DNA of 64,000 nt from NCBI RefSeq assembly GCF_019670005.1, contig NZ_AP019783.1:4056150-4120149 (forward strand). Reading direction: 5' to 3'. The position numbers and the translations under genes are program-made. This DNA is from Methylomagnum ishizawai (lineage in GTDB: Bacteria > Pseudomonadota > Gammaproteobacteria > Methylococcales > Methylococcaceae). Positions 1 to 64,000 of this stretch are shown here, one piece after another; the stretch's first letter is position 1, and every line of letters starts with the position of its first letter. Under the pieces are notes generated by a model. The model saw nothing but the letters and a program-made list of their open reading frames with translations. It did not search any database and was not told where the DNA came from.

Positions 1-594
1 CGGGATGATCTGCTCGGACTGGAAGCCGCTGAAGGCCAGGATGCGGCCCTGCCGGGAAAACACCGTGAAATCGCCCTCCTCCAGGGAATCGCGCAATTCG
101 CCCAGGCGGATGGCGAGCAGCGAAGGCGGGGAATCGGCCAGTTGCTCGGCGGCCTGCTCGGTCTGCTTGAGCATGGCCCGCATCCGTTCGTCGAGGGCGG
201 TCTGGCCCAGTTGCAGGGCGTCCTCCATGGCGTGGTCGATGCGCACATCGAACCAGCTATCGATGCTTTGTTCGAGGAACTGCATGGAGTAATAGAACAC
301 GATGGCGGCCGGGGCCAGCGACAACAGGCTGAACAGGAACACCATGCGGGTGGTGAGGTTCGAGCCCGCCGCCTTGCGCTTCCATTGCCGGAACAGCGAA
401 TAGGCGTTGGCGATCACCAAGCCCAGCAGCAATACCGAACCCAGCAGGTTCACCACCACCAGCCAGGAATACATCGCGCCCAACTGCGAAGCGTCCTGGG
501 TCGCCGAACTCATCAAGTGCAGCGAGACCAAGACGCCCAGGAACAGGGCGAGGATGGACAGCCCCAAGGGCGGCTTCAGCCTGAAACGCGCCAT
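1..594 (-). CDS. NtrY-like sensor histidine kinase, N-terminal part (runs off the window)
   Basis: Only the first 198 codons are present; the gene continues past base 1. The ATG at 594 opens a protein with a hydrophobic segment near residues 10-30, further hydrophobic segments near residues 40-60 and 80-105, and then a soluble stretch containing QSIDSWFDVRIDHAM. That arrangement and motif are typical of the membrane sensor part of NtrY-type nitrogen-related kinases. The catalytic kinase domains lie outside the window. The start overlaps the DUF4390 gene by 19 bases, so it is probably translated from the same def-fmt-rsmB transcript. This gene order (rsmB, DUF4390, NtrY-like kinase) is common in gammaproteobacteria. 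The exact ligand cannot be judged from what is visible. Confidence 0.75.
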   Translation of the reverse strand, partial: MARFRLKPPLGLSILALFLGVLVSLHLMSSATQDASQLGAMYSWLVVVNLLGSVLLLGLVIANAYSLFRQWKRKAAGSNLTTRMVFLFSLLSLAPAAIVFYYSMQFLEQSIDSWFDVRIDHAMEDALQLGQTALDERMRAMLKQTEQAAEQLADSPPSLLAIRLGELRDSLEEGDFTVFSRQGRILAFSGFQSEQIIP

Positions 595-1136
595 CGGAAC
601 CAGGGGCTCCCGAGATACCAGCCAGGCGACACATAGGCCAGGGGCCGCAGCGGCAGCGGCAGGGCTTCGATATCAAGCTTGGCGGCGAGGCCGACCCAAT
701 ATTCCCGGCCCGGCGCGAACGCCGCCTTGGGTAGGGCGCGCCAGCCGCGGATTTCGCCCAGGGCGTCGAGCGAGGCGCGGAGGCTGGCGAAATCGCGGGT
801 CGCGCCGCTGCTTTCGTTGGCGATCTGGTAGGTTTTCGCCAGCGGGTGATAGTGGATGAAGAAACGGCGGGATTCGCTGAGCAGGGTTTCATCCAGCCAA
901 TAATCGCGGTGGCGCTGGATTTTGAACTGGATGACCACGGTCAAGGGCACGCCGTGTTCCAGGGCGTCGATGGCGGGGGCGCTGAAGCGGTAGTCGATAT
1001 CGGCGTTCAAGGCATATTGGTCGGCGATGGGCACCAACTGGGCGTCGAGGATGCGGAAGCCGTATTCGGCGGCCCGGCCCTCCAGGCCGTGGCATAGCGC
1101 CAGCGGCAATAACCAGCGCGTCCAGCGCGGAATCAC
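576..1136 (-). CDS. DUF4390 family protein, predicted exported
   Basis: The protein has 186 residues. It starts at a GTG whose last two bases form the stop of rsmB (GTGA overlap), which fixes the start by translational coupling. The N-terminus (RWLLPLALCHGLEG) is a short hydrophobic signal-like segment. The body contains DYRFSAPAIDALEHGVPL, VIQFKIQR and YWVGLAAKLDIEALPLPLRP, which are characteristic of the DUF4390 family found between rsmB and an NtrY-type kinase. No biochemical role is established for the family. Its position directly before a membrane sensor kinase suggests an accessory envelope role, which is inference. Confidence 0.75.
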   Translation of the reverse strand: MIPRWTRWLLPLALCHGLEGRAAEYGFRILDAQLVPIADQYALNADIDYRFSAPAIDALEHGVPLTVVIQFKIQRHRDYWLDETLLSESRRFFIHYHPLAKTYQIANESSGATRDFASLRASLDALGEIRGWRALPKAAFAPGREYWVGLAAKLDIEALPLPLRPLAYVSPGWYLGSPWFRWRVSG

Positions 1137-2419
1137 GCCTTCTCCAACAGCGCGTAGTAGAAACCGTCCATGCCGTTCTGACCGGCCAAGATTTGACGGC
1201 CATGGCGGGCCGGGACGCCCCAATCCGCCGCCACCGGACGCTCGCGGGCTTCCGGGTGGGCGTCGAGGAAGGCGGCGACGCGCTGTTCGTTTTCGCGCTT
1301 GAGGACCGAGCAAGTGGCGTATAACAGCCGACCGCCGGGGGCCAATAGCGGCCACATGGCTTCGAGGATGCGGGCCTGGGCCGCCGCCAAATCGGCAATA
1401 TCGTCCGCCCGCCGCAGCAGTTTGATGTCCGGGTGGCGGCGGATCACGCCGGTGGCCGAACAAGGCGCGTCGACCAGGATGCGGTCGAAGGGACGGCCAT
1501 CCCACCAGGATTCGGGCCGGGTGGCATCGCCCACCAGGACCGTGGCCGCGAGTCCCAGGCGTTGCAGGTTGCCGTGGACCCTGGCGAGGCGCTCGGAAGA
1601 AATATCGACCGCGACGACCTCGGCCAGACCGTGACAGGCTTCGAGGAGGTGGGCGGTCTTGCCGCCGGGCGCGGCGCAGACATCCAACACCCGCTGCCCC
1701 GCCGCCAAATCCAGCAAAGGCGCGGCCAGTTGCGCCGCCACGTCCTGCACCGAAACCGCGCCCTCGGCGAAACCGGGCAGGTTTTCGACCGGTACCGGCG
1801 TTTCGACGATGACCGCGCTGGCGCATATCGCCGATGCCGCCGCCGCGATGCCCGCTTCGGCCAAGCGCTGTAGATAAGCTTCGCGGGAATCCCGTGCCAG
1901 ATTCACCCGCAAGGCCAAGGGCGGGGCGGCGTTGTTATGGTGGAGGGTATCGGCGTAGTGGGCGGGCCAATCCTTGCGGAGTTGGCGGATCAACCAGCCG
2001 GGATGGGCCAGGGCCGCGCTTTCGTCGGTGTCGGCCTCGGCTTCGAGGCGGTCCTGCTCGCGTTGGTAGCTGCGCAGCACGCCATTCAACAAAGGCTTGG
2101 CCCAGACCTTGGGACCGACGGCGGCGACCGTTTCCGCCACCGCCGCATGGGGTTTGACCCGCGTGTACTTGAGTTGGTAAAGCCCGAGCAAGGCCAACAT
2201 GCGGATTTCGGCGTCCTTGATGGGCTTATGGGTCAGGATCGCCAGGATGCGGTCCAAACGCCAATACCAACGCGCCACGCCATAGCACAGCGCCTGCACG
2301 AAGGCACGGTCGTTGTCCTTGGGGATTTGGGGCAGGGCCGCGTTGAGGGCGGAAGTGAGGAACTCACCCCCGGCCGCGACCTGGACCAGGACGCTGGCCG
2401 CGATGGCGCGGGTATTCAA
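1133..2419 (-). CDS. rsmB: 16S rRNA m5C967 methyltransferase RsmB
   Basis: The protein has 428 residues, the family's usual length (E. coli 429). RsmB methylates C967 of 16S rRNA using S-adenosylmethionine. An N-terminal NusB-like domain occupies about residues 1-140. The methyltransferase domain shows the SAM-binding motif VLDVCAAPGGKT, the PC motif in DAPCSATGVIRRHPD and the catalytic-cysteine motif YATCS. The chosen start is a TTG overlapping the fmt stop codon (TTGA). It gives the family's normal N-terminus LNTRAIAA, whereas earlier in-frame starts would run deep inside fmt. It is the third gene of a def-fmt-rsmB-DUF4390-kinase operon. Confidence 0.95.
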   Translation of the reverse strand: MNTRAIAASVLVQVAAGGEFLTSALNAALPQIPKDNDRAFVQALCYGVARWYWRLDRILAILTHKPIKDAEIRMLALLGLYQLKYTRVKPHAAVAETVAAVGPKVWAKPLLNGVLRSYQREQDRLEAEADTDESAALAHPGWLIRQLRKDWPAHYADTLHHNNAAPPLALRVNLARDSREAYLQRLAEAGIAAAASAICASAVIVETPVPVENLPGFAEGAVSVQDVAAQLAAPLLDLAAGQRVLDVCAAPGGKTAHLLEACHGLAEVVAVDISSERLARVHGNLQRLGLAATVLVGDATRPESWWDGRPFDRILVDAPCSATGVIRRHPDIKLLRRADDIADLAAAQARILEAMWPLLAPGGRLLYATCSVLKRENEQRVAAFLDAHPEARERPVAADWGVPARHGRQILAGQNGMDGFYYALLEKA

Positions 2420-3348
2420 GCGGGCCGACCGAGGCGCTCGGCCTTGAGGGTGTAGGCGTTGAGGAAATCCCGCGCCGCCACCCGCTTGGCTCCGGGCAAC
2501 TGGACTTCGAGCAGCCGCAGCACGCCCTGGCCGGTGGCGACATCGAGGGTGCGTTCGCGGTCCAGCACGGTGCCGGGGGCGGCGGCGGTGGTTTCGTCCA
2601 GGGCCTCGGCCAGCCACACGCGGAGGGTGGTGTCGCGCCATTGGGTTTCCGCCACCGGCCAGGGGTTGAAGGCGCGGACGCGGCGTTCCAGTTCCGGGGC
2701 GGATAGGGTCCAATCCAGCGCGGCCTCGGCCTTTTCCAGCTTGGCGGCGTAGGTCACCTGGGCTTCGTCCTGGATTTCCGGGCGGACGGCGCCGGTTTCG
2801 AGATCGGGCAGGGTTTCGGCCAGGGCTTCCGCACCCAACCGGGCCAAGCGGTCGTGCAACTCGCCCGCCGTTTCCAGCCGACCGATGCGGCAGGTTTTTT
2901 TATGCAGCATCGGCCCCGCGTCCAGGCGCGGCTCGATATACATGATGGTGATGCCGGTTTCCGCATCGCCCGCCAGCACCGAGCGCTGGATGGGCGCGGC
3001 CCCGCGCCAGCGCGGCAACAGCGAGGCATGGATGTTGACGCAGCCGAGCTTGGGAATCTCCAGCACCGCCTTGGGCAGGATCAAGCCATAGGCCACCACC
3101 ACCAGCACATCGGGTTCCAGGGCGCGGAGTTGGGCTTGGTCTTCCCCGTCCTTGAGGGTCGCGGGCTGGAATACCGGGATGTGGTGGGCGGTGGCGACTT
3201 GTTTGACGGGGCTGGGCGTGAGCTTGCGGCCCCGTCCGGCGGGGCGGTCGGGTTGGGTGTAGACCGCGATGATGTCGTGGTCGGTGCCGAGCAGCATTTG
3301 CAAGGGCGGCACCGCGAATTCCGGGGTTCCGGCGAAGACGATCCTCAT
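2416..3348 (-). CDS. fmt: methionyl-tRNA formyltransferase
   Basis: The protein has 310 residues, the standard length. It transfers the formyl group from 10-formyltetrahydrofolate to initiator Met-tRNA. The start MRIVFAGTPEFAVPPL is the family signature. The folate-binding motif SLLPRWRGAAPIQRS is followed by the catalytic region ETGITIMYIEPRLDAGPML. The C-terminal OB-like domain ends with LGRPA. It lies 4 bases after def and overlaps rsmB by 4 bases, so the three genes form one translation-related transcript. Confidence 0.97.
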   Translation of the reverse strand: MRIVFAGTPEFAVPPLQMLLGTDHDIIAVYTQPDRPAGRGRKLTPSPVKQVATAHHIPVFQPATLKDGEDQAQLRALEPDVLVVVAYGLILPKAVLEIPKLGCVNIHASLLPRWRGAAPIQRSVLAGDAETGITIMYIEPRLDAGPMLHKKTCRIGRLETAGELHDRLARLGAEALAETLPDLETGAVRPEIQDEAQVTYAAKLEKAEAALDWTLSAPELERRVRAFNPWPVAETQWRDTTLRVWLAEALDETTAAAPGTVLDRERTLDVATGQGVLRLLEVQLPGAKRVAARDFLNAYTLKAERLGRPA

Positions 3349-3352
3349 GGGC

Positions 3353-3895
3353 TCAGATCGCCGCCGCTTTGCCGCCCGCTTTAGGGCTTTGGCCGGCGCG
3401 TTGGCGTTGTTCCTTCTTGAGCTTCTTGCGGACCAGTTGACGCTTGAGGGGCGAGAGGTAATCGACGAACAGCTTGCCTTCCAGATGGTCCATCTCGTGC
3501 TGTATGCACACGGACAGCAATCCTTCGGCCTCCAGCTCGAAGGAATGGCCGTCGCGGCCCAAGGCCCGCACCTTGACCTTTTCGGCGCGGCTGGTCTTCT
3601 CGAAGATGCCGGGGACCGAGAGGCAGCCTTCGTCCATTTCGCCGATGCCGCTCTTTTCGAGCAATTCCGGGTTGACGAGGCAGAGCGGCGAGCTTTTGTC
3701 CTCGGAGGTATCGATCACGATCACGCGCTTTTGCACGTTCACCTGATTCGCGGCCAAACCCACGCCCGGCGCGGCGTACATGGTTTCGAGCATGTCGTCG
3801 ATCAAACGCCGGATGGAATCGTCCACCACCTCCACGGGAACGGCTTTTTTGCGGAGCCGTTCGTCGGGGAATTCGAGGATGGTTAAAGTAGCCAT
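3353..3895 (-). CDS. def: peptide deformylase
   Basis: The protein has 180 residues and removes the N-formyl group from nascent proteins, the counterpart of the neighbouring fmt. All three metal and active-site motifs are present in order: [15 protein letters not shown] and QHEMDH, the last carrying the two His ligands and catalytic Glu. The start at 3895 gives the family N-terminus [18 protein letters not shown]; a longer open frame upstream is non-homologous. A basic tail of about 20 residues ([13 protein letters not shown]) follows the conserved core. First gene of the minus-strand operon, divergent from the LysM gene. Confidence 0.97.
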
Positions 3896-3915
3896 GTTTC
3901 TTAACCGGAAAGCAC

Positions 3916-3945
3916 TGTATAGAATTGGATGGAATTCTAGCGAAA
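3916..3945 (-). promoter_or_regulatory. possible promoter of the def-fmt-rsmB operon
   Basis: In the 117-base divergent gap between def and the LysM gene, the minus strand shows a good -10 hexamer TATACA (3921-3916). It stands 18 bases after a weak -35 TTTCGC (3945-3940) and about 20 bases before the def start codon. The -35 matches the consensus at only three positions, so this is a weak call. Confidence 0.3.
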
Positions 3946-4012
3946 TCACACTAGACTTTGAATGCCGTTCCACGACAGACCCCCACCACTCCATGAAAGT
4001 TGCGCGAACCCC

Positions 4013-5149
4013 ATGGCTATCCCCTTCCGCTTGAATTCCCCCCGATTCACCCGGCCATGGCGTTCGTATTCGACGCGGCGCGTTTGGTCGGTGTTATCCC
4101 GCCTCGCCTTGGCGCTCTGCTTGTCCGGCGGCTTCGCCTCCGCCGACACCCTCGAACTGAACCCCAACCATCCCGACCGCTACACCGTGGTCCGAGGCGA
4201 CACCCTGTGGGATATCGCCGGGCGCTTCCTCAACCGGCCTTGGCAATGGCCGGAAATCTGGCATATCAATCCCGAGATCCGCAATCCCGACCTGATCTAC
4301 CCAGGCGATACGCTGGTCTTGAGCTACGTCAACGGCGTCCCCCAGATCGGCCTGGAAAACGCCGGTTACGACAACGCTCCCGCTTACGAAGACAGCGCCC
4401 CCGACGAACAAAAGCTGAGCCCGCGCATCCGCTCCAAGCCCATCTCCCAGGCGATCCCCACCATCCCCATGAACATCGTGCATCCATTCCTGTCGCGGCC
4501 GCAGGTGGTGGGACCGGATGAACTGAAGCAAGCCCCCTATGTGGTGGCCTTCGCCGACGAGCATATCGTCGGTGGCTATGGCAACCGCATGTTTGTGCGT
4601 TCCATCGGCGAAGGCGCGCCCACGGCCTACACCGTGCTGCGCAGCGGCAATCCCTACAAGGACCCCGACACCGGCGAAATCCTGGGCTACGAGGCTGTTT
4701 ATATCGGCGACGCCCATGTGGAGCAGGTCGGCGACCCGGCGACCTTGTTCATCGAGCGCACCGAGCAGGAAGCCCGGATCGGCGACCGCCTGCTGCCCCT
4801 GCGTTCGGAACCATTGCGCCTGTCCTTCCAACCCCACGCACCGAAGTCCAAGGTCCGGGGCCATATCGTCGGCGTCGTCAACGGCGTCGATCAAATCGGC
4901 CAATATTCCATCGTCGCCTTGGACCGGGGTACCGCCGACGGCATCGAAGTCGGGCACGTCCTGCAAATCCTGCAACGCGGGACGATGGTCCGCGACCTCA
5001 TCGGCCCTTACAGCGGCGAAACCGTCAATACGCCGGAGCAAAAAGCCGGGTTGCTGATGGTGTTCCGGCCTTATGAGCGGGTCAGCTATGCCCTGGTCAT
5101 GCACGCCTCCCGTGCCCTGCACGTCCTCGACGCCGTGCAAACGCCCTGA
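4013..5149 (+). CDS. LysM-domain exported protein
   Basis: The protein has 378 residues. The ATG at 4013 gives a basic N-terminus followed by a hydrophobic stretch ([16 protein letters not shown]) that reads as a signal peptide cleaved after residue 44. One LysM peptidoglycan-binding domain follows at about residues 55-105, with [16 protein letters not shown] and YPGDTLVL. The remaining 270 residues form a conserved region of unknown fold. Proteins of this type sit divergently from def-fmt in many gammaproteobacteria, just upstream of dprA. The dprA start lies 2 bases after the stop, so the two are probably cotranscribed. A role at the cell wall is inferred from the LysM domain. Confidence 0.85.
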
Positions 5150-5151
5150 CC

Positions 5152-6255
5152 TTGGCTGGGCACAGCGGCTCCGATCTACGCTATTGGCTGGCCCTGCACC
5201 GGGCACCGCTGATCGGTAGCCGCCGTTTCGCTTCGCTCCTTTCCCATTTCGGCACGCCCAAAGCGGTGTTCGAGGCCGGTACCGCCGCCTGGACCGCGCT
5301 GAAAATCCCCGAGAAAACCATCGCTTATTTCCAGAACCCGGACTGGGGCACCGTCGCCCACGACCTCGATTGGCTGAACGGCTCCCAACGCCACTGCCTG
5401 ACCCTGCACGATCCCCGCTATCCCGCCCTGCTCCGCGAAATCGCCGACCCGCCGCCGCTGTTGTTCGTCGTGGGCGAACCGGCGGCGCTGGCCTCGCGCC
5501 AGGTCGCCATGGTCGGCAGCCGCAATCCCTCGGCCTCGGGGCGCAAAGCGGCGCACCATCTGGCGCGGGAGTTGGCGGCGGCGGGCTACGGGGTGGTCAG
5601 CGGCTTGGCCCTGGGCATCGATGCCGCCGCCCATCGCGGCGCCCTGGACGGCAACGGCATCACCCTCGCCGTCGCCGGTACCGGTCCCGATCAAATCTAC
5701 CCGCGCCAGCATCGCGCCCTGGCCCAGGAAATCGTCGAACGGGGCGGTGCCATCCTTTCCGAATTCCCGCCCGGCACCGAACCCAAGGCCGGCAATTTCC
5801 CGCGCCGCAACCGCATCATCAGCGGCCTGGCCCTCGGCACCTTGGTGGTCGAGGCCGCCGAGCAATCCGGCTCGCTCATCACGGCGCGGCTGGCCCTGGA
5901 ACAGGGCCGCGAAGTGTTCGCCGTGCCGGGTTCGATCTATAGCCCGGTTTCCAAGGGCTGCAACGACCTCATCCAAGAGGGTGCCAAACTGGTGCAATCG
6001 GTACGGGATATCGTCGAGGAATTCGGCCCGACAACCCTGCCCGGACGCCCGGAACCCCCGCCGTTGCCCGCGCCCTCCGGCGACGAACCCCATTGGGCGC
6101 TCTTGAAATTTATTGCGTACGACCCAACCTCCGTGGATACTCTAGTGGCGGTCACTGGGGAGAGTCCTGAGTCCATCGCCGCCACGTTGCTGATGCTCGA
6201 ACTGCAAGGCTACGTGGAATCCGCGCCCGGAGGATGCTACGTCCGGATCAAATAA
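5152..6255 (+). CDS. dprA: DNA-processing protein DprA
   Basis: The protein has 367 residues. DprA binds single-stranded DNA that enters during natural transformation and loads RecA. The Rossmann-like DprA core contains the signature MVGSRNPSASGR, the run SGLALGIDAAAHRGAL, and GNFPRRNRIISGL with VPGSIYSPVSKGCN. A short N-terminal helix-hairpin-like domain precedes it, and a C-terminal winged-helix part (ALLKFIAYDPTSVDTL) follows. The start is a TTG 2 bases after the LysM gene stop. No other competence gene is in the window. Confidence 0.93.
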   Translation: MAGHSGSDLRYWLALHRAPLIGSRRFASLLSHFGTPKAVFEAGTAAWTALKIPEKTIAYFQNPDWGTVAHDLDWLNGSQRHCLTLHDPRYPALLREIADPPPLLFVVGEPAALASRQVAMVGSRNPSASGRKAAHHLARELAAAGYGVVSGLALGIDAAAHRGALDGNGITLAVAGTGPDQIYPRQHRALAQEIVERGGAILSEFPPGTEPKAGNFPRRNRIISGLALGTLVVEAAEQSGSLITARLALEQGREVFAVPGSIYSPVSKGCNDLIQEGAKLVQSVRDIVEEFGPTTLPGRPEPPPLPAPSGDEPHWALLKFIAYDPTSVDTLVAVTGESPESIAATLLMLELQGYVESAPGGCYVRIK

Positions 6256-6293
6256 AGCCCCAGCCCGTTATCCACCCAGCGTGAGATCACTAG

Positions 6294-6764
6294 ATGATGA
6301 AAGAAAACGTATTCGATGTGTTGATTTACCTGTTCGAGAACTATATGGACGGGGAAATCGATCCGGCGCCCGATCCCGACGTGATCCGCACCGAATTGCT
6401 CGAAGCCGGCTTTCCGCAACCGGAAATCAACAAGGCGTTCGACTGGCTGGAATCGCTCACCGAGCGCCACGCCATCAAATCGGTGTCCTCCCCCGCGTTC
6501 CGGGTGTTCTGCGAACAGGAAATGGCCAAGCTCGACGCCGAATGCCGTGGCCTCCTCCTGTTCCTAGAGCAAAGCGGCATCCTCACCCCCGAAAGCCGCG
6601 AATTGGTGATCGACCGCGTCATGGCCTTCAACGAGGAATCCATCTCGCTGGAAAACCTCAAGTGGGTGGTGCTGATGGTGTTGTTCAGCCAGCCGGACGA
6701 GGAAATCGCCTTCGCCCGCATGGAAACGCTGGTCTACGAAACCCTGCCCACCTATCTGCATTGA
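6294..6764 (+). CDS. smg: Smg family protein (DUF494)
   Basis: The protein has 156 residues, all helical and acidic, the same length as E. coli Smg. The conserved start FDVLIYLFENYMDGEI, the run CRGLLLFLEQSGIL and the motif ENLKWVVLMVLFSQP identify the family. Smg usually lies between dprA and topA, as here. Its function is not established. Two ATG codons stand in tandem at 6294 and 6297; either could be used. Confidence 0.92.
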   Translation: MMKENVFDVLIYLFENYMDGEIDPAPDPDVIRTELLEAGFPQPEINKAFDWLESLTERHAIKSVSSPAFRVFCEQEMAKLDAECRGLLLFLEQSGILTPESRELVIDRVMAFNEESISLENLKWVVLMVLFSQPDEEIAFARMETLVYETLPTYLH

Positions 6765-6873
6765 TCCCCTAACGAATCCCCGCCGTCCGGCGGCATCTTC
6801 CATCCCGTGGGGATGGCCCTATTCAACGCCGGGAACGCCCGTCCGTTCCCGCCGAGTCCCAAGCTAGAGTTCG

Positions 6874-9180
6874 ATGAGTCAGAATCTGGTCATAGTCGAA
6901 TCGCCGGCCAAAGCCAAAACCATAGAGAAGTACCTGGGCAAGGACTTCCAGGTGCAGGCTTCCTACGGCCATGTGCGCGACCTGGTGCCCAAGGAGGGCG
7001 CGGTCGATCCCGACAACGGTTTCGCGATGAAATACGAAGTCATCGAGAAGAACGAAAAGCACGTCCAGGCCATCGCCAAGGCCATCCGCAAGGCCGACGT
7101 GCTGTTCCTCGCCACCGACCCCGACCGCGAAGGCGAGGCCATTTCCTGGCATATCTACGAACTGCTCAAGGAACGCGAGCTCCTGGACGACAAACCCGTC
7201 CACCGGGTGGTGTTCCATGAAATCACCAAGCGGGCGGTAACCGAAGCCATCGCCCATCCCAAGCCGCTCTCGACCGACCTCATCAATGCCCAGCAGGCCC
7301 GCCGCGCCCTGGATTATCTGGTCGGCTTCAAGCTGTCGCCCTTGCTGTGGAAGAAAATCCGCCGCGGCCTCTCGGCGGGCCGGGTGCAAAGTCCCGCCCT
7401 GCGCATGATCGTCGAGCGCGAACAAGAGATCGAACGCTTCACCACCCGCGAATACTGGACCATCGAAGCCACCGCCGCGGTCGAGGGGCAAAACCTCAAG
7501 GCCCGCCTCACCCATCTGGACGGGGAGAAGCAGGAGCAATTCAGCCTCACCCAGGAAGCGGAGGCCTATGCCGCCCGCGACGCCTTGATCGCCGCCGCCC
7601 AGGGCAAGCTCCTGGTCGCCAAGGTGGAGGAGAAGGAACGCAAGCGCAATCCCGCCGCGCCCTTCACCACTTCCACCATGCAGCAGGAAGCCGCCCGCAA
7701 GCTCGGTTTCACCACCAAGCGCACCATGACCATCGCCCAGCAGCTCTACGAGGGCATCGACCTCGGCGGCGAAAGCGTGGGGCTCATCAGCTATATGCGT
7801 ACCGATTCGGTCAACCTCGCCAACGAGGCGGTGCAGGAACTGCGCGACCTCATCGCTTCCCGCTTCGGCGAAGACAAACTGCCCAAGACCCCGCCGCAGT
7901 ACAAGACCAAGAGCAAGAACGCCCAGGAAGCCCACGAGGCCATCCGCCCGACTTCCGCCCTGCGCCTGCCGGACAAGGTCAAGCCGTTCCTGAGCCTCGA
8001 GCAATACAAGCTCTACAACCTGATTTGGCAGCGCACCGTGGCCTGCCAGATGATCCACGCCACCATCAAGACCGTGTCCGCCGACCTGGCCTGCGGCGCT
8101 AAAGGCGTGTTCCGCGCCACCGGCTCCACCGTGGTCAATCCGGGCTTCATGAGCGTCTATCTCGAAGGCAGGGACGATGGCGCGGCCAGCGAGGACGAGG
8201 AAGGCTTCCTGCCCACGCTGAAGGAAGGCCAAACCCTCGACCTCCTGGAGGTGATCGCGGGCCAGCATTTCACCGAGCCACCCCCGCGCTACACCGAGGC
8301 CAGCCTGGTCAAAACCCTGGAGGAATACGGCATCGGTCGTCCCTCCACCTATGCCGCCATCATTTCCACCTTGCAGCAGCGCCATTATGTCGAGCTGGAA
8401 AACAAGCGCTTCCGACCGACCGACGTGGGCAGCGTGGTCAACAAGTTCCTGACCGAGCATTTCACCCAATACGTGGACTACAACTTCACCGCCCTGCTGG
8501 AAGACGACCTCGACGCCGTCTCCCGTGGCGAGAAGCAATGGGTGCCGTTGATGCGGGAATTCTGGGGTCCGTTCAAGTCCTTGATCGAAACCAAGGACGA
8601 AAGCCTCAAGCGGGCCGACGTGACCCACGAGCAATTGGACGAACAATGCCCCGAGTGCGGTAGCCAATTGTCGATCCGGCTGGGACGCAATGGCCGCTTC
8701 GTGGGCTGCACCAACTACCCGACCTGCAAATACACCCGCAACCTCAAAGAGGATGCCGAGCCACCACCCCCCGAGATCGTCGAAGGCAAAACCTGCCCGC
8801 TGTGCGATTCACCGCTGGCGATCAAAACGGGCCGCTATGGCAAATTCATCGGGTGCAGCGCCTACCCCACCTGCAAGCACATCGAACCCTTGGAGAAACC
8901 CGAGGACACCGGCGTGCCCTGCCCGGAATGCCACAAGGGCAACCTCATCAAGCGCAAATCGCGGTTCGGCAAGCTGTTCTATTCCTGCCCGACCTATCCC
9001 AAGTGCAAGTACGCGGCCTGGAATCCGCCGCTCAAAGAACCCTGCCCCAAATGCGGCTGGCCCATCCTCACCCTGAAGACCACCAAGCGCCGCGGCACCG
9101 AGAAGGTCTGCCCGCAAAAGGACTGCGACTACGCCGTACCCTACGAAGGCGAGCCGCTGGAAGAAACCTCCGAGGCCTAA
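6874..9180 (+). CDS. topA: DNA topoisomerase I
   Basis: The protein has 768 residues. It relaxes negatively supercoiled DNA through a transient 5'-phosphotyrosine. The TOPRIM domain starts at LVIVESPAKAKTIEKYLG and carries the acidic DPDREGEAI motif. The catalytic tyrosine lies in GLISYMRTDSVNL. The C-terminal 190 residues hold four Cys-containing zinc-ribbon repeats (CPECGS, CPLCDS, CPECHK, CPKCGW); the last, CPQKDC, is less canonical. The protein is somewhat shorter than E. coli TopA (865 residues), mainly in the C-terminal tail. tsaC follows 15 bases later. Confidence 0.97.
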   Translation: MSQNLVIVESPAKAKTIEKYLGKDFQVQASYGHVRDLVPKEGAVDPDNGFAMKYEVIEKNEKHVQAIAKAIRKADVLFLATDPDREGEAISWHIYELLKERELLDDKPVHRVVFHEITKRAVTEAIAHPKPLSTDLINAQQARRALDYLVGFKLSPLLWKKIRRGLSAGRVQSPALRMIVEREQEIERFTTREYWTIEATAAVEGQNLKARLTHLDGEKQEQFSLTQEAEAYAARDALIAAAQGKLLVAKVEEKERKRNPAAPFTTSTMQQEAARKLGFTTKRTMTIAQQLYEGIDLGGESVGLISYMRTDSVNLANEAVQELRDLIASRFGEDKLPKTPPQYKTKSKNAQEAHEAIRPTSALRLPDKVKPFLSLEQYKLYNLIWQRTVACQMIHATIKTVSADLACGAKGVFRATGSTVVNPGFMSVYLEGRDDGAASEDEEGFLPTLKEGQTLDLLEVIAGQHFTEPPPRYTEASLVKTLEEYGIGRPSTYAAIISTLQQRHYVELENKRFRPTDVGSVVNKFLTEHFTQYVDYNFTALLEDDLDAVSRGEKQWVPLMREFWGPFKSLIETKDESLKRADVTHEQLDEQCPECGSQLSIRLGRNGRFVGCTNYPTCKYTRNLKEDAEPPPPEIVEGKTCPLCDSPLAIKTGRYGKFIGCSAYPTCKHIEPLEKPEDTGVPCPECHKGNLIKRKSRFGKLFYSCPTYPKCKYAAWNPPLKEPCPKCGWPILTLKTTKRRGTEKVCPQKDCDYAVPYEGEPLEETSEA

Positions 9181-9195
9181 CCCGCCGGAGCCGCC

Positions 9196-9750
9196 TTGAT
9201 CGCCCCGTTCCAAGCCCGATTCGCCGCCCGGCATCTGCGCCGGGGCGGCCTCATCGCCTACCCGACCGAGGGCGTGTACGGCCTGGGCTGCGATCCCCTG
9301 AACCCGGACGCGGTCCAGCGCCTGTTGGACCTCAAGGGCCGCTCCGCCGCCAAGGGCTTCATCCTGATCGCCGCCGCTTTCGCCCAGGTCGAACCTTTCC
9401 TCCACCTCCCCGGACCCGAGGTCCGCGACCGCCTGCTCGCCGCCTGGCCCGGCCCCGTGACCTTCGTGGTCCCGGCGGCGGCCTGGGTGCCGGATTGGCT
9501 GCGGGGCGCATCCAGCAACCTGGCGGTGCGGGTCACGGCGCATCCGGGAGCGGCGGCCTTGTGCCGGGCCTTCGGCGGTCCCTTGGTCTCGACCAGCGCC
9601 AACAAGAGCGGGCAACCCCCGGCCCGCGGCCCGCTCGCCCTCCGCAAGCATTTCCCCGCCACCGACGCGCTGCTGGTGCCGGGCCGCTTGGGCGGGGCCA
9701 GCGGTCCCACGCCGATCTACGAAGCGGTGAGCGGCAGACGGCTACGTTGA
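9196..9750 (+). CDS. tsaC: threonylcarbamoyl-AMP synthase TsaC
   Basis: The protein has 184 residues. It makes threonylcarbamoyl-AMP from threonine, bicarbonate and ATP for the t6A modification at position 37 of ANN-decoding tRNAs. The YrdC-fold signature is clear: GGLIAYPTEGVYGLGCDP, LKGRSAAKGFILI, WPGPVTFVVP, LAVRVTAHP and PLVSTSANKSG. It is the short TsaC type without the Sua5 C-terminal domain. The TTG start at 9196 is supported by a GGAG ribosome binding site 6-7 bases upstream; there is no suitable ATG. Confidence 0.94.
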   Translation: MIAPFQARFAARHLRRGGLIAYPTEGVYGLGCDPLNPDAVQRLLDLKGRSAAKGFILIAAAFAQVEPFLHLPGPEVRDRLLAAWPGPVTFVVPAAAWVPDWLRGASSNLAVRVTAHPGAAALCRAFGGPLVSTSANKSGQPPARGPLALRKHFPATDALLVPGRLGGASGPTPIYEAVSGRRLR

Positions 9751-9855
9751 GCCTTGGGCAAACTTCCGGGCATTCTTGCCCGATGATGGTGCAAAAACGC
9801 CGCCGCCCTCCCATGGATTCCCCAGGATTTCCGGCCCCGCCGTCCTTTGCCTGTT

Positions 9856-9870
9856 TGGCACGGAATCCGC
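9856..9870 (+). promoter_or_regulatory. sigma-54-like promoter
   Basis: The sequence TGGCACG at 9856-9862 is followed by GC at 9869-9870, giving the strict GG-N10-GC spacing of RpoN promoters. The -24 half is a perfect match; the -12 half reads CCGC where TTGC is usual. Transcription would begin near 9882 and run rightward into a gene-free stretch that ends in a strong terminator at 9927-9981. Nothing downstream on this strand is a gene until 17570. Confidence 0.45.
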
Positions 9871-9926
9871 TTGTATAAACGCACCCCCTTCAAGCGCTAA
9901 TGGCGGCGCGGAAGTTCCTTGCGACA

Positions 9927-9981
9927 GCGTCCAGCCTCCCATCGCCCTCTCCTCGCGATGGTCCGGCGGACGCTTTTTTTT
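9927..9981 (+). terminator. rho-independent terminator
   Basis: An outer stem GCGTCC (9927-9932) pairs with GGACGC (9968-9973). An inner stem CCATCGC (9939-9945) pairs with GCGATGG (9955-9961). Eight T residues follow at 9974-9981. It can end the topA-tsaC transcript, whose last stop is 177 bases upstream, or a short RNA started from the sigma-54-like site. Confidence 0.8.
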
Positions 9982-10005
9982 GCCCGCCGGAACTCCGGCC
10001 CGCGC

Positions 10006-10806
10006 CTAAAACCCGAACAACCCCGCCAGCTTTTCCCCCGGCTCCGCCGCCCGCATGAACGCCTCGCCCACCAGGAAGGTATGCACCCCCCGGTCCCGCA
10101 TCGCAGCCACATCCTCCGGGGCCAGGATGCCGCTTTCGGTCACGACCAAGCGCCCGTCCGGGATCATCGCCAGGAGTTCCAGCGTGGTTTCCAGACGGAC
10201 CTCGAAGCTGCGGAGGTTGCGGTTGTTGATGCCGATCATGGGCAGGTCCAGCTTCAGGGCGCGTTCCAGTTCGGCGGCGTCATGGACCTCGACCAGCACA
10301 TCCATCCCCAACTCGCTGGCGAGGTCGGCCAGTTCCTTCATGCGGGCATCGTCCAGCGCGGCGGCGATCAACAGGATGCAATCGGCCCCGATGGCGCGGG
10401 CCTCGACCACCTGATAGGGATCGACCGTGAAATCCTTGCGCAACACCGGCAGGGCGCAGGCGGCGCGGGCTTCCTGTAAATAATCCTCCGAACCCTGGAA
10501 GAAATCCCGGTCGGTCAGCACCGAGAGGCAGGCCGCGCCATGGTCCGCATAGCTCCGGGCGATTGCCGCGGGATAGAACTCGGGCCGCATCACGCCCTTG
10601 CTGGGCGAGGCTTTCTTGATCTCGGCGATCACGGCGGGGAGGCCCGCCGCGACCTTGGCCCGCAGCGCATCCACGAACCCACGCGGGGCATCGGCGGCGG
10701 CGGCGCGTCGCAGCATCTCCTGCAAGGTCACCAGGGCGAGGCGTTGGGCGATTTCCTCGGCTTTGCGGCGGAGGATTTTCTGGAGGATATCGGGGGTCTG
10801 GCTCAT
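10006..10806 (-). CDS. trpC: indole-3-glycerol phosphate synthase
   Basis: The protein has 266 residues, a single-domain TrpC without fused TrpF. It closes carboxyphenylamino-deoxyribulose phosphate to indole-glycerol phosphate. The signature [17 protein letters not shown] carries the catalytic lysine region. [26 protein letters not shown] and [12 protein letters not shown] are the other barrel motifs. The ATG overlaps the trpD stop (ATGA), so the two are translationally coupled. Last gene of the trp cluster. Confidence 0.97.
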
Positions 10807-11828
10807 GGCTTGGCGAAGGCTTGGGTGAAATGGATGAGTTGGTCGAGCTTGGCACGGGCCGCGCCGCTGTCGATGGCGGATTTGGCGCGTTCGACGCCCG
10901 CTTCCAGGCTGTCGGTCAAATCGGCGGCGTAGATCGCGGCCCCGGCGTTCAGCAGCACGATATCGCGGGCCGGGCCGGGCGCGCCGCCCAGGACGCCGCG
11001 CACCATGCGCAGGCTTTCCAACGCCGTATCGACGGCGAGGACCGCCAGCGGGGCGCGTTCCAGGCCGAAGCGTTCCGGGGCCAGGGTGTAGGTTTCGATC
11101 TGGCCGTTCCGCAGCTCGGCGACCTGGGTGGGAGCGCCGATGCTGATCTCGTCCAGCCCATCGTCGGCGTGGACCACCAGGACGTGGCTGCTGCCGAGTT
11201 CGCGCAGGGCGTTGGCGAGGGGTTCGATCCAGGCTTCGGAATACACGCCGACCAGTTGATGGCTCGCGCCCGCCGGGTTGGTGAGCGGTCCCAACAGGTT
11301 GAAGATGGTGCGGATGCCGAGTTCGCGGCGCGGCCCGATGGCGTATTTCATCGCGCCATGGTGGCGCTGGGCGAACAGGAAACCGAGGCCGACTTCCTCG
11401 ATGCAGGCCCGCACTTGGTCCGGGGTCAGGTCCAGGTTGACGCCCGCCGCTTCCAGCACGTCGGCGCTGCCGGATTTGCTGGAGACGGAACGGCTGCCGT
11501 GCTTGGCGACCTTGGCCCCGGCGGCGGCGACCACGAAGGCGCTGGCGGTGCTGATATTGAAGGTGCGGGCACCGTCGCCGCCGGTGCCGCAGGTGTCGAT
11601 CAGGTGGGCATCCTTGACCGGCACCTTGGTGGACATTTCCCGCAAGACCTTGGCGGCGGCGACCACTTCGCCGACGCTCTCGCCTTTGGCCCTAAGCGCC
11701 ACCAGGAACGCGCCGATCTGGGCGGGGGTCGCGCCGCCGCTCATGATGGTGCGCATGGCCCCGCGCATCTGGGAGGGGTCGAGGTCTTGTTTATCGAGGA
11801 GGGTTTGGAGGAGGGCGGGGATGTCCAT
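10803..11828 (-). CDS. trpD: anthranilate phosphoribosyltransferase
   Basis: The protein has 341 residues, the normal stand-alone TrpD length. It joins anthranilate and PRPP. The PRPP-binding signature [15 protein letters not shown] is intact, followed by [21 protein letters not shown] and the motif [20 protein letters not shown]. An AAGGA ribosome binding site lies upstream of the ATG. In many relatives trpG precedes trpD directly. Here 1.87 kb of AT-rich cassette separates them, with only 60 bases between the cassette's last gene and trpD. Confidence 0.97.
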
Positions 11829-11888
11829 GGGGGTTCCTTGGGATGATCGAACAGTGATGGTTCAGCAGGGTGGACAAAAATTCCGGGG

Positions 11889-12335
11889 TTATTGGCTACG
11901 CGCCATAAACTTCGACGGGTCCAGAAAATCTGCGGTATAGGGTTTCCCGCCAGCGAAGGTTTTACCCACCTCGTTCAGTACTATCAAGGAATTCCGCAAA
12001 GCAATTCCCACATCCCTATCCGCGATGATGGCGGCGGCTTCATAATCGGCTTTGTGGCGTAATTGGCGGAGCGCATCCAGGTTATTCCCCGCCAGTGAAT
12101 TTCTCCGCTTCAATGCATCGACCACCGCTTTATGCCCTTGCGACCCAGTTGTAGCGGCCCCGGTAAAATCACGCGCACAAATCAACGCGGCATAATAAGC
12201 ACGTCCGATGATGGTCCGTTTTATGGTTTCCCGATGGGGTTCGGTCTGGGTGTTATAAAGCCAGCTTGCCAGAACGTAAAACTCGGCGAAATCAAAAACT
12301 GGTGAGCCGGTATTAACGCTGCGAGATGATGACAT
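11889..12335 (-). CDS. HEPN-like protein (UPF0332 type), third gene of the trp cassette
   Basis: The protein has 148 helical residues. The pattern GRAYYAALICARDF (44-57), then GHKAVVDAL (68-76) and LRQLRHKADYE (89-99), resembles the HEPN fold of the UPF0332 group, with the Arg-x-x-Ala-Asp-Tyr motif near residues 93-98. Many HEPN proteins are RNases or toxins paired with a small partner; others are not catalytic. The classical R-x4-6-H signature is not exact here (R90 to H94 has three residues between). I chose the ATG at 12335, which overlaps the previous gene by 23 bases; a TTG at 12368 is possible. G+C is about 50-57%, between the AT-rich cassette core and the flanking genes. The toxin role is inference. 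Confidence 0.6.
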   Translation of the reverse strand: MSSSRSVNTGSPVFDFAEFYVLASWLYNTQTEPHRETIKRTIIGRAYYAALICARDFTGAATTGSQGHKAVVDALKRRNSLAGNNLDALRQLRHKADYEAAAIIADRDVGIALRNSLIVLNEVGKTFAGGKPYTADFLDPSKFMARSQ

Positions 12336-12825
12336 GCCGCAAACCCGCTGATAATCCCGCTTCTTCAATTAAATCGAATAAACGCCCTTCTTTCTCATCA
12401 AAATCTTGATCTAGAGGCAGTCCCGTATATAATGAAATTTCAATCAATAATTCTGCTGTATCAGGATCAGTCAATACATTCAGCCTTTTTTCGATTTCCT
12501 CACCATATACCAAATTTAAAATGGATGGAAGTTTATTTATAAATATCTTTAAGTCAGGATTTTTTTTCAACAAGTCTTTAGCTAAATCCCAATCGCCATT
12601 GGAAATTTTATATTCAGATAGAATTAAGCCAAGCTCAGCATAGCTTTTGACCTGACTACTAAGAGTTGAAGTCATCACTTCAATCTCAAATTCAAATTCA
12701 GAAACGTAAGGTAAAGTTGTTGTCGGCAACATGTTTAAGGCGGCAACAGACATGGCAAAGCTCGATGCCGTTACAAGATTGCAAACTCCGTAAGGAGAAA
12801 CCATAGGATTTAATGTTGAACTCAT
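12313..12825 (-). CDS. protein of unknown function, middle gene of the trp cassette
   Basis: The protein has 170 residues and no family I recognise. The first 40 residues are rich in small and hydrophobic residues (TASSFAMSVAALNMLP) and could be membrane-associated. The middle (residues 50-120) is predicted helical and charged. The tail contains LTDPDTAELLIEISLYTGL followed by an acidic helix, a style seen in small partner proteins of toxin-like modules. The ATG overlaps the upstream gene by 4 bases (ATGA) and the downstream HEPN-like gene by 23, so all three are translated as a unit. Local G+C falls to about 30-40%, far below the surrounding trp genes, which suggests recent acquisition. Confidence 0.6.
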   Translation of the reverse strand: MSSTLNPMVSPYGVCNLVTASSFAMSVAALNMLPTTTLPYVSEFEFEIEVMTSTLSSQVKSYAELGLILSEYKISNGDWDLAKDLLKKNPDLKIFINKLPSILNLVYGEEIEKRLNVLTDPDTAELLIEISLYTGLPLDQDFDEKEGRLFDLIEEAGLSAGLRHVIISQR

Positions 12826-13613
12826 AGTCCTATCCTCTTTTTTTGGCGGCTATTAAGCAAATCCCCAACCACATCCTTATTATAACCATGCAAAAGACCA
12901 AAAATATCCCTCAAAAAATCTTCATCTAAAGCCTCACATACAGAAAGCCCTTGTTTAAAACGACATTCAAGAGTATGGTCAATTGTGCTAATTAACCCTA
13001 CCGGGCCAGAGCTAGCACTCACATTAAGCGTATTAAGGCATGAATATTTAACATCCACAGTTTTTTCCTCTCTAAACCATCCTTGATGCACATGCCATAG
13101 AGAACCGGCTTCTATAGCTTGTTTAGTTAAATATCGCGTTTTCCTATTGAAGACATGACCAATATCATAGCCATCATCATGGGAAACAAACCGGTCAATT
13201 ACTTGCAACGCAACAATACCAAGAGGATTTTGCTCATCATATACATATATAATATTAATTACTTTTTTCAAATGCTCGATAGCCTTTGATGATGAAGGTT
13301 CCCAGCGCTCATAATCAAAGCAAGATACAATTATATTATTATTCTCTACGCGCAATGCCCAAGCAGGCCGACCATCGGTACGAAACTTTTGCAATAAAAC
13401 CCCAGATATCTTGTTGCTAGGTTGTGAAGGAGCAGTTTTATCACCAAAGCTGATCTTAAAAACCCCAATTTTATTGAATGCCGGATAATCTGCTTTTAGC
13501 AATTCTTGAAGCCCCAAAAGAGCTTCAATAGACCTTTCCGAAAAAGGACGTTCAAATGCAACTATAAATGCCGCCACTTCAATCGCGTGTTTATCATTGA
13601 TAGGTTGGCCCAT
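12822..13613 (-). CDS. TIGR04255-like protein, first gene of the trp cassette
   Basis: The protein has 263 residues. The layout fits the sporadically distributed TIGR04255 family: an N-terminal segment on partner-independent conserved themes (AIEVAAFIVAFERPFSER), a central beta-rich part with WALRVENNNIIVSCFDYERW, and then a helix and VALQVIDRFV where the family usually has an arginine-tyrosine-asparagine run. Function of the family is not known. The start has a good AGAGAGG ribosome binding site about 11 bases upstream. It begins 24 bases after the terminator hairpin behind trpG. G+C is about 40-45%. Family assignment is by eye and moderate in strength. Confidence 0.55.
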   Translation of the reverse strand: MGQPINDKHAIEVAAFIVAFERPFSERSIEALLGLQELLKADYPAFNKIGVFKISFGDKTAPSQPSNKISGVLLQKFRTDGRPAWALRVENNNIIVSCFDYERWEPSSSKAIEHLKKVINIIYVYDEQNPLGIVALQVIDRFVSHDDGYDIGHVFNRKTRYLTKQAIEAGSLWHVHQGWFREEKTVDVKYSCLNTLNVSASSGPVGLISTIDHTLECRFKQGLSVCEALDEDFLRDIFGLLHGYNKDVVGDLLNSRQKKRIGL

Positions 13614-13636
13614 CTTTTTAAATCCTCTCTAATTTT

Positions 13637-13674
13637 AAAACCCCTAAGTTCTTAACTTCTCCCCTTAGGGGTTT
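13637..13674 (-). terminator. terminator behind trpEG, at the cassette edge
   Basis: An 11-bp perfect stem, AAACCCCTAAG (13638-13648) against CTTAGGGGTTT (13664-13674), encloses a 15-base loop. On the minus strand the second arm ends in TTTT. It would stop or attenuate transcription coming from trpE-trpG. The opposite strand also shows a TTT end, so it may act in both directions. Confidence 0.7.
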
Positions 13675-13701
13675 CATAATTTTAACAATCAGTCGTCGCG
13701 T

Positions 13702-14283
13702 CTACCGCCGCAAAAAATTCCCCAACAGCTCATGCCCCTGCTCGGTCAGGATCGATTCGGGATGGAACTGCACCCCCTCGATATCCAACTCCCGATGGCG
13801 GACGCCCATGATTTCCCCGATATTCCCAGCCTTATCCTCGGTCCAGGCGGTGATTTCCAGGCACTCGGGCAGGGTCGATTGCTCGATCACCAGGGAATGG
13901 TAACGGGTGGCCTGGAATGGATTATTCAGCCCATGGAATACCCCGATATTATGGTGATAAACCATCGAGGTTTTGCCGTGCATGATACTTTTGGCGTGGA
14001 TGATATTCCCACCGAAGGCGTGGCCGATACTCTGGTGCCCCAAACACACGCCCAGGATCGGATAGCGCCCGGCATAACGGCGGATGGTCTCCACCGAAAT
14101 CCCCGCCTCCTTCGGCGTGCAGGGGCCGGGGGAAATCACGATCTTGTCGGGGTCGATGGTTTCGATTTCCTCCACCGCAATCTGGTCGTTGCGCACCACC
14201 CGGACTTCCGCGCCGAGTTCGGCCAGGTATTGCACCAGGTTATAAGTGAACGAATCGTAGTTATCGATCATCAAGACTTTCAT
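13702..14283 (-). CDS. trpG: anthranilate synthase component II (glutamine amidotransferase)
   Basis: The protein has 193 residues, the usual length. It supplies ammonia from glutamine to TrpE. The class I amidotransferase triad is visible: the nucleophile in [15 protein letters not shown], and the His-Glu pair in [25 protein letters not shown] is the oxyanion region. The start at 14283 ([15 protein letters not shown]) overlaps the trpE stop (ATGA). It could also serve PabB, as in organisms with a single shared subunit. Confidence 0.96.
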
Positions 14284-15764
14284 GGCTGTCCTCCTTCGAG
14301 CCCGGCTTCCGCCATCGCGACCGCCCGGAATACGGCGCGGCCCTTGTTCAAGGTTTCTTCCCATTCGTTGAGCGGCACGGAATCATGCACCACGCCCGCC
14401 CCGGCCTGGATATGCAGGGTACCGTCCTTGATGACGGCGGTGCGGATGGCGATGGCGGTGTCGAGATTACCGGACCAACCCACATAACCCACCGCGCCCG
14501 AATAAACCCCGCGTTTCACGGGTTCCAATTCGGCGATGATTTCCATGGCGCGGATTTTCGGGGCACCGCTGACCGTGCCGGCCGGGAAGGTGGCTTTCAG
14601 CACCTCGAAAGCGTCGCTGCCTTCCGCCAACTGGCCGACCACGTTGGACACGATGTGCATGACGTGCGAATAGCGTTCGATAATCATCTTATCCGTGACC
14701 TTGACCGTGCCGGTCTGGGCCACGCGGCCCGCGTCGTTGCGCCCGAGGTCGATGAGCATCAGGTGTTCGGCGATTTCCTTGGGATCGGCCAGCAAATCCT
14801 TTTCCAAGGCCGTGTCTTCCTCCGGGGTCCGGCCACGGCGGCGGGTGCCCGCGATGGGCCGCACGGTGACGGTGCCCTCCTCCAAGCGCACCAGGATTTC
14901 CGGCGAGGAACCCACGATGTGGAACGCGCCCAGGTTCATATGGAACATATAGGGCGAGGGATTGAGGCAACGCAGGGCGCGGTATAAATCCAAGGGCGGG
15001 GCCGAGTACGGAATCGACATGCGTTGCGACAACACCACCTGCATCACATCGCCCTCGACGATGTAGTCCTTGATACGGCGGACGCCGTTCTCATAGCCCT
15101 CCTGGGTGAAACCGGAAACGAATTCGCTTTCCTCCACCTGCTTGGGCACTTTGAACTCCCGGGCGGGTAGGCGGTTCTGGCGCAGGCCACGGATCAGGGT
15201 ATCGAGCCGGTCCTGGGCGGCGGGGTAGGCGTTGGGTTCGGCGGGATCGGCATGGGTGATGACCAGGAGCCGCCCCTTGAGGTTGTCGAACACCAGCACG
15301 TCTTCCGACACCATCAAGAGGATATCGGGGGCACCGATGGGGTCGGGCTTGGCGGTGGCGAGGCGCGGTTCGATGTAGTGGATGGTTTCGTAGCCGAAAT
15401 AGCCGACCAGGCCGCCGCTGAAACGCGGCAAACCCGAAATCGGGGGCACGCGGAAGCGGGCGGCGTAATCGCGGACCCAGTCCAAGGGATTGGCCGGGGT
15501 GGCGGTCTCGATGCGCTGGCCGTCGCGGACCACCGTGATTTCCGGCCCGCGCACGCTGATTACGGTACGGCAAGGCAGGCCGATGATGGAATATCGCCCC
15601 CATTGCTCGCCGCCGTGGACCGACTCGAACAAGTAGGAGTACGGCGCGTCGGCCAGCTTGAGATAGGCGCTTAAAGGGGTATCGAGATCGGCGAGGACTT
15701 CGCGGGCGAGGGGGATGCGGTTATAGCCTTGCTCGGCGTAGTGCTGGAACTGTTCGGGCGTCAT
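14280..15764 (-). CDS. trpE: anthranilate synthase component I
   Basis: The protein has 494 residues. It converts chorismate to anthranilate with TrpG. The N-terminal element [20 protein letters not shown] corresponds to the LLES-type tryptophan feedback site. The chorismate-binding domain carries [16 protein letters not shown] and [17 protein letters not shown]. The ATG at 15764 has GGAA a few bases upstream; an earlier in-frame start has no family similarity. No tryptophan-rich leader peptide was found in the 164 bases before it, so classical attenuation is not evident. Confidence 0.97.
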
Positions 15765-15928
15765 GGTGTTTCCAATCGTGGGTTTGGCCGGGAGAATCCG
15801 GCGATAAGCCGTGGTCCGGGCCAAGCGCTGGAACGCCGCCCGGTTATTCAGGGGTTGCGGGCTGGAGACGCCATCGTTCTAGGAGTGGGGGCATGGGGAT
15901 CATGCAAGTCATGTGGACAAAAGTAAAA

Positions 15929-16606
15929 TCAGGGGACCTCGAACAAACCCGGCAAGTCCGCGATGGATTCCACCACCACATCCGGCTCCAAAGCCGCGAG
16001 ATCGACCGCGCCATGATACCCATAAGGCACCAGCGCCAGCATGAACCCGGCCCGGTGCGCGGCCTCGGCGTCGTTGGCCGAATCGCCCACCATCAGGCTT
16101 TGGGCAGGCGCGACACCGAAATGGGCGGCGGTCTTGAGCAAAGGCTCCGGGTGGGGTTTATGCTGGCCGAATTGGTCGCCACTGCCGACGAAATCGAGAT
16201 AGGGCGCGAGGCCGAGCTGTTCCAACAGGGTTTGGGTGAAGCGCGAATGCTTGTTGGTGACGCAGGCGGTCGGGAAACCCCCGGCCTTGATCGCCGCCAA
16301 GCCGTCCATCACGCCCGGATAAACGCGGCTCCGGTCGCACATATGCCCGGCGTAGGCATCCATGAACAGATCCAACGCCTCCCGGAACCGGGGCGGCTCG
16401 CCCTCGGGCCGCGCCACGCCGGTCAGGGCGCGTTTGACCAGCATCTCGACGCCATTGCCGATCCAGCCCCGCACCCGGACCTCGCCCGCCCGCGGCAGGC
16501 CCAGGCGGCCCAGCATGATATCCACCGCCTGGGCGATATCGGGGGCGCTGTCCACCAAGGTGCCGTCGAGGTCGAAGACGATCAGGCCGGGCCGGGAAGG
16601 CAGCAT
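15929..16606 (-). CDS. gph: phosphoglycolate phosphatase
   Basis: The protein has 225 residues of the HAD superfamily. It hydrolyses 2-phosphoglycolate. HAD motif I is VFDLDGTLVDSAPDI with the nucleophilic Asp, motif II is in ACVTNKHSRFTQ, and motif IV is MVGDSANDAEAAHRAG. Its start overlaps the rpe stop by one base (TGATG). The rpe-gph pair upstream of trpEG is a common gammaproteobacterial order. A 164-base gap separates it from trpE. Confidence 0.93.
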   Translation of the reverse strand: MLPSRPGLIVFDLDGTLVDSAPDIAQAVDIMLGRLGLPRAGEVRVRGWIGNGVEMLVKRALTGVARPEGEPPRFREALDLFMDAYAGHMCDRSRVYPGVMDGLAAIKAGGFPTACVTNKHSRFTQTLLEQLGLAPYLDFVGSGDQFGQHKPHPEPLLKTAAHFGVAPAQSLMVGDSANDAEAAHRAGFMLALVPYGYHGAVDLAALEPDVVVESIADLPGLFEVP

Positions 16607-17298
16607 CAGCCGCGGACCTTGGCCAGTTCGTCGCGCATGGCCTTGATGATGCTGTTATAACGGTTCGGGTCGCCCGCCTGGCCCGCGCCGAACACGGCGG
16701 AACCGGCCACGAAGGTATCCACGCCCGCCCGCGCCACTTCGGCGATATTGGCCGGGCCGACGCCGCCATCGATTTCCAGGCGGATATCGCGGCCCGAGTT
16801 GTCGATCATCTCGCGCACCTTGCGGGCCTTGTCCAGCACGTAGGGGATGAATTTCTGGCCACCGAAACCGGGGTTGACCGACATCAACAGGATCATGTCC
16901 ACCTTCGCCAAGGTATATTCCAGCACATCGAGCGGGGTGGCCGGGTTGAACACCAAGCCGCACTTGGCCCCGCCGTCCTTGATGAGTTGCAGGCTGCGGT
17001 CGATATGCTCGGAGGCTTCCGGGTGGAAGGTGATATAGCTGGCCCCGGCCTTGAGGAAATCGGGAATGATGCGGTCCACCGGCTTCACCATCAGATGCAC
17101 GTCGATGGGGGCGGTGACGCCGTATTTGCGGAGGGCTTCGCAGACCAGGGGGCCGATGGTCAAGTTGGGCACGTAATGGTTGTCCATCACATCGAAATGG
17201 ACCACATCCGCGCCGGATTCGAGAACGTTCGCCACTTCCTCGCCCAAGCGGGCGAAGTCGGCGGAGAGGATGGAAGGCGCGATCCAGAAATCGTTCAT
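16606..17298 (-). CDS. rpe: ribulose-phosphate 3-epimerase
   Basis: The protein has 230 residues. It interconverts ribulose 5-phosphate and xylulose 5-phosphate in the pentose phosphate pathway; in formaldehyde-assimilating bacteria it also serves the RuMP cycle. Key motifs: [34 protein letters not shown] with metal-binding His and Asp, [20 protein letters not shown] and [12 protein letters not shown]. The chosen start [11 protein letters not shown] gives the family length; a longer open frame upstream has no similarity. Confidence 0.96.
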
Positions 17299-17569
17299 GG
17301 CTGATGGCTCGTGGTTGGAATTGGAGAACAGGGCGGCGATGGCCCGCCGGGCCTTGGAATCCGCGGTTCGCGGCCCGCCCGGATGGCCGGGTATTTTCAC
17401 ATTTGGCTTCCGGGGGGGCAAGTTGAGGACGGTGGCCGGACCGGGCCGGGGGCGCGGCTGTCGAAGGCGGATGCGGGACCCGCCCGGCTGTAATACCATC
17501 CCTCGATCTGGACAGCGCGAACGCTGATTTCAACCCCCCTCGACCCACCCCAACAGAGCCGGACCCCCT

Positions 17570-19090
17570 ATGGATGTCGATGATTTCGGTGATTTATGCA
17601 TGGGCTGCATGAAGGACAAGGGCAACTCGGCCTGCTGCCCCCAATGCGGTTATCGACCGGACCCGCAACGGAATGTATTCGCCCTGCCCTACCAAACCAT
17701 CCTCAACAACAAATTCCTGGTCGGGCGCATCCTGGGCCATCCCGGCGGCTTCGGCATCACCTATCTGGCCTTGGATTTGGTGCTGCACACCCCCTTGGCG
17801 ATCAAGGAATACCTGCCCCGCGGCCTGGCGGTCCGCGACACCCTGAACCTCAAGGTCGTCCCCCATGGCGGCGAGGACAGCGAGCGGTTCAGCTACGGGA
17901 TGGGGCAATTCCTGCAAGAGGCCCGCACCCTGTGCAAGTTCAGCCACCCCAACGTGGTCCGGGTCCGGGAGTTTTTCCAACAGAATAATACCGCCTATCT
18001 CGCCATGGATTATTACGAAGGGATATCCCTGACGGAATACCTGGGACGCAACGGCGGCAAACTCCCCGAGGCCACGGCCCTGGCCTTTATCCTGCCGATC
18101 CTCGATGGTTTGGCGGAAATCCACGCCAAGGGTTTTCTGCACCGCGATATCAAACCCGCCAATATCTATCTGACCCAGGGCGGCTCCCCGATCCTGCTGG
18201 ATTTCGGAGCCGCCCGCCAAGCCCTGGGCGGGCACGGCGCCCAAACCCTATCGGTGATCCTGACCCCAGGATTCGCCCCGTTCGAGCAATACCTGGAACG
18301 GGCGGAATTCGGCCCCTCCACCGACATCTATGCCGTCGGAGCCACGCTGTACTACCTCCTGACCGGGGAAAGACCCCAGGAGGCCACCCACCGCTGCCGC
18401 CGGGACGAGGTGCTGCCGCCGGAACAATTGGAACCCTCGATCACGCCCGCGGTGGGCCAGGCCATCATGCGGGCCTTGGCCATCGAGCCGGAACAGCGTC
18501 CGCAAACGATCCAGGAATTCAAGGCCCTGCTCCTGGCCGGGGGAGCGGCGGCACCGGCCCCCCGGCCGACACCGCCGCCCCCGCCGGAACGGTCCACGCC
18601 AGGGCGTTTGCGCCTCATCTGCCGCGAATGCGGGGAGCGCAACACGGTGCCGACCGATATCAGCCTGAGCCTGCTCGGCTGCGCGGGTTGCGGCGCGAGC
18701 CTCGCGCCGCCATCGACCAGGAAACGGCTTCCTGCCTGGGTCTGGCCGGCGTTGGGCGCGGCGTCAGGCGTGGGCGCGCTGGTGGCCGTGGCCGGACTGG
18801 CGTGGTTCGAGCCGGCCGGGATGGAGGGTAGCGGCGGCATGGCGGAAGCGGCGCGGCAACCCTCCGCCACCCCCGGCCCTCCCCAGGGTTTGCAATCCGG
18901 GAGCAATCCCCTCTACCCGCCCCCACAAAACGCCATCGACATCTGCCAGGGCAAGGCACTGGACGCGGTTTGCTGGATACAGCCGCCGGACCGGGAGGCG
19001 GAGCCGGGACGCTGCCGGCAGGTCCACGCCTATTTCGCCTGCGTGCCCGACAGTTTTCTGGGCGGGGCCGGCGGGCCGATACCGCCGTGA
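17570..19090 (+). CDS. membrane Ser/Thr protein kinase with two zinc ribbons
   Basis: The protein has 506 residues. An N-terminal zinc ribbon (C10, C13, C23, C26) precedes a complete Hanks-type kinase domain at about residues 45-325. That domain has the glycine loop GHPGGFGITY, catalytic lysine in AIKEYLP (K79), HRDIKPANI (D193) and DFGAAR (D211). A proline-rich linker and a second zinc ribbon (C351, C354, C371, C374) follow. One membrane helix lies at about 389-413, and a Cys-rich periplasmic tail of some 90 residues ends the protein. The kinase is therefore cytoplasmic and the tail external. Substrates are unknown. It is divergent from rpe. A small lipoprotein gene lies 185 bases downstream on the same strand. 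Confidence 0.88.
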   Translation: MDVDDFGDLCMGCMKDKGNSACCPQCGYRPDPQRNVFALPYQTILNNKFLVGRILGHPGGFGITYLALDLVLHTPLAIKEYLPRGLAVRDTLNLKVVPHGGEDSERFSYGMGQFLQEARTLCKFSHPNVVRVREFFQQNNTAYLAMDYYEGISLTEYLGRNGGKLPEATALAFILPILDGLAEIHAKGFLHRDIKPANIYLTQGGSPILLDFGAARQALGGHGAQTLSVILTPGFAPFEQYLERAEFGPSTDIYAVGATLYYLLTGERPQEATHRCRRDEVLPPEQLEPSITPAVGQAIMRALAIEPEQRPQTIQEFKALLLAGGAAAPAPRPTPPPPPERSTPGRLRLICRECGERNTVPTDISLSLLGCAGCGASLAPPSTRKRLPAWVWPALGAASGVGALVAVAGLAWFEPAGMEGSGGMAEAARQPSATPGPPQGLQSGSNPLYPPPQNAIDICQGKALDAVCWIQPPDREAEPGRCRQVHAYFACVPDSFLGGAGGPIPP

Positions 19091-19275
19091 ACCCTGAGGA
19101 ATAGGCGGATACGGCAAGAAATCGGGCAAGATCGCCGTGGAGCGGGTAACATCCAAGGGCGTTGCCCCGCCCGCGCCGTGGTCGATGACCGAATCGGCAC
19201 AACAAGCGGCGGGGCCACCCACCCCGGCGCGGAATCGGCCCGCGCCGGTTCCCTATTCACTACGAGGAGGTTTCC

Positions 19276-19452
19276 ATGTCCAAGAAATATTGGGTCGGAT
19301 GGGTATTGTCGGGTCTCGCGTTGGCGCTGGTCGGCTGCGGCGGCGAGGGTCCCCTGGGCAATACCCCGCCCCAAGGCAGGCCGGAATGGATGAAGAAGAA
19401 GGAAAACACCCAGCCCGCGCCCGCCCAACCCGAAGCCCCGCAACAACAATAA
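19276..19452 (+). CDS. small lipoprotein, 58 residues
   Basis: A short gene with a strong ribosome binding site, GAGGAGG, five bases before the ATG. The N-terminus MSKKYWVGWVLSGLALALVGC is a textbook lipoprotein signal, with the lipobox LVGC giving a lipidated Cys at residue 21. The mature part is only 38 residues, ends in a proline-, alanine- and glutamine-rich tail, and matches no family I know. A hairpin GCCCCC/GGGGGC (19476-19492) follows the stop, without a clear T-run. It could be cotranscribed with the upstream membrane kinase. Codon use looks normal for the genome, so I treat it as a real gene. Confidence 0.7.
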   Translation: MSKKYWVGWVLSGLALALVGCGGEGPLGNTPPQGRPEWMKKKENTQPAPAQPEAPQQQ

Positions 19453-19502
19453 CCGGCCCGCCCCACCCCGCCCCCGCCCCCGGTCCGGGGGCGCCGGGGC
19501 AT

Positions 19503-19535
19503 AAAAAACCCCGGGAACCTTGGGGTTCCCGGGGT
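19503..19535 (-). terminator. rho-independent terminator of the 62-residue gene
   Basis: A perfect 12-bp stem, ACCCCGGGAACC (19508-19519) with GGTTCCCGGGGT (19524-19535), has a four-base loop. On the minus strand it runs into six T residues. It lies 88 bases past the stop of the minus-strand gene at 19624. Confidence 0.88.
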
Positions 19536-19623
19536 CCGGTCCCTTGCGAAGCGGGTCGGCGTCTTCCTTCCTGTTCTCCCATCCGTCGCCCGGATTCGGG
19601 CTATCGCCGACGGGGCGGCGGGT

Positions 19624-19812
19624 TTACTTGCGGATGTTCCTCAACGCCTCGCTGATCTGGCCCACTTGCTTGAGGGGCACGAGCAAGACCATGGCGTCTT
19701 CGGGCTTGCCATCGTTGCCGAGCTGCATGAACTGGATTCGCGCTACGTCGTTGTGTATGGCGATGGTTTTGATGCCATCGACCAGGAAAGAAGGATTGGT
19801 TTCGGAAGACAT
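19624..19812 (-). CDS. small conserved-looking protein of unknown function, 62 residues
   Basis: The protein is a compact 62-residue polypeptide beginning MSSETNPSFLVDGIKTIAIHND. It contains RIQFMQLGNDGKPEDAMVLLVPLKQVGQISEAL. The alternation of beta-like and amphipathic stretches suggests a small soluble domain. A GAGG ribosome binding site lies about ten bases before the ATG. A GTG 12 bases earlier is an alternative. A strong terminator follows on the same strand, which supports a real monocistronic gene. I do not recognise the family. Confidence 0.65.
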   Translation of the reverse strand: MSSETNPSFLVDGIKTIAIHNDVARIQFMQLGNDGKPEDAMVLLVPLKQVGQISEALRNIRK

Positions 19813-20192
19813 GGTCTTGTGCACCTCGAAATATTATGCAGCCGCTTCGGGCCTTAATGATGGGGGTCGAACGTTAATTGAACAACAATGCCCGTAAACC
19901 AGCGCTGGGCCTTGTTTCAAAATAGGCTGCTTAGTATTGCAGATTTTATACCTTTAATCTCAGAGCAGGCTTATGAAAATTTCAAGACAATATAGCAGGA
20001 CGCGGCCTCCCCGGAATACGCCAGAGACCGCCCCACCATAGGACTCCATGCACAGGCATGGTGCGGAATATCCCGGAGGCCCGCCAGGCCACCGGACCGC
20101 CACAAAGACAGCCAAGGTTCCGCGCCAACTTGAAATGCGGCCCGGTATCCGCCATAACCCCCACCACCACCGCCCAGCACAGGCCGCACGCC
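19813..20192. other. 380-base intergenic region, no gene seen
   Basis: This divergent gap lies between the 62-residue gene and the inositol monophosphatase-family gene. It is locally AT-richer near 19910-19990. A TATAAA-like -10 can be read on the minus strand near 19945, but no -35 stands at the right distance. Nothing coding or structured was recognised. Confidence 0.6.
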
Positions 20193-20999
20193 ATGCATCC
20201 CGATATCGACGCCCTCGCCCCGCTCCTCAAAACCACCGCCCAGGAAGAAATCCTCCCCCGCTTCGCCCGCGCCGAACGCAGCTTCAAACCCGACGGCAGC
20301 ATCGTCACCGAAGTGGATTTCGCGGTGCAAAACCGCCTGGCCCTGGCCCTCAAACAACGTCATCCCCAATTCGAACTGCTGGGCGAGGAGATGGACGAAG
20401 CCCGGCAACGGGCCTTGCTGGACCGGGCCGGGCCGGGGCTATGGTGCCTCGATCCCCTCGATGGCACCAGCAACTTCGCGGCGGGGCTGCCGTTCTTCTG
20501 CATCTCCCTGGCCTTGCTGCGGGGCGGGGAGCCGGTGCTGGGGCTGATCTACGATCCGGTGCGGGACGAGTGCTTCGCCGCCGAGAAAGGCCGGGGCGCG
20601 TGGCTGAACGGCCAGCCGCTCGGTGGACACGGCGGCGGCCTGCCCTTGCGGCATGGCTTGGCGATGGTGGATTTCAAGCGCTTGGACCCGGCCCTCGCCG
20701 CCGAACTCGCCCTGCATCCGCCCTATAGTTCGCACCGCTACCTGGGTTCGGGCGCGTTGGAATGGTGCTGGCTGGCGGCGGGCCGCTTCCATGCCTATTT
20801 GCACGGCGGGCAGAAGCTATGGGATTACGCGGCGGGCAGCCTGATCTTGGCGGAAGCCGGCGGTTGCGCCGCCTCCCTGGACGGCAAGCCCATCCTCGCC
20901 ACGGCCTTGAAACCGACCTCGGTCGTCGCCGCCGCCAATCCCGGCCTGTTCGGGGAATGGCGGGCCTTCCTGGCCCCGCGGACGGCTAGGCCAGCGTAA
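20193..20999 (+). CDS. inositol monophosphatase-family phosphatase
   Basis: The protein has 268 residues. The lithium-sensitive, Mg-dependent phosphatase fold is shown by LLGEEMDE (first metal Glu), WCLDPLDGTSNFAAGLPFF (the DPLDGT motif) and WDYAAGSLILAEAGG (the C-terminal WDxAAG motif). The sequence differs enough from SuhB and CysQ that the substrate cannot be named; inositol phosphate, PAP or another sugar phosphate are all possible. The ATG at 20193 is the first with family similarity. Its end overlaps the convergent STAS gene by 14 bases. Confidence 0.88.
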   Translation: MHPDIDALAPLLKTTAQEEILPRFARAERSFKPDGSIVTEVDFAVQNRLALALKQRHPQFELLGEEMDEARQRALLDRAGPGLWCLDPLDGTSNFAAGLPFFCISLALLRGGEPVLGLIYDPVRDECFAAEKGRGAWLNGQPLGGHGGGLPLRHGLAMVDFKRLDPALAAELALHPPYSSHRYLGSGALEWCWLAAGRFHAYLHGGQKLWDYAAGSLILAEAGGCAASLDGKPILATALKPTSVVAAANPGLFGEWRAFLAPRTARPA

Positions 21000-21288
21000 A
21001 CAGCTTGTCGAAATTGGCGATCTCCAGGATTTTCCTGACATTGGGATTGGGATTGACGATCCTCACCCGTTCCCGGCTGCCACCGGCCTTCTCCAACAGC
21101 AGCAGCAGCATCCCCAGGGCGGCGCTGTCCATGTATTCGGAATGGCCAAGGTCCACCACGAAACTGCGGGCGCCGCCCGCCGCCTCCAAGGCGGTGCGGA
21201 AGGCCTGGTGCTGGCTGAAATCGAAGCGTCCGTCGATCCTCAGGATCATTTCGGCACCGTCGCCGCTCAATTGGCTGCTGATCGCCAT
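20986..21288 (-). CDS. STAS-domain protein (anti-anti-sigma type)
   Basis: The protein has 100 residues, a single STAS domain. The segment FVVDLGHSEYMDSAALGMLLLLL carries the serine (MDSAALGM) that is phosphorylated in SpoIIAA-type antagonists. An AGGA ribosome binding site lies just before the ATG. It lies 203 bases downstream of the last gene of the chemotaxis cluster, on the same strand, with no terminator seen between. It is the second STAS protein in this region. A partner switch acting with the che genes is possible but not shown. Confidence 0.85.
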   Translation of the reverse strand: MAISSQLSGDGAEMILRIDGRFDFSQHQAFRTALEAAGGARSFVVDLGHSEYMDSAALGMLLLLLEKAGGSRERVRIVNPNPNVRKILEIANFDKLFTLA

Positions 21289-21491
21289 AGGGGTCCTCGC
21301 TGATTGTGGTTATGAATGAATGCGTCCGGTTGGTGGCGGCGGGAACGGCAACACGGTTCGGGGCACCGGGGCCTCTCGATCCGCCGGTTCCCAAACCCCG
21401 CTCGGCGCAGGGCCGGCCTGCGGCGGAGCGCCTATATTGGCACTCCCCGGCAACACTTGGAAATGGGCACCCGCATCCATACTGGACAGGC

Positions 21492-22697
21492 CTAGAACAA
21501 CTCGATCTCCCCCGCCGCCAAATCCTGCTGGCGGATCGGCTTGCCGGTCCGGCTGGCCCAGGACAGCTTGAGTTCCTCGATCTCCCGGCGGCCCTTGCGC
21601 AGGGCGGCGATGGTCTCCTCTTCCGAACCATGCAAGGACAGGATCTGGCGCTCATGCTCGTTGATCAATTCGCGCAGGTGGCTGAGGTTGCCCTGGACGT
21701 ACTCGACCAATTGCCGGGCGATATCCTCGAACTGCAAGGCCCGCACCGCCGTCCCGACCCGCTCGCCGATATCCTGGGTCAAGCCGGAAATGGAGTCCAG
21801 CCCCCGTTCCAAATCCTGGTTCAACACCTTGATGTTCTCCATCATGGTATCGACCCCGGCCTTGGATTCGATGGCGGTGTTCATGTCCTGGGACGCCATC
21901 ACCTCGATCATCTCCTTGGCCGCGGCGATCTTGATCCTCGAATCGTTGACCACGCCCCTGATCTCGTCGCTGAACCGGGTCGAATAATGCGAGAGGTTCC
22001 TGACCTCGTCGGCCACCACGGCGAAACCCCGGCCCGCCTCGCCGGCGCGGGCGGCCTCGATGGCGGCGTTCAAGGCCAGGAGGTTGGTCTGGTCGGCGAT
22101 CTTCTTGACATCGCCCAGGAGTTTCTCGATCCGGTCCATATGGGCCGCGATCTCGTCCACCATGCCCACCATCTGGATGCTGTGCTTGCTGATCAACACC
22201 ACGTATTCGATGAAGCTGTTCAGCACCCGCTCGGTCTGGTTCGCCAACTGGGTAAAGGTGATGCGTTCGTTTTCGGCGGCGTCCGGGTTGAGCGGGGCGG
22301 CCAGATCGCCCAGCAACTCCCCGACCATACGGGTCTGGCGGTCGGCGATTTCGTGGATGCCGTTGAAGCTCTGGCTGAGCGTGGCGACGGCGTCGGCCAC
22401 CACGGTCTTGATCTGGCCCAGTTCGATCTGCACGTTGTGCATTTCCTGTTGGGCACAGTCGCGCATTTCGCGCAAATATTGCGCCTCGGCCTTCTGGATA
22501 TCGCCCCGCAAGCTCCCCTCGGGAGTGGCGGCAGTCTCCGGGTCGATCCCCGCCCGCCAAGCGGTCGAGGCCCAGGCCAGCGCCACCACGGCGGAAGCCA
22601 GCAACGCCAGTACCGGGGAATGGGCGGCATAGGCCACGCCGGGCAAGGTCAGGCTGGCACCGAGCGCGAGTCGATAGATACGGAAAAACTGCTGCAT
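21492..22697 (-). CDS. methyl-accepting chemotaxis protein without a sensory domain
   Basis: The protein has 401 residues. Two closely spaced hydrophobic segments at the N-terminus (about 8-25 and 28-45) are joined by almost no periplasmic loop. The rest is cytoplasmic coiled coil. The receptor tip is intact: [20 protein letters not shown] followed by [14 protein letters not shown]. The C-terminal part has [14 protein letters not shown], seen in receptors of this short class. With no external domain it probably senses an intracellular or membrane cue, or acts through partners. Start: the ATG at 22697 is 2 bases after the cheB stop; a GTG at 22703 overlapping that stop (GTGA) is equally plausible. 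Confidence 0.88.
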
Positions 22698-22699
22698 AC

Positions 22700-23740
22700 T
22701 CACCGCCGTCGGTTAAGCATTTCGAGAAGGGTGGCGGGAATCCTGTCGAGGGGCAGCGTGCGCCCGGCCGCGCCGATCCTGCAAGCTTCCCCCGGCATTC
22801 CCCACACCACCGAGGTGGCCTCGTCCTGGGCGAGCGTCCCCGCCCCCGCGTCGCGCATGGCCTTGAGTCCTTGCGCCCCATCCGCGCCCATGCCGGTCAG
22901 CAACACGCCGACCGCCTCCGCCCCCGCCGCTTCCGCCACCGAGTGGAACATCACATCCACCGAGGGCTTGTGGCGGTTGACCGGCCCGCCGTCGTCGAGC
23001 CGGGCGCTATAGCCATCGCCGCGCCGCAACACCCGGAGGTGGCGGTTGCCGGGCGCGATATAGACGGTCCCGGCGGCGAGTGGCTCGCCGTCCTCGGCCA
23101 GCTTGGCCCTCAGCGCCCCGGCCTGGTCCACATGCTTGGCGAACGAGGCGCTGAAGGCGAAGGGCAGGTGCTGGCTGACCACCACGGGCGGCGTCCGCGC
23201 GGGCAAGCCCCGCACCACCGCCTTGATGGCCTCGGTGCCGCCGGTCGAAGCGCCCACCGCGATCAAGCCCCGCCGCGGCGGGGCCGCAACCAAAACCGGC
23301 GGGACGGACGGCCCGGCCCCCGCTTCCAAGGCCCGCACCGGGCAACGGGCGGCGGCGCGGACCTTGCCGATGATTTCCGCCGCGTAGTCGGAAATATCCC
23401 CGCCCTGGGCCGCGACCGGCTTCTGCATGAAGTCCACCGCGCCATAGGCCAGGGCCTGTAAGGTGGTTTCCGCGCCCTCCGCGGTCAGGGTGGACAGCAT
23501 CACCACCGGCATGGGCCTAAGGCGCATCAGGTTGCGCAGGAAGGTCAAGCCATCCATGCGCGGCATTTCCACGTCCAGGGTCAACACGTCCGGATTCAAC
23601 GCCTTGATCTTGTCGCGGGCGTCGTAGGGGTCCTGGGCCGTGCCCACCACCTCGATATCCGGGGCCGAGTCGAACACCCCGCCCAACACCGCCCGCATCA
23701 GGGCCGAATCGTCCACGATCAACAACCTAATTCTAGTCAT
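22700..23740 (-). CDS. cheB: chemotaxis response regulator and methylesterase CheB
   Basis: The protein has 346 residues. The receiver domain is at 1-120, with phospho-acceptor D56 in [11 protein letters not shown] and the switch residues in VMLSTLT and FMQKPV. A linker leads to the esterase domain, with the nucleophile in [10 protein letters not shown], His in [10 protein letters not shown] and Asp in [10 protein letters not shown]. It removes receptor methyl groups and may deamidate glutamines. It lies 8 bases after cheD. Confidence 0.95.
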
Positions 23741-23748
23741 GGCCTTGC

Positions 23749-24387
23749 TCAAAACAGGTCCACCTCGCCCCGCACCTCGACATCCTTGATGGCGTCGCGG
23801 TACCGCAACTCGCGGCCCAGTACCGTCGTGGCCGGAACGTCCTTGAGTTTCTTGACCCGCACCCGGCCCGAGGCGGGATAGAACACCACCTTGCGCGGAT
23901 AGATATCGCCCAGGTCGCTCGCCAGCACGGGCATCCGCTCGATGGCGAGATAATCGGTGACGAAGCGGATATTGCGCTCGCCCACATCGCTCAGGGCCGG
24001 CATGAGCTTGCCGCCGCCGAACACCTTCACCTCCAGATTCTTGCGCTGGCCGCCGCGCCCCAGGATGGTGTTGATGAGATGCTCCATGGCGTAATTGCCA
24101 TAGCGGGTGGCGGAACCGATGATCTCGGAGCGCTCGTCCCGCAGCCGCTCGCCGGTGATCGAGGGCAGCATGAAATGGTTCATGCCGCCGATCCCCAGAA
24201 CCCGGTCGCGGATACAAGCCGCCACGCAGGAGCCCAGGACCGTCACGATCTGTTCGTCCTGGGCGGTGACGTAATATTCGCCGGGCAGGATTTTGGCGAT
24301 GGCCATGCCCTCGCCCTCGTCCCAATAGCGCCTCACCTCCTCGAAACCGGGCAGGCAGGCGGCGAGCCTGGGGTCGCCGTGTTTCAT
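23749..24387 (-). CDS. cheD: chemoreceptor glutamine deamidase CheD
   Basis: The protein has 212 residues. CheD deamidates receptor glutamines and in some species helps dephosphorylate CheY. The catalytic Cys is in VLGSCVAACIRD and the His in GGMNHFMLP; KVFGGGKLM and IGERN-like GERNIRFV follow. The ATG overlaps the cheR stop by 4 bases. No cheZ is seen in the cluster, so CheD could contribute to signal termination, which is inference. Confidence 0.94.
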   Translation of the reverse strand: MKHGDPRLAACLPGFEEVRRYWDEGEGMAIAKILPGEYYVTAQDEQIVTVLGSCVAACIRDRVLGIGGMNHFMLPSITGERLRDERSEIIGSATRYGNYAMEHLINTILGRGGQRKNLEVKVFGGGKLMPALSDVGERNIRFVTDYLAIERMPVLASDLGDIYPRKVVFYPASGRVRVKKLKDVPATTVLGRELRYRDAIKDVEVRGEVDLF

Positions 24388-25250
24388 GGCGCGGCCTCTG
24401 GCTTGCGATACATGGTCTGGCCCAGGTTCTCGAAGCGGTGCGCAAAGGTGTGCAGCGATTCGGAATGGCCGATGAACAAATACCCGCCCGGCGCCAACAG
24501 GTCGAAATAACGCCCGATCAAACGGGCCTTGGTCGGTTGGTCGAAATAAATCAGCACGTTGCGGCAAAAAATAAGGTCGAACGGCCCTTGCAAATCCCAA
24601 GGGCCGATCAGGTTCAATTGCTGGAAATGCACCAGGTCGCGCACCGCGTCCTTCACCTTCACCCGGCCCGCGTGCTGACCCCCGCCCTTGAGGAACCAAC
24701 GCCGCAGCCGCTCCTGGCTCAAACGGCCCACGCTGTCGGCGTCGTAGACCCCGGCCGCCGCCGTCGCCAACACCCGCGTATCCAAGTCGGTGGCGAGGAT
24801 TTTCAGATCCCAGCCGCCGAGGCGGGCGTCGGCCTCCAACAAGGTCATGGCGATGGAATAAGGCTCCTCGCCGGTGGAACAGCCCGCCGACCAGACCCGC
24901 ACGCGGCGGGAAGCGGCGTTGCGGCGCAGCCATTGCGGCACCACTTGGGTCTGGAGATAGTCGAAATGATGGTTCTCGCGGAAGAACGAGGTCAGATTGG
25001 TGGTGATGGCGTTGATGAATTCGGTGAATTCCGGGCCGGCGCGGTCCTCCACCACCGCGCAATAATCGCGGAACCGGGTCAGGCCCAAGGTCCGAAGCCG
25101 CTTCGCCAGCCGGGAATAGAACATATCGAACTTGTCGTCCGGCACCCTGATCCCCGAGTAGGCGAAGGACAAACTCCGCAGCCGCTCGAAATCCTCAAGG
25201 CCGTACTCGAATTCCCGGAAATAGCCGGGCTTGTTGGCCGGGGCGGACAT
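24384..25250 (-). CDS. cheR: chemotaxis protein methyltransferase CheR
   Basis: The protein has 288 residues and methylates receptor glutamates with S-adenosylmethionine. The N-terminal helical domain (1-90) is followed by TTNLTSFFRENHHFDYL, the SAM motif VWSAGCSTGEEPYSIAMTL, ATDLDTRVL, and FDLIFCRNVLIYF. The start at 25250 gives the family length; a longer open frame upstream is not homologous. Its likely docking partner is the C-terminal aromatic pentapeptide of the receptor at 26099-28813. Confidence 0.95.
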   Translation of the reverse strand: MSAPANKPGYFREFEYGLEDFERLRSLSFAYSGIRVPDDKFDMFYSRLAKRLRTLGLTRFRDYCAVVEDRAGPEFTEFINAITTNLTSFFRENHHFDYLQTQVVPQWLRRNAASRRVRVWSAGCSTGEEPYSIAMTLLEADARLGGWDLKILATDLDTRVLATAAAGVYDADSVGRLSQERLRRWFLKGGGQHAGRVKVKDAVRDLVHFQQLNLIGPWDLQGPFDLIFCRNVLIYFDQPTKARLIGRYFDLLAPGGYLFIGHSESLHTFAHRFENLGQTMYRKPEAAP

Positions 25251-25264
25251 GGTGGGCGCTCCGT

Positions 25265-25561
25265 TCAACGGGACGGAGGATCGCCGGCCGTCCCGGCGAG
25301 ACCGAACACGCCGGCCAAACCCAAGCAACCCGCGACCCTTTGGAACTCGGGCGAAGGCCGGTCCAGGCGGGGCGGCTTCCCGGCCTGGCGGGCGCTCTGC
25401 CATAGCACGGCCAGCAATTGCAGGGTGGCGGTATCGATCCGCCCGACTTGGGAAGCATCCACCGACACAGGTTCGGGGTGGTCCAGGGCGGCCAAGACCT
25501 CTTGCTTGAGTGTCCCTGCATTCTCTATGGTTTGTAGCTCGGCCAATACGATCTTGTTCAT
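25265..25561 (-). CDS. STAS-domain protein within the che cluster
   Basis: The protein has 98 residues and a single STAS-like fold. It begins MNKIVLAELQTIENAGTLKQ. Its core is VSVDASQVGRIDTATLQLLAVLW, where a threonine pair (DTATLQ) sits at the usual phosphorylation position instead of Ser-Ala. It lies between cheW and cheR with small spacings, so it is part of the chemotaxis transcript. STAS proteins in che operons are uncommon but known; the partner kinase or phosphatase is not visible here. Confidence 0.8.
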   Translation of the reverse strand: MNKIVLAELQTIENAGTLKQEVLAALDHPEPVSVDASQVGRIDTATLQLLAVLWQSARQAGKPPRLDRPSPEFQRVAGCLGLAGVFGLAGTAGDPPSR

Positions 25562-25593
25562 AACAAATTCTGTCGTCGTTGTTGCAAGTGGCG

Positions 25594-26097
25594 CTAGGCC
25601 AGCTGCGCCTCGATCCCGTCCCAGTCGCGCTCGGACAGCAAGGCATCGGCGTTCAACAGCATGGTCATGCGCTCGCCGGGTAGGATGCCCTTGAGATAGC
25701 GCATCTGGACCGCCGCCCCCAAGGCCGGTGGCGGACGCACCGCGTCGGGCCGCACATCCAGCACATCGGACACCGCGTCCACCACGATGCCCAGCGCCTG
25801 CTCCTCGCCCGCCGGGGATTCCAAGCCCAAGATCACGATCACCGTGGTGGCGGTATATTCGCCCCGCGCCATGCCGAAGCGCTCGCGCAGGTCCATGATC
25901 GGCAGGATGGTGCCCCTGAGGTTGATGACACCCTTGATATACGGGGGCGCTTCCGGCAATTGCCGGGCCGGCTCCCAGCCCTTGATCTCGCGGACCTTGA
26001 GGATATCGACCGCATAGGGTTCGCCCGCCAGCTCGAAAGTCAGGCATTGGTTGAACGCGCCGGTTTCGGCCCCGGCGCTGGCCACGAGGGTATTCAT
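25594..26097 (-). CDS. cheW: chemotaxis coupling protein CheW (first copy)
   Basis: The protein has 167 residues. It links receptors to CheA. The CheW fold is recognised by FELAGEPYAVDILKVREIKGW, GVINLRGTILPIMDLRERF and GIVVDAVSDVL. It is clearly a paralogue of the second CheW at 28835. The pair brackets the large receptor gene, which begins 21 bases after the other cheW and ends 1 base before this one. Confidence 0.93.
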   Translation of the reverse strand: MNTLVASAGAETGAFNQCLTFELAGEPYAVDILKVREIKGWEPARQLPEAPPYIKGVINLRGTILPIMDLRERFGMARGEYTATTVIVILGLESPAGEEQALGIVVDAVSDVLDVRPDAVRPPPALGAAVQMRYLKGILPGERMTMLLNADALLSERDWDGIEAQLA

Positions 26098-26098
26098 G

Positions 26099-28813
26099 TC
26101 AAAACTCCTCCCATTCATCGCCCGTGCCGCCCGCCGCCACCGTTTTCGGGACCGCGGCGGGCGCGGGCGGCGGGCTATGGACCCGCGGCTTGGCATCGGG
26201 GGATTCCGGCGACCGGCTCAGGCTGCCGCGCTTTTCGACCACGGTCAGCAAGGCCACGATCTCGTCCGACAAGCCTTGGAGTTCGCGGAAATCGGCCTCG
26301 GCGGCCAGATGGTCGCCACGCTGTTGCTTGTCGATGATGGTGCGCACCAAGCCATGCATCTTTTCATGCTCGACCTCCAACTCGCGCATCTCGCGCAGAT
26401 GGCCGTATTGCTTCAACCCGGTCGAATACAGCCATTTCCCCAGGTCGCAATCCCGGTGCGAAACCGCCTGGGCCATCGTCAAGGACTCCCGGCCGGCGAG
26501 GAAGTCGCGGATACGGACCTTCCAGGCCAGATGCTTGCTGCGGGCCATCGAGAAATCCAAGGTCGCGGCGGCGACCTTGGCCGGGCGCTTGGCCTGGGCC
26601 GCTTCCTCGGTCTTGAAGAAGCCCACCAACTGCACCATGTTCTTGGCCTGCTCGCACATGGACACGCTGGCCGCCGACGCCTGTTCGGCCAGGGAGGCGT
26701 TCTGCTGGGTGATTTCATCCATCTGCGCCACGGCCCCGTTGATCTGCTGGATGCCCTGGGCCTGTTCGCGGCTGGCGGCGGCGATCTCGGACACCAGGTC
26801 GCCGGTCTTCTTCACGCTGTCCACGATGTCGTTGAGCATCCCGCCGGATTGGGTCACCAAGGCGGAGCCGGTGCCGACCTTGTCCAAGCTGTTCTGGATC
26901 AGCTCGCGGCTTTCCTTGGCGGCCTTGGCGCTGCGCTGGGCGAGATTGCGCACCTCGGTCGCCACCACCGCGAAGCCACGGCCCTGCTCGCCCGCCCGCG
27001 CCGCCTCCACCGAGGCGTTCAAGGCCAGGAGGTTGGTCTGGAAGGCGATTTCGTCGATGGTGCCGATGATATTGGCGATCTTGGCGCTGCTGCCGTTGAT
27101 GTCGCGCATCGCGGCCACGGCCCGTTCCACCACGTCCCCGCCCTTTTGCGCCAAGTCTCGGGCGACGTTCGAAACCTGGTTGGCGGCGATGGCGTTCTCG
27201 GCGTTCTGGTTCACGGTGCTGGTCAACTGCTCCATGCTGGAGGCGGTCTGTTCCAAGCTGGCGGCTTGTTCCTCGGCACGTTGCGAGAGGTTGTTGTTGC
27301 CGGCGGCGATTTCCTGCGAGGAGTTGTAGATGAAATCGGCGGCTTGGCGGATCTGGCCGAACACTTCGCTCAGCTTGGCCTGGGACTGCATCAGGTTCGC
27401 GCGGAATTCGGCATAGACGCCCTCGTAGGCGTCGTAGCTGGTGCGCCGGGTCAGGTCGCCCTCGGCCATGCCGCGGATCACCCGGCCAAAATCCTTGAGG
27501 GACAGTTCCACGTCCTCGGCCACCAGGTTCAGCCCCTCGCCCATGCGCCGGGTGAAGCCGGTCCGGCCCTCGACATCGATGCGGTGATGTAAATCGCCGA
27601 CCCGGAACGCGGTCAGCAGCGTGCTGACCTGCTCCTCCACGGCCACCTGGTCGGTGCGGTCGTCCCACTCCATCACGGTGCCGATGCGCTTGCCGCGCCC
27701 ATCGATCACCGGATTGGCGATGAAGGAGAAGCTCCGCCCGGCGACGCCGATCTCGCTGCGGTGGATATCCCTCAGCCCGGCCAGCAACCGCCGCTGGTGT
27801 TCGGGATGCGGATGGAAGGCGTCGATGTTCGCGCCCAGGATTTGGTCCGCGTCGAAGCTGGGAAGCACCTTGCGCAAATCGGGTTCGGCCCGTTTGAACA
27901 TGGCTTGCACCGCCCGGTTCATATAGATGATGCGGAACTCCTCGTCGGCCACCATCACGCCGGCGCTGGCATGGTCGAGCGCGGTCTTGATGCGCGAGGC
28001 TTCGTCCGCCACCCGCCGGAGTTCGGCCACATCGAAGCCGAGCCGGGTCTGGGTGCAGCGCAGGGCATTGATGGCCATGGCGCATTCATCGTTGCCCTCG
28101 GCTTCCAGCTTGCTGGTGAAATTGCCCTGGGCGATTTCCATGAGATTTTCGGCCACATGCCCCACGGACACCGTGATCCGCTTAAGGATATAAGCCAGCA
28201 AAGCCCCGCCCGGAAGCGCCAACGCCAACGCCGCCCCCACGCCCAGGCCGCGCAGGCCGGGACCGGCGGCATCGCCCGCCCACAACAGCCCCGCCGGTAT
28301 GAACGCCCCCGCCAACAGCAGCAACCCGGCCATCCACCCGAGCGCGCGCATCGACAGCCGGGGCAATGGGTTCAAGCGCTGGATCAAAGGGGGTTCGAGG
28401 GTCTCGCCCGCGTTCATACGCCGGTAGCGCTCGGTGGCCACCTCGACCTCGGCGCGTTCCGGCCGGGTCCGCACCGACAGGTAGCCGACCAGTTCGCTCC
28501 TTTCCCACAACGGCGTGATATTGGCCCGCACCCAGTAGAAATCGCCGTTCTTGCAGCGGTTCTTGAGGAGGCCGACCCAGGCCTTGCCCGCTTTAAGCGC
28601 GTCCCACAATTCCCGGAATACCGCCGATGGCATGTCAGGGTGGCGCACGATGTTGTGGCTCTGGCCCAGGAGTTCCTGTTCGGTGAAGCCGCTGATTTCA
28701 ATGAATTCGGCGTTGGCGTAGGTGATGACGCCCTTGGGATCGGTTTTGCTGACGATGAGGGTGCCCTCGACCAGGGGGCGCTCGACATCGGTGACCGGCA
28801 GGTTGGTTTTCAT
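26099..28813 (-). CDS. PAS-HAMP-PAS chemoreceptor with zinc-binding CZB domain
   Basis: The protein has 904 residues. An Aer-like PAS domain lies at about 15-125 ([32 protein letters not shown]). Two membrane helices lie near 158-180 and 188-211 with almost no external loop. HAMP-like helices lie at about 211-262, a second PAS at about 275-390, and a further HAMP-like segment at 430-480. The signalling coiled coil is at 500-730, with the tip [24 protein letters not shown] domain follows at 755-830, with candidate zinc ligands H761, C789 (CDLGKW), H816 and H820. The protein ends in EWEEF, an aromatic pentapeptide that in other receptors tethers CheR and CheB. It probably senses redox or energy state and zinc inside the cell. 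Confidence 0.9.
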
Positions 28814-28834
28814 GGGTTTACCCCTCCTCGGAGG

Positions 28835-29365
28835 CTAGTGATGGGCCGAGAGTTCGGCCTGGGCCTGGGCCTGGGTCAGGACGGGCCGCTCTTCCAGGCG
28901 CAACAGCTTGTCCACATCGAGCAAGGCCACCATGCGGCCATCGAGGGAAGCGATGCCCTTGACGAATTCGGCCCCGACGCCACCGCCGAAATCCGGCGCG
29001 GGCTGTACCGCGTCCCGCGGCAGATCGACCACATCGGCCACGGCGTCCACCACCACGCCCATGATCTTGTCGCCCCGCTCCTGCTGGGTTTGCAGGATCA
29101 CCACCACCGTGGTGGGCGTGTAGACCGGCTGCCCGACCTCGAAGCGTTGCCTGAGGTCCAGGATCGGCACGATGGCCCCCCGCAGGTTGATGACGCCTTT
29201 TTCATAGCCCGGCGCGTTGGGAATCCGCGAGACCGGCTCCCAGCCCCGGATTTCCCGGACCCTCAGGATATCCACCGCGTATTCCTCCGCGCCCAGCACG
29301 AAGGTGAGATGTTGCGGGCCGCCGACCGGCCGGCCCTGCGCCTGTGCGTGTGCCTGTTCGTCCAT
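28835..29365 (-). CDS. cheW: chemotaxis coupling protein CheW (second copy)
   Basis: The protein has 176 residues. The motifs FVLGAEEYAVDILRVREIRGW, GVINLRGAIVPILDLRQRF and GVVVDAVADVVDLP mark a CheW. It shares most of its core with the other copy but differs at the C-terminus, which here ends in a Gln/Ala-rich tail. It starts 3 bases after cheA and ends 21 bases before the large receptor gene. Confidence 0.93.
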   Translation of the reverse strand: MDEQAHAQAQGRPVGGPQHLTFVLGAEEYAVDILRVREIRGWEPVSRIPNAPGYEKGVINLRGAIVPILDLRQRFEVGQPVYTPTTVVVILQTQQERGDKIMGVVVDAVADVVDLPRDAVQPAPDFGGGVGAEFVKGIASLDGRMVALLDVDKLLRLEERPVLTQAQAQAELSAHH

Positions 29366-29368
29366 CGT

Positions 29369-31369
29369 TCAATGCCTCGTTTGCACGGGACGCTCCTGCC
29401 GGGCCAGCCGCACCAGCCCCGGAATGTCCAGGATCAAAGCCACCGAACCATCGCCCAGGATGGTCGCGCCGGAAATACCCTCGACCCGCCGGTAGTTCTC
29501 CTCCAGCGATTTGATGACGACCTGTTGCTGGCTCAGCACGTTGTCCACGAACAGGCCGCATTTCAAGCCCTGACCCTCCACCACCATCAACAGCCCGTCG
29601 GTCAGCTTGACGGCGTGGCCGCCCTCGACCCCGAACACTTCGTGCAGGCGGATGATGGGCAGGTATTCGCCGCGCAGGCGGAAGGTCTCGCCCTTGCCGG
29701 TGAAGGTGTTGAGCTTGTCCTCGGTGAGGCTGATCGATTCGATGATGGACACCAGGGGCGCGATATAGATTTCCTTGCCCACGGCCACGGTCTGCCCGTC
29801 CAGGATGGCCAGGGTCAAGGGCAGGTGGATGGAGAAGGTGGACCCCCGGCCAGGCTGGGTCTTGAGTTCGATGCGCCCGCCCAGGGCTTCGATATTGCGC
29901 CGCACCACGTCCATGCCCACCCCGCGCCCGGACACCTCGGTCACTTGCTCCGCCGTGGAAAAGCCCGGATGGAAGATCAAATCGTAGAGCTGGGCGGGCG
30001 GCGGATGGGCGTGGGGTTCCAACAGGCCGCGCTCCACCGCCTTGGCGAAAATCCGGGGCGCGTCCAGGCCGCGCCCGTCGTCGGACACTTCGATGACGAT
30101 ATTGCCGCCGCGGTGGTAGGCGTTGAGCAGGATCAGGCCGGTATCGGATTTGCCCGCCACCACGCGCTCGTGGGGGGATTCGATGCCGTGGTCCAGGCAG
30201 TTGCGCACCAGGTGCATGAGCGGGTCGGCGATCTGCTCGATCACGGTCTTGTCCAGTTCGGTCTGTTCGCCCATCAGCCGGAGTTCGACGCGCTTCCCGA
30301 GCTTGCCGCTGATATCGTGGACCAGCCGCGGCATCCGGCTGAACACGAAGCTGATCGGCAACATGCGGATATTCATCACGCTCTCTTGCAGGGCGCGGGT
30401 ATGGCGTTCGAGTTGGGCCAGGCCGCTTTGCAACTGCTCCAGCCGGTCCATGGTGAAGGTTTCGCCCAGGAGGCCCAGCATGGATTGGGTGATGACCAAT
30501 TCGCCGCAGAGGTTGATCAATTGGTCGATCTTGGCGGTATCCACCCGGATCGAACCGCCGCCGACGTTTTTGGTGCCGGTCTCGGCGGTCGCGGGCGGCG
30601 GGACCGATGCGGGTTGGACCGCCGCGGCCGGCGCGGCTTCCGGCGGCACCGGCACCGCCGCCAGCGCCGCCAATTCCGCCAAGGGCCGCACCGCCAAATC
30701 GCAGTGGTCCTCGACCCAGGCGAAGGCTTCGTCGATATCGGCGCGGGCCACCTTGCCATATAGCTTGAGTTCCCAGGCGAGATAGCAGTCCTCGATATCC
30801 AGTTCGTCGGCGCTGGGCAGGAACCCCAGTTCGGCGTCGACTTCCAGACGCCCCAACCCGGCCAGTTCGCGGAAAATCCGGACCGGATCGTTGCCGCTGC
30901 GGAACAGGTCGCGGTGCGGGCTGAAAACGATCTGCCAACCCTCGTCCCGGTCGATGGCCGGGGCCGTCGCGCCCACCGCACCGTCCGCCAGCAACCGCTC
31001 CAAGGCCGCTTGGTGGATCGCCACCGCCGCCCGGTCCACGGGCCGGCCGGACTGGCTGGCCCCCAGCATATCGCGCAGGCAGTCCACCGCCCCCAAGAGC
31101 GCCTCGACCGCCTGGGCGGTCACGGGCCGCCGCCCTTCGCGCATCTCGTCCAGCAAGGTTTCCAAGTGATGGGCGAAATCCGCCACTGCGGTGAAGCCAA
31201 AAGTGGCGCTGCCGCCCTTCATGGAATGGGCCGCCCGGAAGATGGCGTTGATCGCCTCGGGATCGGCGCCGCCGGTTCCGAGGCCCAGCAGGCCACTCTC
31301 CATGATCGCCAGTCCTTCGAGGCTTTCCTCGAAAAAGACCTGATGAAACTGAGCCAAGTCGATGGCCAT
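29369..31369 (-). CDS. cheA: chemotaxis histidine kinase CheA
   Basis: The protein has 666 residues. The HPt domain carries the phosphorylated H48 in AAHSMKGGSATFGF. The middle region (about 150-240) contains a P2-like domain. The dimerisation helices begin near IRVDTAKIDQLINLCGEL. The ATPase domain has the N box HLVRNCLDHGIE, and DDGRGLD and GRGVGMDVVRR, all intact. The C-terminal CheW-like domain ends the protein. It phosphorylates the adjacent CheY and CheB. It follows cheY by 32 bases and precedes cheW by 3. Confidence 0.95.
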   Translation of the reverse strand: MAIDLAQFHQVFFEESLEGLAIMESGLLGLGTGGADPEAINAIFRAAHSMKGGSATFGFTAVADFAHHLETLLDEMREGRRPVTAQAVEALLGAVDCLRDMLGASQSGRPVDRAAVAIHQAALERLLADGAVGATAPAIDRDEGWQIVFSPHRDLFRSGNDPVRIFRELAGLGRLEVDAELGFLPSADELDIEDCYLAWELKLYGKVARADIDEAFAWVEDHCDLAVRPLAELAALAAVPVPPEAAPAAAVQPASVPPPATAETGTKNVGGGSIRVDTAKIDQLINLCGELVITQSMLGLLGETFTMDRLEQLQSGLAQLERHTRALQESVMNIRMLPISFVFSRMPRLVHDISGKLGKRVELRLMGEQTELDKTVIEQIADPLMHLVRNCLDHGIESPHERVVAGKSDTGLILLNAYHRGGNIVIEVSDDGRGLDAPRIFAKAVERGLLEPHAHPPPAQLYDLIFHPGFSTAEQVTEVSGRGVGMDVVRRNIEALGGRIELKTQPGRGSTFSIHLPLTLAILDGQTVAVGKEIYIAPLVSIIESISLTEDKLNTFTGKGETFRLRGEYLPIIRLHEVFGVEGGHAVKLTDGLLMVVEGQGLKCGLFVDNVLSQQQVVIKSLEENYRRVEGISGATILGDGSVALILDIPGLVRLARQERPVQTRH

Positions 31370-31401
31370 GGGGGATACTCCGGAAGGGCGTCGGCGTGGG
31401 C

Positions 31402-31764
31402 CTAGCCCAACACCTTGCCGACGGTTTTGAGGAGCTGGTCGGGATTGAAGGGCTTGACGATCCAGCCGGTCGCCCCGGCCGCCTTGCCCGCCTGTTTCTT
31501 GGCGTCGCCGGATTCGGTGGTCAGCATCAGGATCGGGGTGAACTTATAATCCGGCATCGCCCGCAATTCCCGGATCAGCGCGATGCCGTCCTTGTTGGGC
31601 ATGTTGAGGTCGGTGATCACCAAATCCACCTTGCGGGACTTGGCCTTGCCCAGCGCCTCGACGCCGTCGCTGGCCTCGACCACCTCGTAGCCCGCGCCCT
31701 TGAGCGTGAAAACCACCATCTGCCGCATCGAGGCCGAATCATCCACAGTCAGTATGCTCCGCAT
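31402..31764 (-). CDS. cheY: chemotaxis response regulator CheY
   Basis: The protein has 120 residues, a single receiver domain. The acidic pair DD8-9, phospho-acceptor D52 (ITDLNMPNKDG), T82/T83 (MLTTESG) and K104 (IVKPFNPDQ) are all present. The start at 31764 gives MRSILTVDDSASMRQM, the normal N-terminus. First gene of the che cluster. The promoter must lie in the 566 bases upstream but was not identified. Confidence 0.94.
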   Translation of the reverse strand: MRSILTVDDSASMRQMVVFTLKGAGYEVVEASDGVEALGKAKSRKVDLVITDLNMPNKDGIALIRELRAMPDYKFTPILMLTTESGDAKKQAGKAAGATGWIVKPFNPDQLLKTVGKVLG

Positions 31765-32330
31765 AATCTTTACACTCTTGATTGGGGTCTGTGGCGCGGC
31801 ATAGGACGGGCCCGGCACCGCGCCGGGAATTCATAGGACAAGCGCGGGATCGCAGACCCGCGCGACCTCCCCTATCCGGCCTCCGGCAACCGGATACCCG
31901 CAGCCCCGCGCCCACGGTGGACTGTCGGCCCGAAGCCCAAGCCGTATCGCAACTGCTACGTTATGGAAGGTCACGGGTTAGAGTGTAGTCGATGCCGATC
32001 CTTTTTGAAGAAGCGCGGCCCCGGCCACGCCAAGCCCAGGAATGACACCGGGACCGGGGAAAACGGCTTGCCAGCCAATCGGGCGTTTCGCTAGCATCTA
32101 GGACTATGGCGGGCTGGTTCCCAGGTCCAAGCACAGGATCGCGGCCTTGGGAACCGAACCGGACGGGGTCGCATCCGGCCCGCTTGGGGGAATCCGGGAA
32201 CAATCTATAACAATCCTCATCGGCGCGGTCCCCGGCAGGCCGGGGCGGTCGTCCCCGCCCGCGCCGCCCGCCGCCCCAGCCCCACGGGGCGGGCCGCCGC
32301 CACCGCATACAACAAACATAATTCCATCCA
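31765..32330. other. 566-base intergenic region, no gene recognised
   Basis: This is the divergent gap between cheY and the WD40 gene. Several short open frames exist on both strands but none has a ribosome binding site or a recognisable protein. It is expected to hold the che promoter and the WD40 promoter; neither could be assigned. No clear terminator or repeat was found. Confidence 0.6.
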
Positions 32331-33512
32331 ATGAACGCGCTGCTGTCCTACATCGAAAAGCTGCTGGTCGGAATCTTCGTCCTGGGCTTCGTGGCTTTGA
32401 TCGCCATCGGGGTGTTGCGCTACCGCGAGGGCGAATCCGGGGAAGGCGGCGCCACTTGGCACCAGGCCAAGAAGCACAACACCATCGAGGGCTACCTCGA
32501 ATTCCTGCGCGATTGCCAATCCTGCGCCCACGAAACCGACGCCATCGCCGCGCTGGACGAATTGCAGCGCGGCCTGGGATTGGTGGCGCGGTTGGCGCAA
32601 GGTCATTTGGAGGAACGGGCCAGCGTCGCCCTGCCGGTGTTCTCCTCCGACGGCAAGACCCTGCTGGCCCTGGGCGGCAAGGAACCGCACCTGTGGGATG
32701 CCAATACCGGGACGCGCCTGCCCCTGGAAGAAGGAAGCTTCGCGGTCAAGGGCGGGGACGCCATCACGGCCCTGGCCTACGCGCCCGATGGAAGCTGGGT
32801 CGCGGCGGGGCTGTCCGGTGCCGAGAACGGCAATATGCTGGTCTGGGACCGCCAGAGCGGCGGCTTGGTGGGGGAACATCTGATCGACGGCTTCGACGCC
32901 CAAACCCTGGCCTTCGAACCCCGCGCCCAAACCCTGGGCTGGTTGGCCCATGGCCCGCTCGGCATCTGGGAACCCCTCACCGGCAAGTTCCTCCGCGCCA
33001 CCCACGAGGGGGCCAGCGCCCTGGCCTTCACCCGCATGGACAAGACCCACACCCTGATGGTGACGGCGGCGGGCCGGGAAGTCTGGTTCTGGGAACCCGC
33101 CACCCTGGAGTTGGTCCGCCAAACCGTGATGAAGAGCGACCGGACCCTGCTGGGCCTGAGCCAGGATGGCCGGGTGATCGGCTATGCCGAGGGGCCGGTC
33201 CTGGAACTGTGGGACGTGCGGACCGGGGCGTTGGTCGCCACCCTGCAAGACCACGACGGCGACGCGCTGGCGTTCTGCCGGGACACCAAGAAGGGCTGGG
33301 TCCTGGTCGGCACCCGCACGGGCAGCCTATACCTGTGGGATACCAAGCTCCCCGCGTCCCTGGGACGGATCGCGGCCCACGAAGGCCCGGTCGAGCAACT
33401 GGCCTGCTCGGGCAAGGGACGGGCGGTTTCGATCAGTTGGGACAGCGCCAAGATTTGGGATTTGGACAAGCTGAGCAAAATCCCGGTCGAAAAACCCAAA
33501 CTTGAGGAATAA
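32331..33512 (+). CDS. membrane-anchored WD40-repeat protein
   Basis: The protein has 393 residues. A single hydrophobic helix at about residues 7-28 (LLVGIFVLGFVALIAIGVL) anchors it. A short linker with two Cys (DCQSCAHE) follows. The rest is a degenerate WD40-like propeller, with repeat ends such as PHLWDANTG, MLVWDRQSG, LGIWEPLTG, VWFWEPATL, LELWDVRTG, LYLWDTKLP and AKIWDLDKL, about seven blades. Such propellers act as protein-interaction platforms; the partner is unknown. It is divergent from the che cluster. A strong terminator lies 200 bases downstream. Confidence 0.8.
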   Translation: MNALLSYIEKLLVGIFVLGFVALIAIGVLRYREGESGEGGATWHQAKKHNTIEGYLEFLRDCQSCAHETDAIAALDELQRGLGLVARLAQGHLEERASVALPVFSSDGKTLLALGGKEPHLWDANTGTRLPLEEGSFAVKGGDAITALAYAPDGSWVAAGLSGAENGNMLVWDRQSGGLVGEHLIDGFDAQTLAFEPRAQTLGWLAHGPLGIWEPLTGKFLRATHEGASALAFTRMDKTHTLMVTAAGREVWFWEPATLELVRQTVMKSDRTLLGLSQDGRVIGYAEGPVLELWDVRTGALVATLQDHDGDALAFCRDTKKGWVLVGTRTGSLYLWDTKLPASLGRIAAHEGPVEQLACSGKGRAVSISWDSAKIWDLDKLSKIPVEKPKLEE

Positions 33513-33716
33513 ACCGGGGCATCGTGGACGCTTGGCGCATCGTAGTTTTACGTATTTTCCGGGAATTGGACGAAATGGTTTAATTCCCCCCGCGCAAACT
33601 TGACTGTGATCCGAATTGATGATTGTCGCACCGGGTCGACCGGATGTCGCGATCAATGGCTTAACCCACCTATCGGCGCTAGCGCCCGGAGTTCAGGCTC
33701 CGCCCGCAGGTTCCCC

Positions 33717-33763
33717 AGAAGGTAGGGGCTTCCCCCCCAATCTATGCCCCTACCTTCTTTTTT
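33717..33763 (+). terminator. rho-independent terminator behind the WD40 gene
   Basis: A perfect 12-bp stem, GAAGGTAGGGGC (33718-33729) with GCCCCTACCTTC (33746-33757), extended by one A-T pair and followed by six T residues. It lies in the 310-base convergent gap 33513-33822, which otherwise holds only a 12-base palindrome GGCGCTAGCGCC near 33675. Confidence 0.88.
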
Positions 33764-33822
33764 CCCTCCCAACCAGATTCCCGCCAACGACCCATGGCAT
33801 CGAAACGATGGCCGGGGCCGGG

Positions 33823-34251
33823 TCATAACCCCATATCGGCATCCCTGATCCAGCGCATGAACGCTATCGCCCGCTCGGGGGCCATGGCGAAGCCTTCCGG
33901 CGAGAAATCGAGGTCCAGGAACCGGGTATAACCGTCCAGGGCCGCGCAACCGTTCCAGGAAGCATTGAAAAAACCCATCGACCATTCCCCGTAGCCCCTG
34001 GATTCCACCGGCCCGGAACGCAGTTCGACGATCTGCCCATGGCGGGGGTCGGCGGCTATATCGCGCCAGACCGGCTCCAGTTCCCCGGCCTCGCCTTCCA
34101 ACACCTGGAGGAAGGTGGGTTCCTTGTAGACCAGCATCCCGGTGATGCCATGCCGCCGGTTGCGGTCGCGGGATTTCTGCAACAGCAGCACCAAATCCCG
34201 GTCCGAGAACGGCCTTGTGGCCCGGCTCGCGTAAATCACCTGCACCAGCAT
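33823..34251 (-). CDS. short BLUF-domain blue-light sensor
   Basis: The protein has 142 residues, just a BLUF domain with a 40-residue helical cap. It should bind FAD. The key photocycle residues are in place: Y7 (VIYASR), N31 (NRRHGITGMLVYKE), Q49 (FLQVLEG), W90 and M92 (EWSMGFF). The family signals through partner proteins, often c-di-GMP enzymes or transcription regulators; no such output domain is attached. It is the last gene of a rluD-pgeF-ZIP-BLUF run, 21 bases after the transporter. Confidence 0.88.
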   Translation of the reverse strand: MLVQVIYASRATRPFSDRDLVLLLQKSRDRNRRHGITGMLVYKEPTFLQVLEGEAGELEPVWRDIAADPRHGQIVELRSGPVESRGYGEWSMGFFNASWNGCAALDGYTRFLDLDFSPEGFAMAPERAIAFMRWIRDADMGL

Positions 34252-34272
34252 CTCCCCGCCTCCCCGGCAAAA

Positions 34273-35103
34273 TCAGGGCACCGCGCCCGAATACGCACCG
34301 CTCCCCGCCGCCACCGGCGGTCCAGGGTCCACGCCGGTCCGGGCGTGGGTCCAATGGATCACGACGATCCCCAGGGCGATCAAACCGACCTGCTGGAACG
34401 CCTCCCGCGCCGTGGTGCGCTGGTGCAGGCTGGGAATCAAATCCGCCACGGCGATATAGACGAAACTCGAAGCCGCCAGGGCCAGGATATAGGGCAAGGC
34501 CCCGTGCAAATGCTCCAGCCCGAAATAGGCCAGCACCCCGCCCACCAAGGTCGCGAGGCTGGACAGCAGGTTATAGAGCAAAGCCTTGGCGCGGCCATAG
34601 CCGCTTTGCAGCAGGATGGCGAAATCGCCGAGCTCCTGGGGAATCTCGTGCGCCGCCACCGCCAGGCTGGTCACCACCCCCAACTGGATATCGGTGAGGA
34701 ACGCCGCCGCGATCAACACCCCGTCCACGAAGTTATGGATGCCGTCGCCCACCACGATCAAGGTGCCGGCCGGCTGGTGGAAATGTTCCTCGGCGTGGGT
34801 TTCGCAATGATCGGAATGGCAATGCCGCCACAGCAGCAGCTTTTCCAGCAGGAAAAAACCCAGGATACCGGCCAGCACGGTCGCCATCACGGCGTCGCCA
34901 CCGCCCTCGCCCACTTCGCGCAAGGCGTCGGGCAACAGGTCGAGGAAGGCCACGCTCAACAAGGCCCCCAGCGCGAAACTCACGCCATGGGGCAGGATGC
35001 GCGGGTGGTGGTGTTCGGGAATCAACAGGAACAAGGCGGCGGCGGCGACGCTCAGCACACCGCCGACCAAGGTGAAAAGGACGATCCAGAGAAACAAGGT
35101 CAT
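34273..35103 (-). CDS. ZIP-family metal transporter
   Basis: The protein has 276 residues with about eight hydrophobic helices. ZIP transporters carry Zn or other divalent metals into the cytoplasm. The two signature helices contain GDGIHNFVDGVLIA and AAHEIPQELGDFAILL, whose His, Asp and Glu form the metal site. The cytoplasmic loop between helices three and four is His-rich (RHCHSDHCETHAEEHFH), a likely metal-buffering loop. Substrate cannot be read from sequence; Zn is the usual choice. It lies 6 bases after pgeF. Confidence 0.88.
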   Translation of the reverse strand: MTLFLWIVLFTLVGGVLSVAAAALFLLIPEHHHPRILPHGVSFALGALLSVAFLDLLPDALREVGEGGGDAVMATVLAGILGFFLLEKLLLWRHCHSDHCETHAEEHFHQPAGTLIVVGDGIHNFVDGVLIAAAFLTDIQLGVVTSLAVAAHEIPQELGDFAILLQSGYGRAKALLYNLLSSLATLVGGVLAYFGLEHLHGALPYILALAASSFVYIAVADLIPSLHQRTTAREAFQQVGLIALGIVVIHWTHARTGVDPGPPVAAGSGAYSGAVP

Positions 35104-35109
35104 GGGGGA

Positions 35110-35835
35110 TTATTCACGCCAGATCAAGGTGGCCATGCGGCCCGTCTCGCGGTCGCGCCGGTAGGAGAAAAAATCGCCGGGATGGCCGTGGGTACACCAG
35201 CCGCCGCCGTGGATGTCGGTGATATCGAGCCGGTCGAGGACCACGCGGGCGAGTTGGTAAAGATCGGCCAACCATCGGCCCGCGCCCAGCGGACGGAACC
35301 CGGTGGCGAAACCGGCGTCCTGGGCCAGGAAGGCGGCGCGGACCTCGTCGCCGACCTCGAAGGCTTGGGGACCGATGGCGGGACCGAGCCACGCCATGAG
35401 GTCGCGGCTGCCGACGGCCGCGACCGTGGCCTCGACCACCCCGCCCAGCAAGCCTTTCCAACCGGCATGGGCGGCGGCGACGGTACCGCCATCGCGGGAA
35501 CACAGCAGCACCGGCAGGCAATCGGCGGTCATCACCGCGCAAACCACGCCCGCCGCCTGGGTGTAGGCGGCATCGGCGGTGAGGCTATCGGGGGCATCGG
35601 CCCGCACCACGCGGATGCCGTGGACCTGGCTGAGCCAGACCGGCTCGGCGGGCAACGCCAAGGCGGCGGCCAAGCGGCGGCGGTTCTCGGCGACATGCGC
35701 GGGTTCGTCGCCCACATGCGCCCCGAGGTTGAGGCTGGCATAAGCCGCCAAGCTCACGCCGCCGGCCCGTAAGCTACTGGCGGCGCGGACACCGGGCGGC
35801 GCGGGCCAATCGGGCGTGATCCAGCGCACCGCCAT
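35110..35835 (-). CDS. pgeF: peptidoglycan editing factor / YfiH (laccase-domain) family
   Basis: The protein has 241 residues, the usual length. Family members are laccase-fold enzymes reported to act as purine nucleoside phosphorylase/adenosine deaminase and to prevent misincorporation in peptidoglycan. The metal ligands H72 (QVHGI), C106 (TADCLP) and H123 (AAHAGWKG) are all present. It starts within the rluD stop (TGATG), the common rluD-pgeF arrangement. Confidence 0.92.
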   Translation of the reverse strand: MAVRWITPDWPAPPGVRAASSLRAGGVSLAAYASLNLGAHVGDEPAHVAENRRRLAAALALPAEPVWLSQVHGIRVVRADAPDSLTADAAYTQAAGVVCAVMTADCLPVLLCSRDGGTVAAAHAGWKGLLGGVVEATVAAVGSRDLMAWLGPAIGPQAFEVGDEVRAAFLAQDAGFATGFRPLGAGRWLADLYQLARVVLDRLDITDIHGGGWCTHGHPGDFFSYRRDRETGRMATLIWRE

Positions 35836-36779
35836 CAGCCCGCCCTCAAGGCATCGAGCAGCCCGGCGAAATCATCGGGCAGCGGCGACTGCCATTCGCA
35901 ATAGTCCCCGGTCGCGGGATGGACGATACCCAAGGTCTCGGCGTGCAAGGCTTGGCGCCTGAATTCTCGCAGGCAGGCGACCAAATGCGGACCCGCCCCC
36001 GGCGGCAACCGGGGACGCCCCCCATAGACCGGATCGCCGACCAGGGGGTAATCGATGTGGCTCATATGGACGCGGATTTGATGGGTGCGGCCCGTTTCCA
36101 ACCGCACCCGCAGCAAGGTATGGCGGGGGAAGCGCTCGGCCACCCGGTAATGGGTCACGGCGGGCTTGCCGTCGTTGCGGACGGCGTAGCGCTTGCGGTC
36201 GCGGGGATGGCGGCCTATCGGCGCGTCCACGGTGCCGCCCGCCGTCATCGCGCCTTGCGCCAGGGCCAGATATTCGCGCTGGACGCTGTGTTCCTGCAAT
36301 TGTTCGACCAGGGCGTTATGGGCGGTCAGGGTCTTCGCCACCATCAGCAGGCCGCTGGTGTCCTTGTCGATGCGGTGGACGATGCCGCAGCGGGGAATCC
36401 CGGCCAGTTCCGGGGCGTGGTGCAGCAGGGCGTTCTGCAAAGTGCCGTCGCTATGGCCCGCCGCCGGATGCACCACCAGGCCGGCGGGCTTGTCGATAAT
36501 CAAGATGTCATCGTCCTCGTGGACAATCTCCAGCGGGATATCCTGGCCCACCACGGCGGTGGCCGGTTCCACCTCGGCCTGGAGGACCACGTGTTCGCCG
36601 CCCAGGATGCGGTGCTTGGGCGGCAACACCGCGCCATCCACCTTGGCCGCGCCGCTTTTGATCCAGGTTTGCAAACGGCCCCTGGAAAAACCGGGGAATA
36701 CTTCGCTCAGGGCTTGATCGAGCCGCAATCCGGCCAAAGCCACGGGAATTTCGGCGGTGAGGACTTGGAGAGGGTTCAC
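35835..36779 (-). CDS. rluD: 23S rRNA pseudouridine synthase RluD
   Basis: The protein has 314 residues. RluD makes pseudouridines 1911, 1915 and 1917 in helix 69 of 23S rRNA. An S4 RNA-binding domain spans about residues 15-75 (FSRGRLQTWIKSGAAKVDG). The catalytic motif GIVHRIDKDTSGLLMVAK holds the active Asp. GRTHQIRVHMSHIDYPLVGDPVYGG is the conserved C-terminal part. It is divergent from bamD with a 57-base gap, the usual neighbourhood of this pair. Confidence 0.95.
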   Translation of the reverse strand: MNPLQVLTAEIPVALAGLRLDQALSEVFPGFSRGRLQTWIKSGAAKVDGAVLPPKHRILGGEHVVLQAEVEPATAVVGQDIPLEIVHEDDDILIIDKPAGLVVHPAAGHSDGTLQNALLHHAPELAGIPRCGIVHRIDKDTSGLLMVAKTLTAHNALVEQLQEHSVQREYLALAQGAMTAGGTVDAPIGRHPRDRKRYAVRNDGKPAVTHYRVAERFPRHTLLRVRLETGRTHQIRVHMSHIDYPLVGDPVYGGRPRLPPGAGPHLVACLREFRRQALHAETLGIVHPATGDYCEWQSPLPDDFAGLLDALRAG

Positions 36780-36780
36780 T

Positions 36781-36809
36781 TTTATGGACTCGGGGATTCG
36801 GAGTATACT
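36781..36809 (+). promoter_or_regulatory. possible bamD promoter
   Basis: In the 57-base gap between rluD and bamD, TATACT (36804-36809) is a strong -10. The -35 region TTTATG (36781-36786) stands 17 bases upstream but matches only partly. Transcription would begin about 20 bases before the bamD start codon. Confidence 0.42.
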
Positions 36810-36836
36810 GCGACCGTTACGTCTATCGTTGCGGCC

Positions 36837-37691
36837 ATGTTGAATTATTCGGATATTTCGCGCGGAAAACGCTGGGTCGGCTGGGTTTTGGCCCTATCCC
36901 TGCTATTGGGTGGCTGTTCTTGGTTCGGTAAGAATAATAAGGAGGAACCCGACGAATACGCCGATTGGACCGCCGAAAAGTTCTATACCGAAGCCAAGCA
37001 GAACCTGCTCGAGAAGCGCTACGACAAAGCGGTGAAGCTCTACGAGAAGCTGGAGGCCCGCTACCCCTTCGGGAAGTACGCGACCCAAGCCCAGCTCGAC
37101 GTGGCCTATGCCTACTACAAGAACGACGAGCCGGATTCCGCCATCGCCGCGACGGACCGTTTCATCAAGCTGAACCCGACCCATCCCAACGTCGATTACG
37201 CCTATTACCTCAAGGGATTGGTGAATTATAACCGAGGCATCGGCTTTATCGACCGTTTTCTCCCCACCGACTCCTCCCAGCGCGATCCCGGCTCGGCCCT
37301 CGACGCCTATAAGGAATTCGAGGAATTGCTGCGGCGCTTCCCGAACAGCCGCTATGCCGAGGACGCCGGACAGCGTGTCATTTCCCTACGCAACAACCTC
37401 GCGATGTACGAAATCCATGTGGCCGATTTCTACATGCGCCGGGAAGCCTATCTCGCCGCCGCGCGGCGCTGTGCCGAAGTCATCCGCAAATACCAGCGCA
37501 CCCAGGCCGTGCCCCTGGCCCTGCGCACCCTGGAGGAAGCCTACCGCAAACTGGGCCAGAACGATCTGGCCGACGATGCCGCCAGGGTCTACAGCCTCAA
37601 CTATGCCCAGGGGGTCCCCGGCCAGGCCAAGGATTTGGCCGAACCCTCCGCGGTCGAGCGCCTCTGGCAATTCGTGGGCTTAGAGGAATAA
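36837..37691 (+). CDS. bamD: outer membrane assembly lipoprotein BamD
   Basis: The protein has 284 residues. The N-terminal signal ends in the lipobox LLGGC, giving a lipidated Cys at about residue 27. The body is built of TPR-like helices: AEKFYTEAKQNLLEKRYDKAVKLYEKLEARYPFG (split here by residues), then QAQLDVAYAYYKNDEPDSAI and NVDYAYYLKGLVNY, the conserved BamD core. It works in the BAM complex at the inner face of the outer membrane. The ATG at 36837 gives the standard N-terminus; longer frames run back through rluD. Confidence 0.94.
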   Translation: MLNYSDISRGKRWVGWVLALSLLLGGCSWFGKNNKEEPDEYADWTAEKFYTEAKQNLLEKRYDKAVKLYEKLEARYPFGKYATQAQLDVAYAYYKNDEPDSAIAATDRFIKLNPTHPNVDYAYYLKGLVNYNRGIGFIDRFLPTDSSQRDPGSALDAYKEFEELLRRFPNSRYAEDAGQRVISLRNNLAMYEIHVADFYMRREAYLAAARRCAEVIRKYQRTQAVPLALRTLEEAYRKLGQNDLADDAARVYSLNYAQGVPGQAKDLAEPSAVERLWQFVGLEE

Positions 37692-37720
37692 GCCCCCACC
37701 GCCGCCTTCCCGCCCCCCCC

Positions 37721-38614
37721 ATGACCACCCCCGCCTCCCCTATCGATGTGCTTTGCGTGGGCCATGCCTCCTACGATCTAGTGTTCGCGGTGCCACGCCA
37801 TCCGGAAGCCGATGAAAAAATCTTCGCCGACGGCTTGATCGCCTGCGGTGGCGGTCCCGCCGCCAATGCCGCCGTCACCGTGGCGCGGCTCGGGTACCGG
37901 GCGGCTTTCGCGGGCTATCTGGGCCTGGACGCCCATGGCGAACTGCATCACGCCGAATTGCTGCGCGAGGGCGTCGCAACCGGCCTGATCGCACGGGGCG
38001 CTTCGCCGACGCCGCTCTCGACCGTCTTGGTGAAGCCGGATGGCCGCCGCGCCCTGGTCAACTACAAGGGCGATACCCGCCCGTTGCCCGTCGACGCCAT
38101 CGATTTTTCCACCCTCCTGCCCAAGGTCGTGTTGTTCGACGGCCACGAACCCGAGCTATCCGCCCCGCTCCTCGCCCACGGCATTCCCAGCGTGCTGGAC
38201 GCGGGTTCGCTGCACCGGGGGACCGAGGCATTGATGTTCGCGGTCGATTACCTCGCCTGCTCCGAGAAATTCGCCCGGCAATGGCTGGGGGAGGACGATC
38301 CGCAACGCGCCTTGGCCGCGCTGGCCGAACGCTCGCCCGCCGTGGTCATCACCCTGGGCGAACGCGGCCTGATCTGGCGCAAGGATGGCGAATCGGGCGC
38401 GCTGCCCGCGTTCCGGGTCGAAGCCGTGGACACCACCGGCGCGGGCGACGCTTTCCATGGCGGCTTCGCGGCGGGATTGGCGGCGGGCTTGGATTGGCCG
38501 GGCCTGCTGCGCTACGCCAGCGCGGCGGGAGCGTTGTGCTGCGAACGCCTGGGCGCGAGGCCCGGCCTGCCAGACTTGGCCCGGTTGCGTGGACTATTGG
38601 AAACCCAAGTTTGA
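37721..38614 (+). CDS. PfkB-family carbohydrate kinase
   Basis: The protein has 297 residues of the ribokinase/PfkB fold. The glycine motif GGGPAANAAVTVARLG binds the substrate. The C-terminal signature DTTGAGDAFHGGFAAGL carries the catalytic Asp and anion hole. VVITLGERGLIW is the usual beta strand before it. The sugar substrate is not evident; ribose, fructose or a ketohexose are all options. It follows bamD by 29 bases on the same strand and may share its transcript. Confidence 0.87.
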   Translation: MTTPASPIDVLCVGHASYDLVFAVPRHPEADEKIFADGLIACGGGPAANAAVTVARLGYRAAFAGYLGLDAHGELHHAELLREGVATGLIARGASPTPLSTVLVKPDGRRALVNYKGDTRPLPVDAIDFSTLLPKVVLFDGHEPELSAPLLAHGIPSVLDAGSLHRGTEALMFAVDYLACSEKFARQWLGEDDPQRALAALAERSPAVVITLGERGLIWRKDGESGALPAFRVEAVDTTGAGDAFHGGFAAGLAAGLDWPGLLRYASAAGALCCERLGARPGLPDLARLRGLLETQV

Positions 38615-38679
38615 AGCCCGCGCCGCCGCCGTCACAAAAGTGTTGACATCGCCGTTTTAACCTTGAAAGCTAAGTGGTT

Positions 38680-38848
38680 TAGGAACCCCCGTAAGGGGAT
38701 TTCATCGCCTCGTGTTCCCAAGGGTATGAGGCCGACAATCTGGTCCCCAGGCGGGGGACCGATCATCAGTTCTTGATCTCCGTGCCATTCGTTGAGCAGC
38801 TGATGGATTTAATGAGGATGGCACAGCGTTCTGCACGGTGTTTTTCAG
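38680..38848 (+). promoter_or_regulatory. structured 5' leader of the RRM gene
   Basis: About 170 bases before the RRM start form a chain of hairpins. CCCC-GTAA-GGGG (38687-38698) has a GNRA loop. GCCTC/GAGGC lies near 38707-38732. GGTCCCC (38742-38748) pairs with GGGGACC (38754-38760). GTGCCAT (38782-38788) pairs with ATGGCAC (38818-38824), just before the gene. A TTGACA box at 38643-38648 could be the -35, but I found no -10 at correct spacing. It matches no riboswitch class I know; autoregulation by the RNA-binding protein is an inference. Confidence 0.5.
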
Positions 38849-39139
38849 ATGATGAATATCTATGTCGGCAATTTGTCATACCAACTCAGCAGCGAAGAAT
38901 TGCGCGAGGCTTTCGAGCAATTCGGCGAGGTCAGTTCCGCCAACGTGGTGATGGACAAGCTCACCGGACGCTCCAAGGGCTTCGGCTTCGTGGAGATGCC
39001 CGACCGCGCCAGCGGCGAGGAAGCCATCAAGCAACTCGACGGCGCCCCGCTCAAGGGCCGCAACGTGCGCGTCAACGAAGCCCGTCCGCGTGAAAACCAG
39101 GGCGGCTTTCCTCCGCGCCGCGCTCCCCGGCGGGCCTGA
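38849..39139 (+). CDS. RRM-type RNA-binding protein
   Basis: The protein has 96 residues. It has a single RNA recognition motif with RNP2 IYVGNLSY (4-11) and RNP1 SKGFGFVEM (42-50), followed by a short Arg/Pro-rich tail (RRAPRRA). This is the small Rbp type found in cyanobacteria and many proteobacteria, often cold-induced. Two ATG codons lie in tandem; the second could be used. No strong ribosome binding site precedes it; instead a structured leader does, which suggests translational control. It is followed by its own terminator. Confidence 0.93.
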   Translation: MMNIYVGNLSYQLSSEELREAFEQFGEVSSANVVMDKLTGRSKGFGFVEMPDRASGEEAIKQLDGAPLKGRNVRVNEARPRENQGGFPPRRAPRRA

Positions 39140-39149
39140 TGCCGCCCAG

Positions 39150-39195
39150 ACCGCTGTCTCGCCCGTGGCCAAGCGCGGGGGGGACAGCGGTTTTT
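39150..39195 (+). terminator. rho-independent terminator of the RRM gene
   Basis: The stem ACCGCTGTC (39150-39158) pairs with GACAGCGGT (39183-39191), with a G/C-rich partly paired loop, followed by five T residues. It begins 10 bases after the RRM stop codon. Confidence 0.85.
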
Positions 39196-39362
39196 CCCGC
39201 CTCCCGTCCCCATGCTACTGCCGGCCCGGCCCCATCGGTGCCTTGTGCGTTCGCCACCCCGGCACTATGCTTGCCGACCTCCGCCGCGACGGCGCGCCGG
39301 CCCTAGCCGGCCGGGCCGCCCCAAGGCGGTCCGCATTCCCGCCACCCGACCGCGAGCCTCCC

Positions 39363-40502
39363 ATGAACGCCCCATCCTTCGTCCACGCCCTCACCCTGGT
39401 TTCGGGCTTGCTCTGCCTCGGCGGCTGCGCCAGCAACCCGCCCGCCCCGGTCCACCGAACCCCGGAGCCATACTCCCACGCCCCGGACCCGGCCCCCGCG
39501 GAACCGCAAACCGAAAGCGAATATCCCACGCCGGTGGGGGCTTATCACGCCCGTTATCTCACCGGGGATTACGCCGGGTATCCCGCCCTCGAAAACTTCA
39601 TCGAACGCATGGCGGCGCGTCACGGATATGGCCGGGAATATCTATACGGCCTGTTTTCCCAAGCCCGGCGCAAGCAATGGACCCTGGATTATCTGAGCCA
39701 CGAATCCAAACCCGGCGCCAAACCCAAGCCCGGCAGCTGGACCCGCTACCGCGGCCAATTCCTCGACGAAAAACATATTTCCACCGGGGCGGCGTTCTGG
39801 GCCAAATACGCGGGGGCGTTACGGAGGGCCAGCGCCCAATACGGGGTCAGCCCGGAACACATCATGGGCATCATGGGCGTGGAGACCATCTACGGCGGCA
39901 ACATCGGCAACCACCGGATCATCGACGCCCTGACCACGCTGGCTTTCGATTATCCCCGGCGCGGCGATTATTTCGCGGAGGAACTGGAAAACTTCCTGCT
40001 GATGACGCGGCAGGAAGGCATGGACCCCTCGCGGCCCGTGGGTTCCTATGCCGGGGCGATGGGCTTGGGGCAGTTCATGCCCAGCAGTTTCCTGCGCTAC
40101 GCGGTGGATTTCGATGGCGATGGGCGGCGCGACCTGTGGGACCCGGAGGACGCCATCGGCAGCATCGCCAACTATTTCGCGGGGCATGGCTGGAAGGCCG
40201 GGGAGCCGGTCACGGCCCCCGCCTCGGTGGCGGGACCGGGCGCGGAAGGGCTCGAATGCGGCTTCGACAAGGTCTATCCGCTCTCGACCCTGGAAAGCTA
40301 CGGCATCCGTCCAAGCTTGGATTACCCGGTGGAAAAGGCCCGGCTGTTGCGGCTCAAGGCGGTGGACGGCGATGAATACTGGCTGGGCTACGACAATTTC
40401 TATGTCATCACCCGCTACAACCACAGCACCAACTACGCGATGGCCGTGCATCAGTTGGCGCAGGCGGTGAAGCAGCGTTATTCCAAGCTGGCCTCGCGCT
40501 GA
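39363..40502 (+). CDS. mltB: membrane-bound lytic murein transglycosylase B
   Basis: The protein has 379 residues. It cleaves the MurNAc-GlcNAc bond of peptidoglycan from the outer membrane. The N-terminus MNAPSFVHALTLVSGLLCLGGC is a lipoprotein signal with lipobox LGGC. The catalytic Glu lies in IMGVETIYGGNIG. YAGAMGLGQFMPSSFLRYAVD is the family core, shown here in parts, followed by DLWDPEDAIGSIANYF. The start at 39363 fits the lipoprotein signal; a longer frame begins inside the RRM gene. Confidence 0.94.
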   Translation: MNAPSFVHALTLVSGLLCLGGCASNPPAPVHRTPEPYSHAPDPAPAEPQTESEYPTPVGAYHARYLTGDYAGYPALENFIERMAARHGYGREYLYGLFSQARRKQWTLDYLSHESKPGAKPKPGSWTRYRGQFLDEKHISTGAAFWAKYAGALRRASAQYGVSPEHIMGIMGVETIYGGNIGNHRIIDALTTLAFDYPRRGDYFAEELENFLLMTRQEGMDPSRPVGSYAGAMGLGQFMPSSFLRYAVDFDGDGRRDLWDPEDAIGSIANYFAGHGWKAGEPVTAPASVAGPGAEGLECGFDKVYPLSTLESYGIRPSLDYPVEKARLLRLKAVDGDEYWLGYDNFYVITRYNHSTNYAMAVHQLAQAVKQRYSKLASR

Positions 40503-40547
40503 CCCCGGCCCGCCCGTTCCCAAGCGGAGCCTGGGAACGGGCGAACC

Positions 40548-41171
40548 TCAAACCCCGCCGGGCGCGAACATCTGCCGCGCCAATTCCCGCACCGCCTTGC
40601 CCCGGTGGCTCAGCCGGTTCTTTTCCTCCGCCGCCAGTTCCGCCGAGGCGCAACCGCATTCCGGCACGAAGAACAAAGGATCGTAACCGAATCCCCCTTC
40701 CCCACGCGGCCCATGCAGGATGCGCCCTTCCCAAATCCCTTGCGCGATCAAGGGACTCGGGTCGGCGGCATGGCGCAGGAACACCATCACGCAGCGGAAC
40801 CGGGCGGTCCGCAGACCGTCCGGCACCTCGCGCAAGGCTTCCAACAGCTTGGCGTTGTTCTCGGCATCGCTGGCGGCGACCCCGGCATAGCGGGCCGAAT
40901 ACACGCCGGGCGCGCCGTCCAGGGCATCGACCTCCAACCCGGAATCGTCGGCGATGGCGGGTAGTCCCGAATATTTGGCGGCGTTGCGGGCCTTGAGGAT
41001 GGCGTTCTCGACGAAGCTCAGGCCGGTTTCCTCGGCCTCGGGAATATCGAAGGCCGATTGCGGCAGGATTTCGAGATTCCCGATGGCTCCGCCCCCATTA
41101 TGATCTGCTAATATGGCCGCGATCTCGCGGACCTTCCCGGGATTGTTGCTGGCGAGCAGGATTTTTTTCAT
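40548..41171 (-). CDS. rdgB: dITP/XTP pyrophosphatase (non-canonical purine NTPase)
   Basis: The protein has 207 residues. It hydrolyses dITP, ITP and XTP to keep them out of DNA and RNA. The nucleotide motif [17 protein letters not shown] starts the protein. [36 protein letters not shown] and [11 protein letters not shown] are all present. The ATG at 41171 gives the standard N-terminus; no good ribosome binding site is seen before it. It is convergent with mltB and divergent from the carbonic anhydrase gene. Confidence 0.95.
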
Positions 41172-41279
41172 CGTCGGCAAGTCACAAAATGGCTGGAAAA
41201 CAGCGTCCCCCAAAGCCGGTATGCGCCCCTCGCGGACACCGGCCCGGAAACTAAAACACTACGACAAGAGGAGTTGAGC

Positions 41280-41858
41280 ATGAGCAAGATATTGACCGAG
41301 GTCCTGAGCGCCAACCAAGGCTATGCCTCCACCTTCGACAAAGGCCACCTGCCGCTGCCGCCGGCCCGTGGCTTCGCCATCCTGACCTGCATGGACGCGC
41401 GGCTCGATCCCGCCAAGTACGCCGGGCTGTCCGAGGGCGACGCCCATGTCACCCGCAACGCCGGGGGCCGGGCCAGCGACGACGCCATCCGCTCCCTGGT
41501 GATTTCCCATAAGCTCCTGGGCACCCAGGAATGGTTCGTCATCCACCACACCGATTGCGGCATGGAGTTGTTCACCAACGACATCATGGGCGATTTGCTG
41601 GGCCAGAGCCTCGATACCGCCACCATCGACGAAAACGGCTGGCATGATGTGGGCCAGGGTCCGGGTTCCGCCGATGGCAAATACATCAATTGGCTGACCA
41701 TCAAGAACAACGAGCAGAGCGTGGTGGAGGACGTGCTGCGCATCCGCAACCATAGCCTGGTGCCCAAGTACATCCCGATCTATGGCTTCATCTACGATGT
41801 GAAGACCGGCAAGCTGGTCGAAGTACCGGACGCCATGAAGGCGGGCAGCCCGCTGTAA
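41280..41858 (+). CDS. beta-carbonic anhydrase family protein
   Basis: The protein has 192 residues. It interconverts CO2 and bicarbonate. The zinc and active-site residues are C37, D39 and R41 (TCMDARLDP), and H90 and C93 ([10 protein letters not shown]), the beta-class pattern. It belongs to the shorter subtype with a CMDAR motif, also found in some nitrile- or sulfur-related relatives such as COS hydrolase, so activity on CO2 is likely but not certain. An AGGAG site lies 8 bases before the ATG. The following gene, rph, is convergent. Confidence 0.87.
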
Positions 41859-41891
41859 GGCGGACGCCGGGCGGGCCAAGGCCCGCCCCCC

Positions 41892-42620
41892 TCAGCCCAG
41901 CTTGCTCTGCTCCAAAGCCTCGCGCTGGTGCGCCAATAACTCCCCGATGCCCTTGCCGGCCAAATCCAACATGGCGTCGAGTTCCTCGCGGCGGAAGGCA
42001 TGGCCCTCGGCGGTGCCCTGCACCTCCACATACGCCCCGGCCTCGTTCATCACCACGTTCATATCGGTCTCGGCCTCGCAATCCTCCTTATAATCGAGGT
42101 CCAGCACCGGCGCGCCCTTGTAGATGCCCACCGACACCGAGGCGATCTGCCCATGGATGGGATTGACCTTGAGCCGCCGCTGCTTGAGCAAATGCCGAAC
42201 GGCCAGGCTCAAAGCCACGAAGCCACCGGTGATGGACGCGGTGCGGGTGCCGCCGTCGGCCTGGATCACGTCGCAATCGATGGTGACGGTGCGCTCGCCC
42301 AGGGCTTCCAAATCCAAAGCGGCCCGCAGCGAACGGCCAATCAGGCGCTGGATTTCCATGGTGCGCCCGGCTTGCTTGCCCTTGGCGGCTTCGCGCCCGG
42401 TGCGTTCGTGGGTGGCGCGGGGCAACATGCCATATTCGGCGGTGATCCAACCACCGCCCTTGCCCTTGAGGAAGGGCGGCACCCGGTCCTCGATGCTGGC
42501 GGTGCAAATGACGCGGGTATCGCCGAACTCGACCAGGACCGAGCCTTCGGCGTGCTTGGTGTAATGGCAGGTCAGGGCGATTTTCCTCAGTTCGTCGGGT
42601 TGGCGGCCGCTCGGTCTCAT
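41892..42620 (-). CDS. rph: ribonuclease PH
   Basis: The protein has 242 residues, the full functional length (unlike the truncated rph of E. coli K-12). It trims 3' ends of tRNA precursors with phosphate. Motifs: [12 protein letters not shown] at the start, [59 protein letters not shown] and [20 protein letters not shown]. The start at 42620 gives the family N-terminus. It is divergent from the acylase gene with a 94-base gap. Confidence 0.96.
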
Positions 42621-42714
42621 GGTGGTTGCTCGCTTAACGGAAAGCGGGGCAGTATACCCGGAATATCCCCGCCCTGCCTTTGGCGGGTGTCGTCGGCACC
42701 CAGGAACCCGTTTT

Positions 42715-45093
42715 ATGCTCCTCAAACACAAGTTTTATGTGCTGTCCTTCGCGCTGTTGGGCCTCACCGCCCCGGTGGCCTACCAGATCGACCGCATGGC
42801 GATGTCCCTGCCCAAACTGGACGGCGAAATCCGCATTCCCGGCCTCTCCGGCCCGGTGACGGTGGAAGCCGACGCCAAGGCCATCCCCACCGTGGCCGCA
42901 TCCACCCGCGAGGACGCCCAGCGGGCCTTGGGCTATCTCCACGCCCGCGACCGGCTGTTCCAGATGGATTTGACGCGGCGCAAAGCGACGGGACGGCTGG
43001 CGGAAATCTTCGGGGAAAAGGCGCTGCCGGTGGACCTGGCCCAGCGGGTCTACGAGTTCCAACGCGCCGCACTGGCCATCGCCGCCCATTTGCCACCGGA
43101 CCAACAAGCGGCGCTCGCGGCCTATGCCCAGGGCGTCAACGCCTATATCGCCAACGCCCCGGAATTCCCGCCCGAATTCCGGGTGCTGCGCTACCGGCCC
43201 GAACCCTGGCAGGCGGCGGATAGCCTGTTGGTGGCGTTGGGGATGTTCCAGACCCTCAGCGACCAGGAAACCGAGGAACGCATGTTGACCACGATGGCGC
43301 GGCTGTTGCCGCCCGAGGTGGTGGCCTTCCTCACCCCCGACACCGACGAATACACCCGGCCCCTGCTGGGCGGCGCGGGCTCGCACCGGCCCGCCCAGCC
43401 GGTGCCGGCCGCCGCCATCTCCCGCTTGCTCGAAGCCAGCGCGGGACGCCCAGCCCCGCTCGCCGCCGTGGGACCGGAGCCCCCCGATATCGGCTCCAAC
43501 AACTGGGCGGTCGGAGGCCGGAAAACCGCCGATGGCCGCGCCCTGGTCGCCAACGATATGCATCTGCCGCTGGGTGTGCCGAATGTCTGGTACCGCGCCC
43601 GGCTGCGCTATGGCGGGGTGGATATCGCGGGCGTCACCCTGCCCGGCGCCCCGCCCATCGTCGTGGGCGGCAACGGCCATATCGCCTGGGGTTTCACCAA
43701 TATCGAGGGCGATTTCCTCGACCTGGTGCGGCTGGAAATCAACCCGGCCAATCCGGATGAATACCGGACCCCGGAAGGCTGGCGGCGCTTCGAGACCCGC
43801 CAGGAAACCCTCCAGGTCAAGGACGGCCCGCCCGTCCCGGTGACGCTGAAAAGCACGCTGTGGGGTCCGGTGTCCCCGGTTCCCCTCCTGGGCGACCCGG
43901 TCGCCATCCATTGGAACGCGCTCGACCCGGAAGCCGTGAACCTGGGGCTGATCGACATGGACCGGGCCACGACCCTGGAACACGCCATAGCCCTGATGAA
44001 CCGGGCCGGCTCGCCTCCGCAAAACGTGGTGCTGGCCGACGCGGACGGCCATATCGCCTGGACCTATATGGGCTATTACCCGAAGCGGGTCGGACTGGAT
44101 GGCAGCGTGGCCGAATCCTGGGCCAAGCCCGGCGTCGGCTGGGACGGCTATATCCCGCCGGAGCAATTGCCGCGGCTGATCGATCCGCCGGAGGGCTTCA
44201 TCGCCACCGCCAACAGCCGCACCCTGGGCAAGGACTATCCCTACATCATCGGCCATGGGTTCGCCAATGGCTACCGCGCCTACCGCATCGCGGAACAGCT
44301 CCGCGCCAAGCCGCTGTGGTCGGAAGCCGATTTGCTCGGCCTGCAATTGGACACCACCAGCGGTTTCTACGAGTTCTACCGCGAACTGGCGCTGGAAACC
44401 CTGGACGAAGCGGCATTGAAATCCGATCCGGTCCTGGCCGAGGCCAAGGCGGCGATCCAGGCCTGGGATGGGCGGCTGGCCCCCGAGAGCCTCGGGATTG
44501 GTTTATTGGTGCGCTGGCGCTTGGATTTGGCGCAGGCTTTGTTCGCGCCGCTGGTGGCGCGGTGCGCCGCCGCCGAGCCCGGCTTCGCCTACCGCTGGCG
44601 CGAGCAGGAAACCCCGCTGCGGGCCTGGCTCGCCGGACGCGTGCCGGACACCCTGCCGGAGCGCCGGACGGATTGGCACGGCTTCCTCTTGGACAACCTG
44701 AAGCGGAGCGCGGCTAGCCTCTTGGCCGAACATCCGGGGGCCGAACTCGCGGCCTTGCCTTGGGGGGAAATCAACCGGGTGGCGATCCGGCATCCGTTCA
44801 GCCGGAGCTTCCCGGCAGCGGGCTTCCTGCTGGACATGCCGGAAACCGCCGGGGCGTGCAATAGCTTCTGCATCAAGGCGCTGAACAACGGCCACGGGGC
44901 CAGCGAGCGCATGGCGGTATCGCCCAACCATCCTGGGGATGGCATCCTGCACATTCCGGGCGGGCAATCGGGACACCCCTTGTCGCCCTATTACCGCGAC
45001 CAGGAGCGGGCCTGGGCGGAAGGACGCCCCCTGCCCTTCCTGCCGGGGAAAACCGAACACCGGCTGACCCTGGTGCCGGACCGGGCGGGCTGA
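42715..45093 (+). CDS. penicillin acylase-family (S45) Ntn-hydrolase
   Basis: The protein has 792 residues. An uncleaved or cleaved N-terminal hydrophobic segment (about 7-24) directs it to the periplasm. The alpha-chain region is followed by the self-cleavage site: S261 in [11 protein letters not shown] becomes the N-terminal nucleophile of the beta chain. [16 protein letters not shown] and TANSRTLG are conserved beta-chain parts. Substrates of this family range from penicillins to acyl-homoserine lactones and phosphonic or peptidic amides; which applies is not evident. Its end is 11 bases from the convergent phoU. Confidence 0.88.
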
Positions 45094-45104
45094 TCCGGCG
45101 CGGG

Positions 45105-45833
45105 CTATGGCGCGGCGGGAGCGCCCTGATGGCGGACATCCATGCCCCGGACCTGGAAAATCACGTATTCCGCAAGGTTCGCGGCATGGGCGCCGATGCG
45201 CTCCAAGGCTTTGATGATGAGGATGACGCTGATGGCGAAACCAATATTGCGGGCATCCTCCATGACATAGGTCATCAAACGGCGCAACCCGGCCTCGAAT
45301 TCGTCCTCGAGCCTGTCCTGCTGGGCGATGACCTCGGTCGCCAAATCCTCGTCCAACAGATCGAACGCCCTCAGCGCATCCTCCACCACCTCCACCACGA
45401 AATCGCCCATGAGATGCACATCCCGGAGCAACGGCCCGCCCGGTTCGGAACCGTCCTTGCCATAGATTTGCTGGGCGATGCTGGCGATACGCATGGCTTC
45501 GTCGCCGATGCGTTCGAGGTCGGTGACGCTTTTCGACACCGCCATCACCATGCGCAAATCCCCGCCCATCGGACAGCGCCGGGCGATCAAGCCCAGCACC
45601 TCGGCGTCGGCTTCGACCTCCAGATGGTCGATCCGGTCTTCCCTGGGCGCGATGGCCTGGGCCAAGGCCGCATCCTTATTCTTGAGGGCGCGCAGGGCGT
45701 CCTTGAGCTGGGCCAGGGCCAAACCGCCCATCTCCAGCACCTTGAGGTGGATTTGGTTCATTTCGCCGTCGAAGCGGCGCACCGTATGCCCCTCCACCTT
45801 GGGCACCGCCGAGGCTTGTTCCTGTCCGCTCAT
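45105..45833 (-). CDS. phoU: phosphate signalling protein PhoU
   Basis: The protein has 242 residues and two three-helix PhoU repeats. The metal-binding motifs are visible as DLERIGDEAMRIA in repeat one and LERIGAHAANLAEYV in repeat two. PhoU restrains PhoR and the Pst transporter when phosphate is plentiful. It lies 10 bases after pstB, the usual end of the operon. Confidence 0.95.
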   Translation of the reverse strand: MSGQEQASAVPKVEGHTVRRFDGEMNQIHLKVLEMGGLALAQLKDALRALKNKDAALAQAIAPREDRIDHLEVEADAEVLGLIARRCPMGGDLRMVMAVSKSVTDLERIGDEAMRIASIAQQIYGKDGSEPGGPLLRDVHLMGDFVVEVVEDALRAFDLLDEDLATEVIAQQDRLEDEFEAGLRRLMTYVMEDARNIGFAISVILIIKALERIGAHAANLAEYVIFQVRGMDVRHQGAPAAP

Positions 45834-45843
45834 CCGCGCCTCC

Positions 45844-46746
45844 TCAACCGAAACGCCCGGTGATGTAATCTTCCGTCAATTGATGATGGGGATTGGTGAA
45901 GATGCGCGCCGTCTCGCCGACCTCGATCAACCGCCCCATATGGAAATAGGCCGTGCGCTGGGACACCCGCGCCGCCTGCTGCATGGAATGGGTCACGATG
46001 GCGATGGTGAACTGCGACCGGAGTTCGTCGATCAATTGCTCGATCTTGGCGGTAGCGATGGGATCGAGCGCCGAACAAGGTTCGTCCATCAGGATGACTT
46101 CCGGGTTCACGGCGATGGTGCGGGCGATGCACAGCCTTTGCTGCTGGCCACCGGAGAGGCTGGTGCCGGGCTGGTGCAGATAATCCTTGACCTCGTCCCA
46201 CAAGCCGGCGCGGCGCAGGGAAGACTCCACGACTTCTTCAAGCTCCACCTTGGACGCCACCAAACCATGGATGCGCGGCCCATAGGCCACGTTCTCGAAG
46301 ATGCTCTTGGGGAAGGGATTGGGCTTTTGGAACACCATGCCGACTTGCGCCCGCAAAGGCACGACATCGACCGAAGGATCGTAGATATTGCGGCCATCGA
46401 GGGTGATTTCGCCGGAGACGCGGCAGGCCGGGATGGTGTCGTTCATCCGGTTCAAGCAGCGCAGGAAGGTGGATTTGCCGCAGCCCGAAGGGCCGATCAA
46501 GGCGATGACCTCGTTGCGGCCGATGTCCAGGCTGACGCCCGAAATCGCCAGCTTCTCGCCGTAGTGGACCTGGACGCCCCGGCATTCGATGCGCGGATTG
46601 GGCGAGGTGATTTCGCCCACGGTTTCCGTATGTTCACGGTTGAAAGCGACTTCGGAGGGAGTTTTTTCTCTGTTTTTCATTCCTGGCGGCTCTGTTGGAG
46701 ATACCGATTGTGATACCGAGGTTTTGAGATCGAACAAAGCGTTCAT
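45844..46746 (-). CDS. pstB: phosphate ABC transporter ATP-binding protein PstB
   Basis: The protein has 300 residues from the chosen ATG. Walker A is [19 protein letters not shown], the signature [16 protein letters not shown], and Walker [16 protein letters not shown]. About 45 residues of variable N-terminal extension precede the conserved start ([16 protein letters not shown]). Other starts are an ATG at 46806, overlapping the end of pstA, and an ATG at 46680. It is 43 bases from pstA. Confidence 0.95.
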
Positions 46747-46789
46747 AGCCGTACCGACTTCCGTTCGTTGAGGGGTCCAGACACCGGGA

Positions 46790-48091
46790 TCACCAACGCC
46801 GCTCATAGCGCCGACGCAGATAGACCGCGGCTCCGTTCATCAGGATCAGGAACAGCAACAGCACCAGGATGGCCCCCGAGGTCCGTTCGACGAAGGCGCG
46901 TTCCGGGCTGTCCGCCCACAGGTAGATTTGCACCGGCAGCACCGTCGAAGGTTCGTTGATGCCCTTGGGAATATCGACGATAAAAGCCACCATGCCGATC
47001 ATCAATAGCGGTGCGCTTTCGCCCAGGGCGCGGGCCATGCCGATGATGGCCCCGGTCAGCATCCCCGGCATCGCCAAGGGCAGCACATGGTGGAACACCG
47101 TCTGCATGGCTGAGGCGCCCACGCCCAGGGCGGCTTCCCGCACCGAGGGCGGCACCGACTTCAAGGCCGAGCGCCCGGCGATGATGATGACCGGCAAGGT
47201 CATCAAGGCCAGCACCAAACCGCCGACCAAGGGCGAAGAGCGCGGCAGGCCGAAGAAATTGATGAACACCGCGAGGCCGAGCAAGCCGAACACAATCGAG
47301 GGCACCGCCGCCAGATTGTTGATATTGACCTCGATCAAATCGGTCCACTGGTTCTGTGGGGCGAATTCCTCCAGATAGATCGCCGCCGCCATACCGATGG
47401 GCAGGGACAGCGCCAAAGTCACCAGCAAGGTGAAGGCCGATCCCATCACCGCGCCCCAAATCCCCGCCGCTTCCGGCTCGCGGGAATCGCCCTTGGTGAA
47501 GAAGGTGGTGTTGAAGCGGGTTTCGATACGGTGGTCGGCTTGCAGCTTATCCACCCAAGCCTTTTGGCTTTTCAGCTTCTCGTCGGCTTCGGTAGCACTG
47601 GCATCGAATTGGCCTTTCACCAGCATGTCGATGCTGTCGTCGGCGGGCACCAAGATGCGCTCGGTCTTGCCCAGGAGGCCGGGATTGTCCAGCAGGCGCT
47701 GGCGCACCGCCGTCGAAGCGGAAGAACTCACCATGCCATACAAACTCCGCTTTTGCTTCCGGTCGCTAACCTCCGGGAACAAGGCGCTCAGGCTGGACTT
47801 GAGCAAGGCGTCGTAATCGGCGGTTTCCAGGGTGGCGCGGTCGTGGGTGTTGTCGGGGTCCAGGGTGGCCGGATCGAAAGCCACGTCCAGCGCGATGAAG
47901 GTTTGCCGGAACGCGGTATAGCCATTGCCGATGATGCTGCCGAACAGCACGAACAAAAAGCACAGCCCGATGACGATGGAAACCAGCCCATAGGCCCGGA
48001 AACGCTGCTCCGCCCGCCGCCGCCGGGCCATGCTGGCCATGACCATATCGACGGTGCGGTTGCGCGGCTGCGAAGGTACGGGGTTATTCAT
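46790..48091 (-). CDS. pstA: phosphate ABC transporter permease PstA, enlarged
   Basis: The protein has 433 residues, against about 296 in E. coli. After the first helix (about 44-65) there is a soluble insertion of some 140 residues (about 66-205), with acidic and coiled-coil character, before the conserved permease core. That core contains [13 protein letters not shown] and [15 protein letters not shown], then [21 protein letters not shown], the EAA-type loop. The insertion is presumably periplasmic. The ATG at 48091 overlaps pstC by 8 bases. Confidence 0.93.
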
Positions 48092-49463
48092 ATTGCTCAC
48101 GATATTTCCTGACCACATGCAAGGCGACGATATTAAGCACCAGGGTCAGCAGGAACAACACCAACCCCAGGGCGAAGGCCGCGAGGGTCTTGGGGCTGTC
48201 GAATTCCTGGTCGCCCACCAACAGGGTCACGATTTGGGTGGTGACGGTGGTCACCGCTTCGAGGGGATTGGCGGTGAGGTTGGCGGTCAAACCGGCCGCC
48301 ATCACCACGATCATGGTTTCGCCGATGGCGCGGGACACCGCCAGCAACACCCCGCCGACGATGCCGGGCAAGGCAGCCGGCATGACCACCTGGCGGATGG
48401 TTTCGGCCTGGGTCGCCCCCAGGGCGTAGGCACCGTCCCTCAGCGACTGAGGCACGGCGTTGATGAAATCGTCCGACAGCGAGGATACGAAGGGGATGAT
48501 CATGATGCCCATGACGAAACCCGCCGCCAGGGCGCTTTCGGAAGAAACCACCAATCCCAGATGGGTGCCGAGGTCGCGCACGAACGGGGCCACCACCAAG
48601 GCCGCGAAGAAGCCATAGACCACGGTGGGGATGCCGGCCAGGATTTCCAGCAAGGGCTTGGCGATGGCGCGGAATTGGGAACTGGCGTATTCGGAAAGGT
48701 AAATGGCGGACAACAAGCCGATGGGCACGGCCACCACCATGGCGATGAAGGAAATCAGCAAGGTGCCGGTAATCAAGGGCACCGCGCCGAACGCCCCGGA
48801 AGAACCCACTTGATCGGCCCGGATCGCCATCTGCGGACTCCATTTGAGCCCGAACAGGAATTCGGTGATCGGGACTTTCTGGAAGAAGCGGATCGACTCG
48901 AACAACACCGACAACACGATGCCGATGGTGGTGAAGATCGCCAGCACGGAGCAACCGATCAAGAACACCCGCAAAACCCGTTCGACCTGGTTGCGGGCGC
49001 GATACCCGCAGGCGATGCGTTGGTGGGCGAAAGCCGCCCCGGCCAGGGCCATGCATATCCCGAGCGCGCTCAGGAGGACGTTGCTGAAGGCGTAATAACG
49101 CAGGTAACGCTCCGCCGCCGTGCGGATGGCCGGATCGGTGCCCGCCGCCGCCGCATGGCCCGCCACGTTGCGGATATCGTTGACCAAGAGGCCGAGCCGG
49201 TCGGGGTCCGCCGAGCGCATGGATTCGGGCAGGCCGGCCACCACGAGATCGGTGACCAATTTGCCCTCGAAGCACAGCCAGAAGAACAACAGCAGCAAGG
49301 TCGGGATGCCGCACCACAAGGCCGTGTAATAGCCGTAATAGCTGGGCAGCGAGTGCAGGTTCCGCACGCTGCCGCCGGCCACCGCCAAGGAACGCTTGCG
49401 CCCGAGGTGGAAAGCCACCGCGCTCAACAGCAGCAACAGCACAAGAAAGGTCGATTTCTCCAT
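48084..49463 (-). CDS. pstC: phosphate ABC transporter permease PstC, enlarged
   Basis: The protein has 459 residues, against about 319 in E. coli. The extra 130 residues are N-terminal: two added helices (about 5-17 and 47-65) and a soluble loop. The core has LLSAIYLSEYASSQFR, IPTVVYGFFAALVVAP and GATQAETIRQVVMPAALPG. The long PstC-long PstA combination is known in other proteobacteria. First gene of the operon, directly behind a Pho box. No pstS gene is near; the binding protein must be encoded elsewhere. Confidence 0.94.
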   Translation of the reverse strand: MEKSTFLVLLLLLSAVAFHLGRKRSLAVAGGSVRNLHSLPSYYGYYTALWCGIPTLLLLFFWLCFEGKLVTDLVVAGLPESMRSADPDRLGLLVNDIRNVAGHAAAAGTDPAIRTAAERYLRYYAFSNVLLSALGICMALAGAAFAHQRIACGYRARNQVERVLRVFLIGCSVLAIFTTIGIVLSVLFESIRFFQKVPITEFLFGLKWSPQMAIRADQVGSSGAFGAVPLITGTLLISFIAMVVAVPIGLLSAIYLSEYASSQFRAIAKPLLEILAGIPTVVYGFFAALVVAPFVRDLGTHLGLVVSSESALAAGFVMGIMIIPFVSSLSDDFINAVPQSLRDGAYALGATQAETIRQVVMPAALPGIVGGVLLAVSRAIGETMIVVMAAGLTANLTANPLEAVTTVTTQIVTLLVGDQEFDSPKTLAAFALGLVLFLLTLVLNIVALHVVRKYREQYE

Positions 49464-49587
49464 CCGGTTCGGATTCCTCTTGGATCGTGCGGCCCAGGGG
49501 CCGCGCTTCGTTAAGCTTGCGGGTCGATATGCTCCGCCAAAACTGGCGGGCGGGAACGCTGTGGTTCTTGCGAGCGCAAAATGTTGC

Positions 49588-49621
49588 TTGATAGCAGGCG
49601 ATTATTACATCGATATGACAA
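49588..49621 (-). promoter_or_regulatory. Pho box and -10 of the pst operon
   Basis: On the minus strand TTGTCATATCGATGTAAT (49621-49604) matches the PhoB consensus of two CTGTCAT-like repeats at about 13 of 18 positions. A -10-like TATCAA (49593-49588) follows after 10 bases, the spacing found at PhoB-dependent promoters that lack a -35. It lies about 125-160 bases before pstC, the first gene of the operon. Confidence 0.65.
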
Positions 49622-49689
49622 GGGCCACCCCGTCCGGTGGTACACCTCCCCACCCCCGGCCTTTTTACCAAAGCTTGATGACAAGGCCA

Positions 49690-50646
49690 CTACAACCACA
49701 AAGCCAGGGATTTCGCCAATTTTACCCGCTCGGGAATGGATTCGGGGATGCGCGGCAGGGCTTCGAGTTTGCGCAGGCGCGGCAACAGGCCCAGTTTGTT
49801 GGCCAGTTGTATGCTCAAACCGGGACGGGCGTTGATTTCCAGCATCATCGGGCCGAGGCTTTCGTCCAGGACGATATCGACCCCGATGAAACCCAGCCCG
49901 GCCAAATCATGGCAACGCGCCGTCAAGGACAGAATATCGTCCCAATAGGGAATCTGGAGGCCGGCCAGGCAACCGCCGGTATCGGGATGATGCTCCACCG
50001 GGCTTTCGTGCCAAACGCCGGAGAAGGTGCAGCCCGTGGCGAGGTCGATCCCCACCCCGATGGCCCCCTGGTGCAGATTGGCCTTGCCGTCCGACAACCG
50101 GGTCGGCAGGCGGATCATCGCCAGCACCGGCACGCCCCGGAACACCAGGGTACGGATATCCGGCACGCCCTGGAAACTCACATGTTCGAAGATGGGGTCG
50201 AATTTCACCCGGTATTCGATCAGGGCCGAATCCGGCAAGCCGCCCAGGCTGTACATGCCGCTGAGGATATTGGCGATGTGGTGGCCCAGTTCCTCGTCGC
50301 CGGCCAGGGAGCCGTCGGCCTTGCGATAGCGCCCGCCATGGCGTCCGGCCACGATCATGATGCCCTCGCCGCCGCTGCCATGGGCGGGCTTGACCACGAA
50401 ATCCTCGTAGGGCCCCAACAACTCGCCCAGGCGCTCGATCTCATGCACGATCTCGATGGCGGCATAGAGTTCCGGCACCGGAATCCCCGCCGCCATCGCC
50501 AGGGTTTTGGTGCGGCGCTTGTCGTCGACCAGGGGATAATTGCGGCGCGGGTTATAGGGCAGGATGAAATCGGCGTTGCGCTCGTTCAAGCCCATGATGC
50601 CCAAGGCCCGCAGTCGCTGCCAAGGCCATTGGAATCGCCGCGCCAC
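49690..50646 (-). CDS. ATP-grasp protein, alpha-L-glutamate ligase-like
   Basis: The protein has 318 residues. The ATP-grasp fold is shown by DDKRRTKTLAMAAGIPVPEL, VVKPAHGSGGEGIMIV and the metal-binding end MMLEINARPGLSIQLAN. It resembles RimK-like ligases that add amino acids, often glutamate, to a protein or peptide, but the substrate is unknown. The start is a GTG 3 bases after the 7TM gene; an internal ATG (MGLNERNADF) is possible. The three-gene set protease, 7TM transglutaminase-like protein and ATP-grasp ligase is conserved as a unit in many gammaproteobacteria. Confidence 0.85.
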   Translation of the reverse strand: MARRFQWPWQRLRALGIMGLNERNADFILPYNPRRNYPLVDDKRRTKTLAMAAGIPVPELYAAIEIVHEIERLGELLGPYEDFVVKPAHGSGGEGIMIVAGRHGGRYRKADGSLAGDEELGHHIANILSGMYSLGGLPDSALIEYRVKFDPIFEHVSFQGVPDIRTLVFRGVPVLAMIRLPTRLSDGKANLHQGAIGVGIDLATGCTFSGVWHESPVEHHPDTGGCLAGLQIPYWDDILSLTARCHDLAGLGFIGVDIVLDESLGPMMLEINARPGLSIQLANKLGLLPRLRKLEALPRIPESIPERVKLAKSLALWL

Positions 50647-50649
50647 GGC

Positions 50650-52194
50650 CTAGCCCCGCAGCGCGGCCCGGAACCGCCACAACTCGGTCAGGCGGTAGCC
50701 GGTATAGCGCCCCAGCAGCAAGGTCAGGGCCAGCACCACCAGCAGCAACTCGGGGAACACGAACACCAGATGGCCCAGGAACCGGCTGCTCATGCTGAGA
50801 TAACCCAGCGAGGCCACGAACAGGCTGCCGAAGCCTTGCTTGAGCGCCTCCGCCGGTCCCAGTTCCTCCCAGACCAAGGACATGCGCTCGATGGTCATCG
50901 CCAGGATCACCATGGGGAACAAGGCCACCGACAAGCCCTTGTCGAAGCCGAGCTTATGGCTGACCAAGCTCACCGCCATCATCAACAGGATGACGATGAT
51001 CAGCACCGAGGCCAGCCGCGGTACCAGCAAGAGCTTGAGGTATTCCAGATAGAAGCGGATCACCAACCCCAGCCCCACCAGCACGCAGAACAGGATCAAG
51101 CCCCAAAGCAATTCGGTCTCGCGGAACGCCAGGGCGATCAGGATGGGCATGAAGGTGCCGAAGGTCTTGAGGCCGATCACATTGCGCAGGAACACGATCA
51201 GGAACGCCCCCACCGGCACCATCAGCAGCACGCGATAGACGTTCTGCGTCCCCACCGGCAGGCTGAACATCGAATATTCCATCAGGCGCGACCCCATTTG
51301 CCGGGCGCGTTGCTCGGCGACCAGGGTGCGGTCCTGGGTGCGCTCGGTGACGGAGAATTCGACCTTGCCGTATTTGCCGCCGACGATATCCAGCACCGGC
51401 CCCGCGCCGATATGCCAGATCAAGGCGTCCTTGGGGAAACCGCTTTCCGCCGTCTGCGGATTGAAGGACCGCCATTGGCTGCCATCGTAGACCTCCAGCC
51501 AGGGCGTCAGCGCACCGTGGCTGATGCCATCGCGCAGCAGCAGGAGATGGACCGTCCGCGCCGGGATGTTGGCCAAGGCCAGGAGGTTCGCCAAGCGCCG
51601 CGCCCAATCCTCCGGCGATTGGATATCCTGCCGGAGCAAGGCGACATTGGGATCGGTGCCCGGCGTGTTGAGCCGCGACAGCAACTCGCCCGCGAACGAG
51701 GCCGAATCCGCCGATTTGCTGCGCACCTCCTCCATCAAGCCCAGCGCCGCCGAGCGGATCAATTCCGGGAATTGCGGATCGCGGGCACCGGCGGTGGCGA
51801 CCGGCAGCGTGGCCGCCGCGTCCACCATGGGCGGGGCGGTGGGATCGCGGGCCAGGTGGATGCGGTAATACAGCACCTGATAGCCCTTGCTCTTGCGTAC
51901 CGCCCATTGCGCCTGCCGGTTCTGGCCGTCGTCCCCGGTGCCGAGTCCGTAATTGCTGGACACGAAATTCTCGTCCACCACCGTATAGCCCTGGGGCTGG
52001 CGCGGGATGGAGAACTGGACCTTGATCGGGGTATCGTGGCGGGCCTTGAATTCGATGCGGGCCTCCACGGTCCATACCTCGGCCTTTTCGGTGGGCAGCA
52101 AGGGCAGGCCCAACCGGGTCACTTTGTACCAACACAGGCAAAGCCCGATGCCCACCAAGACCAAGGCGAGGATTTTGACGTGCAGGTTCCGCAA
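50650..52194 (-). CDS. 7TM protein with inactive transglutaminase-like domain
   Basis: The protein has 514 residues. One N-terminal helix (about 6-24) is followed by a large periplasmic part (about 30-310) containing a transglutaminase-like region (PARTVHLLLLRDG, TPWLEVYDGSQWRSFNP). The usual catalytic Cys-His-Asp triad is not apparent. Six to seven further helices fill residues 315-500, with NVIGLKTFGTFMPILIALAF typical of the 7TM partner domain. It is a membrane component of the protease/ATP-grasp unit and may sense or bind envelope material. It lies 29 bases after the protease gene. Confidence 0.85.
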   Translation of the reverse strand: MRNLHVKILALVLVGIGLCLCWYKVTRLGLPLLPTEKAEVWTVEARIEFKARHDTPIKVQFSIPRQPQGYTVVDENFVSSNYGLGTGDDGQNRQAQWAVRKSKGYQVLYYRIHLARDPTAPPMVDAAATLPVATAGARDPQFPELIRSAALGLMEEVRSKSADSASFAGELLSRLNTPGTDPNVALLRQDIQSPEDWARRLANLLALANIPARTVHLLLLRDGISHGALTPWLEVYDGSQWRSFNPQTAESGFPKDALIWHIGAGPVLDIVGGKYGKVEFSVTERTQDRTLVAEQRARQMGSRLMEYSMFSLPVGTQNVYRVLLMVPVGAFLIVFLRNVIGLKTFGTFMPILIALAFRETELLWGLILFCVLVGLGLVIRFYLEYLKLLLVPRLASVLIIVILLMMAVSLVSHKLGFDKGLSVALFPMVILAMTIERMSLVWEELGPAEALKQGFGSLFVASLGYLSMSSRFLGHLVFVFPELLLVVLALTLLLGRYTGYRLTELWRFRAALRG

Positions 52195-52223
52195 GCTGGT
52201 TCCGCCCTAGGGTTGGAGGATGG

Positions 52224-52805
52224 CTATTCTTCCTTCTTGCGCTCGGGGGACATCGGCACGGGCGCCGCCCCCCGGCAAGGATCGGTGTCGGCCTTGTAGA
52301 GGAAGGTCGCGGAGGCATCGACCCAGGCCACATCTTGCAGGAAACTCCGGCCCAACAACAGCGGATAGTTGAAATTGCTACGGTCGTCCAGGGTGAATTC
52401 GGTCTCGTATTCCCTGCCGTTCTTGCACAGCGCGAGCTTGATGACCTCGCGCTTGTCGGAATGCCCGCCGTGGGTCTTGACATAGGCCATCCGCACCAGG
52501 GGCCGCTCGACCACCAGGGGCTTGCTATCGTCCACGCCCTCCAGGGTGAACCTGACCCATTCCTGCCCGCCGTCCTTGTTGAAATGCTCGATGGCGTCGG
52601 CATGGAGCGAGGAAGTCTTGGCCCCGGTGTCCAGCTTGGCCGTGACCCGGAGGTTCCATGGCCTCAGGAACACCGATTCCAGCCAGCCCATGACCAGCTT
52701 CTCACGCACCGGCGGACCGGCCAGGGCGGACACGGGGATCGCGCACAGCGCGGCGACGAGGCCGGCCTGTAGGGATAGGACCAGACGATGCACGGGAGCC
52801 TCCAT
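52224..52805 (-). CDS. retropepsin-like aspartic protease, exported
   Basis: The protein has 193 residues. A signal peptide (about 1-29, ending VSALAG) is followed by the aspartic protease motif KLDTGAKTSSLHA with D59, and by YPLLLGRSFLQDVAWVD near the C-terminus, a single-domain retropepsin pattern that must dimerise. This family (COG4067) is often mislabelled as an ATP-dependent zinc protease. First gene of the unit with the 7TM protein and the ATP-grasp ligase. The start at 52805 is chosen for the signal peptide. Confidence 0.86.
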   Translation of the reverse strand: MEAPVHRLVLSLQAGLVAALCAIPVSALAGPPVREKLVMGWLESVFLRPWNLRVTAKLDTGAKTSSLHADAIEHFNKDGGQEWVRFTLEGVDDSKPLVVERPLVRMAYVKTHGGHSDKREVIKLALCKNGREYETEFTLDDRSNFNYPLLLGRSFLQDVAWVDASATFLYKADTDPCRGAAPVPMSPERKKEE

Positions 52806-52983
52806 GGGCGTGCCGGGATGGTGAGGTGGATGGGGTGCCCGTCCTGGGTACGGGCGGTGCCTGGGGCGCGGCCCCCGCACAGCGCGGAATATCGGGCGGG
52901 TTGTATGATTGGGATGGCAGCGGGCACCTGGGGCTATCCCGACAGGTGCCCGGATGGGCATGGGCTTATCAGGCCGGGGCCGG

Positions 52984-53601
52984 TCAGTTGTCGCGGGGAA
53001 TGATGAGACCTTTCTTCTGGCTGGCGTAATAGGCGGCGACTTCCTTCATATCCTCGTCGGACAACATGGCGGCGAAACCGGCCATCATGGGATTGCTGCG
53101 CTTGCCCGATTTGTAATCCTGCAAGGCCTTGACGATATAGCTTTCGTATTGGCCGGCCAGGCGCGGGAACATCGGATTGTCGTTGTTGCCATCCTCGCCA
53201 TGGCAGCCGCCGCAAGCCGCCGCCTTTTCCTTGCCCGCCGCCGCGTTGCCGGTGACCGGCAGGGTCACGTTCAGCCCCTTGAACTTGGAGACGAAGGCCG
53301 CGATGTCCTGCATATCCTGCTCGCTCATGCTGGCCGCGTTACCCAACATGCTGGAATGCTTGCGCTCGCCCTTCTGGTAGGCCTCCAGCGCGGCGACCAC
53401 ATAATCGGCGTGCTGCCCGCCCAACCGCGGCACATGGTAGGTCGGATAGGCATTGGTGGAGCTTTCCACGCCATGGCAACCCTCGCAGGTATAGTATTTC
53501 TTCTTCCCCGCTTCGGGATCGCCCGCCGCCTGGGACACGGACAGGATCGAGGATCCAAACAAGCCCGCGACCAGCAGGCTCCATAAGACTTTTTTCTTCA
53601 T
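52984..53601 (-). CDS. dihaem cytochrome c4
   Basis: The protein has 205 residues. The signal peptide ends at about residue 26 (SVSQAAG). The two haem-binding motifs are CEGCH (39-43) and CGGCH (130-134), and the axial methionines are probably in SSMLGN and NPMMAGF. The protein passes electrons to terminal oxidases in the periplasm. A GGAG site precedes the ATG. It lies downstream of rpoC but behind a terminator, so it has its own promoter, which was not identified. Confidence 0.93.
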   Translation of the reverse strand: MKKKVLWSLLVAGLFGSSILSVSQAAGDPEAGKKKYYTCEGCHGVESSTNAYPTYHVPRLGGQHADYVVAALEAYQKGERKHSSMLGNAASMSEQDMQDIAAFVSKFKGLNVTLPVTGNAAAGKEKAAACGGCHGEDGNNDNPMFPRLAGQYESYIVKALQDYKSGKRSNPMMAGFAAMLSDEDMKEVAAYYASQKKGLIIPRDN

Positions 53602-53677
53602 TCTGCGTGCTCCAAGAAGCTAGTAAGCTTTGAATCTGGCGACATCCGCGCAGGCTGGTGTCCAACCCGGACACAGC

Positions 53678-53699
53678 AAAAACCCGGCGGGAACCGGGT
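53678..53699 (-). terminator. terminator behind rpoC
   Basis: A 6-bp stem ACCCGG/CCGGGT (53682-53687 with 53694-53699) is followed on the minus strand by a run of T (53682-53678). It is 126 bases past the rpoC stop. A stronger but T-less stem GGCCGGGA/TCCCGGCC (53786-53793, 53806-53813) sits directly after the stop. Confidence 0.5.
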
Positions 53700-53824
53700 G
53701 TCTGGTGCGGGATGCGCGGGGAATCAGGGAAGCGCATATATTAACGGCTGGACCGGATTTGACAATCCAAAATTCCCTTACCCAAGGCCGGGAAAATAGT
53801 GTGTCTCCCGGCCCTGGCACCCCG

Positions 53825-58039
<4,215 letters not shown>

Positions 58040-58097
58040 GGACACTCTCCCAATCTGGATCGCGTCCCGCCCAGGAAGGCGGGACGCGGCTTACGAT

Positions 58098-61000
58098 TCA
58101 TTCCTGTTCCAATTCAATGTTGATGCCCAACGACCGGATTTCCTTGATCAGCACGTTGAAGGACTCGGGCATGGCCGCTTCCATCTTATGGTCGCCATCC
58201 ACGATGTTCTTGTAGATTTTGGTACGCCCGGAAGTATCGTCCGATTTCACGGTCAACATTTCCTGCAAGGTATAGGCGGCACCATAGGCTTCCAAAGCCC
58301 AGACTTCCATCTCGCCGAAGCGCTGGCCACCGAACTGCGCCTTGCCGCCCAAAGGTTGCTGGGTCACGAGGCTGTAGGGGCCGGTGGAGCGGGCGTGCAT
58401 CTTGTCGTCGACCAGATGGTTCAGCTTGAGCATGTACATACAGCCCACGGTGACATCGCGCTCGAATTGCTCGCCGGTACGGCCATCGAACAGCTTGGTC
58501 TGGCCGCTTTCCGGAAGGTCCGCCAGGGCCAACATGCTTTTGATGTTTTCCTCGGTCGCACCGTCGAAAACCGGGGTCGCCATCGGCACGCCGCGCCGCA
58601 GGTTGTTGGAAAGTTCCACGATTTCGGCGTCGGTCAGGGAATCCAAGTCCTCGGTGTTGCCGCTGCTGTTGTAGACATCGTGCAGGAACTTGCGGATTTC
58701 ATCGACATGGCGCTTGGCGTCCAGCATCCTGCCGATCTTGAGCCCCAAGCCACGCGCCGCCCAACCCAAATGGGTTTCCAGCACCTGCCCCACGTTCATA
58801 CGCGAAGGCACGCCCAGCGGGTTCAGCACGATATCGACCGGGGTGCCATCGGCGGAATACGGCATATCCTCGACCGGCACGATCTGCGAAATCACACCCT
58901 TGTTGCCGTGGCGTCCGGCCATCTTGTCGCCCGGCTGGATGCGCCGCTTGACCGCCAGATAGACCTTCACCATCTTCAACACGCCGGGCGGCAAGTCGTC
59001 GCCCATGGCGATCTTGCGCTTCTTTTCTTCCAGGCGCTTGTTCATCTCCTCGCGCTGCTGGGCGATCTGCTCGGCGATGGTTTCGAGTTGGACGTTGATC
59101 TCCTCTTCCTTGACGCGGATTTCCAGCCATTGCGCCGGTTTCATGCCTTCGAGATATTCGGCGCTGATGGTTTCGCCGGAGCGCAGGCGGTTCGGGCCTT
59201 TCTCGGCGATCTTGCCCAGCAGCATCTGCTCGACGCGCTGGTAGAAGTCCTTCTCGATGATGCGCAGCTGGTCGTTCAGGTCTTTCTTGACCTTCTCGAT
59301 CTCGGCCTGCTCGATCTGCTTGGCGCGTTCGTCCTTCTTGACGCCGTCGCGGGTAAAGACCTGGACGTCGATCACGGTGCCATCCATGCCGGAAGGCACG
59401 CGCAGGGACGTATCCTTCACGTCAGAAGCTTTCTCGCCGAAGATGGCGCGGAGCAGTTTTTCTTCCGGGGTCAACTGGGTTTCGCCCTTGGGCGTGACCT
59501 TGCCGACCAGGATATCGCCCGCCTTCACCTCGGCACCGATGTAGACGATGCCGGATTCATCCAGCTTGGCCAGCGCGGCCTCGCCGACATTGGGGATATC
59601 CGCCGTGATTTCTTCCGGTCCCAGCTTGGTGTCGCGGGCCACGCAGGACTTTTCCTCGATGTGGATGGTGGTGAAGCGGTCATCCTGCACCACGCGCTCC
59701 GAAATCAAGATCGAGTCCTCGAAGTTGTAGCCGTTCCAGGGCATGAACGCGACCAGGAGGTTCTGGCCCAGCGCCAATTCGCCCATGTCGGTCGAAGGAC
59801 CGTCGGCCAGGATGTCGCCCCGCGCCACCTTGTCGCCCGGTTTTACCAGCGGACGCTGGTTGATGCAGGTGTTCTGGTTGGAACGGGTGTACTTGGTCAG
59901 GTTGTAGATATCGACGCCCGGCACGCCCGCTTCGGTCTCGTCGTCGTTGACGCGGACCACGATGCGGCTGGCATCCAGGAATTCGATCACACCGCCGCGC
60001 TTGGCGACCACGGTTACGCCGGAATCGCGGGCCACGATGCGTTCCATGCCGGTCCCGACCAAGGGCTTTTCGGTACGCAGGGTCGGTACCGCTTGGCGCT
60101 GCATGTTGGAACCCATCAAGGCGCGGTTGGCATCGTCGTGTTCCAAGAACGGAATCAAGGACGCCGCCACCGACACGATCTGCTTGGATGACACGTCCAT
60201 GTAGTTGATTTTGTCGGCGGTGGACAAGGTGAATTCGTCCTGATGGCGGCAGGACACCAAGTCATCCACCAAGCGGCCATCCTCGCCCATCCTGGCGCTG
60301 GCTTGGGCGATCCAGTACTTGCCTTCCTCGATGGCCGACAGGTATTCGATCTCGTTGGTCACGACGCCATCGACCACCTTGCGGTAAGGCGTTTCCAGGA
60401 AGCCATACTCGTTGGTCCGCGCATACACGGCCAGCGAGTTGATGAGGCCGATGTTCGGACCTTCAGGCGTTTCGATGGGGCAGACGCGGCCATAGTGGGT
60501 GGTGTGTACGTCGCGTACCTCGAAGCCGGCACGCTCGCGGGCCAGACCGCCCGGACCCAGCGCCGAAACCCGGCGCTTGTGGGTCACTTCCGACAGCGGG
60601 TTGTTCTGGTCCATGAACTGCGACAACTGGCTGGACCCGAAGAATTCCTTGATCGACGCGGCCACCGGCTTGGCATTGATGATTTCCTGCGGCATCAGGC
60701 TTTCGGCGTCGGCCAGCGACAAGCGCTCCTTCACGGCGCGTTCGACGCGAACCAACCCTAAGCGGAACTGGTTCTCCACCATTTCGCCCACCGAACGCAC
60801 ACGGCGGTTGCCAAGATGATCGATGTCATCGACGGTGCCGATGCCGTTGCGGATATTGATGAGTTCGCGCAGCACATCGATGATGTCGTCCTTGGTCAGG
60901 ACGCCGGGCCCCACGATTTCGGGACGGCCCAGGCGGCGATTGAACTTCATGCGACCCACCGCCGACAAGTCGTAGCGGTCCGCCGAGAAGAACAGATTGT

Positions 61001-62174
61001 CGAACAGCACCTGCGCGGCTTCCTTGGCTGGCGGTTCGCCCGGACGCATCATGCGGTAGATTTCGACCAAGGCATCGAGTTGCGACTCGGTGGCGTCGAT
61101 CCGCATGGCGTTGGAAATATAGGGACCGCGATCCAAGTCGTTGACGAACAAGGTATCGATGCTCGCCACGCCGGAAGCCATGATCCGGCTCAGCATGTCG
61201 TCGGTCAGTTCGTCGTTGACCCTGGCGACCACTTCACCGGTGGCGGGCGCGACGATATTCTGGGCCAGTATCTTGCCGTGCAGATATTCGCGGGGCACTT
61301 CGAGTTGCTTGGTGCCCGCCTTTTCCATCTGGCGGATATGGCGCGCGGTGATACGGTGCGCCTTTTCCACCAAGACCTTGCCGTCGATCACGATATCGAA
61401 ACTGGCAATATCGCCGCGCAAACGGTCGGGAATCAATTCCAGGAATATCTGGTCCTGGCTGAAACTAAAGCGGTTGGTTTCGAAGAACAGTTTGACGATT
61501 TCTTCGTTGCCATATCCCAAGGCACGCAACAATACCGTGGCCGGCAATTTACGGCGGCGGTCGATGCGGACATAGACGCAATCCTTGTGGTCGAATTCGA
61601 AATCCAACCAAGAACCGCGATAGGGAATAATCCGGGCGTTGAACAGCAGTTTCCCGGAAGAATGGGTTTTGCCGCGGTCGTGGTCGAAAAATACCCCAGG
61701 GGAACGATGGAGCTGGGAAACAATCACCCGCTCGGTGCCATTAATCACGAAGGTGCCGGTATCGGTCATGAGCGGGATTTCGCCCATGTAGATTTCCTGC
61801 TCCTTGATGTCCTTGATGACCTTGGCGTTGGCGGGCGCTTCCTTATCGTAAATCACCAAGCGCACCAACACTCGCAGCGGGGCCGCGTAGTTGGCTCCCC
61901 GTTGCTGGCATTCCTTGACATCGAAAATCGGCTCCCCCAGCCAATAATTCACATATTCGAGTACCGCGTGGCCCGAGTGGCTTTCGATGGGGAATACGGA
62001 TTTCAGCGCAGCGTGCAAGCCTTCATCGATCCGCTTGCTCGGCATCGCGTCGATTTGCAAAAACCGCTTGTAAGAATCTACTTGAGTTGTTAAAAGATAG
62101 GGGACTTCAAGTACATCGCGACGCTTGCCAAAACTGTTACGGATGCGCTTTTTTTCGGTAAAAGAATAGGCCAT
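58098..62174 (-). CDS. rpoB: RNA polymerase beta subunit
   Basis: The protein has 1358 residues (E. coli 1342). The rifampicin pocket is [20 protein letters not shown] followed by [14 protein letters not shown], the wild-type sensitive pattern apart from two Ile-to-Val changes. Other landmarks are [17 protein letters not shown], the [12 protein letters not shown] motif and [20 protein letters not shown] near the end. An AAGGAA site precedes the ATG. A 252-base gap separates it from rplL. Confidence 0.98.
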
Positions 62175-62365
62175 AGTGGTTCCTTACCTTGGGGATTCAA
62201 ACGAAATTACCACGGCGTCTATCTGGAGCCTCGAAGCTCGGATAACCATTCCCATGTAGACATAGGACGCGGCTGGGAATTCTGGGGGAATAACGGACCG
62301 GACCGTTTAAAGTCGGATACACCGCTCCCGGAATAACTGCAAAATCATAATATTCGCAACGCGGA

Positions 62366-62394
62366 AAGGCCGGCAGCGGAACGCTGCCAGCCTT
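62366..62394 (-). promoter_or_regulatory. rplL-rpoB intergenic hairpin, probable attenuator
   Basis: On the minus strand AAGGCTGGCAGC (62394-62383) pairs with GCTGCCGGCCTT (62377-62366), twelve pairs including one G-U, with a 5-base loop and only three T after it. It lies 33 bases past the rplL stop. Its position matches the partial terminator that lowers rpoBC transcription relative to rplJL in E. coli; RNase III processing is another possible role. Confidence 0.55.
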
Positions 62395-62426
62395 GAACCG
62401 GCGTTCTTGCTGGAACCAGGGGTCAA

Positions 62427-62801
62427 TTACTTAATATTGACCGTGGCGCCCGCTTCGACCAGTTGCTTCTTGATATTCTCGGCGTCGGCCTTGCTCACGG
62501 CTTCCTTCACGGTGGAAGGCACGCCTTCGACCAAGTCCTTCGCTTCTTTCAAGCCCAGGCCGGTGATGGTGCGGATGACCTTGATCACATTGACCTTGTT
62601 TTCGCCGAAGCTGGTCATGATCACGTCGAACTCGGTCTGCTCTTCGACCGGAGCCGCCGCCGCCGCCGGGGCCGCAGCCACCGCGACCGCCGCCGCAGCG
62701 GAAACGCCGAACTTTTCTTCCATGGCGGAAATCAATTCCACCACTTCCATTACCGTCATATTGGCAATGGTTTCCAGGATTTCATCTTTAGATACTGCCA
62801 T
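62427..62801 (-). CDS. rplL: 50S ribosomal protein L7/L12
   Basis: The protein has 124 residues. The N-terminal dimerisation part ([20 protein letters not shown]) is joined by an alanine-rich hinge to the C-terminal factor-binding domain ([20 protein letters not shown], then [15 protein letters not shown]). Four copies or more bind L10 on the stalk. GGAG lies 8 bases before the ATG. It is 40 bases after rplJ. Confidence 0.98.
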
Positions 62802-62841
62802 CGATCTGCTCCAAAATTTAACTTTCGATAGTACGAGACGC

Positions 62842-63384
62842 TCAAGCTGCTTCTTTTTGGTCTCGTATCGCCGCTACAGTGCGCACTAATTTGGCATGGG
62901 GTTCCGCCATGGTTCTGACGAACTTCTCGATGGGGGCTTTCATGACGCCCATCAGCATCGCCAAAGCCTGCTCCCGGTTGGGTAGCCTCGACAGACGCTC
63001 GAGTTCGGACGGACCATATTGCTTGCCGCCGACCGCCACCAATTTCACCACCAGCTTCTCGGCGACCAGCTTGTCGCTCTGCTTGAGGAAATCGCTGACG
63101 ACCCTGGCCGCCGCACCCGGATCTTCCAGCGAAAACGCCAAGATCAAAGGTCCGACCAAGCCTTCTTGCATGCAAGCAAAAGCGGTCCCTTCGACCGCCC
63201 TGCGGGCCAGGGTGTTTTTCACCACCCGCAGGTAAACGCCCGACTCCCTCGCGCTCTTGCGGAGCTGGGTCAAATGGGCGACGGTCAAGCCCCGGTATTC
63301 CGCCGCGACGGCGGAATGGGCTTTAGCGGCAACAGCGGCGACTTCCGCGACGACAGCGATCTTGTCATCAAGTCTCAGTGCCAC
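62842..63384 (-). CDS. rplJ: 50S ribosomal protein L10
   Basis: The protein has 180 residues. The motif [21 protein letters not shown] and [16 protein letters not shown] are typical. L10 anchors L7/L12 on the ribosome and represses its own operon. The start is a GTG with GGAG 7 bases before it. The 210-base gap upstream holds the L10 leader, so autoregulation is expected. Confidence 0.97.
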
Positions 63385-63424
63385 TTTTCATCTCCGAATA
63401 ATTATCTGAACAGTTTGGGAACCA

Positions 63425-63560
63425 TTCAGAGCCAGCAAAACATCCCGGAGGATGCCCATTACGGCTTCTGTATAACCATTTAGGTTTCAGTACACCGTCT
63501 ACGCGGGTTTTCATGATTAAGCGCCCTAGGGCACGCCCGCGGTCTTTGACGGTTACCGGT
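63425..63560 (-). promoter_or_regulatory. L10 leader (autoregulatory mRNA element)
   Basis: The pairing segments AAAGACCGCGGG (about 63546-63535) and CCCGCGTAGACGGTG (63507-63493) match the hallmark of the rplJ leader of E. coli, where CAAGACCGCAGG pairs with CCTGCGTAGACGGTG. A palindromic GCCCTAGGGC lies inside. L10 (with L7/L12) binds this fold and blocks translation. Just upstream, GGTTACCGG/CCGGTAACC (63581-63573, 63559-63551) forms a further 9-bp hairpin after the rplA stop. Outer limits are approximate. Confidence 0.85.
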
Positions 63561-63594
63561 GTGCCTAGGCTTCCGGTAACCCAAAGTCCAAGAA

Positions 63595-64000
63595 TTACGC
63601 GGCCAGACTATTTTGATCGACAGGGAGGCCCGGCCCCATCGTAGTGGATACGGTGATCTTCTTGAGATAGATACCCTTGGAAGTCGCCGGTTTGATTTTC
63701 TTCAAATCGGCCAATAGGGCTTCCAGGTTTTCCTTCAAGGCATTCGGCTCGAAATTAACCTTGCCGATAGTGGAATGGATAATACCTTTCTTATCCGTGC
63801 GATAACGGACCTGACCGGCTTTCGCGTTCCTGACGGCACCCGCCACATCGGCGGTCACGGTGCCCACCTTGGGATTCGGCATCAAACCACGCGGACCCAA
63901 GATTTGGCCCAACTGGCCTACGACCCGCATGGCGTCGGGGGACGCGATCACCACATCGAAATTGAATTCCCCCGCTTTCACCTGGGCGGCGAGATCGTCC
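63595..64000 (-). CDS. rplA: 50S ribosomal protein L1, C-terminal part (runs off the window)
   Basis: The last 135 codons are present, up to about residue 232 of the family. [21 protein letters not shown] is the L1 signature; [21 protein letters not shown] follows. L1 binds 23S rRNA at the mobile side arm and regulates rplKA. The apparent ATG/GTG at 63981 is internal, since the frame stays open to the window edge. Confidence 0.97.

Follow-up and report, generated by a model that had tools for sequence, protein, structure and literature searches.

This locus raised the question of what the long leader in front of a small RNA-binding protein gene of Methylomagnum ishizawai is, and what it does. 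Bacterial RRM proteins are widespread and, to our knowledge, few of them have a known RNA target. The window, that is, the whole stretch of 64,000 nt of contig NZ_AP019783.1 that was analyzed and to whose positions all coordinates refer, belongs to a genome of the family Methylococcaceae, together with that of Methylotetracoccus oryzae. The leader lies in the 234 nt that separate a pfkB-type kinase gene (37721-38614) from the RRM gene (38849-39139), whose product matched Pfam RRM_1 (78 bits) and NCBIfam NF058537 Rbp_regulator (118.5 bits, cut-off 100). The first-pass annotation of this DNA had drawn four hairpins in the leader, had seen no clear ribosome-binding site, and had proposed a cis-regulatory RNA that might sense cold or the RRM protein itself. 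The features of the locus are as follows:

38643-38648, plus strand: TTGACA, a possible -35 box without a clear -10 (weak lead)
38682-38703, plus strand: hairpin A, CCCC-GUAA-GGGG with a GNRA loop (predicted fold; not conserved)
38709-38730, plus strand: hairpin B (predicted fold; not conserved)
38742-38760, plus strand: P0, or hairpin C, GGUCCCC-AGGCG-GGGGACC, abutting the 5′ side of the pseudoknot (predicted fold)
38763-38777, plus strand: 5′ strand of S1, the first stem of the pseudoknot, UCAUCAGUUCUUGAU (finder and covariation)
38778-38781, plus strand: loop 1 (CUCC), with variable letters
38782-38790, plus strand: 5′ strand of S2, the second stem, GUGCCAUUC, within the S1 loop (finder and covariation)
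38791-38806, plus strand: 3′ strand of S1, GUUGAGCAGCUGAUGG, with one bulged base (finder and covariation)
38807-38815, plus strand: loop 3, AUUUAAUGA, with variable letters
38816-38824, plus strand: 3′ strand of S2, GGAUGGCAC, ending 24 nt 5′ of the first ATG (finder and covariation)
38837-38840, plus strand: GGTG, a putative weak Shine-Dalgarno-like site (read from the sequence)
38849-39139, plus strand: RRM gene, 96 aa, with the RNP motifs IYVGNL and KGFGFVEM
39150-39195, plus strand: terminator-like stem ACCGCUGUC/GACAGCGGU followed by a T run (read from the sequence)

The predicted fold of the leader reached -72.6 kcal/mol, compared with -60.8 ± 4.4 kcal/mol for dinucleotide shuffles, none of 200 being as good. 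Its conserved core is an H-type pseudoknot (38763-38824) with a 5′ hairpin (38742-38760), rather than four hairpins. The longest conserved helix, S1 (38763-38777 with 38791-38806), in which UCAUCAGUUCUUGAU pairs with GUUGAGCAGCUGAUGG, crosses stem D and so creates the pseudoknot; because a nested fold cannot show such a crossing, this main helix is absent from it. Stem D, the 7-bp stem GUGCCAU/AUGGCAC, reaches nine pairs when extended (38782-38790 with 38816-38824) and is the S2 of the pseudoknot, GUGCCAUUC pairing with the downstream GGAUGGCAC. The window's S1 comprises 15 pairs and its S2 nine, with loops of 4 nt (loop 1), 0 (loop 2) and 9 nt (loop 3), and the median stem lengths among the leaders compared below were 12 pairs for S1 and nine for S2. 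GTG was present within the S2 5′ strand in 62 of 86 leaders. The earlier description of the leader held up in its main point but gave a mistaken anatomy: the 7-bp stem close to the start codon was real and covaried as S2, but S1 had been missed.

All four hairpins could be drawn in the window; C recurred and D covaried, whereas A and B were not conserved beyond the genus. The GNRA hairpin announced earlier is present in the window, but it was not seen conserved outside the genus: neither A nor B was found in the leaders aligned from other genera, and the leader L003, of the same genus, retains hairpin A with a GGAA loop. A dedicated test for a hairpin at the place of P0 was significant in 38 of 86 leaders, compared with 8 of 86 when a control place was used; when the stretch 5′ of S1 was tested for folding in general, the signal was weak (z < -1.64 in 19 of 86 leaders vs. 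5 of 86). A simple hairpin located 5′ of stem D, GATCA/TGATC, was rejected with 83% of its cells paired and zero double changes, and S1 was preferred.

The pairing was then compared between genomes. The block 38724-38900, or part of it, was common to the leaders of the same gene in eleven loci of relatives (L003-L013), with 70-97% identity. Two covariation alignments of more distant leaders were built with MAFFT on sequence alone, without fitting to the structure. In the alignment of 27 distant leaders, 89.2% of the cells paired, compared with 28-45% when the partners were slid by 1-3 columns; changes on both sides occurred in 13 of 20 pairs, and 38 double-change cells were counted vs. 10.5 in shuffles (0 of 500 as high). 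The second pair of S2, for instance, was U-A in 13 leaders and C-G in seven. Similar results were obtained with 22 other leaders, which take in three from Chlorobi and one from Scalindua: 85.9% of the cells paired (31-43% when slid), both sides had changed in 14 of 16 pairs, and 51 double-change cells were found vs. 16.8 in shuffles, again with 0 of 500 as high. Since the aligned rows are related, these shuffle counts are not probabilities. In addition, the rows were chosen because the finder described below or the eye had located a pseudoknot in them, a selection that inflates the proportion of paired cells but does not by itself create an excess of double changes over shuffles. The weakest helix of the 27-leader alignment was the outer part of S1 (75.8% paired), whose 3′ side looks displaced in several rows, where short indels seem to have escaped the alignment. 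RNAalifold on its own proposed S2 alone, because it cannot draw pseudoknots. The covariation analysis suggested earlier for the hairpins was passed by the 7-bp stem and by the unforeseen S1, but failed by hairpins A and B, which were not conserved outside the genus. The pseudoknot leader is real and conserved in many gammaproteobacteria, its letters changing while its pairs keep matching, and its placement is that expected of a regulator.

Locating the pseudoknot in single leaders required a finder. The first two finders were too permissive, shuffles scoring nearly as well, and they were replaced by a geometry-limited one. Because this finder was designed while looking at the loci L001-L083, a later set, for which the best 80 of 576 RRM loci were taken, represents the fairer test. 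Under a strict rule, set after finder scores had been seen, a leader counted as positive with at most 1 of 40 shuffles as good and a score of -22 or lower; a looser rule for the later set admitted up to 3 of 60 shuffles. Removal of eight near-duplicates reduced the 72 positive leaders of the first set to 64, and these, together with 22 of the 25 gammaproteobacterial loci of the later set (L171, L173, and L217 excluded), made up the 86 leaders used throughout; L171 and L173 repeat genomes already present in the first set. A covariance model limited to S2 (R1) was also tried and set aside; it performed well in the family of the window (23 of its genomes) and weakly outside it, where it matched three RRM leaders (L049, L050, and L051) and three loci without a nearby RRM gene (L048, L052, and L053).

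When leader halves were swapped, scores were lower on average (-32.2 for the native leaders vs. -25.2 and -25.0). When related donors were allowed, the swaps as good as the native leader numbered 114 of 768 and 64 of 768, and the native leader beat all 12 of its swaps in 26 of 64 and 30 of 64 cases. With 12 dissimilar leaders, the swaps that did as well fell to 12 of 82 and 1 of 82, and the mean loss was 8.5 and 9.2 units. The possibility that these are chance pairings in a G+C-rich leader, without any conserved structure, draws on two observations: 6 of 319 sampled gene upstream regions of the window's genome (crude ORF calls, window included) scored as well as the RRM leader, and the first 13 leaders (12 distinct, all close) taken alone showed no covariation beyond shuffles, with one double-change pair and 158 of 500 shuffles as high. 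A single pseudoknot score in a G+C-rich leader is therefore worth little, and the case rests on the comparison between genomes. There, the double changes in both stems of the 27 and the 22 distant leaders, unequaled in 500 shuffles, and the collapse of pairing when the partners were slid make chance pairing scarcely credible.

The place of the pseudoknot relative to the ribosome-binding site was also constant. With the search open from 0 to 75 nt, the distance from the end of S2 to the start codon was 12-27 nt for 80 of the 86 leaders, with a median of 20 nt, so that the pseudoknot ends just upstream of the Shine-Dalgarno region. The absence of a clear ribosome-binding site noted earlier was roughly right for the window gene, in which only GGTG at 38837-38840 was seen, but it does not extend to the other leaders, a GAG/AGG-like motif being found in 81 of 86. 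The proposal of a cold- or self-sensing RNA tied to the RRM gene fared differently in its parts. The view that the leader acts in cis as a regulatory RNA linked to this gene is well supported by its position, its covariation and its spread, and self-sensing would still be the best mechanism for it.

The cold-sensing part corresponds to a temperature switch, in which the pseudoknot would form in the cold or melt in the heat and so change the translation of a cold-response RRM gene. The cspA leader is a model for such a switch and cyanobacterial RRM genes are cold-induced; moreover, the element lies in an untranslated leader and adjoins the ribosome-binding site. Nevertheless, the masking of the Shine-Dalgarno region expected of a thermometer was not found in these leaders, this region lying outside the pseudoknot. 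The predicted openness of positions -14 to +3 was not shifted one way either: the mean unpaired fraction was 0.45 without and 0.47 with the pseudoknot, whose formation raised it in 26 of 86 leaders and lowered it in 24 of 86. Furthermore, the stability of the stems, of about 12 and about 9 pairs, varies widely, which does not suggest adjustment to a single melting temperature. The cold-sensing claim was thus left unsupported, and we regard a temperature switch as quite improbable.

The distribution of the element among RRM genes was then examined. Relatives of the RRM protein (E ≤ 1e-15) were detected in 148 of 369 genomes of Gammaproteobacteria. In a first set of 117 leaders, which combined those of the preceding comparisons with 30 loci from this search and 60 taken from part of its list, 72 carried the pseudoknot under the strict rule. 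In the later set it was found in 24 of 25 leaders titled as gammaproteobacteria or lineages of this class vs. 16 of 55 others under the looser rule, and in 22 of 25 vs. 12 of 55 under the strict one. The finder detected no pseudoknot before 19 RRM genes belonging to other classes of the same phylum, nor before 12 LYVGNL-type RRM genes of Gammaproteobacteria in the first set, a count that leaves out L055 and L068, which the pattern for N-terminal types had wrongly assigned to the remaining types. The window's genome has seven RRM matches, and four of the six other RRM genes were run in the finder (L024 and L025, the other genes of tandem RRM pairs, being excluded), with a pseudoknot in none of the four. 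As a separate observation, the two tandem pairs of this genome (C1:3309948-3310488 and C1:4355395-4355952) consist of genes of the LYVGNL and RVYAGNL/RIYAGNL kinds, and the LYVGNL gene of both pairs is preceded by a plain GGAG ribosome-binding site.

The tie to one gene family was not complete. Among the N/K-IYVGNL-type genes of the class in the first set, 33 of 103 missed the strict rule, some narrowly (2 of 40 shuffles) and some without any pseudoknot. The paralogues of genome G512 carried their own versions in all four cases run, with differing letters. Outside the class, the finder was passed by three loci from Chlorobi, one from Scalindua, and others, titled for example Hydrogenedentota, Verrucomicrobiota, Lentisphaerota, and Kiritimatiellota. 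In a protein tree built by a quick method (212 rows, 84 columns; 101 of 209 inner branches open), a group of 48 rows that was otherwise gammaproteobacterial (support 96) contained the three Chlorobi proteins, and the Scalindua protein grouped with gammaproteobacterial ones (five rows, support 92). The presence of the pseudoknot required 26 changes on this tree vs. 43.2 in shuffles, 0 of 500 being as low. Because these Chlorobi and Scalindua proteins nest among gammaproteobacterial ones, gene and leader may have moved together.

This distribution bears on whether any protein is involved. The leader could be a plain 5′ structure that senses nothing and, as a stability or standby element, protects the mRNA from decay or aids 30S loading. 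Its constant place about 20 nt 5′ of the start codon would agree with that, as would loop letters that are not conserved and a ribosome-binding site that is not consistently masked. However, the element stays with one RRM family and was missing from the four other RRM genes run in the window's genome; one would expect a generic stability element to precede many genes. We therefore consider a protein-independent structure unlikely.

The likeness to known RNAs was assessed with Rfam. No match was obtained in the window at the gathering threshold, nor in 18 relatives, and Chlorobi-RRM (RF01697) gave none at E ≤ 5 in 38500-39250. With its gathering score of 45 bits, RF01697 had no hit above the cut-off in 339 genomes of Gammaproteobacteria. 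Among the 47 weaker matches listed, at least eight fell in gammaproteobacterial RRM leaders and ended 27-31 nt before the RRM match, the L065 leader (22.3 bits) being one example of a sub-threshold match. Three Chlorobiaceae loci matched RF01697 at 73-82.5 bits, and at these loci, independently of the Rfam scan, the finder had located a pseudoknot of the same kind.

Both RNAs lie in the leader of an RRM gene and consist of a 5′ hairpin followed by a stem-loop that corresponds to S1. In RF01697 this stem-loop bears a conserved UUGUGC loop, and the model ends 29 nt before the ATG in L204. The Rfam model, however, contains two nested hairpins and no pseudoknot, and it stops before the 3′ strand of S2. 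The segment just past its end can pair with the conserved UUGUGCUUUG loop of the model, so that the same pseudoknot as in gammaproteobacteria can form in the three Chlorobi leaders examined, where S2 is intact except for one mismatch and hardly varies. The loop of Chlorobi-RRM may look conserved because it pairs with this segment. The letters of the window differ from RF01697 throughout, and its genome belongs to Methylococcaceae, not Chlorobi; of the features of the family, the window has the RRM-gene leader and the 5′ hairpin with a stem-loop at a fixed distance from the start codon. Chlorobi-RRM looks like the same element in Chlorobi. Built and placed like RF01697, the window element is most aptly described as a class-wide variant of Chlorobi-RRM RNA with a pseudoknot; it was not filed as a member of the family, since it does not reach the family's own score. 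Apart from the Chlorobi-RRM entry, no RRM-gene leader pseudoknot was reported in the literature matches listed, most subscription journals being outside their scope.

The statement that the leader resembles no known riboswitch holds, yet the leader does resemble this catalogued cis-regulatory RNA, Chlorobi-RRM RF01697. A riboswitch, or an operator for another trans-acting factor with a metabolite, an sRNA or another RNA-binding protein as its ligand, would be compatible with the fold, H-type pseudoknots being possible riboswitch scaffolds. Conserved unpaired letters, as a sign of a ligand aptamer, were sought in the loops of the 86 leaders and not found: in loop 1 and both ends of loop 3, no position exceeded about half one letter, unlike a ligand pocket. 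The catalogue of Weinberg et al. 2010 (PMC2864571) classes Chlorobi-RRM as a probable RNA with a probable cis-regulatory role that is probably not a switch, and a pseudoknot may already have been considered there. A riboswitch or similar operator is accordingly quite unlikely. Variable loop letters, without the fixity of a ligand pocket, speak for a protein or shape ligand.

We lean toward regarding the leader as a cis-acting translational operator, whose pseudoknot would be bound by the RRM protein encoded downstream, with feedback repression as in T4 gene 32. Structure, covariation, spacing, the tie to one RRM gene family and the likeness to Chlorobi-RRM were observed; from them we infer autogenous repression, since the element stays with one RRM family and paralogues keep their own versions, since the leader seems to travel with the gene, and since T4 gene 32 and the Bacteroides protein RbpB give precedents. 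In the proposed mechanism, the transcript would fold into the 5′ hairpin and then the H-type pseudoknot, whose 3′ edge would border the Shine-Dalgarno region on its upstream side, some 20 nt from the start codon. The RRM protein would recognize its own leader through the pseudoknot and the neighboring single strands, relying more on shape than on particular loop letters, and at high abundance it would block 30S loading at the adjoining ribosome-binding site. The leader thus probably lets the RRM protein control its own production. Against it count the 33 of 103 N/K-IYVGNL-type genes that fail the strict rule, the loci outside the class that pass it (12 of 55), not all of which are accounted for, and the absence of the UUAAA repeats of the T4 operator, no UUAAA or UAAA repeat being present in 38825-38848. 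RRM domains, furthermore, generally favor single strands, which counts against recognition of a pseudoknot.

Among the precedents, rpsO/S15-type ribosomal-protein operators are likewise autogenous pseudoknots in bacterial leaders; the rpsO pseudoknot overlaps the ribosome-binding site, whereas that of the RRM leader ends upstream of it. Another analogy is T4 gene 32, although gp32 has an OB fold and RRM is an unrelated protein fold. According to the available part of the account (PMC535899), gp32 recognizes a leader pseudoknot located 5′ of the ribosome-binding site, and structure outweighs letters in this recognition. Both leaders place a pseudoknot 5′ of a less structured ribosome-binding site, and in both the downstream gene encodes a protein that binds nucleic acid. 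In T4 the pseudoknot is located further upstream and UUAAA repeats, which the RRM leader lacks, come after it; the autogenous binding demonstrated for T4 would apply here by analogy (PMC535899, available part). For RbpB, the available text (PMC11697453) describes a binding site on its own mRNA, from which its authors suggested autoregulation. That part of the account describes no pseudoknot leader and reports binding mainly within single-stranded regions, which again counts against pseudoknot recognition (PMC11697453). By our finder, the Bacteroidota loci of the later set were mostly without a pseudoknot.

A broader proposal can be advanced with more reserve. The element may be a class-wide autogenous operator recognized by shape, with its own letters in each paralogue, and transferred along with the gene to Chlorobi and to Scalindua (Planctomycetota); of this element Chlorobi-RRM would be a truncated description. 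It would correct and widen the catalogued Chlorobi-RRM, placing the same element before the RRM genes of many gammaproteobacterial families. The conserved leader pseudoknot would be a candidate natural ligand for each of these bacterial RRM proteins, together with a simple control assay. Moreover, a shape-recognized operator, if true, would be relevant to the way in which a small RRM protein with a single domain acquires its specificity.

With respect to the ends of the transcript, the TTGACA at 38643-38648 recurred in six other leaders of the family (L005, L006, L007, L009, L011, and L012). It is a weak lead, because the promoter scan 5′ of the leader reported no sigma-70-like site there. The terminator-like hairpin just 3′ of the stop codon suggests that the RRM transcript ends at 39150-39195; the terminator scan, whose rule admits loops of 3-8 only, did not report it.

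Additionally, two further groups of RRM leaders were noted. Seven leaders from another class of the same phylum (L146, L149, L150, L152, L162, L163, and L166) shared a block AAATCC...GGATTT followed by TTGAGGA, in which the finder detected no H-type pseudoknot; this block is possibly a second type of RRM leader. The loci L228, L235, and L239, titled Verrucomicrobia, Lentisphaerae, and Kiritimatiellae, had a common leader that scored as a pseudoknot with a 4-nt second loop, and the proteins encoded downstream were of the MDIYVGNL type.
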